A DNA stretch of 38,539 nt from a virus, in IMG/VR virus record IMGVR_UViG_3300047274_000230, positions 1 through 38,539 of that record; one strand, written 5' to 3'. Positions 1-38,539 of this stretch are shown here, one piece after another (position 1 is the first letter of the stretch; each line of letters opens with the position of its first letter). Made by a program: the position numbers and the translations under genes. Under the pieces are notes generated by a model. It saw only the letters and a list, made by a program, of their open reading frames with translations, searched no databases and was not told where the DNA came from.

Positions 1-1318
1 TTATAGTCATCCGTCGCTGCAGTGATTGACCAGCAGCACCATTGGGACGAGTGAAGAAACCTAGTCCGCCCTGCAACTCTGTCCCTGTTGCGTTGACTAG
101 TAATCCTTGCACCGTCGCCATAGGTGAATATGACGGGAACGGTGTAATACCAAAGTTAATAATGCCGCCAGCATCTGCTACGTTGCCTCCAGTTGAGATG
201 GTAAATTCACCATCAGACACATGAAGCCTATTCTGAGGGCTACTAGTCCCCAGACCTAATCGACCACTTGAATCAACACGCAGGCGCTCACTGCCTTCTG
301 TCGTAACAACGAATCGACCATCCGAGCCGGTGTCGATTACCTCAGCGCTGCTGTTGCCTTCCTCGATTTTGTCGGTGTTGCCTGCAGATGGTGTCGTCCA
401 TGTTGGCGCGGCACCAGACCCTGCACTGGTAAGCACCTGTCCGCTGGTTCCGTAGTTTGCTCCGCTTAGGCCAATCTCGCCATTTGCGCCAATGCGGATG
501 CGCTCAGAGGAGTTAGACGAGATGGCTAGTTGATCTGCGCCGGGTGAATAAATTCCGGTGTTGGTGTCGCCAGTAAATGTAATTGAAGGTGTTGCAGCCG
601 CACCAGCAGATGCGCTAATGATGCTGTCAAATGTTGCAGTGCTGGTTACATCCAGTGTCCCAGGCACATCAACGTTGCTAGTCCACTCAACGCCAGTGCC
701 AGCAGCATCCGTCTGCAGCAGTTGGCGGGCAGTGCCGTCAGCCAGCTTGGAAACAGCAATCTCAGCACTTGCCGAAATGTCGCCATCCACAATCGTGGAA
801 TCGGCAATCATCGTGCTAGTAACGCTGCCGGTGTCGCCAGTGGTGACGACAGTACCAGTTACGTCAGGCAATGTGATCGTCTTATCCGAAGCAACCGATG
901 CTGGTGCCTGCAGCGCGATGTAGTTGGTGCCGTTAGCGGTAGTTTCGCGGAAACGGACCTGTTGCTGGTTATCCATTACCAGCGCACCAGTCATCGTGTC
1001 GCCGCTGGCGTTGACGAACTCGCCGGCTTCACTGCGCCATGCCGAGCCGTCCCAAATCTTCAGCGAATAACCTCCGCCGGAAGTGTCCAGCCACTGTTCA
1101 CCGACACTGTTGCCCGCTTCACCGCCGGTTGCAGGCGTAGCGTTTGGGGCAGTCGTACCAATGTGGACGGGGCCAACCTTTACAAGGGCGCCAGCACTGT
1201 CTTTGAAAAACAGACCGGGGCTTGTGGCGTTCGTGTTAATCGCCAGTTGCCCGTCGGACATTGCGCCAGGAGTCGGGCGCTTATCGGCAGTGCCGCTACG
1301 AAGGTGCTGAAGAGCCAT
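1..1318 (-). CDS. Tail fibre / structural protein, truncated at the left window edge
   Basis: An ATG at 1318 opens a minus-strand frame that stays open for 439 codons and runs off base 1, so the C-terminus is missing. The N-terminus (MALQHLRSGTADKRPTPG, then LFFKDSAG and VKVGP) is the module I know from cyanophage structural and fibre proteins. It is followed by GNSVGEQWLDT and a LKIWDGSAWR block (about residues 75-100), then GDTMTGALVM and a TITLPDVTGTV motif that recurs near the C-terminus of the neighbouring fibre. Further on it has NTGIYSPGADQLAIS, SERIRIG and SSGRLGLGTSSP blocks, typical of beta-rich fibre shafts and tips. It is last in the leftward late operon, 50 nt after the next fibre gene. 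Probable role: distal fibre or receptor-facing protein at the tail tip. Confidence is high for a structural protein and moderate for the exact role. Confidence 0.85.
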   Translation of the reverse strand, partial: MALQHLRSGTADKRPTPGAMSDGQLAINTNATSPGLFFKDSAGALVKVGPVHIGTTAPNATPATGGEAGNSVGEQWLDTSGGGYSLKIWDGSAWRSEAGEFVNASGDTMTGALVMDNQQQVRFRETTANGTNYIALQAPASVASDKTITLPDVTGTVVTTGDTGSVTSTMIADSTIVDGDISASAEIAVSKLADGTARQLLQTDAAGTGVEWTSNVDVPGTLDVTSTATFDSIISASAGAAATPSITFTGDTNTGIYSPGADQLAISSNSSERIRIGANGEIGLSGANYGTSGQVLTSAGSGAAPTWTTPSAGNTDKIEEGNSSAEVIDTGSDGRFVVTTEGSERLRVDSSGRLGLGTSSPQNRLHVSDGEFTISTGGNVADAGGIINFGITPFPSYSPMATVQGLLVNATGTELQGGLGFFTRPNGAAGQSLQRRMTI

Positions 1319-1368
1319 TCCTTAACGCCCGCAGGCCGGAAATTACCTTCTAACTGTAACGACTCTCT

Positions 1369-3489
1369 TTAATAAGTCCCGTCGTTGAGATCGCTGGTCA
1401 ACGCCACCGTGCCAGTGCTATTCGGCAGTGTGATTGTCCGGTCAGCCGTGGGATCGGTAACGGTCAGCGTTGTTTCGTAATCGTTGGCAGTGGAACCTTC
1501 AAAAATAATGGTCGTGCCGGTGCCCATCGCTAGGTTGCCGGTCATGGTGTCGCCGGCTTTAGCGACTTTCTCGTTATCTAGTTCGGCAATGGCGCCCTGA
1601 ACGTTTGTACTGGCAATGTTGCCGGTAGGCGTAAAGCCAACGTTTGATGCAATTTGTGCCGTGATCGTTTCTGACGTTTCGATCAGGACATAGCTAGTGC
1701 CGTTTGACAGCAGAATGTCGGGCGGCTCCAGTGCAACCACAGGTGCAGGTGCCGTACCCGTTCCGCTTTGGCTAACGACAACGTAATAACGGTTGTTGTT
1801 TGTGGCTGCCGCCGGAAGGGCTGAGCCTGACGCAAAACCAGCAGCTGTGCCTTCAGCCGTTACGGAATCCAGCAGATTGGTATTGGCGTCATAAGTACCA
1901 GCGAGAATAATTTCACCGGCACTAATACCAACAGGCTGGTAAACGTTTCCGTCCCAGAGATATAGGTCGCGGGTTAGCGGGTTAAAGAAGAACTGGCCAA
2001 TGTGTTCAGCTGTCGGCTGTGATTCGCCAAACAATGAAACGGCGTAGTCGGCAACTTTTGCGCCAGTAATTGCGTTGTTGGCGATACGGGCTGTGGCAAA
2101 CTCGCCGCTAGTAATCTTGCTGGCGTCAAGGCTTGGGATATCGGTGGAGTCGATTGCTGCACCAGTTGTGACGTGACCCTGAGCGTCAATCGTTACCTTG
2201 GAATAGGTGCCAGCAGTTGCGGTATTGCTGTGATTTAGCGTGCCGCTGCTAACGGCAAGACCTGTGCCAGGTTGGATGATGCCCTTGGTGCTGCCGGTGG
2301 CGTCCGGCAAATCTCCGGGAACCAGTGCGCGGAAAGCAGGTGTTGTTGCTGCGCCGCTTGTAGGACCAGCCCAAACCGTATTAGCGGATTGAGTGTTAAG
2401 GGTTACGTCAACAGCAGCACTGAAATTGTCTGGGTAAGTAACAGCAAATGCGAGTGGAGTTGACTCCGTGATCGTGATTTCATTGAGCGCAGATTGCCGT
2501 TGCCAAACGCTGCCAGTCCAGGTGTATTCGTAACCAGTTGCGGTGTTAAACCACTGCTGACCGTTGAATGCACCAGAGCCGCTTGGGGTAACGTTGCTAA
2601 CAATGGCGGCGCTGTCGTCCGCAAACTTGGCGGCAGTTACAGCGTCATCAACGATCTTGGCGGTTGATACCGCATTGCTGGCTAGCTTTGCCTCAGTTAC
2701 GGCGGCACTAGCGATGGTTGCCGCAAATGAGCCGGTGCCAGAGCCGGTAACGTCGCCGGTCAGTGTGATCGTCTGGTCGCCAGTGTTGGTGCCGGAACTG
2801 GTGCCGCTGTGCGTGCCAGAGAAGGTGCCGGACTGTGTAGCAAGAGTTCCCAGTCCCAGCGTGGCGCGTTGGGCGGTGGCGTCGGCATCGTCAAGTAGTG
2901 CTCGACCCGCTGCAGTACAGGTAATTTCCTCAACATCGCCGGATCCTGCGCTGCTGCGTCCCAGCAGTTTGTCCGTGGCAGAAACGTCTTGGATCTTGGC
3001 GTAGGTAACTGCACCGTTTGCCAGTGCTGCTGTGCCAAGACTGTCGCACTTTGCGGTAGTAACTGCGCCGTCAAGAATTTTGGCGGTGGTTACAACATCG
3101 TTTGCAAGTGTCGCGTTGACGTTGGCAAAGGCGCCACCGCTGTAAACCTGAAGCGCTCCTGTGCTGCTGTTGTAGTAGCCGCGACCTTCAAAGTTGTCGC
3201 TAACTGGCGCGGTGGTATCAACGGCAATACTGGAATCAGCCGCGAGTTTGGCGGCAGTGACAGCGCCGGAGGCAAGGGCAGTTGCGCCGATCTTGGTGGT
3301 GCTGGATTGGTCCAGCTTGTCAAGATCAATGCTGCTGGCATCTACAAGGTCAAGGCCGGCATCAACAAGATCCTTGACCGTGATCTTTTTGGTCTGGCTG
3401 GCTGATACGTCAGCAATAGGCAATACGTCGATAGCCGCCGCAGACGCAGCCGGTAGGGCAGGTAACTGCGTAATGCGTTGGTCGGACAA
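1369..3489 (-). CDS. Tail fibre protein with AVT-x-AK repeats
   Basis: This 706-residue protein has the low-complexity Ala/Thr/Gly/Ser composition of phage fibres. The N-terminus (MSDQRITQLPALPAASA, then IDVLPIADVSA) is a common fibre start. Residues about 60-300 carry repeated AVTxAKLA / AVTTAKI units, and the segment around 220-240 is rich in SGTHSGTSSGTNTGDQ. Two blocks resembling a short YYNSSTGALQVY / WFNTATGYEYTW module punctuate it. The C-terminus has GDTMTGNLAMG and RTITLPNSTGTVALT, shared with the next fibre. The start is TTG, supported by a good Shine-Dalgarno GGAGG seven bases upstream; no ATG fits as well. It lies between a tube-like gene and the terminal fibre gene in the late operon. 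Confidence 0.88.
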   Translation of the reverse strand: MSDQRITQLPALPAASAAAIDVLPIADVSASQTKKITVKDLVDAGLDLVDASSIDLDKLDQSSTTKIGATALASGAVTAAKLAADSSIAVDTTAPVSDNFEGRGYYNSSTGALQVYSGGAFANVNATLANDVVTTAKILDGAVTTAKCDSLGTAALANGAVTYAKIQDVSATDKLLGRSSAGSGDVEEITCTAAGRALLDDADATAQRATLGLGTLATQSGTFSGTHSGTSSGTNTGDQTITLTGDVTGSGTGSFAATIASAAVTEAKLASNAVSTAKIVDDAVTAAKFADDSAAIVSNVTPSGSGAFNGQQWFNTATGYEYTWTGSVWQRQSALNEITITESTPLAFAVTYPDNFSAAVDVTLNTQSANTVWAGPTSGAATTPAFRALVPGDLPDATGSTKGIIQPGTGLAVSSGTLNHSNTATAGTYSKVTIDAQGHVTTGAAIDSTDIPSLDASKITSGEFATARIANNAITGAKVADYAVSLFGESQPTAEHIGQFFFNPLTRDLYLWDGNVYQPVGISAGEIILAGTYDANTNLLDSVTAEGTAAGFASGSALPAAATNNNRYYVVVSQSGTGTAPAPVVALEPPDILLSNGTSYVLIETSETITAQIASNVGFTPTGNIASTNVQGAIAELDNEKVAKAGDTMTGNLAMGTGTTIIFEGSTANDYETTLTVTDPTADRTITLPNSTGTVALTSDLNDGTY

Positions 3490-3525
3490 GGTAAAGCCTC
3501 CAGTGCCTGCGGCCGTAAAATCAGT

Positions 3526-4401
3526 TTAGTCAGTAGCTTCCTGAAGCAGAAAGGCCAGCGACTGCTCCAGTTGGATGCGGTCGTCGTCTTCCTTGAGGAT
3601 GTAATCAGCCGGTCTACCGACAAGCAACCGGATTTCGCCGGTCGTCACAAAATCAATTGCGCACTGAATTGCCTCGGTTGTATTGACCGTGACCCCCGCA
3701 CGAGTCACCATCGCGGTGGTCTGGTAAAAAATCGTCTGCGTTTCAGGCGTAATTTCTGAGTCCGTCAGGTAAAAAGCACAGTCAAATTCGCTGCCAATGT
3801 CTAGACGCTGAATCAATTGCAGCATCAGTAACGGTGATTCCTTGGAGCCGTCACTGGTGTAATCAAAAAAGCAGTCAATCGTGCCAGAGCCACTGATCAG
3901 GCCGGCAGCATACTGATTGCGGAATTTATCACTGAGAGCAGTTACGTCTAGCGCTTCACGGTCAGTGTTTAGTTGATAGCTGGTAACGTTCCCGAGCGTG
4001 TTGTAGCTAACGTCGCGGATTGTGTACGTGATCGCAATCGGTGTACCAGTGAAGGCGTAAACCGTTAGCTCGGCAGACCTGTTGTTGTTTACGGCGTCAG
4101 AAAATGACGGGAAAAACCGCAGGCCGCCTGCGTTGTTGATATTGACGTAAACGGAGATTTCTTTTTCGACTGTTCCAGACAACCAAGATCCTGGCGCGAA
4201 ACACTCCAGGCCTCGTGCATCTGTTGTTGAAATATCTAGGCGGTCGCCAGTAAGAATGTTGTCTAGCGATGTATCTAGGCCGATTCTGTTTAGTGTTGTT
4301 GTAACGTCTGCCGGATCAATGCTGTCTGCAACTTGCACTGGGACAGCGCCGGTGTTTCGCCGCAGTTTTACGGTGCCGTGAACACCAAGAAAAACCGTCA
4401 T
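3526..4401 (-). CDS. Tail tube-like minor tail protein (291 aa)
   Basis: I infer a structural tail protein. The middle of the protein (ALDVTALSDKFRNQYAAGL followed by SGSGTIDCFFDY) resembles the beta-sandwich core of phage tail tube proteins, and the C-terminal part (about 190-265) looks like the same fold's later strands (FDCAFYLTDSE, AIQCAIDFVTTGEIRL). The last 25 residues are acidic and helical. Its ATG overlaps the stop of the preceding 145-residue gene by 4 nt, so the two are translationally coupled and probably act together. It sits downstream of the J-like gene rather than in the usual tube position, which suggests a tip- or collar-associated duplicate of the tube fold. No catalytic motif is visible. 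The exact role is unknown. Confidence 0.7.
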   Translation of the reverse strand: MTVFLGVHGTVKLRRNTGAVPVQVADSIDPADVTTTLNRIGLDTSLDNILTGDRLDISTTDARGLECFAPGSWLSGTVEKEISVYVNINNAGGLRFFPSFSDAVNNNRSAELTVYAFTGTPIAITYTIRDVSYNTLGNVTSYQLNTDREALDVTALSDKFRNQYAAGLISGSGTIDCFFDYTSDGSKESPLLMLQLIQRLDIGSEFDCAFYLTDSEITPETQTIFYQTTAMVTRAGVTVNTTEAIQCAIDFVTTGEIRLLVGRPADYILKEDDDRIQLEQSLAFLLQEATD

Positions 4402-4835
4402 GCGATTACGCCTCCGGCAAGGAAATCGCCGTCAACCGTAAATTGAATTGGAACGGAAGTCAGTTCGCCTGTAGAAACCGCTACCTGCGCAGAAGTGATG
4501 TAGGCGTAAAACTGAATGTTGTCGTTTGCGTTGCTGCCCACGCGCAGTTCCATCAGCACGCGATCAGATTCGGCAACAGCGCCAACCTTTTGGATCTTGC
4601 TCAGGAGTGCGGTGAACTGGCTGTAATTTGCGGATTCGCCAGTTTCAAGCCTGTAGTACACCAGCGTGGCGCTGCCGGTGGCGCTTTTGATGCCAGGGAC
4701 AAAAGTATTGCTGGTGCTATCGACGGTGTTGGTATTGATCAGCTCCACGGTTGTGTCCAGCGACCAATCGCGGATCTTGGCGACAGGCTTCCCGTCCACC
4801 ACCAAGGAACCGGATCGACCTGTGTAAAAACCCAT
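4398..4835 (-). CDS. Tail tube-like protein (145 aa)
   Basis: The sequence MGFYTGRSGSLVVDG, KIRDWSLDTTVELINT, then SATGSATLVYYRLETG matches the general pattern of tail tube proteins: a start with G-x-G-x-x strands, the 'W-x-x-x-x-x-x-E-x-I-x-T' strand, and a 'G-S/A-x-x-x-Y' strand. The C-terminal strands (FYAYITSAQVAVSTGEL, VPIQFTVDGDF) complete a compact beta-sandwich. At 145 residues it is a single-domain tube-like protein, shorter than the 252-residue major tail protein at 13202-13960. It is coupled by a 4-nt overlap to the 291-residue gene. It may be a baseplate/tip ring protein or an adaptor that fibres dock on. That function is inference; the fold assignment is fairly confident. Confidence 0.72.
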   Translation of the reverse strand: MGFYTGRSGSLVVDGKPVAKIRDWSLDTTVELINTNTVDSTSNTFVPGIKSATGSATLVYYRLETGESANYSQFTALLSKIQKVGAVAESDRVLMELRVGSNANDNIQFYAYITSAQVAVSTGELTSVPIQFTVDGDFLAGGVIA

Positions 4836-4861
4836 CGGACTGCGCTATGCGTAGTTTCAGG

Positions 4862-7800
4862 CTAGCGGATGGTAAATAGACCGTCGCTAAAGTCAGCAAT
4901 CAGGCTTTGACCGGAGTTATCGCAGGGATGCTCCACAGCTCGGACACTGACTTCGCCTTCCTCATCCATTTGCACTTCGACCACACGGAAGGTGCGCTTT
5001 GCCTTGGCGGGTGTTCCAAGCACAAATAGCCAGCCTTCGTAACCGGAAAGGGAGCTGGCCACGTTGGAGCTGATGCTAGCGGTTGTGGTGATGACGCTTT
5101 GACCGTCCTTGTAAAGCAACACGCTGTAGCTGCCGTTGGGGATGGTGTCTGCCAGCGGGATGTTTAACGCGCCACCCGATTCAACCTGTCCGCTGTAAAT
5201 GCCCTGCCATTCCTGTAAGCCGGCATCGACGTAGATGTAGGCGCCAGGGGACAGCGGGCTGTCGGTCGGGAAGGTCTTGAACTCAATATTGCGGCGGATG
5301 TTGCGGCGCTGCTGGCACAGCAACTTGGCGTACATGATCGCCTGATTTCTATTGGTGACGTACTGCGATAGATCAAACGTCTGACGGATGGCCGTTGCTT
5401 CAGTAACACCAGCAAGACTCACATCAACGCTGGCATTGCGCGGGAACACGCCGTCGCGTTCAGTGTTTCGATAAATCACCGTGGCAATTAAATCCTGAAC
5501 GCTGCTGCCGTAATCAATAAATTCTTCCTTGTAGGAATCCTCAAGGATGTTGCCGGCGGTAAACATGGCGCGGATTGGCACCGTGCGGGTGATGTTGCCA
5601 GCGTTGTCGCAAGGCACTGCAGGAATCAAGGTTTCCTTGCCGCCAATACGTCCCAGTTCCAGGAGGCTATATGGACCGACTTCTGCCCAGAACTGACGCC
5701 ACGATGTTGGCTCGGCAATCACACCGTCAAAGAACAGGTTGTTGCGCTGGCAGAAACGCTTAGCCAGTGCCAGAGCGGGCAGATCAATTCCTTCGATCTT
5801 GGCGAACTGTCCAATACCATCCACCGTGTCAAGGATGGTGTCTAGGAAGATCTCGGGCGCAAAGCTGGAGGCGGTGTCCGGATTTGCGCTGTAAGTGCCG
5901 TCGTCATTTAAGCGGCGTACCAGCCGACCTTTGTTTACGAATACACTCATTGAACGCAGATCCTGTACGCCTTGACCGCTGTAAACGTTGAAGCCCAACA
6001 TCGTCAGATTGCTGTATAGCTGCGGGTAATTACTAAAGGCCTCAGTTGACTGCTCAGTAACGGCTTTGATTTCTAGCTCGGGACCATTATCAAAACTAAA
6101 GCTGATTTGTGTATCTGAGCGCATGGAGAACAAGCCCCATTCGTCAACTTCAGAAGGGTTGCGGTTAATCGGAGCTACGTATCCATCACGCGCACGTAGC
6201 TTGCCGGTAAAGCTGAACGTGCCACCAGCGGGGCCTGCGATGTTTTGTACCGTGCCTGCGTTTTCGATGTAGGCAAAATCTGCTACGCCGTAATAGCGCA
6301 TTTCCGCTGCTGTTTCAGCAATAGGCTCGAACTTAAATTGCCAGTTACCGATATTGTCATCAGCGATAAATTTCAGGAACATGTAGTTATCCTGATCGGC
6401 GCCACGGCGGACTACGAAAATGCGAGGGATACGCGACCACGCATTGCCCGTGCGGCGATACCAAACCCAGAAGAACATCGAGCGCAACTTGTAGCCATTA
6501 TCGCTGTCTTTGTAGTTATCCATGCTCACTTCGCCGTATGTTTTGGCGCGGCCTTGGATACGCTTAAAAACGCGAGCCTTCAACGCAAAGTCAACAATTC
6601 GGCAGGGTGTAATTGTTTCGTATGATGCCTCTTCAATTTTTACAAGGCACTTTGTGTTAAAGAAGTCGTTGAGTAGTTCCGGATTCTTGATAACGGATTC
6701 GTAGTAAGCCTTTTCGGATTGTTTTTGTGTGATCTGATTTTGCCAGCCAGCAGCACGGGCATTTGTGGCGGCAAGATCAACGTTGCTTGCGTCACCATAA
6801 ATTTGTGAAAGTTCTTTTTGCAGATTGCTTTGCCTGCGCAAGAAAGCTTTTCTATCCTCACGCAGACTTCTGCCTTTACCATCAGCAAAGCCGTACTGGC
6901 GAATTGCTTCATCAAGTTTACCTTGCAGGTTTTTAAGGCGATTGTTAATGTTGCGGATCTCGCCTTTCCAGTTTGATATACGTGTGCGATTACGCTGTGC
7001 CGCTGGTTTATCAAGTTCGTCATCAATGTTCGACTGGAGCAAGCGGCGCTGTTCTCGCGCATTTTCTACTTTTTGCGCAAAGTAAATAGCGTTCGAGTCG
7101 TAAACACTGCCATCATCACCAGCAATGGCGTCGATTTCTGCCGCCGTCCACTTGCGATCACGCAGTTCTTCAATGCTGTCAACAAGACCAATAATCTCGT
7201 TGATTTTTGCGTTGATTTCGCCAGCTCTTGCAGAGGCAGAGGCGTTCAAAATAGGTGGGGTCTGACTTATCAGTCGCTGTAGTTCCAGGATTTCGGCGTT
7301 AAGCCGTGTGATTTCATCGGTAGCTTCTTTTTCGTTGGCCTTAAAGTTTTGCGTTCCGTAGTCTTCCTCTGGGCATACGCCAGATTCCACGCACTCCAGG
7401 TCAATAGTGGTGGCATCGTTATCTAACTCCAGGTCTGATATTTGCCCTTTAACGCGAAACTTGGCGCTACCCAGTTTGTACGTGCTAGCGGCGTCAATAG
7501 AACTGAGCAAGCTACGCCGCAGTTCTGATGCAGCTTGCCTTACATCGCCAGCTCCACTACTGGCAAGTGCCTTAAAACGCAGCGTAAAGACAGTGCCCAA
7601 CGGTATTGCGGGACGAGAGTTATCAAGCAGCGCATCAGGCCAATACACACCACGTCCGTTTAACTCAATGCCCAACTCAGCCCGTTGGTTAGAACTACCT
7701 TTTTCGTCGCGGTCTAGATACAGAACATTGATAGGTATGGGAGCTGTAATTCCGCAACGGGTTGCCGTAGAAGGTGAAAATGCTTGGCTAAATCCTTCTG

Positions 7801-8467
7801 TACGTGTTGCACCAGAAAGCGATGCCTTGTAAACAAACGCGGATGCAGGTTCAGCACCTGCAGTTGGATCGGTACCGCTACCAAACTTCAAATCGCTGAA
7901 ACGCAGTATTCCGTTTTGACGCAGATATAGCCAATACTTTTGCGCTGCTAACTGACGCAGTGTTGCTTGACCAAATGCTGTGCGAGCTACATCAATACCA
8001 GCGGGATCAATGTTTGATGCTCCAAGCACTGCAGCCATCTGCATGAATTGACTGGAACCAAAACTTTTAACCGCCGACCACACCATTGAGGTGTTGACGC
8101 GAACGCCGCCCGTTGTGTTTTGGTCGGTATTGCAATAAATTAGGTTGATTGGATCACCGTATTTTCCTAACTCCTGTGCGCTGTTAAAACCAAAACGCGG
8201 GGAGAAAGTTTGATCGCGTCTGCGGCGTTGGTTTTGTTGAGATGGGAGTTCTGGTTTAGGTGCCAGCAGTGCTGCCCCAACCTGAAACAGAACGCCAACA
8301 ATCGTCAGCACGATTGCAACTGTTTCCCAGTTCTGCGGTTCTTTTAATTTGTCCGCAGGTAGCTTTGTGTGATCAAATTGCGCCTGTACAAAGTTCAGAT
8401 ATTCCTGCTCGCTAATGCCCAGCTCAGCAATCAGCTGGTGTTCGTAGGGCAGTAGGCGGCGGGTCAT
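4862..8467 (-). CDS. Tail tip / host specificity protein J-like, with coiled-coil insertion
   Basis: A 1201-residue protein in the position of lambda gpJ, directly after a gpK-like peptidase (4-nt overlap). Residues about 49-69 form a strongly hydrophobic helix (VAIVLTIVGVLFQVGAALL) followed by a basic QRRRR patch. Residues 90-370 hold the hub-like region (GDPINLIY, GVRVNTSMVWSAVKS). Residues about 375-595 are an insertion of long charged helices predicted by eye as coiled coil, rich in E, K, Q, R and N. The rest (about 600-1201) has the hub and FN3-like strand pattern seen in J proteins, with a C-terminal segment rich in aromatic and small residues. It probably forms the trimeric tip that contacts the host receptor and anchors the fibres. 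The coiled-coil insertion is unusual for the family as I know it. Confidence 0.85.
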   Translation of the reverse strand: MTRRLLPYEHQLIAELGISEQEYLNFVQAQFDHTKLPADKLKEPQNWETVAIVLTIVGVLFQVGAALLAPKPELPSQQNQRRRRDQTFSPRFGFNSAQELGKYGDPINLIYCNTDQNTTGGVRVNTSMVWSAVKSFGSSQFMQMAAVLGASNIDPAGIDVARTAFGQATLRQLAAQKYWLYLRQNGILRFSDLKFGSGTDPTAGAEPASAFVYKASLSGATRTEGFSQAFSPSTATRCGITAPIPINVLYLDRDEKGSSNQRAELGIELNGRGVYWPDALLDNSRPAIPLGTVFTLRFKALASSGAGDVRQAASELRRSLLSSIDAASTYKLGSAKFRVKGQISDLELDNDATTIDLECVESGVCPEEDYGTQNFKANEKEATDEITRLNAEILELQRLISQTPPILNASASARAGEINAKINEIIGLVDSIEELRDRKWTAAEIDAIAGDDGSVYDSNAIYFAQKVENAREQRRLLQSNIDDELDKPAAQRNRTRISNWKGEIRNINNRLKNLQGKLDEAIRQYGFADGKGRSLREDRKAFLRRQSNLQKELSQIYGDASNVDLAATNARAAGWQNQITQKQSEKAYYESVIKNPELLNDFFNTKCLVKIEEASYETITPCRIVDFALKARVFKRIQGRAKTYGEVSMDNYKDSDNGYKLRSMFFWVWYRRTGNAWSRIPRIFVVRRGADQDNYMFLKFIADDNIGNWQFKFEPIAETAAEMRYYGVADFAYIENAGTVQNIAGPAGGTFSFTGKLRARDGYVAPINRNPSEVDEWGLFSMRSDTQISFSFDNGPELEIKAVTEQSTEAFSNYPQLYSNLTMLGFNVYSGQGVQDLRSMSVFVNKGRLVRRLNDDGTYSANPDTASSFAPEIFLDTILDTVDGIGQFAKIEGIDLPALALAKRFCQRNNLFFDGVIAEPTSWRQFWAEVGPYSLLELGRIGGKETLIPAVPCDNAGNITRTVPIRAMFTAGNILEDSYKEEFIDYGSSVQDLIATVIYRNTERDGVFPRNASVDVSLAGVTEATAIRQTFDLSQYVTNRNQAIMYAKLLCQQRRNIRRNIEFKTFPTDSPLSPGAYIYVDAGLQEWQGIYSGQVESGGALNIPLADTIPNGSYSVLLYKDGQSVITTTASISSNVASSLSGYEGWLFVLGTPAKAKRTFRVVEVQMDEEGEVSVRAVEHPCDNSGQSLIADFSDGLFTIR

Positions 8468-8844
8468 TTGTGAAGCCTGAAATAATGGCCGTGATTAGGC
8501 GGAAGCGGAGCCAGCACCACGCCGGATCTCTCGCTGATAAACAAAACGTTGCCGTCGTCTAACACTGTACCCATGGCGCCGCCCTTTGTACCAGGCAACA
8601 ACACAACCGCGTGAAGCTCAGGACCATATAGCCGCGTGCCGTTTTGTAGCAGCCATTTCGCCATGATCCGACGCGGAAATGTGTCGTCGGTATAGCGCTC
8701 AAAGTACCAAACAAAATCTGGTGTGTGATCGTAATAGCCAAGCCGGCGGCGAACCTCGGCAAACAGCAGGCAGCAATCGACCGTACCTGAACCATCGCCG
8801 GGGTAGGCGCCCCACGCACGCTTCAAGCCGATTAGGTCGTTCAC
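8464..8844 (-). CDS. Tail tip peptidase-like protein, NlpC/P60 (gpK-like)
   Basis: The N-terminal sequence GAYPGDGSGTVDCCLLFAEV looks like the NlpC/P60 nucleophile motif, with the catalytic Cys in DCC. A His candidate follows in PELHAVVLLPGTKG, then a beta-strand pair (GTVLDDGNVLFISE, GVVLAPLPPN) and a final GHYFRLHK. At 126 residues it is a minimal single-domain version; lambda gpK also carries an N-terminal JAB domain that is absent here. Position between an L-like protein and the J-like hub agrees with a tail-tip assembly or peptidoglycan-penetration role. The overlap of stop and start with the J gene indicates coupled translation. The peptidase activity is inferred from motif and order. 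Confidence 0.72.
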   Translation of the reverse strand: MNDLIGLKRAWGAYPGDGSGTVDCCLLFAEVRRRLGYYDHTPDFVWYFERYTDDTFPRRIMAKWLLQNGTRLYGPELHAVVLLPGTKGGAMGTVLDDGNVLFISERSGVVLAPLPPNHGHYFRLHK

Positions 8845-9305
8845 CGCAAGTACAGCTCGCTGTTAAGAGGCAGCGGGCCAACGTTTTCGCGTGTCAAGGT
8901 TCGAGCTGGGAAGGCACTGCCCACGCTGTCGATTGCAGAGCGGAAACGCAGTTCAACAGTGGTCTCGCTGAAGCTGGCGCCAATGCCGACGTAGTAATCG
9001 GTCAACGCGGTCAGGATTTGGTCGCTGGCGTTCAACCATGCGTTTGTGAACGCCAAAGTGCTCAGGCGGTTGCCGTTGGCTTGCTCCACCAGCCGCAGCA
9101 CAACCTCAAGATTCGGAAACAGCACCTGTAGCGTTTCGTTATCGCCGTTGAGCGTTGCAAGCGCACCAGATGCCTGAAACGGAGCAAAGCTGTAGGACTC
9201 GCTCAGATATGTACTACTGGTGCCGACAAAATAATTCTGGTAGCGATGAACGACACCACCAGCAGTTGTCAGCTTGAAATACTGTGCGATGCGGATTTCG
9301 CTCAT
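8841..9305 (-). CDS. Minor tail protein, L-like (DUF1833-type)
   Basis: A 154-residue beta-rich protein starting MSEIRIAQYFKLTTAGGVVHRYQ. The middle, with TLAFTNAWLNASDQ and TALTDYYVGIGAS, fits minor tail proteins of the DUF1833/gpL-like group: a domain that describes a strand-rich ring at the tail tip. It lies between the M-like and K-like genes, exactly where L occurs in lambda-type tails, with 4-nt and 1-nt overlaps to its neighbours. It lacks the Cys cluster of lambda gpL, so an iron-sulphur centre is unlikely here. Family assignment is by position and general pattern, not by a definite signature. Confidence 0.65.
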   Translation of the reverse strand: MSEIRIAQYFKLTTAGGVVHRYQNYFVGTSSTYLSESYSFAPFQASGALATLNGDNETLQVLFPNLEVVLRLVEQANGNRLSTLAFTNAWLNASDQILTALTDYYVGIGASFSETTVELRFRSAIDSVGSAFPARTLTRENVGPLPLNSELYLR

Positions 9306-9694
9306 CAGTAATCAAGCTCCCCGGCAAGGCTGATCGTCACAGTGTTACGTCCGACGTAAACCGAGCGCACTTCAGGCGGGCTGGTGTATTCCCACTTGAT
9401 TTGCGTGGGCGATTGGATCTTGCTGGTTAGCGTTGCATCCATCCCAGCAAATGTTTCGGCGGGCAAGGTGAACCGGCTGAAACCGCCAGATGTGCCGTTG
9501 TAATGGTCGATTAGCTGGGACGCTGCGGTATCGGTGATGTTGGTGAAGGTCAGCTGCAGTTCGTAGCCGTAGGCGCGGTTGCCAAAGGCTCGTTTGACTG
9601 TGGCACCAGACAAGGCGCGATACACCTTTGTAGGGAACTGACCGAGACGGAAGCTCCGCTCTGATGGTTTGATGCCGGGGAATTGAGCAGTCAT
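9305..9694 (-). CDS. Minor tail protein, M-like
   Basis: A 129-residue protein with PSERSFRLGQFP, YELQLTFTNIT and a terminal NTVTISLAGELDY. This is the pattern I associate with small distal tail ring proteins that cap the tape measure, as lambda gpM does. It follows the tape measure gene directly, overlapping it by one base, and precedes the L-like gene with the same one-base overlap. No enzymatic motif or membrane segment is visible. The role is inferred from gene order and size. Confidence 0.65.
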   Translation of the reverse strand: MTAQFPGIKPSERSFRLGQFPTKVYRALSGATVKRAFGNRAYGYELQLTFTNITDTAASQLIDHYNGTSGGFSRFTLPAETFAGMDATLTSKIQSPTQIKWEYTSPPEVRSVYVGRNTVTISLAGELDY

Positions 9695-12567
9695 CAGCGG
9701 AGACCCACGCGGCTACGAGTGCCAGGGCTTTGCTGCAGTTTATCTAAGGTCATTGTCATCCCTCGTTTTGCTCCGTCGCTGGCGGCTTGGCGGCGGGTGG
9801 CTGCCATGGCTTGCTCCAGTTGATCGCGGCTGACGTATTCGACCCCGCCGATGTTGGTGGTCTGGAAACTCATGTTGAGCACTGGTGCGCCCGCTGCAGC
9901 GGAACTGGAACCCATGGCAGAACGTAAGTCGTTGTTTGACATGACGTTGCCACCTGTGCTGGGCAAGAACAACTCAGGTCCGCGCTCACCAACGATGTAA
10001 GGTTTGCCGCCTGTTACAGGTCCGCCAGCAGCTCTTGTGCCAAAGCCACCGCCGAAGCCAAGGAACGACAACACGCCTTTGCCATCAGTACCGGCAAGCA
10101 TGTTCAAACCAGCCATCATCAATAGACGACCAACTGCCATCAACGAATCGCGCAGAACGTCATTCCAATCCTTGGTTTTGTTAATCAAATTATCGAAAGC
10201 ATTTGTCAATAAATCGCCAATGCCGGCACCGATTGCCGCAAATTGTTGTTCAATAAATTTGGCCTGATCCTGCGCAGCTTTTTGTTCTTTGGTGAGTTTT
10301 TGAATTTCAGCAATCTTGCGACGTATTGCCTCAGCATCCAAATCGGTAAGTGTTATGCCTTGCGCTTTTAATTGGTTTTCAATTTCTAGGAATTGAATTG
10401 CTTCCCGTTCTGCATCGGTTTTAGCTTGAAGTTTGACCAGTTCCATATCCAAGCCGGACAAAACTTCGGCTATTTGCTTCTCTTGCTCAACGCGAAGATC
10501 TTGCGCCGCATTTTGTCTTGCAAAACTCGCCTCTACCAGTCGCCTATCCGCTTCAGCGGTTGCAATTTTAATTTTTAATTCCTTCTCAGCATTCGGAATT
10601 TTCTCTAAGTTAATGTCAGAAATTTTGGCGCTTCTTTCTTCTAAAATTTGCTCAATTTGCAGAGCAGCTTCTGTTGCCTTGTTGCCAGCCAAACGAGCTA
10701 GACCTGTTTCTTCAACAATTTCAAGAATCCTATTTTGCAAGGCAAGTTCATTTTGAAGCGCAGGAATTTGGCTTTCGCGTTCTTTTTTCTTTTTATCTTT
10801 TCCGCCGCCTTCATCAAATGGCATTTGAGCCACGGAAGTTGGCGTGGGCAAACCACCGACTCCAGCCTGACGGGTTGGCAGTGCCAAAACACCACGGGCG
10901 AAACGTTCGCGTTCGGCAAGGATTTGCTCGCGTGTATTGCCTAGACCACGACCAAAACCGCTGATTTGGCCAACTGCTTGCATCGGTAAATTTGCCCTGC
11001 GTTCCGCCTCAATTTGCTGAAGCACTTTGCGTTGTGCTTGTTTGGCAGATTCAGGTGCACTTCCACCAAATGCAGCAGCGGCACCGCCAGCACTTCTGGC
11101 CCCGCGTAAGCGATCAAGCTCGGCTCTAGCTTGCATTACCGCCTGTAAGCCATAGACGGCGATATTTACCGCAACAGCAATTGTTCCAATAGATGCAATG
11201 CTTGCCAATACACCACGCAGGCCAACAAGCGTGGGGGTTGCTGTGGCTGCTGCGGCTTGGAGTGTTTTGGTATTAGCCGTGTAAAGAGCAAAAGCAGAAG
11301 AGCTGGTAGTTGCGGCTGCACCAGTGGCTGCAGTTGTGGCCGCCATGCCGGTCATTGCAGCAACAAAACCAGCGCGAAGAGCAACAATCCCTTGAATTGC
11401 TTTTTGCAGCAAAATCATCTGCGCAACAATTTTGACAATCTCAGCAATTGCTGTTGCTACGGGTTGCGGAATTGCGTTGATTGCGTCAGCAAAAGCATTA
11501 ACAGCGCCAGTAACATCACCAATTGTGCCAACAACAGTTGGGCCAAATGCAGTACCAAGAGCTTCGCTTAAATTTTTGAAAGCCGTATCAAGTGCCTTGA
11601 GTTGATTATCAAGGCTGTCTTTCATTGTTTGAAAATCTTTATCTGTTTTTCCTGTGGCACCGCCAAGCCCTTCAAGAATAATTTGATAATCTTTGCCGGC
11701 TTTTGAGTTAGCAGCAAGAACACCACGCAAAGCTTCCTGCGACCCCAGCAATGCAGCTACAGCAGTTTTATTTGCATCTTGCTTTTTGCTTAAATCTTCA
11801 AGTAGACCGGAGAAGCCACGCGCTTGAAGGCCGCCGACATTCCATTCAATACCAAGTGCAGCAGCAGCTTCAGTGCTTTCTTTTGTTGGCTTCAACAGTG
11901 TTGCGAGTGCTGCGCTAAGGCCCGTAAATGCAACCTCTGCCGTGGCGCCGTTCTTAGTGGCAGCCGCAACGAATGCGTTTACTTCGTCAATACTGACGCC
12001 GGCAAGAGCGGCAGTGGCAGCAACACGACCTAATTGACTTGTGTAATCAGACCACTGAACTTGACCATATTCAATAGCTTTGCTGATGCTGTCGGTAACT
12101 TTGATTGCGTATTCACCGCCCAAGCCGTAGGCATTAAGTGTTTTCGTGGTAACTTCTACCACGCTTGTCACATCAACAAGACCACCAACAGCAGCCTTGG
12201 TAGCAGCCTCAACAACTTTTAAGTTGGCACCAGTCTCCGTAAAACCAGCCGACAACGCTTGGTAGCTAGCAGCCGCCAGCTCAGCTTTACTAGCTACGCC
12301 GTCAAGTTGTTTACTAAGGACACCTAAGCCCTTGTCAAGCGCTTGAACATCTCCACCAACAGTGCCGAGACGGCGAAGGTTGGTATCCAGCTCTTTGACA
12401 TCAGCAATAACCTTGGATAGTGCAAAGCCTGCGCCAAACGCAGCTACCGCTTGCTGTAAGGCACTAAAAGCTTGCTCAGTGGCCTTTGCCCGTGTCTCAA
12501 CTTGACGTAACTGGTTGACCGCGTTGCGGCTATCAACGTTAATAGCAACGTTGGCAACGACAGACAC
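9694..12567 (-). CDS. Tape measure protein
   Basis: At 957 residues it is one of the two longest genes in the window. It has the tape measure features: a helical, Ala-rich N-terminal part (NQLRQVETRAKATEQAFSAL), then a TP901-like core, including GVSIDEVNAFVAAATKNGAT and GSQEALRGVLAANSKAGKDY (about residues 190-300). Hydrophobic segments follow (about 370-400 and 450-475), then a long charged coiled coil (about 590-770). The last 110 residues are a glycine-rich region (GGGFGTRAAGGPVTGGKPY) with a GERGPELFLPS motif typical of tape measure C-termini. It sets tail length and is ejected into the cell envelope. It follows the tail chaperone genes, as expected. Confidence 0.93.
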   Translation of the reverse strand: MSVVANVAINVDSRNAVNQLRQVETRAKATEQAFSALQQAVAAFGAGFALSKVIADVKELDTNLRRLGTVGGDVQALDKGLGVLSKQLDGVASKAELAAASYQALSAGFTETGANLKVVEAATKAAVGGLVDVTSVVEVTTKTLNAYGLGGEYAIKVTDSISKAIEYGQVQWSDYTSQLGRVAATAALAGVSIDEVNAFVAAATKNGATAEVAFTGLSAALATLLKPTKESTEAAAALGIEWNVGGLQARGFSGLLEDLSKKQDANKTAVAALLGSQEALRGVLAANSKAGKDYQIILEGLGGATGKTDKDFQTMKDSLDNQLKALDTAFKNLSEALGTAFGPTVVGTIGDVTGAVNAFADAINAIPQPVATAIAEIVKIVAQMILLQKAIQGIVALRAGFVAAMTGMAATTAATGAAATTSSSAFALYTANTKTLQAAAATATPTLVGLRGVLASIASIGTIAVAVNIAVYGLQAVMQARAELDRLRGARSAGGAAAAFGGSAPESAKQAQRKVLQQIEAERRANLPMQAVGQISGFGRGLGNTREQILAERERFARGVLALPTRQAGVGGLPTPTSVAQMPFDEGGGKDKKKKERESQIPALQNELALQNRILEIVEETGLARLAGNKATEAALQIEQILEERSAKISDINLEKIPNAEKELKIKIATAEADRRLVEASFARQNAAQDLRVEQEKQIAEVLSGLDMELVKLQAKTDAEREAIQFLEIENQLKAQGITLTDLDAEAIRRKIAEIQKLTKEQKAAQDQAKFIEQQFAAIGAGIGDLLTNAFDNLINKTKDWNDVLRDSLMAVGRLLMMAGLNMLAGTDGKGVLSFLGFGGGFGTRAAGGPVTGGKPYIVGERGPELFLPSTGGNVMSNNDLRSAMGSSSAAAGAPVLNMSFQTTNIGGVEYVSRDQLEQAMAATRRQAASDGAKRGMTMTLDKLQQSPGTRSRVGLR

Positions 12568-12593
12568 GGCACAACCTTTTCGTTAAAGCCAGT

Positions 12594-12779
12594 CTACCGG
12601 CGTCGTTTCATCCTGCGTTCCTGCTCTTCGTTGAGCAGCTCAAAATAACTGCTCCAAATCAACAGCTCCTCCATGGTTACTTCGGCATTGAGCCGAGCCA
12701 GCGAGTAGCCCAGCTCTTTTGCGACGCCGAGTTGTAACAACAGCAGGTTGTCTTTTTTGAGATCAGCCTTTAGCGCTTT
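12594..12779 (-). CDS. Tail assembly chaperone extension (T-like), reached by frameshift
   Basis: A 61-codon frame lies between the chaperone stop and the tape measure, +1 (equivalently -2) relative to the chaperone frame. It has no good start of its own until an internal ATG that would leave only 26 residues. Its translation (LGVAKELGYSLARLNAEVT, then MEELLIWSSYFELLNEEQE and a basic end) is the standard helical T-domain of phage tail chaperone GT fusions, which binds the tape measure. The frame has a stop (TGA at 12780-12782) just upstream, so the shift must happen between 12780 and 12763. The run of four A at 12777-12780 allows lysyl-tRNA on AAA to re-pair perfectly after a +1 slip. The fusion would be about 175 residues. 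Confidence 0.72.
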   Translation of the reverse strand, partial: KALKADLKKDNLLLLQLGVAKELGYSLARLNAEVTMEELLIWSSYFELLNEEQERRMKRRR

Positions 12780-13122
12780 TCATGTCAGTTTCCTGCTGCT
12801 CTTCTGGGTTGGTGATGATCGCCAGCATCATGGCTTGGAGATCAGCGTCAAGCACATCGTTTTTCAACTCGGCTATTTCCCCGGCCTGAAACAGGCGCTG
12901 CCCAGCTTCGTCAAGGGCTTTGGTAATCAGCAGGTTTAAGGCAAAGCCATTGGCCTCTTCGCCGCCAGGCATCTTTTGTGCGCGTTCACGCTCTGCCATT
13001 GTCAGCGCAGTGGCGTAAAACTCAAATACATCGCCGTTACTTAGCGTCACAGAGCGCTTGATTGGCGAAAGGTTGGCAGCCTTTTTCAGCCGAGCAAGAG
13101 CAGACGAAACAGGCGCAGGCAT
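12763..13122 (-). CDS. Tail assembly chaperone (G-like)
   Basis: A 119-residue acidic/helical protein (FEFYATALTMAERERAQK, then a helical middle and PEEQQETDMKSAKG at the end). Size, composition and position between the tail tube gene and the tape measure fit the G-type chaperone that keeps the tape measure soluble during tail assembly. It is the upstream part of a likely frameshift pair with the 61-codon extension; only the last five codons and the stop lie in the window where slippage can occur. A terminator upstream (13155-13181) separates it from the abundant tail tube transcript, so its level should be lower than that of the tube. Confidence 0.8.
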   Translation of the reverse strand: MPAPVSSALARLKKAANLSPIKRSVTLSNGDVFEFYATALTMAERERAQKMPGGEEANGFALNLLITKALDEAGQRLFQAGEIAELKNDVLDADLQAMMLAIITNPEEQQETDMKSAKG

Positions 13123-13154
13123 AAAAACAAGTCGTTTGTTATCACTTTAGGCAT

Positions 13155-13181
13155 AAAAAAGCCCCCAGCGCAAGCCAGGGG
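13155..13181 (-). terminator. Rho-independent terminator after the major tail tube gene
   Basis: On the minus strand, an 8-bp stem (CCCCTGGC with GCTGGGGG, two G-T wobbles) closes a TTGC loop and is followed directly by C and six T. It lies 20 nt past the tail tube stop and before the chaperone gene, so it would cut most transcripts after the tube gene. Confidence 0.85.
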
Positions 13182-13201
13182 TATTGATTTTGTTGCCTAG
13201 A

Positions 13202-13960
13202 TCAGGCAGAGGTGCTGAAATCGAAGGTCGGCACGCCGGTAGGACGGAAGGCAATTTCTACCTGCTGGGCGTCATCAGGGTTGATGTTCAAGCTGGCGCT
13301 GATCAGTACAGCATCCATGGCAATGGAGCGGCTCAGCGCCTCGGTGCCTTGCTTGTCGGTGTACAGCTTGAAGGCGCAACCAACTTGCTGGCGTTGCAGC
13401 ACGTCTTCCACCATGCGGTTAGAAAGGGCGGCATCCTCATTGGTGACGTAAACGGTTGCAGTGCCGCTGCCATCAGCAAAGCCGGGAATGTAGGCACGGA
13501 AGGGCGCGTACTGACCAGCAACTTGCCCGATGGTGGTTACGTCGATTTCAGCGCGGCTGATTTCAAACGACCACGATTGCACCTGACCAACAGCGGCGTA
13601 ATCCGCGTAAGCAACCTGAAATTCGTTAGGAGCTACAGCGGTGCCGTCGTCAGTAATATCAACAGAAGCCCCACCAGCAGTAGCGGAAACCTTCAGCACA
13701 CCAGTAGCGGCGGTGTAGGTAATCACGTAGTAAGTGGTGCCAGCACTTAAACCAGCGGGAAGGGTGCCGGTGCCAGAGCCGCCAGTCTGGCTATTCACCA
13801 CACTGAATTTGACGGGATCCCCAACCTTCAGGTTCAGATACGACTGAACTACGATTTCATCGCTTCCTGCGGTGACATTGGATTCACCGAATGTACCGGT
13901 GGTGCCAGCAGGCTTGTAGTAAAGGGCGCCGGACGTACCGGACAGAACAGTAACAGCCAT
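13202..13960 (-). CDS. Major tail tube protein
   Basis: A 252-residue protein with the tube-protein pattern. An N-terminal strand (MAVTVLSGTSGALYYKPAG) leads to a loop domain (about residues 30-110, GDPVKFSVVN ... GTTYYVITYTAATGVLKVS). After that come the conserved WSFEISRAEIDVTTIGQ strand, the SGTATVYV strand and a C-terminal SASLNINPDDAQQVEIAFRP strand pair. The loop domain resembles short repeats used in phage decoration or tube ornamentation and could be surface exposed. It sits between the tail terminator and the chaperone genes, and has its own strong terminator downstream, fitting a high-copy structural gene. Confidence 0.88.
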   Translation of the reverse strand: MAVTVLSGTSGALYYKPAGTTGTFGESNVTAGSDEIVVQSYLNLKVGDPVKFSVVNSQTGGSGTGTLPAGLSAGTTYYVITYTAATGVLKVSATAGGASVDITDDGTAVAPNEFQVAYADYAAVGQVQSWSFEISRAEIDVTTIGQVAGQYAPFRAYIPGFADGSGTATVYVTNEDAALSNRMVEDVLQRQQVGCAFKLYTDKQGTEALSRSIAMDAVLISASLNINPDDAQQVEIAFRPTGVPTFDFSTSA

Positions 13961-13988
13961 GTTGTGAACGGTAGTGGCTGATCAGATT

Positions 13989-14420
13989 CTAGCTTTGCTC
14001 ATATGCCTCAAAACTTATGGTGACTTGTGTTTGCGAAAACCCTTCCGGCGCAGAAGGTTCAATGGTGCGCGGACCATTTGCAGGGTCAAACTTTATATTT
14101 TCAAGCTGTAAACGTGAGAACAGATCAATGCAACGCTGAGCGATGGTCAATCCTGCACCAGGGCCTGCACCACGCGGAGCAAAGATGTTGAATACAAGCG
14201 TGCCATTACGACGATCAAACCCAGCACCAGTGCCACGGGCCGATGTTGTAAGAATCGTCATGTAAGCCGAATCACCCCAGATGATGTTGGCCTGAACCCA
14301 GCTCGCGTTGTTGGGCGGTGTAAACGGAACGTTTTGGTAGGCAACCTGAATAGCCGGTGACGCAGCAAACTCGGTTGCAATGCGGCCTTCAATGTAGGAG
14401 CGGACAGTGTTAAGGCTCAT
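13989..14420 (-). CDS. Tail terminator / completion protein
   Basis: A 143-residue protein (MSLNTVRSYIEGRIATEFA, VPFTPPNNASWVQANIIWG, GTLVFNIFAPRGAGPG, FSQTQVTISFEAYEQS). This N-terminal helix plus the W-V-x-x-x-I strand and a hydrophobic F-N-I-F strand is the general pattern of tail terminators (DUF4128-like), which cap the tail tube at the head-proximal end. It lies immediately upstream of the tube gene, the usual place. Its ATG overlaps the stop of the gp10-like gene by 4 nt. Confidence 0.75.
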   Translation of the reverse strand: MSLNTVRSYIEGRIATEFAASPAIQVAYQNVPFTPPNNASWVQANIIWGDSAYMTILTTSARGTGAGFDRRNGTLVFNIFAPRGAGPGAGLTIAQRCIDLFSRLQLENIKFDPANGPRTIEPSAPEGFSQTQVTISFEAYEQS

Positions 14421-14821
14421 GAGTTGCGACCAATGCGGTCCGCTTCAGCGTTGACGTAAGTTTGAACGTCTTTGGCGATGGAATCAACCCAGCCAGATGG
14501 GGCTTGAATGCTGTGACCATTTGCCAACGGCTCGGCGTAAACTAAGTTGTTGTGAATGCTGTAAACGTTGCCAATCTTTTCATTACCGAGCTGGTAGTTA
14601 ACAGCTTTTGGTGGTGTATTGCCCTGATACTCGCCTTTAGGTTCGCCACGAAACGGCGCAGCGTTTTCACCTATGGCCCAGCTTGCGCGAAAGCGGCCAG
14701 TATCAACAGGACTGGCAAGCTTCAATCTTTGATCTGCGGTCAATACGGCAGCTTTGACCAACAGATTTAGCTGACGCTCCGCGTAATCACCAATCTCGCC
14801 AATCCTGATCTGACGCGCCAT
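14417..14821 (-). CDS. HK97 gp10-like head-tail connector / tail completion protein
   Basis: A 134-residue protein with an N-terminal helix (LNLLVKAAVLTADQRLKLA) followed by SPVDTGRFRASWAI. This 'P-x-D-T-G-x-x-R-x-S-W' motif is the hallmark of the HK97-gp10/lambda gpZ-like family. The later VYSIHNNLVYAEPLANGHS also matches the family (YA-x-x-L-x-x-G). The protein helps to join head and tail. It is coupled to the tail terminator by an ATGA overlap and follows the stopper-like gene with a 1-nt gap. Confidence 0.85.
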   Translation of the reverse strand: MARQIRIGEIGDYAERQLNLLVKAAVLTADQRLKLASPVDTGRFRASWAIGENAAPFRGEPKGEYQGNTPPKAVNYQLGNEKIGNVYSIHNNLVYAEPLANGHSIQAPSGWVDSIAKDVQTYVNAEADRIGRNS

Positions 14822-14822
14822 A

Positions 14823-15179
14823 TCACTCCCTCAAGAACATTTCAAACACAATAGGCTGATTGTCCTGCTCGATTTTGTTGACCTGAATTGTCTGCATGAT
14901 CCGGCTTGCCACGGTCACCTGATCTGACACGGCAGGCTCAAAGCTCAAGTCAGCGGCAGCAATTGTCAGTTTTTTGTCCGTGCTTTTGATCAGGTCGTTC
15001 AGCTCACGTTCGGCCACAGCCTCAAGCACACCACGTACCACGGTCTCCGATGCACTTGGCGTTGCCGTACCAGTTGTCGGGTTATAAGCGCCAGTCGTAA
15101 TGCGCCTGATGGTGACTTGGCCACCGAATTTAGCCATCAGCTTGCTGGCCGTTTTTCGTAGCGAAGTCGCAAGTGCCAT
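14823..15179 (-). CDS. Head-tail stopper-like connector
   Basis: A protein of about 118 residues from the ATG at 15179, which overlaps the previous stop by one base (TGATG); a seven-residue longer frame starts at 15200 but runs into the upstream gene. An N-terminal helix (MALATSLRKTASKLMAKFG) is followed by strands GQVTIRRITTG and a T-x-x-x-P loop, then ELNDLIKSTDKKLTIAA, VSDQVTVASRIMQTIQVN and IVFEMFLRE. This small beta-barrel pattern with the 'D-x-V-x-x-x-x-x-x-x-x-x-V' strand is typical of head-tail stoppers (lambda FII / SPP1 gp16 type). Order before the gp10-like gene agrees. Confidence 0.7.
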   Translation of the reverse strand: MALATSLRKTASKLMAKFGGQVTIRRITTGAYNPTTGTATPSASETVVRGVLEAVAERELNDLIKSTDKKLTIAAADLSFEPAVSDQVTVASRIMQTIQVNKIEQDNQPIVFEMFLRE

Positions 15180-15433
15180 CAGATTTTGTAGGCGATACAC
15201 GCTCCATTTTGGAGCTGAATGCTGGTGAAGTAACCGCTCAGGTGCGCGCCTTCATCAACGGTGGCACCCGCAAAGCTGTTATCAATGATGTTGGTTGAAG
15301 CAATCGCGGTAATTGTGCTGCCTTCGTAAAAGTCGATATGGTGAAATTTGCCCGTGTGAACAGCAGTGTCGTGAATAACCTCAGCGCCGATTGCGTAATC
15401 AACTTGACTTGCACCGCCGTGTGATTTAGCCAT
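15179..15433 (-). CDS. Small structural-type protein, third of three tandem paralogues
   Basis: An 84-residue beta-rich protein (MAKSHGGASQVDYAIGAEVI, HTGKFHHIDFYEG, GYFTSIQLQNGACIAYKI). It shares with the two genes before it the pattern D-x-A-x-[HK]-T-G-[KR]-[FW], then G-x-F-T-[SA] and a C-terminal G-x-x-[IV]-AY-[KR]-[IL]. It has no membrane segment and no catalytic motif. It sits among the connector genes, so a virion role such as head decoration or a collar/whisker protein is plausible, but that is inference. The stop overlaps the next ATG by one base. Confidence 0.7.
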   Translation of the reverse strand: MAKSHGGASQVDYAIGAEVIHDTAVHTGKFHHIDFYEGSTITAIASTNIIDNSFAGATVDEGAHLSGYFTSIQLQNGACIAYKI

Positions 15434-15435
15434 GA

Positions 15436-15690
15436 TCAGATCTTGTAGGCGATAACGGCGCCACCGTTGTTCAAAGTGAAGGCCGTAAACACGCCTTGAA
15501 TTTCAAAACCTGCCGGCAATCCCTCGTTGACGATGCTGTTGCCAGTCCAATTTTGAGCAGTCAGCGCGGCAAAGCTGGTGTTGTTTTTCAGCACAACGAT
15601 CCGATTCCAGCGTCCAGTTTTGGCATCAGTTGAAGTGACAAAATCACCGCCGATGCTGTAAGTATTGTCTGGGCGCTGAAAGGTGGTCAT
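15436..15690 (-). CDS. Small structural-type protein, second of three tandem paralogues
   Basis: An 84-residue paralogue (MTTFQRPDNTYSIGGDFVTS, TDAKTGRWNRIVVLKNN, GVFTAFTLNNGGAVIAYKI). The core motif T-G-R-W-x-x-I and the terminal IAYKI are shared with its neighbour downstream, while the N-terminal third has diverged. The gene is joined to both neighbours by an identical TGATCATG stop/start junction. Function is unknown; I infer a virion-surface or connector-associated part from its place and composition. Confidence 0.7.
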   Translation of the reverse strand: MTTFQRPDNTYSIGGDFVTSTDAKTGRWNRIVVLKNNTSFAALTAQNWTGNSIVNEGLPAGFEIQGVFTAFTLNNGGAVIAYKI

Positions 15691-15692
15691 GA

Positions 15693-15920
15693 TCAGAGCC
15701 TATAAGCGACGACAGAACCGCTAGCAAGCGTGACACTGGTAAACACGCCATACAGCTCAGCCGTAGCGTTCAGCGTGACAGAGGTAAGCGCATTACCGGT
15801 GTAATCCTCAGCCACCAGCGTTGCGATCACCGTATCCTCAAGGGCGCAAATCTTGCCGAAGCGTCCGGTGTGGGCGCTGGTGTCGCTGATGTATTCAGCA
15901 CCCGGATACGCATAACCCAT
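15693..15920 (-). CDS. Small structural-type protein, first of three tandem paralogues
   Basis: A 75-residue paralogue (MGYAYPGAEYISDTSAHTG, RFGKICALEDT, YGVFTSVTLASGSVVAYRL). This is the shortest and most regular copy, and it resembles single-copy small proteins I recall from other marine and freshwater phages in the same region. It follows the head-tail adaptor gene with the TGATCATG junction also found at the next two boundaries. No function can be assigned beyond probable virion protein. Confidence 0.7.
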   Translation of the reverse strand: MGYAYPGAEYISDTSAHTGRFGKICALEDTVIATLVAEDYTGNALTSVTLNATAELYGVFTSVTLASGSVVAYRL

Positions 15921-15922
15921 GA

Positions 15923-16489
15923 TCAGCTCCGGCGAATAGCAAAGTTGCCCGGTCCACTGATTCTAAGCCCAGTCAGATACCGTTCAAAAATTGGCGGCAC
16001 ACGATCTGCACCTGTGGCCACGCTGCTGGCACCTGCGGTTTCAACGGTCAAGCTGCCGATCTGAACACGCTTGTAATCCTCAACGCCAGACAGGCCAAGG
16101 CCATCCTTGTTGTTGTTGAGGTAAACCGCCAGCACACACTGGGCGTATTGCACCTGAGCTGGGATTTCGGTGTCGGTGAAATAGTCCGTTGTAATGCGGA
16201 ACGGGAAGCCAACGGTGTACGTGTTGATGTATGTGTCAGGCTTCCTTACGCCAGTACGCGGCCATTGCAGGGCTTGGGTATCAGTGGCACGGGCACCAAG
16301 AAAGCGCTCACGGTCAAGGCGTTGCGTAGCCGATGCCAGCGCACGATTCTTTTGATCAGTAGTGGCAGTTGCCCAAGCAACCACGTCATCGTCTTCTACA
16401 AAGCCATCAATCAGCGCTTGTGCTGCTGCCAGCGTCAGGTAGCTGTTGGCGTTTGCGCCGCCCACTGTTGCGTCGATTGTTATTGCCAT
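15923..16489 (-). CDS. Head-tail adaptor (DnaT-like / gp6-like)
   Basis: A 188-residue protein beginning MAITIDATVGGANANSYLTL and followed by AAAQALIDGF, WATATTDQKNRALASATQRL and QALQWPRTGV. This is the 'NSY-x-x-x-x-x-A ... ALxxATxxLD ... L-x-W-P-R' pattern of the phage head-tail adaptor family that databases often label DnaT-like ssDNA-binding protein. I consider the adaptor role correct because the gene lies between capsid and connector genes. The C-terminal VPPIFERYLTGLRI segment also fits. The ATG is 51 nt after the terminator that ends the capsid transcript, so the gene depends on read-through or a weak promoter I could not identify. Confidence 0.8.
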   Translation of the reverse strand: MAITIDATVGGANANSYLTLAAAQALIDGFVEDDDVVAWATATTDQKNRALASATQRLDRERFLGARATDTQALQWPRTGVRKPDTYINTYTVGFPFRITTDYFTDTEIPAQVQYAQCVLAVYLNNNKDGLGLSGVEDYKRVQIGSLTVETAGASSVATGADRVPPIFERYLTGLRISGPGNFAIRRS

Positions 16490-16540
16490 CGGCGGGCGCC
16501 GTTTGTGTTACTTCAAGTTTAGGAGTTGGCTCTGCATTAG

Positions 16541-16571
16541 AAAAAGAGGCCCCAGCCGAAGCCAGAGCCTC
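16541..16571 (-). terminator. Rho-independent terminator after the capsid/decoration genes
   Basis: On the minus strand an 11-bp stem (GAGGC plus a six-pair inner stem with G-T wobbles) closes a TTCG tetraloop and is followed by five T. It lies 38 nt after the decoration-like gene stop and should limit read-through from the highly expressed capsid genes. Confidence 0.88.
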
Positions 16572-16609
16572 CGATTCACGCAGTCGCCGGAAAGCGAACA
16601 GACCCAAAA

Positions 16610-17023
16610 TCAGGCAACCGCAGCAGCGGTAGAACCCAGACCATAAAGGGTGATCGCTTCAGAGCCAGAGGCAACAGCAGTCACGCGACCAAGGAAGACC
16701 TTGGAGGCATTTTGAGCAACAGTTGCCACGCCGCTCACGGTCACGTCAGTGCCACCAGCCACGGTAATGGTGTTAGCACCAGCCGAAGCGTTCAGCACAA
16801 CCACCATGAAAGTGGTGCCCACAGCGCAATCACCACCAATGGCAGCCACGATTTCCGCAGCAGTAGCAGTGGTGTAAGTGGCAGCAGCAGAGGGAACGCC
16901 ACGGATGATGACGTTGTAGCTGTTAGCTGCAGACAGGGTTGCGGTCGCAGTAGGAGCCGCCAGTTTCATCTGAGCCGGCAGAAGGCCGCCGGGGATGTCA
17001 CCGAGTTCAAAGATCGAAGCCAT
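16610..17023 (-). CDS. Head decoration-like protein
   Basis: A 137-residue Ala/Thr/Gly/Val-rich protein (MASIFELGDIPGGLLPAQMK, SAANSYNVIIRGVPSAAAT, FMVVVLNASAGANTITVAGG, VFLGRVTAVASGSEAITLYG). The alternating beta pattern, lack of charged helices and position 14 nt after the capsid gene are typical of capsid decoration or stabilising proteins. It is followed by a strong terminator and shares the transcript of the capsid gene. The function is inferred; a minor head protein is the alternative. Confidence 0.7.
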   Translation of the reverse strand: MASIFELGDIPGGLLPAQMKLAAPTATATLSAANSYNVIIRGVPSAAATYTTATAAEIVAAIGGDCAVGTTFMVVVLNASAGANTITVAGGTDVTVSGVATVAQNASKVFLGRVTAVASGSEAITLYGLGSTAAAVA

Positions 17024-17037
17024 TGTTAATGTCCTCC

Positions 17038-18066
17038 TCAGTCCATGTTGGAGACGTTGGTGGCACGCACAATGCCAATGTTCTTCAGCTCATACACCTT
17101 GGACCAGTTGGCCACGGTTTCAAGCTGTGCGCGAGTCGGGTTCACAGTAGTGACGCCCCACTTAGCACCCACGGGGTGATAGCAGTAGTGCAGGTCAATC
17201 GACATTGCATCACTCTTGGCGAGGATGTCACGGTCGGTTTCAGTCTGCATGGCGAGCTGTTCGCCCGAAGCCACTGCACCAGCGGTGAAGAAATAAGTGC
17301 CGTACTCAGTGGTGCTACCGGAACCGGCAGTAGGCACGTCGTCGGACACAATCACACGCAGACCCATGTAGGTGGGCACGTTGACTTGACCGCCATAAGC
17401 AGCAGCCAGCGAACCACCGGATTGAGTGGTGGAGGTGCCGCGAGCTTCGTCAGTGCTGACGTAATCAATGGCGCGACGCTCAACAAGGTCGTAAAAAACC
17501 TTGCTGTGGACGCACATTGCAGCCAGTTTCTCACCCTGATCGCCAAGAATGGCGCGGGCCTCAGCAACATGGCGGGGGCTCAGAGTGGTGGGAGTATCGG
17601 CAGAAGCCGAGTCGATGCAGAGATCGAAGAAGGCAGAGCTGCTGGTGTTGGCGTTCAGCGAACCGAACACACCTTGCAGGCAGGACAGCAGATCCTTCTG
17701 ACGCTGGTTAGCAACGTAATCAGCGATCTTGGCGCCAATGGCAGCCATGGGGTCGGAACCAGCAGCAAGAGCAGCCAGATCACGGGCCTCAAAGGCACGG
17801 CCACGGTGCAGGATCACGCCGATTTGCTTATCAGCTTGGATCTTGCCAGGGGTCAGCGAGGAGCTATCAGTCAGCACCTCAAAGTCGCCGGAAAGGTTTG
17901 CTTTCCAGAAAGGAACGTTGATGAAATCACCGCCCTCGGTGGCATTCAGCTCAGCCATGGGCTGCACCACACCGGAAGCCAAGAAGGCATCACGCTGAGT
18001 GGTTTGCTCGATGACGTAAGGCGTAAATACCTCGGGGATGATGATGTCAGAGCGAAGGGTCGCCAT
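17038..18066 (-). CDS. Major capsid protein
   Basis: A 342-residue protein with the features of a HK97-fold coat protein without a protease domain: MATLRSDIIIPEVFTPYVIE at the N-terminus, GGDFINVPFWKANLSGD (E-loop region), and LTPGKIQADKQIGVILHRGR followed by AFEARDLAALAAGSDP. Further along it has VHSKVFYDLVERRAIDYV and GLRVIVSDDVPT with a C-terminal AKWGVTTVNPTRAQLE. These blocks match coat proteins of phages with MuF-like head genes and a separate scaffold. It is preceded by a good Shine-Dalgarno (GAGGA, 6 nt before ATG) and follows the scaffold gene by 83 nt. Confidence 0.92.
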   Translation of the reverse strand: MATLRSDIIIPEVFTPYVIEQTTQRDAFLASGVVQPMAELNATEGGDFINVPFWKANLSGDFEVLTDSSSLTPGKIQADKQIGVILHRGRAFEARDLAALAAGSDPMAAIGAKIADYVANQRQKDLLSCLQGVFGSLNANTSSSAFFDLCIDSASADTPTTLSPRHVAEARAILGDQGEKLAAMCVHSKVFYDLVERRAIDYVSTDEARGTSTTQSGGSLAAAYGGQVNVPTYMGLRVIVSDDVPTAGSGSTTEYGTYFFTAGAVASGEQLAMQTETDRDILAKSDAMSIDLHYCYHPVGAKWGVTTVNPTRAQLETVANWSKVYELKNIGIVRATNVSNMD

Positions 18067-18149
18067 GACTAATCCTCAAGAATGGTTTTACGATGCGGGC
18101 GTAACCCAATGACGGACGGCGTAGCCAATTCGCGTCTAACGGTTACATA

Positions 18150-18845
18150 TTAAGCATTGTTTGCGGCTGCCTTCAAGCGCTCGTATAGATCGCGGTCAGT
18201 TTTGAACAGGCGGGATTGTTCGGTGAGGTTGAAATGCTCACGGCTGAACGGGTTTTTCGTGCCGACAGGTACATCACCAGAACCGGAGCGGCTGACGACA
18301 GGAGCGCCAGACCCTTTGATTGTGGGTGGCTTGAACAAGTAGCCACGCTCTTCTTTGAGGCGTGAAACCCATTGTTCCATCGGCACTTCGTTGTAACCGT
18401 CCACTGCCACGGGGTTGCCGTTTTCGTCAAGCTTGAGTTGATCACGCACAAGGCGCAACGCATCATGCGGGTTATGGGCACCCTGTTCAGCAAGGATGGC
18501 AACAACGCGATTGTCTAGCTGATTAACGGTCAGCTTTGACTCAAGTTCAGCGATGCGCTTTTTGTAACCTTCCTCGCGTTCTTGAAACTGTTGGGCGTAC
18601 TGCTTTAGCGCTTCGTCGTACTTGCCTTTGGATTCAAGTTCTTCCTGTTCCTTTTTGCGCTTGAAATCCAAAAGCTCTTGAACATCTACACCATCAGGAA
18701 CGGCGGGAGCTTTTTCTTTGGCAGCTTTGAGTTTGCCGATTAGTTCGTGATTTTTACGCTCCAGAGCTTCAATACTGCGCTTCAACGCCTCAGCATCGGT
18801 ATTGTCTGCAATCGGCGTAGCTTCCTGCAGTTGTTCGTCAGACAT
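18150..18845 (-). CDS. Scaffolding protein
   Basis: A 231-residue, highly charged protein. An acidic N-terminus (MSDEQLQEATPIADNTDAE) leads into a long helical coiled coil (about residues 20-110; EALERKNHELIGKLKAAKEK and a KRKKEQEELESKGKYDEALK stretch). The C-terminal part ends in a basic helix (SRLFKTDRDLYERLKAAANN), which in scaffolds contacts the coat. Position directly before the capsid gene is decisive. It has no protease motif, so cleavage by a phage protease is not expected from this gene. Confidence 0.88.
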   Translation of the reverse strand: MSDEQLQEATPIADNTDAEALKRSIEALERKNHELIGKLKAAKEKAPAVPDGVDVQELLDFKRKKEQEELESKGKYDEALKQYAQQFQEREEGYKKRIAELESKLTVNQLDNRVVAILAEQGAHNPHDALRLVRDQLKLDENGNPVAVDGYNEVPMEQWVSRLKEERGYLFKPPTIKGSGAPVVSRSGSGDVPVGTKNPFSREHFNLTEQSRLFKTDRDLYERLKAAANNA

Positions 18846-18858
18846 TGTGACCCGTAGG

Positions 18859-18885
18859 GTTTACCGCCAAAGTGTATAAGTAAAC
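18859..18885. promoter_or_regulatory. Inverted repeat between divergent genes (GTTTAC/GTAAAC)
   Basis: A perfect 6-bp inverted repeat (18859-18864 and 18880-18885, 15-bp centre) lies between the scaffold gene (minus) and the small plus-strand gene at 18903. Its centre contains GTGTATAAG, a possible -10 for the plus-strand gene. A regulator-binding dyad or promoter is possible; I see no strong -35. Confidence 0.3.
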
Positions 18886-18902
18886 GCTGCTTTTTGCACG
18901 TC

Positions 18903-19097
18903 ATGTCCCGTCGTGAATGGGATACACCAGTACGTGAGCCATGGAACCCGATCATTCACCATATGTTGAAGGCGATTGATCTGCACACGCGGGAATACCT
19001 AAAGACTCATGACCGCTGGCACGCGGATAACGCCAACGCGCTGCGTAAATACGTGGCTGAGCTTAAGGATCGGATACACCAAAGTGAAGGCCGTTAG
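18903..19097 (+). CDS. Small plus-strand protein inside the late block (64 aa)
   Basis: A 64-residue protein, from the ATG at 18903 (a TTG nine bases earlier is possible). It is charged and helical: MSRREWDTPVREPWNPIIHH, then LHTREYLKTHDRWHADNANA and LRKYVAELKDRIHQSEGR. The final 'A-x-x-LRxYVxxLKDxI' segment is a motif I recall from small proteins of cyanophages. It is the only plus-strand gene in 24 kb of minus-strand late genes, overlapping the end of the convergent gene by 4 nt. It may be an early-expressed gene placed in the late block. Function is unknown. Confidence 0.65.
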   Translation: MSRREWDTPVREPWNPIIHHMLKAIDLHTREYLKTHDRWHADNANALRKYVAELKDRIHQSEGR

Positions 19098-19288
19098 TCG
19101 TCGTCTTCGTCGTCTTCGTCGTCGTCACCTTCAGTGCAGGTAATGACTTCAACGCCTTCAGCAAGACGCCCCATCAACGCGCCAAGACCTTCGGGGCTAT
19201 TGGGAACAGGGAACAGAAAGCGACCTTCAATCAGGCCATCAGCGCACTTGAGGTAGGTGCAACTGCCCTCCCAGATTTTGCCGTTCAT
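19094..19288 (-). CDS. Small protein with acidic tail (64 aa)
   Basis: A 64-residue protein: MNGKIWEGSCTYLKCADGL, IEGRFLFPVPNSPEGL, MGRLAEGVEVITCTEG and an acidic C-terminus of about ten Asp/Glu. The acidic tail is encoded by a run of GAC/GAC/GAA-like codons, so it is also a short low-complexity repeat. It overlaps the preceding TUDOR-like gene by 4 nt (ATGA) and converges with the plus-strand gene at 18903. Three Cys do not make a clear metal site. Function is unknown. Confidence 0.6.
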   Translation of the reverse strand: MNGKIWEGSCTYLKCADGLIEGRFLFPVPNSPEGLGALMGRLAEGVEVITCTEGDDDEDDEDDD

Positions 19289-19515
19289 TTGCTTTTGGGC
19301 GCCTCACGCAATTCTGATCGCTTTTTCAGAACTGGGTTGCCGGTTGATTCCGATTGAATGCGCAGGATCGGGTCGTCGTTGCTACCAACACGTGTGACCT
19401 TGCCACCAGACGGGCCTTCAATAGTTGCGCGGTTGCCAGCCCTGCCGGTCACGGTGCCGTAGGTGCGTGTGCCTTGATAAACCCAGCTAACGCGGGATCC
19501 AATTCCGATGGCCAT
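19285..19515 (-). CDS. TUDOR-like small protein (DUF2945/HVA1 type)
   Basis: A 76-residue protein with the pattern of the DUF2945 (hypervirulence-associated TUDOR) family: IGSRVSWVYQGTRTYGTVTG near the start, then NDDPILRIQSESTGNPVLKK and SELREAP. The 'G-x-x-V-x-W ... G-x-V ... DDP-x-x-x-I ... G ... K-x-SEL' arrangement is what I know of the family. The ATG overlaps the upstream stop by one base (TAATG). A small nucleic-acid or protein-binding barrel is likely; its role in the phage is unknown. Confidence 0.68.
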   Translation of the reverse strand: MAIGIGSRVSWVYQGTRTYGTVTGRAGNRATIEGPSGGKVTRVGSNDDPILRIQSESTGNPVLKKRSELREAPKSK

Positions 19516-19649
19516 TACTTTTTCTTGCGTGATTTACCGGCTTTTGCGTAGGCGATTGCGGCTGCCTGTTTTGGAGGCTTGCCCGCCTTGATTTCGCGTT
19601 TGATGTTTTCCTGAATGACTTTCTTGCTCCGACCTTTCTTCAGAGGCAT
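19515..19649 (-). CDS. Small basic protein, DUF6496-like (44 aa)
   Basis: A 44-codon gene: MPLKKGRSKKVIQENIKREI, then KAGKPPKQAAAIAYAKAGKS and a KKK end. This 'MPLKKG-S-x-K-x-I-x-x-NI-x-x-x-x-x-x-GKPxKQAxAIA-x-x-KAGKS' pattern is a well-populated small phage protein family. It overlaps, in another frame, the 3' half of the 91-residue frame at 19534-19809, and its stop overlaps the ATG of the TUDOR-like gene. Lys/Arg content suggests a nucleic-acid contact. It is usually carried near head genes, as here. Confidence 0.8.
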   Translation of the reverse strand: MPLKKGRSKKVIQENIKREIKAGKPPKQAAAIAYAKAGKSRKKK

Positions 19650-19809
19650 CGCGCCATTCGGCAACTGCATCCAATTTAGTGCTTAGATCAGGCGTGAACC
19701 AACCTTCGTTGGTATAGATGGCGTTGATCCAAGTTTCACCAACAAGGGCGCACACGGCATCGCTGTAAACGTAACCGTCTTTGAAGTGCCTAAGCGGCGG
19801 GTTTGCCAT
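19534..19809 (-). CDS. Hypothetical protein (91 aa), 3' half overlapped by the 44-residue gene
   Basis: A 91-residue frame after the MuF-like gene, overlapping its end by 20 nt. The N-terminal half (MANPPLRHFKDGYVYSDAV, CALVGETWINAIYTNEGWF) reads like a normal protein. The second half is polar and basic (SEQESHSGKHQTRNQGGQ) and coincides with the 44-residue gene in a different frame, so it may be a by-product of that gene. Either the two overlap by 116 nt, or an ancestral stop was lost. No function recognised. Confidence 0.5.
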   Translation of the reverse strand: MANPPLRHFKDGYVYSDAVCALVGETWINAIYTNEGWFTPDLSTKLDAVAEWRDASEERSEQESHSGKHQTRNQGGQASKTGSRNRLRKSR

Positions 19810-21094
19810 AACGCTCCTGCAACTGTTTCAGGCTAACTTCACTGCCGTCATCGCGCACCATGCGGGACAAAGCGCCTTCTGGGCCGTATTTGTCTACCAG
19901 CATTGTGTAATACGGTTGCTTGCTGCCAAAGATTTCACGTTGCACTTCAGGGCGATCACGCAGCCATTTTGCATAGTTGGTGTCTGCTGAAACTTGACCA
20001 CCAGCAGCAGCGCGGCGAGCAGGTCCAATTACTTCCTCGGGTGGACGCAGTCCAAGGGCGCGGTAATCAATGACGGGGATTGTTGTACTGCGGCAGTTGA
20101 AATGAACAGGTGGCGTAGGACCATCGCCGTACTTGAATGTTTTGCCGTCAAGACTGCGGCAGATCGCTGATGTCCTGCTATCCAGCGTGGCAAGGTATTG
20201 ATACTTTTGCGTTACATCTTCGTTAGAGCGATACACCTGCTGGCTTGCTTCATTGGCCACCTGCTGCACACTGGTCCGCACAATGGTGAGCACCTGATGG
20301 TCAGCCATACGGGTTAGTTCACCACCGGCTAAGGCTTGCTGTCGTGCTGTTTTTGCGAGCTGGCCAAAATCAAGCGATCCAACCATGCGGCGGGCAATTT
20401 GAGGTGTCGGCTCACCGGTCAAAAGGCCCGTGCGGACAATGGCGTTGAAGCGCTGCGCTTGAGATTCGGCTAGGCCACGAAAGGCTTTAGATACAACTTC
20501 GCCATTTGGAAGGGTAATGGCTGAGCCTTGTGCAGCAGTCAGATTGAAGCCACCAGTGCCAGGCAGCGTGAAGTTGAGATCAGTTGGATCAACCGTGGCG
20601 ACAGTCGCGGCGAAGTTTGGCGATACCTCTACGGTGCGGACAGCTTGCTGAGCAACAACGCTGGGTTCAATGCCACGTGCGCCAACTTGGCCACCTTCAA
20701 TCGCAAGCCGCAGTTGCTCAGTGACAAATTCAGTCTGTAGCTCGGCCAAGCCCTGTAGCTCAGTGGTTACATACGCTGTGTTTCTACCCGCCCAACCGTC
20801 TAGCGATTCTTTAAGTTGAGCAAGGATGACGCGTAAACGCTGAGCCTGCACTGATTGTGGGCTAACGATGCCAGCACCGGCAGTAGCTTCACCAAAATCA
20901 ATGCGCTTCAGATCATCAACGGCGCTAAGGATAATGGCGTTGTAATCACGCACAATTTGCTTGGCGACCGCATTGCTGAAACGATTTAGATCAATGGCGT
21001 TGCGATAAATGTTGGCAACCGGATTTCTGCGATCAATGCGCCGCTTGAACTGCTCAACGTTTAGCAGGCGGGGTGTTACGCCAGATTGCGTCAT
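19790..21094 (-). CDS. Head morphogenesis protein, MuF-like
   Basis: A 434-residue protein with a helical N-terminus (FKRRIDRRNPVANIYRNAID, NRFSNAVAKQIVRDY). The C-terminal MuF domain (about residues 270-345) is clear: IVRTSVQQVANEASQQVYRS, YLATLDSRTSAICRSLDGKT and PTPPVHFNCRSTTIPV. These are the Mu F signature elements, including the conserved 'R-T-S/C ... C-x-x-L-x-G ... P-P-x-H-x-x-C-R'. It follows the portal gene with a 4-nt overlap and acts in capsid assembly or genome ejection. A C-terminal extension of about 85 residues follows the MuF domain (GPARRAAAGGQVSADTNYAK ...); it is common in the family. Confidence 0.92.
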   Translation of the reverse strand: MTQSGVTPRLLNVEQFKRRIDRRNPVANIYRNAIDLNRFSNAVAKQIVRDYNAIILSAVDDLKRIDFGEATAGAGIVSPQSVQAQRLRVILAQLKESLDGWAGRNTAYVTTELQGLAELQTEFVTEQLRLAIEGGQVGARGIEPSVVAQQAVRTVEVSPNFAATVATVDPTDLNFTLPGTGGFNLTAAQGSAITLPNGEVVSKAFRGLAESQAQRFNAIVRTGLLTGEPTPQIARRMVGSLDFGQLAKTARQQALAGGELTRMADHQVLTIVRTSVQQVANEASQQVYRSNEDVTQKYQYLATLDSRTSAICRSLDGKTFKYGDGPTPPVHFNCRSTTIPVIDYRALGLRPPEEVIGPARRAAAGGQVSADTNYAKWLRDRPEVQREIFGSKQPYYTMLVDKYGPEGALSRMVRDDGSEVSLKQLQERYGKPAA

Positions 21095-22563
21095 TGCATC
21101 ATTTCATCGCTAGGCATTTCTTCGCCAACAACATCTTCTGCGCCAAGGTTTTCGGGGCCGCCCATTTCAATCAGTCCGCCAGCTTGTGTTGCTTCAAGCT
21201 CTTCCTCAACGTCAAAATCGTCGCCAAGCACTTCACCTTGGGCAAGTTGATCGAGCAACGTCTTCTGGCTGATGACACCAGCGGTGTAGGTTTGCAGCAG
21301 TGCAGTGATCTCTTGCGGTTCAAGGCGTGCGCCAAGGAAATCACGGTTGACGTAGCTGCTGCCAGCTTGCTGAATGCCAAGGTAATCAGCGTGGAAACGC
21401 AGGCAGTTGTCGATTAGATCTTGCACCTGCTGAGCGATCACCATCATGGTGGAATCGCCTTGGCTGCGATCAATACGCTTGGCCTCGGCAGTTTCGGCAC
21501 TTAGCTTTTGGCCCAACACAGCGGATAGGCCAAGTTCGTTGATCTGCCGTTCAAGCTGCTGCAGACGGTCAAACTGCGAACGGAAGCTATTGCCGCTTGG
21601 CTCGATGTATTCGGCCTTGCCTTCGGCGGGGAATGCGATCGCCTCACCAGGGCCGGCACTAACTTCCTCGGCGCTAGACGGGAAGCCAAAGAAGGCGAGC
21701 ATCGGCACTGCAGAAATGTGCAGCATGTTATCCAGATCGCTCTGGATCTGATACGCCTTCAGGTTCAGCTCGGCAATGTCTTCCAGCGGCGGGCGAGACT
21801 CAAGCAGGCCAACACGGTTGGAATAGGCCGTAGCAAACGGGATGTAATCAAGGCTGGTGGTGCCTTCTGCGACCGTTTCAAAGTTGCCGGTTTGATCGTT
21901 TTGGCGGAACAATTCGTAAGATCCAGGGCGCAATACACGCACCTGTTCCACCATCTTTTCGCCATATTCACCGTCAACAACTGTCACTCGCTCCATCAAA
22001 CGAAGCTGAGTTAGCTGCTGTGCGCCGTTGACCAGTTCAGAACGCCAGCCCAGAATGTCACGCGGGGTATAAGTAACCCAATACGGACGCAAAGACGCAA
22101 CATCCGTGATGTTTTGAATTTCGTCGTCGGTTTGGCTAGGGAAATCAACCAACACGCCAGCGTGGCCGTAACGAACAACCTTGCGGCTCAGTTCATACGT
22201 AAAGATGTTCAGATCGTTGCCGGCCAAGTCAACGTCAAACAGTTGTTCGCGGATTACATCTTGTACGTCGTCAAGGCGTACAGGCTTACGGGTCAACATG
22301 CCGGCCAGCATCCGTTCAAGCCGCTGGTAATACGGCGGGCAAACGCTACGGGCTAGGCGGTTGTCGTAACTTTCGTCTTGCTCGCGTGGTTCTTGCGGGA
22401 GGTAACGCCGATGCTTGCGGCGCATTCCATAAGTGCCCTGCAGCAGATCTTCAATCAAGATCCAGTGCGCTTCCTGCGCAACCCAAGTGCCATTGGGATC
22501 TTGAACCTGCGTGGCCGTGCGCGTCAGATTCCGGTCATAGTGCCTGAAACCGGTGTACGTCAT
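21091..22563 (-). CDS. Portal protein (DUF4055 type)
   Basis: A 490-residue protein: YGMRRKHRRYLPQEPREQDE, YDNRLARSVCPPYYQRLERM, LAGMLTRKPVRLDDVQDVIR, then VVRYGHAGVLVDFPSQ and RPYWVTYTPRDILGWRSEL. This is the DUF4055 portal pattern (long N-terminal helices, the 'Y-W-V-x-Y-x-P-x-x-I-L-x-W' wing motif). The middle has YQIQSDLDNMLHISAVPMLA, and the C-terminus is acidic and Met-rich. It forms the dodecameric DNA entry ring and is coupled to the MuF-like gene by a 4-nt overlap, as usual. Confidence 0.92.
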   Translation of the reverse strand: MTYTGFRHYDRNLTRTATQVQDPNGTWVAQEAHWILIEDLLQGTYGMRRKHRRYLPQEPREQDESYDNRLARSVCPPYYQRLERMLAGMLTRKPVRLDDVQDVIREQLFDVDLAGNDLNIFTYELSRKVVRYGHAGVLVDFPSQTDDEIQNITDVASLRPYWVTYTPRDILGWRSELVNGAQQLTQLRLMERVTVVDGEYGEKMVEQVRVLRPGSYELFRQNDQTGNFETVAEGTTSLDYIPFATAYSNRVGLLESRPPLEDIAELNLKAYQIQSDLDNMLHISAVPMLAFFGFPSSAEEVSAGPGEAIAFPAEGKAEYIEPSGNSFRSQFDRLQQLERQINELGLSAVLGQKLSAETAEAKRIDRSQGDSTMMVIAQQVQDLIDNCLRFHADYLGIQQAGSSYVNRDFLGARLEPQEITALLQTYTAGVISQKTLLDQLAQGEVLGDDFDVEEELEATQAGGLIEMGGPENLGAEDVVGEEMPSDEMMQ

Positions 22564-22688
22564 CTTTTGCGCCTAGCCATGCACAAAGTCTATGGCTCTA
22601 GGTTAATCGGGAATAATGGCTGGGCCTCCGATACCGCCACACACGGCGTTCAGCCTTACGGTTTGAACCGACCCAGCAGGATCAAAGT
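22564..22688. other. Intergenic stretch upstream of portal
   Basis: The 125 nt between the portal start and the small gene upstream holds no ORF. A CGGTT-TG-AACCG element on the plus strand looks like a tiny dyad; I see no terminator or good promoter. Confidence 0.4.
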
Positions 22689-22877
22689 TTATTCGGATTG
22701 ATCAGCGCGGTTGATTTCATCGTCAAGGGCATCACCGGCTTCGTCAAAGCCTTCGTCGTAAAGCCATTGCTGGAGGGTGGCAAGCATGGCTGAGGCGGCT
22801 TCGTTGAAGTCGTATGAGCCGTTGTCCTGAACGGAGTCAAAGGCGGCTTCAAGATCGCGCCAGAGGGGAGCGGACAT
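22689..22877 (-). CDS. Small acidic protein between terminase and portal (62 aa)
   Basis: A 62-residue acidic helical protein: MSAPLWRDLEAAFDSVQDNG, SYDFNEAASAMLATLQQWLY, DEGFDEAGDALDDEINRADQ. No known motif. It lies between terL and portal on the late transcript and is preceded by the minus-strand GGGGTATACTC element at 22945-22954 (candidate promoter). Acidic helical small proteins in this position are usually of unknown function; a chaperone or regulatory role would be guesswork. Confidence 0.6.
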   Translation of the reverse strand: MSAPLWRDLEAAFDSVQDNGSYDFNEAASAMLATLQQWLYDEGFDEAGDALDDEINRADQSE

Positions 22878-22944
22878 AAGAAAAAGGCACAGCCCGACGC
22901 CAAGGCAGAGCGGGAACGACTTAAGGGTAGCGGTAGATATTGAG

Positions 22945-22954
22945 AGTATACCCC
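22945..22954 (-). promoter_or_regulatory. Candidate promoter core GGGGTATACT, minus strand
   Basis: On the minus strand this reads GGGGTATACT, identical to the core of the plus-strand promoters at 28376 and 30428. It starts 8 nt past the terL stop and precedes the small acidic gene and portal. The -35 region is poor, so this may be a weaker or activator-dependent version. Confidence 0.4.
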
Positions 22955-22961
22955 ATGGCGA

Positions 22962-24287
22962 TCAATACAGCCTGATGCCTGTGCCCTTGCCCGCGTTCGC
23001 GTGTAGCGGGTTGTACTCAGACATGACCAGATACCCCAGCCCGTCTGTCCAGTGCTCAATCCCAGCCGACTTGTCGATCACGTAATCGTCAGCACCCTGC
23101 TTGTACGTCACGTTGCGCAGCGCCTTGATCGTGTTCTTGCAACGCGGGTGGACAAACAGGCGGATCTGGCCGTTGGCGTTACGAATCAAGCTGTTTGTGG
23201 CGTTGATCTTGTCCTTTACTGACCAGGGTGCCTTGGGGCTGACCACGCCGAAACCGTACTGCCGGATGATCTCGTGATCCGTGCGGCCAGCCGATGAAGT
23301 CTTGCGGGCACTACCGGTTGGATCCGGATAAGCGATCAGCTTTCGATCCCTGAACCGATCACGCAGCATGGCGCACACCTCATCGGTGTTGGTCTGGGTT
23401 ACGGACACCTCATCCCATATATGGAGCGTGTCGCCTACACGGCTACCAAGCACACCGGCCAGCACACTCACGTTGAAGTCAGTGCCCCACAGGATCGGAC
23501 CGCCGGTATCGCGGACAGTATCTGAAATGTTGTCGTCGCTGAAATCGGGGTAGACACGGCCCGACAGGGTTTCAAAGCTGGCGAGGTATTCCTGGCGAAA
23601 GGTGCGGTCGTCAAGCGTGCGACGGGCAGCCTCAACCTCATCCTCGGGAACATTGCCGCCTTGAATGGTGGTGTAACTAAAAGTTGACCAGTCAGGCTGA
23701 TCCTGCGCTTGTTCCCATAGGTCATGAAACCAGTTGAGGCCAGCAGGCGTCGTAATAAACCATGCCGGACCACCTTGGTCTGACAGCGCTGGGCGCAGCA
23801 CCATCTCCCATGCTTCCTGCTTGACGTAAGCGGCTTCGTCAACGATCAGGCTGCTCAGCGACACACCACGAAGGGCATCAGCGGATTCGGCACCCTTTAA
23901 GGCAATGACGCTGCCATTACTTAATTCAACAGACAGTTCAGATTCATTTTTTCTGGCAAACATTTCAGGCGGCACCATGGCACGAAGCTGGCGCCATGCA
24001 ATTTGTTTTGCCGACTTATATGTTTGTGTCACATACCAGTTGAGGCTGCCGGGGTGCTCAATGGCCCACGCGACAAGGCGGCTGATACAGAGGTAAGTCT
24101 TGCCGAAGCGGCGGCCAGAACAAAGCAGCTTGAAACGTTCGGGCGCATCCCAGACCTGACGTTGCGGGCCGGTCAAGCCTTGGTAAAGCTGCTCAGCGAA
24201 TGGCAGCCAGTCCTTTTGATCCTGCAGGTCTGCTGGGATGGGCGGTTCAAGCAGGAAGCCGCCAGGGGCGTGGGCGAGCAGGCTCAA
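22962..24287 (-). CDS. terL: Terminase large subunit
   Basis: A 441-residue ATPase/nuclease. The Walker A motif is CSGRRFGKT (about residues 56-64) and Walker B is SLIVDEAAYV (about 146-155); WFITTPAG (about 176-183) is the coupling motif. The nuclease part has the RNase H-type acids: GTDFNVSVLAG (D270), AYPDPTGSA (D322) and HWTDGLGYLVM (D415). It overlaps the terS stop by 4 nt. It translocates and cuts DNA during packaging. All expected catalytic residues are in place, so I expect it to be functional. Confidence 0.95.
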   Translation of the reverse strand: MSLLAHAPGGFLLEPPIPADLQDQKDWLPFAEQLYQGLTGPQRQVWDAPERFKLLCSGRRFGKTYLCISRLVAWAIEHPGSLNWYVTQTYKSAKQIAWRQLRAMVPPEMFARKNESELSVELSNGSVIALKGAESADALRGVSLSSLIVDEAAYVKQEAWEMVLRPALSDQGGPAWFITTPAGLNWFHDLWEQAQDQPDWSTFSYTTIQGGNVPEDEVEAARRTLDDRTFRQEYLASFETLSGRVYPDFSDDNISDTVRDTGGPILWGTDFNVSVLAGVLGSRVGDTLHIWDEVSVTQTNTDEVCAMLRDRFRDRKLIAYPDPTGSARKTSSAGRTDHEIIRQYGFGVVSPKAPWSVKDKINATNSLIRNANGQIRLFVHPRCKNTIKALRNVTYKQGADDYVIDKSAGIEHWTDGLGYLVMSEYNPLHANAGKGTGIRLY

Positions 24288-24601
24288 ATTTCAAGGCCGA
24301 TCAGTTTGGCTTGAAGCTGAATGGCGTTTAGGGCGACTTGGGTTTGCCCGCGTTTGTAGGCGGACTGTTCGTAGGTGCGAGCACGACCTAGGGCTTCAGC
24401 GATCCATGAAGGGCGCGTCATGGCGGCGTCCTCTTCTAGGCGAATGCGAGCACGTTTGATGTAATTGTCAGCTTGACGATTATCAATGTTCCATTGCTTC
24501 GCACAGAACTGCACAATTTGACCACGGGATTGGCCTTCAGTAAGGAGACCGTAAACCGTGTCAATTCGGAAGTTAACTTCAGCGGCGGTAGAACGCGCCA
24601 A
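24284..24601 (-). CDS. terS: Terminase small subunit
   Basis: A 105-residue helical protein: EVNFRIDTVYGLLTEGQSRG, QIVQFCAKQWNIDNRQADNY, IKRARIRLEEDAA and a helical C-terminus. The helix-turn-helix 'G-x-x-x-x-x-I-x-x-x-x-x-x-x-x-x-x-x-x-x-x-x-x-x-I-x-R-A' pattern and its place before terL identify it as the DNA-recognition subunit. The frame starts with TTG at 24601 and no Shine-Dalgarno is evident, so the start is the least certain part. Two repeat arrays lie just upstream and could be its binding site. Confidence 0.85.
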   Translation of the reverse strand: MARSTAAEVNFRIDTVYGLLTEGQSRGQIVQFCAKQWNIDNRQADNYIKRARIRLEEDAAMTRPSWIAEALGRARTYEQSAYKRGQTQVALNAIQLQAKLIGLEI

Positions 24602-24653
24602 GGTTGAAATAAAAGCGATGAAGCAAGGATAAACCGAAAACGAGAGAATGGTG

Positions 24654-24707
24654 GCGGATGAGACTCAGCTGAGACGTATTTGGGACCAATGGGACGCGGA
24701 TGAGACT
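24654..24707. repeat. TGRGAC array (five copies, about 11-bp phased) with a flanking 12-bp direct repeat
   Basis: TGAGAC or TGGGAC occurs at 24659, 24670, 24681, 24690 and 24701, giving spacings of 11, 11, 9 and 11 bp. The outer copies are part of an exact 12-bp direct repeat GCGGATGAGACT at 24654-24665 and 24696-24707. It lies between terS and the early genes. Helical phasing suggests protein binding on one DNA face. Confidence 0.6.
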
Positions 24708-24770
24708 TGGAGGGATTGTGGAAATGTGCCTTGGGATGCTTGCCATCCTGAAAAATCTGGCTAAGGTTTC

Positions 24771-24837
24771 TGCCGTGCGCTGCCGCACATTTCCGCAAAT
24801 TTCCGTTTCCATCCGCAAAATGCCGTTACGTGCCGAC
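24771..24837. repeat. Seven CCG units at exact 10-bp spacing
   Basis: CCG occurs at 24773, 24783, 24793, 24803, 24813, 24823 and 24833, each in a [TA][TG]CCG[CTA] context. The 10-bp period is not a multiple of three, so it is not explained by codons; it continues a few bases into the replication-like gene. An iteron array, operator array or packaging site is possible. Confidence 0.65.
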
Positions 24838-25431
24838 CTGCGAATTCCCGATGATTTGGGCGAAGTCGTAATGCTTCACAAGCCCAGTTACCTGTCCCTG
24901 TCTACGTTTTGCCTGCATTTAATCGCCTTAGGGGTTGACAAGGATGTTACGCTGGCGGAGCGACCGACAGGGAGCGAAGCCTCTAATTCTTCTAATATAA
25001 GTAATACTATAACTTCTTCTATAGAAGTAAATACAGATAATAATAAGAATACGGTCGTTAAATTAACGAAAACTGCGGCAAAAACCCGCAAATCGCGGCA
25101 AAGGCCGGCATACACAGAAGAGTTCGAGACCTTCTGGAAGCTGTATCAATCTGCGCCTGATCGCGTCTCATCTCAGACCAAGCCGAAGGCATTTGACGAA
25201 TGGAAGGGCATCGTTGCCCTTGAAGGCCCTGAGACCCTCCTAGAAGCCGCTAGAAGGGCGATTGCCGAGCAGAAGCGCAAGATGGGTGCCGGGGAGTTCG
25301 TAGGCAGCCTTCCTGACCTGTTTCGCTGGCTTCGTGACGGCAAGTACGAGGTGTACTTGGAAGAGCACAAGCGTCAGAGCGGCGGGAAGTATTGGGATGA
25401 GGGCAACCGCTGCTGGGTTTATGACGACTGA
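24820..25431 (+). CDS. Replication-protein-like, with ribbon-helix-helix-like N-terminus
   Basis: From the ATG at 24820 the product is 203 residues. The N-terminus (MPLRADLRIPDDLGEVVM, then SLSTFCLHLIALGVD) resembles a ribbon-helix-helix domain. A Ser/Thr/Asn-rich linker (about residues 50-95) follows. The C-terminal YTEEFETFWKLYQ, KAFDEWKGI, LEAARRAIAEQK and LFRWLRDGKYEVYLEE match the helical module at the end of many phage replication initiation/helicase-loader proteins ('F-x-x-F-W-x-x-Y-P ... K-x-A-x-x-x-W ... L'). Earlier starts at 24700 and 24724 (the latter with GGAGG upstream) would read through the CCG array. I prefer 24820 because the array looks noncoding. It is the first gene of the rightward block and likely binds the nearby repeats; that is inference. 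Confidence 0.72.
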   Translation: MPLRADLRIPDDLGEVVMLHKPSYLSLSTFCLHLIALGVDKDVTLAERPTGSEASNSSNISNTITSSIEVNTDNNKNTVVKLTKTAAKTRKSRQRPAYTEEFETFWKLYQSAPDRVSSQTKPKAFDEWKGIVALEGPETLLEAARRAIAEQKRKMGAGEFVGSLPDLFRWLRDGKYEVYLEEHKRQSGGKYWDEGNRCWVYDD

Positions 25432-25463
25432 TCCTGTCCTGTATTACTCATCTGAGACTCACC

Positions 25464-25751
25464 ATGAAACTGTACGCACCAGAAAACAAGGGCAAGTACG
25501 TCTGGCAGACCGCTGATGCCAAGACCAAGCAAGTGAGCTACAGCGTCACCACGACCCGCACAGCACCGCCTGATGCCGCCTACGGGCACCCGATGGGCAA
25601 GTACGACGATCAGGGCCTGTACATGACCTTCTGCCCGAACGTGGGGGCTGATGACCCCAAGAGCCCGCTGGCAGCGCGTTACGTCGTGCATCCGATGGCC
25701 GCGTCAGAGCGAGACAAAGCAGACAAGGAGCGGCTTTGGCGAGAAATTTGA
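25464..25751 (+). CDS. Hypothetical protein (95 aa)
   Basis: A 95-residue protein with no motif that I recognise: MKLYAPENKGKYVWQTADAK, YSVTTTRTAPPDAAYGHPMG, LYMTFCPNVGADDPKSPLAA and a charged end. It lies 32 nt after the replication-like gene and is followed by a strong promoter, so it probably ends the first rightward transcript. The N-terminal half has alternating hydrophobic residues, which suggests beta structure. Confidence 0.65.
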   Translation: MKLYAPENKGKYVWQTADAKTKQVSYSVTTTRTAPPDAAYGHPMGKYDDQGLYMTFCPNVGADDPKSPLAARYVVHPMAASERDKADKERLWREI

Positions 25752-25760
25752 CGAAAGGGG

Positions 25761-25789
25761 TTGCTCCTAGGACTCTCTAGGAGTACACT
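25761..25789 (+). promoter_or_regulatory. Promoter P1 with spacer inverted repeat
   Basis: TTGCTC (25761-25766), 17-nt spacer, TACACT (25784-25789). A perfect 7-bp inverted repeat CTCCTAG (25764-25770) / CTAGGAG (25777-25783) covers the spacer, a likely repressor operator. It precedes the 210-residue gene at 25883; the leader also has a GGTG/CACC hairpin (25810-25820). Confidence 0.65.
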
Positions 25790-25882
25790 CCAGAGCACGG
25801 GCCCAACACGGTGTTCCACCACCGGGAGCCCTAACCCACAACTGACACCTCACGTCCAGTCACAGGCTGGTCCCAGTATCTC

Positions 25883-26515
25883 ATGGCAACAACAGCTAAC
25901 CCAGGCAAAGCCGTCGTAATCACGGCGCCTGACATGCGTTACCTCGAATTGACTATCAAGGGCACTGCCCCGTTGGTGATCAACAAGTTTTCGGCTAAGG
26001 CGAAGGAAATGATGATGGCCACGCAGATGGCCGGATCCACCGCCAAATCAAGGAAGAACCGCGAAGCAAAGGATTTTGAAGACCTGTTCAACGGTGCACG
26101 TCATGTGAGCACTGAAGGATGGGATGGCATCCATGCCGCCAGTTTCCGCAATGCCGCAATCAGCGCTTGCCGTGCTGCTGGTTTTGTGATGACTAAAGCC
26201 AAGCTTGCCATTTTTGTGGAGCCTGATGGCTTTGACGCGGATGATTTCACCCCGTTGGTGAGGATCACAGAAGGCGAGCCTCAAATGGTGGTCAGCCCTT
26301 GCCGTAACGCTTCTGGCGTAATTGACCTGCGCCCACGTCCCACTTACATGCCTTGGGCTGCAAACCTGCGCATTCGTTACGACGCAGGGATTTTGACTGC
26401 CGAAGATGTTGCCAATTTGATGCACAGGGTTGGAATGCAGGTTGGGATTGGCGAAGGCCGTCCTGACAGCAAACAATCTGCTGGCGTTGGTAACGGTCTG
26501 TTCAACATCGTTTGA
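25883..26515 (+). CDS. Conserved phage protein of unknown function (210 aa), possibly RAMP-like fold
   Basis: The N-terminal strand YLELTIKGTAPLVINKFS, a central ARHVSTEGWDGIHAASFRNA / AISACRAAGFVMTKAKLAIF segment, and the C-terminal LMHRVGMQVGIGEGRPDSK followed by a G-rich GVGNGLF make a distinctive pattern. I recall this family as conserved in tailed phages with no assigned function. The last segment (a hydrophobic strand, then a G-x-G-x-x-R-P loop) is reminiscent of RAMP/Cas7-like RNA-binding proteins, but I cannot establish this by eye. It is the first gene after P1 and probably made early and strongly. No catalytic triad is visible. Confidence 0.65.
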   Translation: MATTANPGKAVVITAPDMRYLELTIKGTAPLVINKFSAKAKEMMMATQMAGSTAKSRKNREAKDFEDLFNGARHVSTEGWDGIHAASFRNAAISACRAAGFVMTKAKLAIFVEPDGFDADDFTPLVRITEGEPQMVVSPCRNASGVIDLRPRPTYMPWAANLRIRYDAGILTAEDVANLMHRVGMQVGIGEGRPDSKQSAGVGNGLFNIV

Positions 26516-26520
26516 TTGCT

Positions 26521-27051
26521 ATGACTAACAAAAAGTACGAATGGACTAGCCACGCTCGTTTTAGTGTTGATCCACAACTTGTGGGTGAAGAACTAGAACG
26601 AATTAGGCAGCGCGATGGGGGCATTACGGTTGATGTAATGCTTGAAGAAGCCAAGCCAGATGATGCGCCTTTGCATCCTTTGTGTACTTGGGATGATGCT
26701 GTGGCGGGAGAGAAATGGCGGAAGCATGAATTGCGTCAAGTGCCACGTTCTTTGAAGGTTATTGTCAAAGAGCGCGAATCTCGCCCTGCTTACGTTCACA
26801 TTCAACCCGCCAGTTCTGGTGAGCAAGGGTATTACCAAGACACAACTGTTGCGGTTAAAAATCTTGATGAGTATGCGTTAGCTTTCAAGGCTGCTTATCA
26901 AAGGTTGCAACAAGCGCAGGCTGCAATTAATGATCTTGAACGTGTCGCCAAATCAGGTGATGGTCAGCGAGATCGGGAGCGGAGAGCGATGCTGAAGCAA
27001 GTTGAGCAGGCATTATCTATTGCCAGTTCAGCGTTGCAGCAGGCTGCTTAA
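26521..27051 (+). CDS. Hypothetical protein with C-terminal coiled coil (176 aa)
   Basis: From the ATG at 26521, five nt after the previous stop; a TTG at 26512 in the same frame would overlap it. The N-terminal part (YEWTSHARFSVDPQLVGEEL, ERIRQRDGGITVDVMLEEAK) is charged, the middle is mixed (VIVKERESRPAYVHIQPASS), and residues about 115-175 are a long helix (AYQRLQQAQAAINDLERVAK, MLKQVEQALSIASSALQQ) likely to be coiled coil. It ends the P1 operon, before the repeat region. Function is unknown. Confidence 0.65.
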   Translation: MTNKKYEWTSHARFSVDPQLVGEELERIRQRDGGITVDVMLEEAKPDDAPLHPLCTWDDAVAGEKWRKHELRQVPRSLKVIVKERESRPAYVHIQPASSGEQGYYQDTTVAVKNLDEYALAFKAAYQRLQQAQAAINDLERVAKSGDGQRDRERRAMLKQVEQALSIASSALQQAA

Positions 27052-27513
27052 TTCGACTATCAGGCACGGCATGGAATTGCAGGCATGGAAGGGCGTGGTC
27101 TGGTCAGGCGGGACGGCGCAGGGTTAGTAATGGCAGGCATGGACGCGCAGGGAATGGTATGGCCGGTCAGGGCAAAGCAGGAATGGCGTCGCAGGGCACG
27201 ACGGGAAGCGGCTAGGTCTGGCGAGGAATCGCAGGCAGGGCGAGGATCGTTTAGGCGATCAATGGCAAGGCAAGGCAGGCAGCGCAAGGTGCGGACTGAC
27301 ATCGCAAGCTAAGGAAAGGCGAAGCAGGCAAGGCGTGGCGAGATCTGGCGTGGACTCGTGAGGTCCAGCACGGTGCGGAATGGAATGGCAGGCAAGGCGC
27401 TTCAAGGCGCGACGCGGCAAGGCTTGGTCTGGCTTGGTCACGCTGGCTAGGCAACGAGTGGTGGGGCATGACAGGCATCGGCATGGCAACGCAGGCACGA
27501 TCACAATGGACAC
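27052..27513. repeat. G-rich degenerate pentanucleotide region, no gene
   Basis: These 462 nt contain many copies of short units such as GGCAA, GGCAT, GGCAG and TGGCA in a roughly 5-bp rhythm (for example about 27260-27290 and 27370-27440). The plus strand is markedly G-rich and C-poorer. ORFs on both strands here translate to low-complexity Arg/Gly/Ala or Pro/Ser/Cys peptides, so I do not call genes. No promoter or terminator stands out. Confidence 0.65.
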
Positions 27514-27954
27514 ATGAAACTCGCATTTGATCTCACAGAGGTACGCCTTTTATTGAGGCGTGGCATCGAAGCCGGTCACTGGACAATGCAGGATCTAGAC
27601 GTGCCTTCACGCGGCTGGGTCATCACAATGGAGGATGCCAAGCGCATTCCCGGCTTCACACCGCCTACTTACCGCAACCTTCTCAGAGATGAGCCCACAC
27701 CATCCGAACGCGTCCAAGTCACAGACCCCAGAGACTTCGCGTTGGCTCCCGCCGCTGCCGATCCTGTTCAACGAGGAGGCACACCGCTACCAATGGCAAC
27801 CCACGGGCCAGTGGCTGAATCATTCAGTAACACAGGTGTGCAAAGGCACGAAGGATGCGTGGGCGATGAAGCGGATCATGGAGACCAAACACATTTGGGA
27901 GCCGCGTGGGAAAGCGGTGCATCTGGCGCTGGAGAATTTTCTGACGACTGGTGA
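27514..27954 (+). CDS. Hypothetical protein (up to 146 aa); 3' half overlaps the exonuclease gene
   Basis: The first 75-80 residues look like a real protein: MKLAFDLTEVRLLLRRGIEA, GHWTMQDLDVPSRGWVITME, FTPPTYRNLLRDEPTPSERV. After about residue 85 the translation becomes Gly/His/Ser-rich and matches the exonuclease gene in another frame, so it is likely out of frame there. The overlap with the exonuclease (from 27689) is 266 nt, unusually long for this phage. Either the gene ends by a lost stop, or the two frames are joined by a +1 frameshift; see findings. Confidence 0.55.
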   Translation: MKLAFDLTEVRLLLRRGIEAGHWTMQDLDVPSRGWVITMEDAKRIPGFTPPTYRNLLRDEPTPSERVQVTDPRDFALAPAAADPVQRGGTPLPMATHGPVAESFSNTGVQRHEGCVGDEADHGDQTHLGAAWESGASGAGEFSDDW

Positions 27955-28369
27955 TGCTGGTGAGTATCCAGAGGAATACAAAGAATGGGTTGAACCGTTG
28001 CTGGAACATTCCGTTTGGAATACCTATGAAGCTGTGGCTTGTGAATATCGATTGGCCGATTTAGAGCGCAACATTGCGGGCAGCTTTGATTGCTTGCTGC
28101 GGCGGAAGGATGACCATCAGCAGCTTGTGTTGGTGGATTTGAAGACGCAAGGCAAGGCCGATGCCAGCCCGTATGACGTGAGCCCTCAGCTAGGTGGGTA
28201 TTTAGGGATGCTCAGCCTGCACTGGCCGCAGTTGTACGTACAGAAGGCTGGTGTGCTGTGGAGCCGGCCTGGCAGTACGACGCTGCAGAAGGTGGATGTG
28301 GATGAGGCGGTGATTGAGTGGCAGGGCGCCCGTGATGCGTTTTTGATGCTGAATCAGCCTGAGTTTTGA
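27689..28369 (+). CDS. PD-(D/E)XK exonuclease (RecB/Cas4-like)
   Basis: The frame is open from 27635; I choose ATG 27689, giving 226 residues, because the first recognisable segment is LPPLPILFNEEAHRYQWQPT. It has the PD-(D/E)XK nuclease pattern: RGKAVHLALENFL (the His box), VACEYRLADL (E), AGSFDCLLRR (D) and LVLVDLKTQGK (D-x-K). A QLGGYLGM motif follows (the Q-x-x-x-Y box). These are the elements of RecB-family nucleases used with annealing proteins. Its partner is probably the gene at 30510. The role would be 5'-3' resection in recombination or replication. Confidence 0.85.
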   Translation: MSPHHPNASKSQTPETSRWLPPLPILFNEEAHRYQWQPTGQWLNHSVTQVCKGTKDAWAMKRIMETKHIWEPRGKAVHLALENFLTTGDAGEYPEEYKEWVEPLLEHSVWNTYEAVACEYRLADLERNIAGSFDCLLRRKDDHQQLVLVDLKTQGKADASPYDVSPQLGGYLGMLSLHWPQLYVQKAGVLWSRPGSTTLQKVDVDEAVIEWQGARDAFLMLNQPEF

Positions 28370-28375
28370 GGCGGG

Positions 28376-28404
28376 TTGCCACACCCTCCGTCTAGGGGTA
28401 TACT
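28376..28404 (+). promoter_or_regulatory. Promoter P2 (TTGCCA-N17-TATACT)
   Basis: TTGCCA at 28376-28381, exactly 17 nt, then TATACT at 28399-28404, close to the sigma70 consensus. The spacer has a small dyad CCCT-N6-AGGG next to the -10. It sits 7 nt after the exonuclease stop. Right at the expected start site is a GGCA-GCGA-TGCC hairpin (28411-28422). Confidence 0.8.
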
Positions 28405-28440
28405 CCCTATGGCAGCGATGCCACCACGACACGAAACGCC

Positions 28441-28605
28441 ATGACCAACCTCAACCGTGCCACCAAGGCGCAACTGATCGACCTGCTACAGCAGCAAGCC
28501 GACACCACCTCAACCCTTAAACAACAGGTGAACGAATCCAAAGAACAGATCACCGTTGCTTTATGGATTGCAGCCGTCAGCTTCTGCCTCGGCCTCCTGT
28601 TCTGA
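28441..28605 (+). CDS. Small membrane protein (54 aa)
   Basis: A 54-residue protein: MTNLNRATKAQLIDLLQQQA, a helical Gln-rich linker (LKQQVNESKEQITVA), and a C-terminal hydrophobic segment LWIAAVSFCLGLLF. The last 17 residues can span the membrane, so I expect a C-tail-anchored helical protein. It is the first gene after P2 and directly precedes a rho-independent terminator, so most of the P2 transcript ends here. It could be an inhibitor or host-takeover peptide, but nothing shows this. Alternative: a small coiled-coil peptide that is not membrane bound. Confidence 0.65.
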   Translation: MTNLNRATKAQLIDLLQQQADTTSTLKQQVNESKEQITVALWIAAVSFCLGLLF

Positions 28606-28611
28606 TCTCAT

Positions 28612-28634
28612 GGCCCCTTATGGGGCCTTTTCTT
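28612..28634 (+). terminator. Rho-independent terminator after the small membrane gene
   Basis: A perfect GGCCCC/GGGGCC stem (28612-28617 and 28622-28627) with a TTAT loop, followed by TTTTCTT. It lies 6 nt past the stop of the 54-residue gene and just before the gene at 28639. Confidence 0.85.
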
Positions 28635-28638
28635 CACC

Positions 28639-28947
28639 ATGACTAACCCCAGCACACTGCTCGGCGTTATCGCCAGCACCAAAAAGGAAATCGCCCGTCA
28701 TCAGGAAATCCTTGATCGCCTCATGGATGACCTTGCCCTGATGTACACCGCCGGCGATCTAGACGACATCAAAGACGACGACGGCAACCTCGCTTGCAAT
28801 GGCATTAAGGCCACGCGTTGCGTCAAAACCACTTACCAGTACAGCGAAGCGGTAAAGCAGCTTAAGCAGCTAGAGGAGTTTGAAGGCATCGCCAGCAAGC
28901 GTGAAACAGAATACTGGAGAGTGACGCTGCCAAAGGCAGAGTTCTGA
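28639..28947 (+). CDS. Hypothetical protein (102 aa)
   Basis: A 102-residue protein: LLGVIASTKKEIARHQEILD, RLMDDLALMYTAGDLDD, NGIKATRCVKTTYQYSEAVK, QLKQLEEFEGIASKRETEYW. The first 40 residues look helical and may be a coiled coil; the C-terminal part ends in WRVTLPKAEF. It overlaps the next ATG by one base (TGATG). The pattern is like other small phage proteins near recombination genes but I recognise no family. Confidence 0.6.
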   Translation: MTNPSTLLGVIASTKKEIARHQEILDRLMDDLALMYTAGDLDDIKDDDGNLACNGIKATRCVKTTYQYSEAVKQLKQLEEFEGIASKRETEYWRVTLPKAEF

Positions 28948-29153
28948 TGGCTGGCTCTCCCGTAGACGATCGCATTGATGCCATCTTGGCCAAGTACGAC
29001 CTATGGGATCCAGATCAGTACACAGACGCTGTGGCAGAGCTAGTGCAGTACCTGCTGACCGTTGACCCCAAAGACGAACGCAAGAGCCTGTATTACCAGT
29101 CCATTCCACAGAAAAAACACCTTGAAAACTGCCTGATGCGATCTGATGACTAA
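28947..29153 (+). CDS. Hypothetical protein (68 aa)
   Basis: A 68-residue acidic protein: MAGSPVDDRIDAILAKYDLW, DPDQYTDAVAELVQYLLTVD, PKDERKSLYYQSIPQKKHLE. It is mostly helical by composition and has no known motif. Tight overlaps (1 nt with the gene before; 8 nt with the gene after) show an operon. Confidence 0.6.
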   Translation: MAGSPVDDRIDAILAKYDLWDPDQYTDAVAELVQYLLTVDPKDERKSLYYQSIPQKKHLENCLMRSDD

Positions 29154-29283
29154 CAACCCTTATGGCTTGAGCTGGCAAACGCGGGTTCTGTTCTGGTTAC
29201 TTTCCAAGCGCCCCGACGTGCAAGGCATCACACTGAGCACGCCAGTGGAACACCTGAATCGTTGTCTGACGCATACGAAGTGA
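29146..29283 (+). CDS. Small protein (45 aa), doubtful
   Basis: A 45-residue frame: MTNNPYGLSWQTRVLFWLLS, KRPDVQGITLSTPVEHLNRC, LTHTK. It starts 8 nt before the stop of the previous gene and overlaps the RusA-like start by 22 nt, so the spacing fits the tightly packed operon. A hydrophobic WQTRVLFWLLS helix is visible. It fills a gap that would otherwise be about 110 nt. Coding potential is modest. Confidence 0.45.
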   Translation: MTNNPYGLSWQTRVLFWLLSKRPDVQGITLSTPVEHLNRCLTHTK

Positions 29284-29690
29284 AGTTTGCCGTGCAGGGC
29301 ATTGAGCCGGCGCCACAGGGCAGTAAGCGTCATGTTGGCAATGGCCGCATGATTGAGGCATCAAAGAAGGTCAAGCCGTGGCGTTTTGCCGTCAGCCAGG
29401 CTGCCCTTGAAACCGGCGAGGCGTTGATTGATGAACCTGTCAGCGTGCTGATTACCTTTCTGTTCAGCCGTCCCAAGGCGCACTACACCAGTAAAGGTGA
29501 GATCAAGCCCAAGGCGCCGTTTTACAAGTTCACTAAGCCTGATCTTGACAAGCTGTGCCGCTCAACCTTGGACGGTATTACAAACGTGCTGATCAAAGAC
29601 GATTCGCAAGTGGTGACGTTGATAGCGACAAAACAGTACGCCAATGAAGGCGAATTACCAGGAGCCCTGATCACCATCAACAAACTGTGA
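29262..29690 (+). CDS. rusA: RusA-like Holliday junction resolvase
   Basis: A 142-residue protein from a TTG start; no ATG or GTG fits better. The RusA features are present: GIEPAPQGSKRHVGNGRMI at the N-terminus, LITFLFSRPKAHYTSKG, then the Asp-rich core TKPDLDKLCRSTLDGI and VLIKDDSQVVTLIATKQYA. These Asp (KPDLDK, LDGI, KDDS) form the metal-binding site of the family. Its C-terminus overlaps the next gene's start (GTGA). It likely resolves recombination intermediates, fitting the exonuclease and annealing protein nearby. Confidence 0.85.
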   Translation: MSDAYEVKFAVQGIEPAPQGSKRHVGNGRMIEASKKVKPWRFAVSQAALETGEALIDEPVSVLITFLFSRPKAHYTSKGEIKPKAPFYKFTKPDLDKLCRSTLDGITNVLIKDDSQVVTLIATKQYANEGELPGALITINKL

Positions 29691-30430
29691 ACGCATCAAA
29701 GTACGTCCGCATTTGCAAAGTTTGCGGCGCTTCATTTGACATCAAGATTCTGCGCAATGGCAGGCCATCAACGCGAAAGACCTGCAGCCAGAGCTGTGCC
29801 AACAAACCACGAACACCGGTTCGTCTATGGACGCAGGAAGAAACAGATTGGCTGATTGATCACGTAAATACGATGCCGCTGTCACGGCTTGCGCGGTCGT
29901 TTAATTTATGGGCACGCGTTAATGGATTACCTGATCGCAGCAAGAATGCGATTGATAAGAAGCTGAGAACATTTGGTTACTCAAATCGGCCAACAGTTGA
30001 GTTTTATACCTTCATGAAGCTAAGCCAGATGCTTGGGCTTTCCAGGGACACGGTTGCGGGCTGGAAGCGCCTTAAAAACAACCCGATTGAGACCTACAGA
30101 CGTGATAACAAAAAGCAGACGTTTAATTACGTGACGACAAAAATGTTTAAGGATTTTGCGCGTAACCACCCGTCTCGCCTTGGTGGTGCCAATGAGGTTG
30201 GGTTGCAAATGCTGCTGGAAGACTCACGGTGGGCCAAGGAGATTCTGCGCGCCTATCCCAAGCGGCCTGATCGGCAATGGCCAGAGCATCGGGTGCGTTG
30301 CATTGAAACCGGCAAGATCTACCCAAGTTTGGGCGCTGCAGCGCGTGATGTGTTTGTGGTTAGGCAGTGTATTGCTAGGTCTGTGAAGCATGGATACAAG
30401 GCCAATGGGTATACATTTGAGCTGCTGTAG
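29687..30430 (+). CDS. DNA-binding protein with zinc ribbon and NUMOD-like C-terminus
   Basis: A 247-residue protein from a GTG start in the overlap GTGA. Residues about 8-42 have a Cys cluster (CKVCGASF ... KTCSQSC) likely to bind zinc. The middle has two helix-turn-helix-like segments (LWTQEETDWLIDHVNTM, then MKLSQMLGLSRDTVAGWKRL). The C-terminal RCIETGKIYPSLGAAARDVF followed by a VKHGYKANGYTFELL end matches NUMOD-type repeats found in homing endonucleases. No HNH, GIY-YIG or LAGLIDADG catalytic core is present. I infer a regulator or endonuclease-derived DNA-binding protein. The next promoter overlaps its stop codon. Confidence 0.65.
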   Translation: MNASKYVRICKVCGASFDIKILRNGRPSTRKTCSQSCANKPRTPVRLWTQEETDWLIDHVNTMPLSRLARSFNLWARVNGLPDRSKNAIDKKLRTFGYSNRPTVEFYTFMKLSQMLGLSRDTVAGWKRLKNNPIETYRRDNKKQTFNYVTTKMFKDFARNHPSRLGGANEVGLQMLLEDSRWAKEILRAYPKRPDRQWPEHRVRCIETGKIYPSLGAAARDVFVVRQCIARSVKHGYKANGYTFELL

Positions 30431-30456
30431 ACAGCCATCCCATTTAGGGGTATACT
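30428..30456 (+). promoter_or_regulatory. Promoter P3 (TAGACA-N17-TATACT)
   Basis: TAGACA at 30428-30433, a 17-nt spacer, TATACT at 30451-30456. It overlaps the stop codon of the NUMOD-like gene and has GGGG immediately before the -10 and CCC seven nt earlier. A hairpin AGGGC-CGGA-GCCCT (30464-30477) begins at the expected transcript start. It drives the annealing-protein operon. Confidence 0.78.
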
Positions 30457-30509
30457 CCACGTAAGGGCCGGAGCCCTGTCCTCACCGATCACCACACTGC
30501 CGAATCCCT

Positions 30510-31232
30510 ATGACCGATTACCCCAATCTCGGGGGCATCATCACGCAGCAAGACGTATCAACCAAAGGAACCGGCTCTTACGCCGCTGATTACGTCAACT
30601 GGTGCCGCGTTGCCCACCTTCTCCATGATTTTGCGCCTGGCTGGCAATTTGCGCTTAAGGCTCACCCAGAAACCGGCCATGTCTGGAAATCTCCCGACGG
30701 AACCGCTTATGTGGTCGGGTGCTTTGAACACGTCAACGGATCTGATACGCCGCCCTTCCCGCAGGCGATCATGGACAACCGTAATAACGCCATCGCGTTT
30801 GAAAAGGTCACTGCCCGTGATCTCACTGACGCTCATCGGCGTTGCCTCTGTACTGCTGCAGCCGCGCAATTCGGCCTTGCATGGCAGCTCTGGGCGCGGG
30901 AAGCCATAGAAAATCCGCACCGCGAAGACTCCGCTAAGCCTGCCCTGCAGCAGGACACTCCTAAGGAACCGTCCCAAGTGCGGGACACTCAGCCCAAGGC
31001 CAAGCCCAAAGCTGAACCCAAAGCTGCCAGTACCGAATCAAAGGTCGTCTTTTTGACCGATGACGAAGTTGAGGAAATCAAGGGCTGGGTGAAGGGCTAC
31101 GAAAAACGTGACGACCTGATTACTGCCTTCAAAAAGCACTTCAAGATCATGGCGCCACGTATTGCTGATCGCATCCAGTTCCCTGAACACAAGGAGTTCA
31201 TCGCTAAGTACATCGCTGACAATCCCGCATGA
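30510..31232 (+). CDS. Single-strand annealing protein, DUF1071/Sak-like
   Basis: A 240-residue protein. The N-terminal half has the DUF1071/Rad52-like pattern: GSYAADYVNWCRVAHLLHDF, then GWQFALKAHPETGHVW, AYVVGCFEHVNG, NAIAFEKVTARDLTDAHRRC and LCTAAAAQFGLAWQLWAREA. The last, 'A-x-x-x-A-x-x-x-x-FGLAxxLW', is the hallmark segment. Residues about 140-180 are a Pro/Lys/Ala-rich linker (PKAKPKAEPKAA), and the C-terminal domain (DDEVEEIKGWVKGYEKRDDL ...) is helical. It probably anneals ssDNA produced by the exonuclease at 27689. Promoter P3 lies 54 nt upstream. Confidence 0.75.
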   Translation: MTDYPNLGGIITQQDVSTKGTGSYAADYVNWCRVAHLLHDFAPGWQFALKAHPETGHVWKSPDGTAYVVGCFEHVNGSDTPPFPQAIMDNRNNAIAFEKVTARDLTDAHRRCLCTAAAAQFGLAWQLWAREAIENPHREDSAKPALQQDTPKEPSQVRDTQPKAKPKAEPKAASTESKVVFLTDDEVEEIKGWVKGYEKRDDLITAFKKHFKIMAPRIADRIQFPEHKEFIAKYIADNPA

Positions 31233-31411
31233 CAGGGCGACGGCCCAAAACACAAGAGGAAATCAATCGGAGAAAAAACCGCACAATCGTTGCGGCCAAA
31301 CTTCCGCCTGATACCTACCGGCAACTGAAGATGTACTGTGCCAAATCAGGTCAGAACATCAATCAGGCGCTGCGCCACATCATCTCAAGCTTCCTTACAA
31401 ACAATGGCTGA
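31229..31411 (+). CDS. Ribbon-helix-helix protein (60 aa)
   Basis: A 60-residue basic protein: MTGRRPKTQEEINRRKNRTI, VAAKLPPDTYRQLKMYCAKS, GQNINQALRHIISSFLTNNG. The strand RTIVAAKLPPDTYRQLKMYC and the 'G-x-N-x-x-x-x-x-x-x-I' helix are the CopG/Arc-type ribbon-helix-helix pattern. It overlaps the annealing-protein stop by 4 nt (ATGA), so it is co-translated. It may repress the promoter family found in this region; that is inference. Confidence 0.7.
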   Translation: MTGRRPKTQEEINRRKNRTIVAAKLPPDTYRQLKMYCAKSGQNINQALRHIISSFLTNNG

Positions 31412-31700
31412 CATTGCCTTTACGGCGAAGTTCCGCATTCAGGAAAATCGCAACCGCAAAAACGACAAATCCCCAGAGGAACAAATCGTTGTTGATTTCA
31501 CCTCTGAGCAGGCCATGGCTGCGGCCAACTATTTGATGACCATGGCTGAACAGGCGGAAGCCAAAGGCCAAACCATCCGTATCTACACCGGCAAGGATGA
31601 ATACACCGAGCAAACCGGGTTCTCCTTGTGGGGCGGCAAGTGGGGCAATAAAGGCTCCTTCAGCCCGCTGAAGCCCGAATCACCTGAAACCTCTTTCTGA
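31404..31700 (+). CDS. Hypothetical protein (98 aa)
   Basis: Starts at ATG 31404, overlapping the ribbon-helix-helix gene by 8 nt; the longer frame from 31338 lies inside that gene and is not credible. The 98 residues comprise MADIAFTAKFRIQENRNRK, VDFTSEQAMAAANYLMTMAE and a C-terminal TGFSLWGGKWGNKGSFSPLK region. A positively charged beginning and Gly/aromatic C-terminus could suit nucleic-acid binding, but no family is recognised. Confidence 0.6.
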   Translation: MADIAFTAKFRIQENRNRKNDKSPEEQIVVDFTSEQAMAAANYLMTMAEQAEAKGQTIRIYTGKDEYTEQTGFSLWGGKWGNKGSFSPLKPESPETSF

Positions 31701-32047
31701 TGGATTCCATGATTATCCTTACCGATTCTCAGGTCGTTGAACTGAACAACCGCATTGGCCAAATTCAGCGGTTGATTGAATCTGCTCAGGTCATCAAAGC
31801 CGGTGGTGCTGTACAGCCCAAAGCTGTAACCGAGCACGATCAGCCCAACACCCTGACAGGCAAGCGTCGTAAGGCCAAGCGCAAGCGTGGTGCCCTCAAC
31901 GCTGAAAAGGTGGCTGAGATCAAGCGCCGTCTCGCTGCTGGCGGTGAATCAGCGCAAAAGATTGCCAACGATTACGGCGTGCATGTCACAACCGTCAATC
32001 TGATCAAATACGGCAAGACGTGGAAGGATGTTCAGTTGTCTTCTTGA
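31700..32047 (+). CDS. Helix-turn-helix protein (115 aa)
   Basis: A 115-residue protein. Residues 1-45 contain a helix (IILTDSQVVELNNRIGQIQR). A basic linker follows (GKRRKAKRKRGALNAEKV). The C-terminal domain is a helix-turn-helix: VAEIKRRLAAGGESAQKIAN, DYGVHVTTVNLIKYGKTWKD. The terminal 'I-x-x-GKTW-x-D-V' is shared with the gene at 33026. It overlaps the gene before by one base. It may be a regulator or DNA-binding part of the replication system. Confidence 0.7.
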   Translation: MDSMIILTDSQVVELNNRIGQIQRLIESAQVIKAGGAVQPKAVTEHDQPNTLTGKRRKAKRKRGALNAEKVAEIKRRLAAGGESAQKIANDYGVHVTTVNLIKYGKTWKDVQLSS

Positions 32048-32259
32048 TATTTGTCTTTTATTAGTTGTAGTTCTAAGGCTGCAATGCGGTTGGTTGCCTG
32101 CTGTAGCAAGGTCTGCTGCATAGACCAGGCCCGATACAACTGAGCGGCAATGGGTCCGGCGTTTGGAGTCTTCTCTAGGCGTCGGGCCTCTTTTTCAATT
32201 TGAAAGGCGTTAGCTGGCTCTGGTTTAACCAGCATCCAATCCCATGCTTGCTTGTCCAT
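32032..32259 (-). CDS. Small minus-strand protein in the early block (75 aa)
   Basis: A 75-residue protein on the opposite strand to its neighbours: MDKQAWDWMLVKPEPANAFQ, IEKEARRLEKTPNAGPIAAQ, LYRAWSMQQTLLQQATNRIA. It reads like a real, mostly helical protein, and overlaps the convergent helix-turn-helix gene by 16 nt. A weak promoter-like TTGACC (32297-32302, minus strand) with a TGTGATACC extended -10 lies upstream. A second ORF in another frame over this stretch is not credible. Function is unknown. Confidence 0.6.
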   Translation of the reverse strand: MDKQAWDWMLVKPEPANAFQIEKEARRLEKTPNAGPIAAQLYRAWSMQQTLLQQATNRIAALELQLIKDKYQEDN

Positions 32260-32311
32260 TGGTATGAGGGCGGTATCACACTCACGGTAGGCAGGGGGTC
32301 AAGATCACGAA

Positions 32312-32340
32312 TTACAACAACCCACTTTTCGGGGTTTACT
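32312..32340 (+). promoter_or_regulatory. Promoter P4 (TTACAA-N17-TTTACT)
   Basis: TTACAA at 32312-32317, 17 nt, TTTACT at 32335-32340. GGGG abuts the -10, and CCC lies seven bases upstream of it, as in the other members of this promoter family. Downstream is a perfect CCGGA-GCGA-TCCGG hairpin (32371-32384), before the gene at 32409. Weaker than P2 and P3. Confidence 0.55.
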
Positions 32341-32408
32341 CCGCCCAAATAGTCGCTACCATTCACCCAACCGGAGCGATCCGGCCAACCGACATCCCAC
32401 ACCACACC

Positions 32409-32546
32409 ATGAAAAATCGCATCTACGGAATCCTGCAATTACTGATTCCGTCTCTCATCTTCGGCGCCATCATTCACGACGGCATCACCCTTAAAACCGC
32501 CCACCACAGCGGTACTCAGCACGCCATCTACACCACACAAAAATGA
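32409..32546 (+). CDS. Small membrane protein (45 aa)
   Basis: A 45-residue protein: MKNRIYGILQLLIPSLIFGA, IIHDGITLKTAHHSGTQHAI, YTTQK. An N-terminal hydrophobic segment (residues 5-23) fits a membrane helix or signal anchor, followed by a short His-rich part. The stop overlaps the next gene's ATG (ATGA). First gene after promoter P4. Function is unknown. Confidence 0.6.
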   Translation: MKNRIYGILQLLIPSLIFGAIIHDGITLKTAHHSGTQHAIYTTQK

Positions 32547-32842
32547 GCCTCGTTGTACTCAGCGCTCAATGCGCCGGCATGGTTGCGCCCGTCATCCCGA
32601 CCAGCCAAAAGGTCTACAAAATGTCACCCAATTCCCGTGGCGTCAGAGTTGAACGTGACCTGTGGCGTTTTCATCCCGGAATGCCCTGTTACGTCCGTGG
32701 CTGGCCTCAGGTTGAAGCCACAGTGATCAGCAAGGTAGAAGGCTGCTCATGGCCGACCTACATCGTTCAAAGCTTTGCTACTGGCGCCACCTATCAAATC
32801 TCCCAGCTCTACCTATCCAAGCGCCCCATTGAAGCCCGTTAA
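32543..32842 (+). CDS. Hypothetical protein (99 aa)
   Basis: A 99-residue protein: MSLVVLSAQCAGMVAPVIPT, KVYKMSPNSRGVRVERDLWR, GMPCYVRGWPQVEATVISKV, SFATGATYQISQLYLSKRPI. A possible small barrel with an SH3/KOW-like GMPCYVRGWPQVEATV pattern ('x-x-x-V-x-G-x-x-x-x-A-x-V'). No firm family. It overlaps the 45-residue gene by 4 nt and is 2 nt from the next. Confidence 0.6.
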   Translation: MSLVVLSAQCAGMVAPVIPTSQKVYKMSPNSRGVRVERDLWRFHPGMPCYVRGWPQVEATVISKVEGCSWPTYIVQSFATGATYQISQLYLSKRPIEAR

Positions 32843-32844
32843 TC

Positions 32845-33042
32845 ATGCAACCACAACCGCGCCGTTTTTACTTCACCATCCCATCCGTCAATGTTTACGA
32901 TTGGGTCGTTGCTTGTGGTTTAACAGAGGCCAAACAAATTGCCTTTGAAACATGGGGGCCGGTCTACAACGACTTGCGTTGGCTAACCCCCGACAAGCAC
33001 AGTGAGGTAAAACTTCCCAGCCTGAATGGCACGCGTAATTAA
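32845..33042 (+). CDS. Hypothetical protein (65 aa)
   Basis: A 65-residue protein: MQPQPRRFYFTIPSVNVYDW, VVACGLTEAKQIAFETWGPV, YNDLRWLTPDKHSEVKL. Strand-helix pattern 'F-x-F-T-I ... V-x-A-x-x-L-x-E-A-K' is common in small single-domain proteins of cyanophages and plants of cyanobacteria genomes, but I recall no function. It overlaps the next gene by 17 nt. Confidence 0.6.
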   Translation: MQPQPRRFYFTIPSVNVYDWVVACGLTEAKQIAFETWGPVYNDLRWLTPDKHSEVKLPSLNGTRN

Positions 33043-33373
33043 AACCAAGCTCACGCCTGCTGATGTGGTCTACATCATTCAATCAACTGAAAACAACAGC
33101 ACCCTCGCTGCTCAGTTCAACGTCACACGGCAGGCCATTTCTCTCATCCGCAATGGCAAATCATGGACTGACATTGCACCTGAAATTCCACGCGTCCCCA
33201 TACGCGTCAAGGAATCAATACGGCCCGAATACATTGCAAACGCCAACCACTGCACAAACTGCGTTGAGTTCAAGCACGGTAAATGTTCCTACGGCTTTCC
33301 AGAGGCCATAGATGAACCAACCTTTGCCGCCATCTGCGACTTCTACAGCAGAAATACAGCAGATCCTGCTTGA
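33026..33373 (+). CDS. Helix-turn-helix protein with C-terminal Cys box (FPEA type)
   Basis: A 115-residue protein with an N-terminal helix-turn-helix (KLTPADVVYIIQSTENNSTL, AAQFNVTRQAISLIRNGKSW), whose end resembles the 115-residue gene at 31700. The C-terminal part has four Cys: HCTNCVEFKHGKCSYGFPEA, then FAAICDFYS. The Cys box 'C-x2-C ... C-x-x-x-FPEA ... FA-x-x-C-x-x-Y' recurs in the gene at 34179, suggesting a zinc-binding module. It probably acts in DNA or protein binding. Overlaps with the genes on either side are short. Confidence 0.7.
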   Translation: MARVIKTKLTPADVVYIIQSTENNSTLAAQFNVTRQAISLIRNGKSWTDIAPEIPRVPIRVKESIRPEYIANANHCTNCVEFKHGKCSYGFPEAIDEPTFAAICDFYSRNTADPA

Positions 33374-33512
33374 ATGCCTAGCTGAATACTGGGCACCACG
33401 GTTCAACAATCACACGATTGACGACTGTGCCCGCATGTACGCTGCGCTGCAGCCATTCATCCGCTATCAAACGGCTAATTGCCCGATAGCCAATGGCACC
33501 GATCAAAGCTGA
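33312..33512 (+). CDS. Small hypothetical protein (66 aa)
   Basis: A 66-residue frame overlapping the previous gene by 62 nt and the next by 20. Its second half reads like a folded helix (EIQQILLECLAEYWAPRFNN, HTIDDCARMYAALQPFIRYQ). An in-frame Met further on could begin a shorter version. The overlap is longer than usual here, so the start is uncertain. Confidence 0.5.
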   Translation: MNQPLPPSATSTAEIQQILLECLAEYWAPRFNNHTIDDCARMYAALQPFIRYQTANCPIANGTDQS

Positions 33513-33690
33513 AGCCAGCCGATATGACAGCCCCAAACATCACTGTTACGGAGCTGACTGGGTTGGTTACGGTGTCATGTCTGCCTTTCAGCCTTGGTGC
33601 TGGGATGGCAATTCAGTCTGGTACGGCCCGCTCTGCGATACCCGTTCCGAAGCCCTCGCAATCGCTAAAAACCATGCTGACCGCCATTGA
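33493..33690 (+). CDS. Small hypothetical protein (65 aa)
   Basis: A 65-residue protein: MAPIKAEASRYDSPKHHCYG, ADWVGYGVMSAFQPWCWDGN, SVWYGPLCDTRSEALAIAKN. Rich in Trp, Tyr and Gly, with a 'Y-G-P-x-x-x-x-x-E-A-x-x-x-A' tail seen in small proteins that display host-derived sequences. No family. It overlaps the next start by 17 nt. Confidence 0.55.
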   Translation: MAPIKAEASRYDSPKHHCYGADWVGYGVMSAFQPWCWDGNSVWYGPLCDTRSEALAIAKNHADRH

Positions 33691-33940
33691 ACTGGATCAA
33701 CGCCGTGCTGATTTCATGGACGTGATCTATGACCGCGCAGGCCGTACTGACAGCACCTACACCGGCCTATGGGATGAGTTTTCACACGAAGTCGCCAGCA
33801 ACCTACGTGACCTTGATTACAACGTTCTCCGTTCTGATCTCATCCGTGCTGTTGGTGGTACTGACAGCGAGCTGGCTAATCGGTACGCTGATACTGCTAT
33901 CACCCTTCTGATCGCACAACTGATGCCACCCAAGGCTTGA
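33674..33940 (+). CDS. Hypothetical protein (88 aa)
   Basis: I take the ATG at 33674; the frame is open from 33479, but the first 65 residues of that longer form overlap the previous gene and look like a shadow. The 88 residues (MLTAIELDQRRADFMDVIYD, RAGRTDSTYTGLWDEFSHEV, ASNLRDLDYNVLRSDLIRAV) are acidic and helical. The gene is 3 nt from the next. No function recognised. Confidence 0.6.
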   Translation: MLTAIELDQRRADFMDVIYDRAGRTDSTYTGLWDEFSHEVASNLRDLDYNVLRSDLIRAVGGTDSELANRYADTAITLLIAQLMPPKA

Positions 33941-33943
33941 GCC

Positions 33944-34177
33944 ATGAAGATCAAAGTTCCTTTTCTGAACTGGTTTGAAAATTGGTGCTTTAACGTCTTG
34001 GCCAAAAGCCCTCGGGTTGGCACGCTTCAGGTACGCCTTCGCCATACGCCTGTCGCCTACATCATTCGGGATCTCAATGACCCGTTCCGTGAAGGCCAGG
34101 CACCAGACGAAATGCCTCCAGATCACTTCGAGCTAGAGCGCATCTTCCATATGCCTTCCTTTGGCGAAGACGAATGA
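33944..34177 (+). CDS. Hypothetical protein (77 aa)
   Basis: A 77-residue protein: MKIKVPFLNWFENWCFNVLA, KSPRVGTLQVRLRHTPVAYI, IRDLNDPFREGQAPDEMPPD. Its first half has a hydrophobic/aromatic helix, the second is acidic. It is 3 nt after the 88-residue gene and 1 nt before the next. Unknown function. Confidence 0.6.
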   Translation: MKIKVPFLNWFENWCFNVLAKSPRVGTLQVRLRHTPVAYIIRDLNDPFREGQAPDEMPPDHFELERIFHMPSFGEDE

Positions 34178-34178
34178 C

Positions 34179-34565
34179 ATGATCAATTTATTCAACGGCA
34201 GAGTTGTTTTAGAACGGCGAACGCTCGTTGAAAATTGGCGTGCCAAGGTCAAATTACCCAAACAAGGCGGTGCAACGGTTGTCATTGATCTTCAAACAAC
34301 ACACCTAAAAACCGCCTTTGTTCGGGCTCACAACATTTACCAAAGCATCAAAAAGGGCCAAACGTACCAATCGCTTGATCCGGATCCACGAGGCCACCTA
34401 ACCTGCTGGGATTGCAGGCACTGGTCTGTATTGCGCGTCAACAACGGAGGTAACGGCTGCGAATTTGAGTTCCCCGAAGCCAAGCAAAGCGCCTACGGTA
34501 AGTTCGCAGATCAATGCCACCTGTATAACGATGGAACCAACCGTGTTGAGCAAGACGGAATTTGA
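34179..34565 (+). CDS. Cys-box (FPEA type) protein (128 aa)
   Basis: I start at ATG 34179, one base after the previous stop; a TTG at 34161 lies inside the previous gene. The N-terminal part (GRVVLERRTLVENWRAKVKL, TVVIDLQTTHLKTAFVRAHN) has strand-rich nucleic-acid-binding character. The C-terminal LTCWDCRHWSVLRVNNGG, GCEFEFPEAKQ and KFADQCHLYN carry the same C-x2-C / C-x-x-x-FPEA / FA-x-x-C-x-x-Y box as the gene at 33026. I infer a zinc-binding regulatory or DNA-associated protein. Confidence 0.65.
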   Translation: MINLFNGRVVLERRTLVENWRAKVKLPKQGGATVVIDLQTTHLKTAFVRAHNIYQSIKKGQTYQSLDPDPRGHLTCWDCRHWSVLRVNNGGNGCEFEFPEAKQSAYGKFADQCHLYNDGTNRVEQDGI

Positions 34566-34704
34566 CGACGGCAGTTATATCGAAGTCTTAGAACCTGCTG
34601 GAGGCGGTGAAATGTACTACCGCACTTGCCATCAAGGAATGTGCCGCTATAGCTCAGATCTTTGGCAAGCGCAGGTCTATCAGCATCAAATGACTTCGCC
34701 TTAA
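34531..34704 (+). CDS. Small hypothetical protein (57 aa)
   Basis: A 57-residue frame from ATG 34531, overlapping the previous gene by 35 nt (a frame from 34465 is open but inside that gene). Sequence: MEPTVLSKTEFDDGSYIEVL, EPAGGGEMYYRTCHQGMCRY, SSDLWQAQVYQHQ. It overlaps the convergent HNH gene stop by 4 nt. It might be a last-in-operon gene or a shadow, so confidence is limited. Confidence 0.5.
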   Translation: MEPTVLSKTEFDDGSYIEVLEPAGGGEMYYRTCHQGMCRYSSDLWQAQVYQHQMTSP

Positions 34705-35051
34705 TCCTGACTAATCCAGTCCAATATCCTTGCCTCTCCAATCTCCGACCAAAACGGCAAGCTCCTGTACCAAACGCGCCAGTCTTTGTGTCCCTTTGAC
34801 ATATTGCAGCCAAAACAACAGGCCACAAGGTTATTCATGTTGCTTGTCCCGCCTTTGATTTTTGGGATTACATGATCAAGCGTTGGCGATCTACCCAATG
34901 GCTCAAAACAATAAGCGCAGTGATAATTAAAGTGCAACAGTATCTGATCCCTGAAACGCCGCTTGGCATCACGTTTTCTAACAAGCTCGGTGCCATCAAT
35001 GTGATCAACCACAAGGCCGCCACTGACTTGCCTAAACGGTAGCGAAGACAA
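34701..35051 (-). CDS. HNH endonuclease (free-standing)
   Basis: A 116-residue HNH protein on the strand opposite to its neighbours. It has the treble-clef pattern: HCAYCFEPLGRSP (C45, C48), TLDHVIPKIKGG (D59, H60), then NMNNLVACCFGCNMSKG (C79, C82). The two CxxC pairs would bind structural zinc, and DH, N74 and N83 are the catalytic elements. It is not linked to packaging genes, and its antisense insertion in the early block suggests a homing endonuclease. It overlaps the gene at 34531 by 4 nt, and the next plus-strand gene starts 6 nt beyond its start. Confidence 0.85.
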   Translation of the reverse strand: MSSLPFRQVSGGLVVDHIDGTELVRKRDAKRRFRDQILLHFNYHCAYCFEPLGRSPTLDHVIPKIKGGTSNMNNLVACCFGCNMSKGHKDWRVWYRSLPFWSEIGEARILDWISQD

Positions 35052-35056
35052 CCACC

Positions 35057-35227
35057 ATGAACTATTACATCAAACTACCAGACAAAACACGCGTCGGGCC
35101 TTTCAAAACAATCGGTGCCGTTCAACTATGGGCACACCAGCGTGGATACAACGAATTCTCGGTTCACTTCCTGCAAAACCCAGATCTGCCCGATTCAATG
35201 CGGCATGAGCAAGGTCCAGATCACTAG
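35057..35227 (+). CDS. Small hypothetical protein (56 aa)
   Basis: A 56-residue protein: MNYYIKLPDKTRVGPFKTIG, AVQLWAHQRGYNEFSVHFLQ, NPDLPDSMRHEQGPDH. A short strand-helix pattern ('YYIKLPD-x-x-x-x-GPF') typical of small DUF-type phage proteins. It is the last plus-strand gene here; the terminator just downstream is on the minus strand, serving the convergent transcript. It lies between two minus-strand genes, so it probably belongs to the end of the early transcript beyond the HNH insertion. Confidence 0.55.
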   Translation: MNYYIKLPDKTRVGPFKTIGAVQLWAHQRGYNEFSVHFLQNPDLPDSMRHEQGPDH

Positions 35228-35232
35228 GCAAT

Positions 35233-35263
35233 AAAAAACCGCCTAGCTCACCAACTAGACGGT
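35233..35263 (-). terminator. Rho-independent terminator after the deaminase/lysis operon
   Basis: On the minus strand: 9-bp stem ACCGTCTAG/CTAGGCGGT (one G-T pair), 8-nt loop, then a run of T. It lies 28 nt past the deaminase stop and ends the leftward lysis/nucleotide operon. Confidence 0.85.
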
Positions 35264-35290
35264 CAGGATCCTTGCTTCTCCGCTGAAAGC

Positions 35291-35836
35291 TTAGCTAGCG
35301 GGCTTAGCCGGAATATTAAACGTTTCCCAAGATGGCATTACGGTTCTGTTTTTGTTGTAGTGCCCCTTGACCGAATAGCTCTGCTCAACAGCTTCGGACA
35401 TCATGAAAACGACAATCTGGCCGATCAGCATTCCTGGCCAAACAGGCAGCCGGTGCTTTTGTCGAACGTTTTTAATCTCAAGGGTCAGTACAGACCCGTT
35501 AAAGCCCGGATCTATCCAGCCAGCCAGCATGTGCTGATAACCCTGTCTAGCGCGACTGGACTTAAGGACAAACTGCCCGGCAACCTCGTCGGTGAAATTA
35601 AAGGTTTCCTCCGTTTCAGCAAGGATGAATTCACCAGGCTGCAGCCAGTACGGATCCTCCTTGGTGTGCGTCTTAATGCTGTGCCTGATCAGCTCGGGGG
35701 TTTCGGCCACCTCAATCATGATGTTGTCGCCTAGCGCCACGTCGTAGCTGGCAGGGTTGAGGCGATCAGGATTAAAGGGATGAATCAGAGCGTGAGACTG
35801 GCACAGGGCACGGATCTCAGAATCAGGCAGCAGCAC
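35291..35836 (-). CDS. dcd: dCTP deaminase / dUTPase-family enzyme
   Basis: A 181-residue protein from a GTG start (6 nt after the endolysin stop). The dCTP deaminase pattern is clear: RLNPASYDVALGD (residues about 25-37), LQPGEFILAETEE, VLKSSRARQGYQH (about 91-102), AGWIDPGFNGSVLTLEI with E120 in the catalytic position, and a C-terminal VKGHYNKN. It converts dCTP to dUTP, or to dUMP in the bifunctional members, feeding thymidylate synthesis for phage DNA. It shares an operon with lysis genes, an unusual pairing. Confidence 0.88.
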   Translation of the reverse strand: MLLPDSEIRALCQSHALIHPFNPDRLNPASYDVALGDNIMIEVAETPELIRHSIKTHTKEDPYWLQPGEFILAETEETFNFTDEVAGQFVLKSSRARQGYQHMLAGWIDPGFNGSVLTLEIKNVRQKHRLPVWPGMLIGQIVVFMMSEAVEQSYSVKGHYNKNRTVMPSWETFNIPAKPAS

Positions 35837-35842
35837 GAAGCA

Positions 35843-36889
35843 CTAGTAAATCCAAACGACTTTAGGCCGGCCCGGACGTATGCCGCAATGGATGAAACCC
35901 TTTGGTGCGCCTAGACCCAAGCTGTACGGCCAGTGAACCTTGCACCACTCCTGCAGGTCGTAGATATTGACACCTTCAATGAAAAAATCAATCGCTCCGG
36001 TATCAGGTACGTCGTAAAGATGCTCTGAATTAGATGCGCCGCCAACTGAGCGATTGACAGCCGGAGGGCGATAACCGCTGGTAATGATGATCGGCTTACC
36101 GCCAAATGCAGCCCTTGCCTTTTCAAGGAAATTACACAGCACAATCGCCGTATCACACTGATGCTGTTTGTCAAATCTTCTAGCCTCTTGATTCAATGCA
36201 AGCTCGCCATATTTGATGTGTGGCGTAACGCGAAAATCAAACGGCTTATCTGGTGTCAGTTTCACGTCATTCGTTAAAGGCTTTACGCCATGGCAAAACA
36301 ACTCAACCTCAGCCCGGCGACGACGCACCAAACCCTCAAGGATCTTGCCATCCCCCTTGTTCCACCTCGGCAGCTCTTCCATCGCCACCTTGACGGGATC
36401 TTCGCCGTTATTCAGTCGCTTACGCAGTGTGCTTTCCTGCAGCGCACCAATGCCAACATTGAACGTAAAGCTGATCAACGCGCACCACTGATTATTCGTT
36501 AGATCAACCTTGATCCAAGTATCAACAGCACGGGCAAAGCGCTCAATATCAGACAGAAGCAACGCCTCAGCATCAGCCTGCGTGATCTTCAGGCCAGCCT
36601 TTACATTCGTGCCCGTATGGCCATAGCCGATTGTCCAGACACCAGCAGGACACAGATAAGCCTCAAGTCTGCAGCCCTCAAACTTTTTAATCAGCTCAAC
36701 AGCAGGCTGCAAGTCATCTTCCTGCTTACCCGACTGGCTCCATGTCTTAAACCAACCCTGATCGCGGCCAAGAATATGTGGATTCGCCTTTGAAATCACG
36801 GACTCCAATTCCGTAATTGCAGCCATCTGATGCGGTAATGCCCTGTAATACCGAAACAGGTCAATCAGGCGGATCTTGTTTTGCGTCAT
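35843..36889 (-). CDS. Bifunctional endolysin: GH24 lysozyme plus M15-type peptidase
   Basis: A 348-residue protein with two domains. The GH24 part (about residues 65-205) has IKKFEGCRLEAYLCPAGVW TIGYGHTG with the E-8-C-5-T triad (E71, C80, T86); the Cys replaces the Asp of T4 lysozyme, as in other phage lysozymes. The M15 part (about 225-348) has SGYRPPAVNR, the ASNSEH box (H290), GAIDFF (D301) and GFIHCGIR (H334), as in D-Ala-D-Ala peptidases. It thus should cut both glycan and peptide bonds. There is no signal peptide, so release depends on a holin. The ATG overlaps the frameshift extension upstream by 29 nt. Confidence 0.9.
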   Translation of the reverse strand: MTQNKIRLIDLFRYYRALPHQMAAITELESVISKANPHILGRDQGWFKTWSQSGKQEDDLQPAVELIKKFEGCRLEAYLCPAGVWTIGYGHTGTNVKAGLKITQADAEALLLSDIERFARAVDTWIKVDLTNNQWCALISFTFNVGIGALQESTLRKRLNNGEDPVKVAMEELPRWNKGDGKILEGLVRRRRAEVELFCHGVKPLTNDVKLTPDKPFDFRVTPHIKYGELALNQEARRFDKQHQCDTAIVLCNFLEKARAAFGGKPIIITSGYRPPAVNRSVGGASNSEHLYDVPDTGAIDFFIEGVNIYDLQEWCKVHWPYSLGLGAPKGFIHCGIRPGRPKVVWIY

Positions 36890-37127
36890 CGCTCCAAGGT
36901 GCGTGAATACTCATTGCGCCACCAAGTAAGCGGCTTTCACCAGTCTGCAGCACAGGGTCAATATCGTGATGCACAATCACTGGCGGCTCTATTGCCGGTG
37001 GCTGTGTAGCGTGCCACTCCTTTTCAGCCTGATCAAGCTTGGCCGGCAACGTCAGCTCAAACCACCACTGTCTGATGGCTTGCTCTAAACGACGCTGCCA
37101 GCCAGGCTTGCCAAAGCCGATCAGAGC
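36861..37127 (-). CDS. -1 frameshift extension of the small lysis-region membrane gene
   Basis: Frame of 88 codons before the stop (36861-36863), beginning where the slippery site ends. It has no plausible ATG start before the endolysin; a TTG at 37049 would give a 62-residue piece. Reading through from the slip gives LIGFGKPGWQRRLEQAIRQ, WWFELTLPAKLDQAEKEWH and an acidic/polar end (HDIDPVLQTGESR ... DPPD). The continuous sense-like sequence immediately after the slip, with Trp and basic helix, supports a real fusion. The full product would be 133 residues with an N-terminal membrane helix. No known family. Confidence 0.6.
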   Translation of the reverse strand, partial: ALIGFGKPGWQRRLEQAIRQWWFELTLPAKLDQAEKEWHATQPPAIEPPVIVHHDIDPVLQTGESRLLGGAMSIHAPWSDDAKQDPPD

Positions 37128-37133
37128 TTTTTT
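37105..37133 (-). promoter_or_regulatory. -1 ribosomal frameshift signal: A-AAA-AAG slippery site, 8-nt spacer, stem-loop
   Basis: On the minus strand the heptamer A_AAA_AAG (37127-37133) is in the zero frame of the 46-residue gene and two codons before its stop. After an 8-nt spacer (37119-37126) comes a perfect GGCTT/AAGCC stem with TGGC loop (37105-37118). This is the same slippery heptamer as in E. coli dnaX, with the spacing of a stimulatory hairpin. Confidence 0.8.
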
Positions 37134-37261
37134 CCTTTGATCGCACGCAGCGCGTGAAACAGAAGCTGAATAAGGCTGTTGTCCTTTAGCGGGGACAGTG
37201 CGATTAGCTCAGAAGCTGCAGCGACGCAAATCCAAAAAGCAGGATGGGAAAGGAAATCCAT
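37121..37261 (-). CDS. Small membrane protein, holin candidate (46 aa; frameshift start)
   Basis: A 46-residue protein: MDFLSHPAFWICVAAASELI, ALSPLKDNSLIQLLFHALRA, IKGKKL. A hydrophobic stretch (about residues 8-24) and an amphipathic helix (30-42) fit a small membrane-active protein. It follows the 83-residue gene by 2 nt, in a lysis region with an endolysin that has no signal peptide, so holin is reasonable. A portion of ribosomes should shift to make the 133-residue form. I recall closely similar short proteins from other cyanophages. Confidence 0.7.
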   Translation of the reverse strand: MDFLSHPAFWICVAAASELIALSPLKDNSLIQLLFHALRAIKGKKL

Positions 37262-37263
37262 GA

Positions 37264-37515
37264 TTAACAGGAGGGTGGCCTCCCTTCAAGCTTAGATACT
37301 CTTTGTTCTACCGTCGATAACCTATTGAACGTCTCCCGGCGGTCTTCCTTAATGTCCGTGTGAAGTACCTCAAGTTGAGTGGCAATATGCTCCACCGCAC
37401 TGGTTAGCCGGATTACAGCATCACGCGCTTCATCGTTACGTTTACTAAAACCCATGGCGCCCATGGCTGCCACCGAAATTGATGCACCGGCCACTGCGGC
37501 AACGATTTCAATCAT
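37264..37515 (-). CDS. Membrane-anchored coiled-coil protein, holin-like (83 aa)
   Basis: Residues about 3-23 (EIVAAVAGASISVAAMGAMG) form a small-residue-rich membrane helix. Residues about 27-78 are a charged coiled coil (RDAVIRLTSAVEHIATQLEV, LHTDIKEDRRETFNRLSTVE). An N-terminal membrane anchor followed by a coiled coil resembles XhlA-type lysis accessory proteins and some class II/III holins. It precedes the small membrane gene by 2 nt and the endolysin. I infer a lysis role. The ending is GRPPSC with a short tail. Confidence 0.65.
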   Translation of the reverse strand: MIEIVAAVAGASISVAAMGAMGFSKRNDEARDAVIRLTSAVEHIATQLEVLHTDIKEDRRETFNRLSTVEQRVSKLEGRPPSC

Positions 37516-37539
37516 GGCGGCAATGGCTACCTAACTAGA

Positions 37540-37677
37540 TTAGCGACCTTGGCCAATCAGCTTCTTTTTGCCGCGACGACGTGGGCGACTGTTTTGCCCC
37601 ATGCCTTGACTGGTTGTTTTGGGGCGCCCAGCTTGGTGTTCCAGACGCCCCGTTCCTGTTTTTGCCTTTACAGCCAC
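37540..37677 (-). CDS. Small basic protein (45 aa)
   Basis: A 45-residue basic protein from a GTG start: MAVKAKTGTGRLEHQAGRPK, TTSQGMGQNSRPRRRGKKKL, IGQGR. The 'KTGxGRLEHQAxRPKxTxQGxGQxSRP' pattern is one I recall as a small, widespread cyanophage protein, perhaps DNA- or RNA-binding. No ATG in this frame is better. It is 24 nt upstream of the 83-residue gene and follows a hairpin region. Basic residues are mostly Arg/Lys and Gly, so it is likely disordered. Confidence 0.72.
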   Translation of the reverse strand: MAVKAKTGTGRLEHQAGRPKTTSQGMGQNSRPRRRGKKKLIGQGR

Positions 37678-37694
37678 GTCGAAATGTAGAAAGT

Positions 37695-37717
37695 TAAACC
37701 GACTTTACTGCGGTTTA
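37695..37717. other. Hairpin between 37677 and 37732
   Basis: Perfect TAAACCG/CGGTTTA inverted repeat with a 9-nt loop. No long T-run follows on either strand, so it is at best a weak terminator or an operator. Confidence 0.4.
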
Positions 37718-37731
37718 TCAAACTATCGACA

Positions 37732-38040
37732 TCAGCTCCAAGGCACGCCAGTTGCTTTGGTCGGTGCGCGCTGCTGATCAATTTGACCCTGCAGGGCAGC
37801 TTCAATTTCAGAAACTTTTTCGTCGCCGCCAAGGGCTTCCTTGACCCAGCCGATCACGGTTTCTTCCGTAAGGTCGGCGTAAGGAATCAAGTTGTCGGGA
37901 CGCTGGAAGCCGATAGATCCGTACGCCGAACTGGAGTACGTCCCGTCATTCGCAGCGACGGTATAGTGTGCGCAAAAAACAAAACCATCGTCAGTTTCCC
38001 TTTCAAGAGTGCTGACGCCCCACTCGAAGTTGGTGGCCAT
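37732..38040 (-). CDS. Phage protein of unknown function (102 aa)
   Basis: A 102-residue beta-rich protein: MATNFEWGVSTLERETDDGF, VFCAHYTVAANDGTYSSSAY, GSIGFQRPDNLIPYADLTEE, VIGWVKEALGGDEKVSEIEA. The 'F-E/W-x-V-x-x-L-E ... V-x-x-x-H-W/Y-x-V/L-x-A-x-D-G-x-Y-x-A-x-x-Y-G' pattern is a common small phage family (I recall DUF7936-type). It is usually near structural or lysis genes. Biological role is unknown. Confidence 0.72.
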   Translation of the reverse strand: MATNFEWGVSTLERETDDGFVFCAHYTVAANDGTYSSSAYGSIGFQRPDNLIPYADLTEETVIGWVKEALGGDEKVSEIEAALQGQIDQQRAPTKATGVPWS

Positions 38041-38119
38041 GATGAAGAACCAGACTGGTACAGAGTAGTGGGCTTACAGCCAGTTGGGAAGTGCCGGCTG
38101 TCCGCACTAGAGAAGGTGA

Positions 38120-38323
38120 CTACGAGGCTTCAAGCTCGTCAGCAATGGCAAGAATGTTTGGACGGTAAATCCAATAACCATCGCCGTCATCGCATTTGCA
38201 GTGCTCAGCAAGAGCACGAAGGGCGGCAGCCAATGCTTCGGGACTAATTTCGTATGGATCTGCTGTCCAGTGACTGATGTAGGCGTCAAACACTGCACGC
38301 GCAGCGGGTGAAAGTTCAGACAT
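38120..38323 (-). CDS. Small hypothetical protein (67 aa)
   Basis: A 67-residue protein: MSELSPAARAVFDAYISHWT, ADPYEISPEALAAALRALAE, HCKCDDGDGYWIYRPNILAI. The 'LSPAAxAVxDAxxx ... AAALRALA ... ILAIAxELE' pattern is one I know from small proteins shared by cyanobacterial phages and genomes. It is helical. Unknown function. About 80 nt of noncoding DNA separate it from the 102-residue gene. Confidence 0.65.
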   Translation of the reverse strand: MSELSPAARAVFDAYISHWTADPYEISPEALAAALRALAEHCKCDDGDGYWIYRPNILAIADELEAS

Positions 38324-38337
38324 AGAAGTGGTAATGA

Positions 38338-38499
38338 CTAGGCGGTGTGCTTCTTCAGAAACTCGACCAGCAAGCGATGCGCTTCACCGGCATCAGCAAT
38401 GAACTGACCGTTGTAGTGGAAGCCTTCCTCGTCAACACGGATGACTTCCTTGCCACGCTCGCTCAGCGTGATCTCGGAGCGGTATTCTTCTTGGGTCAT
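38338..38499 (-). CDS. Small hypothetical protein (53 aa)
   Basis: A 53-residue protein: MTQEEYRSEITLSERGKEVI, RVDEEGFHYNGQFIADAGEA, HRLLVEFLKKHTA. Strand-helix pattern 'V-I-R-V-x-x-x-G-F-x-Y-x-G-x-x-I-x-D-x-x-E-A-H-x-x-L-x-x-F-L' suggests a compact alpha/beta peptide. It is 14 nt upstream of the 67-residue gene and is the last complete gene before the right edge; 40 nt beyond it hold no gene. Confidence 0.65.
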   Translation of the reverse strand: MTQEEYRSEITLSERGKEVIRVDEEGFHYNGQFIADAGEAHRLLVEFLKKHTA

Positions 38500-38539
38500 G
38501 GTTTCTAGGGAACTGTGGCCAGGGGCAGGAGGTGCAAAC

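Follow-up and report, generated by a model that had tools for sequence, protein, structure and literature searches.

A predicted programmed −1 ribosomal frameshift in a small membrane-protein gene beside the endolysin gene of cyanophages

Does a 46-codon gene for a predicted membrane protein, lying just upstream of a phage endolysin gene, encode one protein or two? The question arises from the 38,539-nucleotide record of an uncultivated virus (IMG/VR IMGVR_UViG_3300047274_000230), the whole of which was analysed and is called the window here. Its virion genes are of siphovirus type, its host, judged from named relatives, would be a cyanobacterium, and the closest named match for its lysis region is the Synechococcus phage S-CBS3 (67% DNA identity where the two align). 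A sequence-only reading had noticed that the small gene ends just past a slippery heptamer while the −1 frame stays open; the coordinates that it gave for the heptamer, spacer, stem, −1 frame and 133-residue fusion are all correct on the minus strand (Table 1). The junction codons in the zero frame are GGA AAA AAG CTC TGA (minus strand). Read in the −1 frame, 88 codons stay open after Lys-Lys up to a TGA at 36863-36861, for a fused product of 133 residues, and the end of this extension overlaps the start of the endolysin gene by 29 nt. Between the heptamer and the 5-bp hairpin is a spacer of 8 nt (37126-37119, minus strand), and the large stem-loop beyond is built from arms at 37091-37104 and 37040-37053 and an inner stem that pairs 37073-37086 with 37054-37067. 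A dCTP deaminase-like gene (window 35291-35836, minus strand) lies directly after the endolysin gene.

Table 1. Positions in the window of the small gene, its putative frameshift signal and its neighbours
Feature	Position	Strand	Basis
Upstream neighbour, 83-residue protein, phrog_26178	37264..37515	−	Profile match
Short zero-frame gene, 46 codons/residues	37121..37261	−	Open reading frame; phrog_22542 (function unknown), E=1.2e-28
Slippery heptamer A_AAA_AAG	37127..37133	−	Sequence; kept, or swapped for another X_XXY_YYZ, in relatives
Zero-frame stop TGA, one codon past the heptamer	37121..37123	−	Sequence
−1 frame extension, 88 codons + stop	36861..37127	−	Open frame; homologues; pN/pS 0.10
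5-bp hairpin GGCTT-TGGC-AAGCC	37105..37118	−	Sequence; weakly conserved
Large stem-loop, begins 22 nt past the heptamer	37040..37104	−	Folding; likely 3′ stimulator
Downstream neighbour, endolysin	35843..36889	−	Phage_lysozyme E=4.7e-47; Peptidase_M15_3 E=1.7e-20

A zero-frame A_AAA_AAG occurs only once in the roughly 9,600 codons of the phage's main genes. Contigs were fetched by a search with the extension alone, so that the heptamer was not selected for, and they carry A_AAA_AAG at the same place. The bases preceding it vary among relatives, AAAGG giving way to AAAGC, AAAAC or GCGCGT. S-CBS3, S-CBS1 and KBS-S-2A all have A_AAA_AAG and S-EIV1 has G_GGA_AAG; in the T7-like cyanophages WH11-B and S-B28, A_AAA_AAG stands directly before TAA and the tail is shorter and runs into the terminase region. 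Searches with the short protein brought in further contigs, some with A_AAA_AAC and others from a lineage that uses C_CCA_AAG, and a search of bacterial genomes returned 6 matches only, mostly metagenome bins.

After dereplication, and counting junctions that have sufficient sequence downstream, 196 combine a canonical heptamer with a −1 extension and 26 have neither, leaving a handful of exceptions. The heptamer lies at most two codons from the stop, and a profile-recognised extension is open in the −1 frame across that stop, in 189 junctions (153 with A_AAA_AAG, 32 with C_CCA_AAG, 3 with A_AAA_AAC and 1 with G_GGA_AAG); in 7 further A_AAA_AAG junctions the extension is shortened (...LHIRSPW...) and escaped the profile. 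The stop follows the heptamer directly or after one codon in nearly all relatives, and where the type of heptamer changes, the new one is still of X_XXY_YYZ form and the extension still lies in −1. Natural losses of the heptamer (C_CCT_AAG, C_CCC_AAG and CCA AAG AAA CAG) come without the extension. The exceptions include one junction that has the extension with G_AAA_AAG (L033), one that has it with C_CCA_AAG four codons ahead of the stop (L266), and others, counted among the 26, that have a heptamer 4-6 codons ahead of the stop but no extension (L309, L329/L330). In a Cyanobium contig (L337), the short gene is followed by the −1 extension across a C_CCC_AAG TGA junction in which a GTG overlaps the stop, which suggests that stop-start coupling has replaced the frameshift there.

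These contigs are not independent, and their kinship limits the weight of the junction counts. The tree of the short gene, which is poorly resolved, requires the extension to have been gained or lost about 7-8 times. There are 7 independent pairs altogether; 2 of them lie on well-supported branches, too few for a sign test there to reach significance. A separate argument comes from codon usage: because lysine elsewhere in the short gene favours AAG over AAA by about 2:1, and A occupies only 17% of fourfold third bases, the constant nnA AAA AAG is not a product of codon bias. As judged from these alignments, the heptamer is conserved in homologues beyond what the protein requires. The search of related phages that the sequence-only reading had proposed thus found the slippery site kept together with the open −1 frame, and homologues that lost either one nearly always lost both.

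The extension itself evolves as a protein. Over its first 50 codons in 37 window-type relatives, the −1 frame has a pN/pS of 0.10, compared with 1.25 for the zero frame and 4.08 for the +1 frame, and changes cluster at third positions; by this measure, the extension is under purifying selection in the −1 frame only. Near the junction in the window, this frame contains no ATG, GTG or TTG and a single CTG. The first ATG, GTG or TTG past the heptamer in relatives falls at a median of codon 23; none occurs between the upstream stop and about codon 20 in 64 of 123 dereplicated loci, and the remaining loci have these codons at scattered positions. The earlier statement that the −1 frame has no good start of its own can be extended to the relatives, which share no conserved start codon, the Cyanobium contig L337 being the exception. 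In the public records of S-B28, S-CBS3, S-CBS1, KBS-S-2A and S-EIV1 the tail is missing, truncated or entered as a gene of its own; a conserved protein has thus gone unnoticed.

Two other routes to the extension were weighed. RNA polymerase slippage on the A run, giving mixed mRNAs from which a normal ribosome would read the fusion, has a negligible chance and was rejected: most relatives have six As and S-CBS1 has seven, six is short for polymerase slippage, and the C_CCA_AAG (32 junctions) and G_GGA_AAG members keep the −1 fusion with no homopolymer run longer than three.

Alternatively, the two frames could be separate genes, with ribosomes that end at the TGA reinitiating at a non-ATG start in the downstream frame. 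In the window, the CTG overlaps the stop and lies about 8 nt past AAAGGA, a GTG takes that place in L337, which has no canonical heptamer, and diverged homologues of the extension (L083-L091) stand alone with starts of their own. In relatives, however, the CTG becomes TTG, CTA or TTA, of which CTA and TTA are not starts, AAAGGA becomes AAAGCA, AAAACA or CGCGTA in many cases while AAAAAAG is retained, and some loci have no start-like codon at the junction at all. Reinitiation would also leave the kept X_XXY_YYZ heptamers and the constant −1 register unexplained. We consider it very unlikely, and reinitiation from the CTG/AAAGGA pair was rejected on this codon variation.

A programmed −1 ribosomal frameshift that makes two isoforms from 37261-36861 is, on the comparative evidence, very probably how this locus is decoded. 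Most ribosomes, in a proportion that we assume, would stop at the TGA at 37121 and release a 46-residue membrane hairpin. An assumed fraction, with tRNA-Lys in both P and A sites on A_AAA_AAG, would slip back by one base and continue in the −1 frame to a 133-residue protein, in which the same membrane part would carry a soluble tail consisting of a long helix and a conserved end. Both products would presumably be made in infected cells. A draft Cyanobium, the only host-type genome examined, gave 36 tRNA matches, with tRNA-Lys(UUU) as the only tRNA-Lys; in E. coli, where the same holds, A_AAA_AAG slips very readily (PMC5009743).

The closest parallel is E. coli dnaX, which has the same heptamer, a stop just after it, a 3′ stem-loop and a single tRNA-Lys(UUU), as in the host-type genome. 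The dnaX shift yields the shorter product, whereas the phage shift would yield the longer one, and the phage has no conserved upstream Shine-Dalgarno stimulator and a much larger stem-loop, 22 nt away. Transposases of the IS911/IS3 type also combine A_AAA_AAG, there with an elaborate 3′ structure, with a fusion that adds a C-terminal domain, but the phage gene encodes a membrane protein rather than a transposase, and no upstream stimulator was found in the phage. The proposal that a single gene gives two forms by a dnaX-type shift thus stands as to slippery site, −1 frame and missing start, but not as to the stem-loop as it was drawn.

That stem-loop, the 5-bp hairpin, had been taken as the stimulator of the shift. 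Of 36 close relatives, no more than 8 have it complete, and the 37-nt stretch that contains it is as stable as its shuffles (z 0.14); its poor conservation ruled it out as a key element. The larger stem-loop is a better candidate. A 94-nt fold that includes it reaches −47.6 kcal/mol (z −4.7). No other RNA found in the phage's genes comes near the stability of that after the heptamer, at −45 to −51 kcal/mol per 80 nt, the minimum in 245 background windows from this phage being −31; none of 300 codon-preserving shuffles was as stable. Across the window's lineage, the mean codon-shuffle z is about −2.9. The pairing of the large stem-loop holds in 81% of cells over 33 relatives, compared with 22-47% when slid and 80% when partners are shuffled, so the figure reflects conservation more than covariation, and covariation in the window's lineage barely exceeds that of shuffles. 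Three relatives (L143, L144 and L154) that differ in sequence here still have a strong hairpin at a similar distance. No shared structure after the heptamer emerged in the LIPxDG and C_CCA_AAG lineages. The large stem-loop, 22 nt downstream, would thus probably raise the slip rate in the window's phage, and is not a universal part of the signal: of the heptamer and stem-loop first proposed, the heptamer holds, and the structure has to be replaced by a larger one that is supported in the window's lineage only.

The phage frameshifts described in the literature consulted are mostly those of tail assembly chaperones. The lambda G/GT type resembles the present case in being a conserved phage frameshift that gives a short and a C-terminally extended form, but gene, position and product are unrelated. 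The window may hold a frameshift of that type as well. Between the genes for the major tail protein and the tape measure lies a 119-residue open reading frame (phrog_20784; window 12763-13122, minus strand), and after it an overlapping frame, KADLKKDNLLLLQLGVAKELGYSLARLNAEVTMEELLIWSSYFELLNEEQERRMKRRR (12594-12790, minus strand), is shifted by +1/−2 and has no obvious start; the two possibly form a second frameshift, of the tail assembly chaperone kind. The sequence-only reading knew of no described frameshift in a cyanophage lysis region, and none emerged from the open literature, outside which most subscription papers and all bioRxiv preprints fall: there we found no frameshift linked to a holin, an antiholin, an endolysin or a cyanophage. 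Nor is frameshifting mentioned in a paper on S-LBS1, a freshwater cyanosiphovirus, in which this phage is compared with S-CBS1 and S-CBS3.

What might the two proteins be? AlphaFold2 predicts the short protein to be a helical hairpin (helices 7-22 and 29-44, mean pLDDT 80), the first helix hydrophobic enough to span a membrane and the second amphipathic; its conserved motifs are A-x-SE and N-S-x-x-Q-L. In the model of the extension, one long helix precedes several short strands (mean pLDDT 79), and their overall arrangement is uncertain (pTM 0.36); the extension ends in a conserved LQTGxSRLLGGAMSIHAPW. The window's own extension has no match in Pfam or PHROG and no sequence match in the PDB. 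A fold search against the PDB found nothing, and one against viral models gave strong hits to F4YCT5 and A0A0C4K3N2, in our reading the homologues from S-CBS3 and S-EIV1, and a weak one to an S-PM2 protein. In WH11-B (L007) and S-B28 (L008), the shifted tail has the ending ...WSISLTSPW...; it lacks annotation and reaches into the small terminase region. Several of the diverged free-standing homologues with their own start, which come from other viral contigs, lie beside a nuclease-like gene, and no short protein was found on the contigs that carry them. Separately, a microvirus (L011, MH572431) has an unannotated open reading frame related to the short protein between its scaffolding and replication genes.

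The surroundings of the gene offer a clue to its function. An endolysin-like gene lies downstream of the short gene and extension in 111 of 140 loci. On the other side, 104 of 155 loci have a relative of the 83-residue coiled-coil membrane protein ahead of the short gene. The 83-residue protein has an N-terminal membrane segment, a probable coiled coil and weak XhlA-type and Rz-like matches. In the T7-like cyanophages, which are podoviruses, the short gene with its extension sits between tail fibre and small terminase, the position that the holin occupies in T7. On the strength of the endolysin downstream, the coiled-coil membrane protein upstream and this T7-like placement, we consider a lysis role for the locus reasonably probable.

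One reading of this neighbourhood accepts the frameshift and sees its main use in bringing ribosomes past the stem-loop as far as the start of the endolysin gene, so that endolysin synthesis is coupled to a fixed fraction of that of the short protein. The extension does end 29 nt inside the endolysin gene, the stem-loop does lie between both genes, and the endolysin gene is next in most loci (111/140). Against this, the extension is conserved as a protein (pN/pS 0.10), its C-terminal motif persists in the T7-like cyanophages, in which terminase and not endolysin follows, and its diverged homologues stand free, away from lysis genes. We regard coupling as an improbable main purpose.

A stronger competitor keeps the frameshift and gives up lysis: the product would be a membrane-anchored factor for assembly, packaging or host takeover, its tail binding a phage or host partner. 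The tail homologues that stand free beside a nuclease-like gene on contigs where no short protein was found, the distant microvirus relative of the short protein and the missing confident holin profile match all agree with such a factor, to which we assign an appreciable minority chance. It sits less well with the siphovirus-type loci, which consistently place the gene with the endolysin and the coiled-coil membrane protein, and with the podoviruses, which place it at the T7 holin position.

Within the lysis role that we prefer, the holin/antiholin-style pair first imagined for this gene fits the position, size and predicted fold of the short protein. Neither form has a Pfam match or a confident match to a holin or antiholin; the holin family phrog_1356 was matched by 2 of 56 short-protein members, with a best E of 0.0039. 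That the short form is holin-like and the long form a regulatory isoform is the version of the lysis role that we favour, though tentatively. As the minority isoform, the long form would delay or gate the holin-like form, or tie it to another lysis partner. The dual-start holin/antiholin S105/S107 of lambda likewise consists of two isoforms from one small membrane-protein gene beside an endolysin gene; the lambda isoforms differ at the N-terminus by choice of start, whereas those of the phage would differ at the C-terminus by frameshift, and the phage product is only a putative holin. The order of membrane/coiled-coil protein, small membrane protein and endolysin also recalls XhlA/XhlB/XlyA of PBSX, but the profile matches to that cassette are only weak. 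We know of no frameshift in XhlB.

The locus adds to the known phage frameshifts a predicted family of about 200 distinct junctions, complete with natural replacements and losses of the heptamer, and these natural variants could be put directly into reporter assays. It also supplies a candidate holin or lysis timer for these cyanophages. More speculatively, and with doubts that we hold to be considerable, the gene may be a lysis switch widespread in cyanophages, in which the frameshift would fix the ratio of a holin-like hairpin to a tailed isoform that gates it. If this is true, the clock that times lysis in these phages would be ribosomal slippage and not a second start codon.
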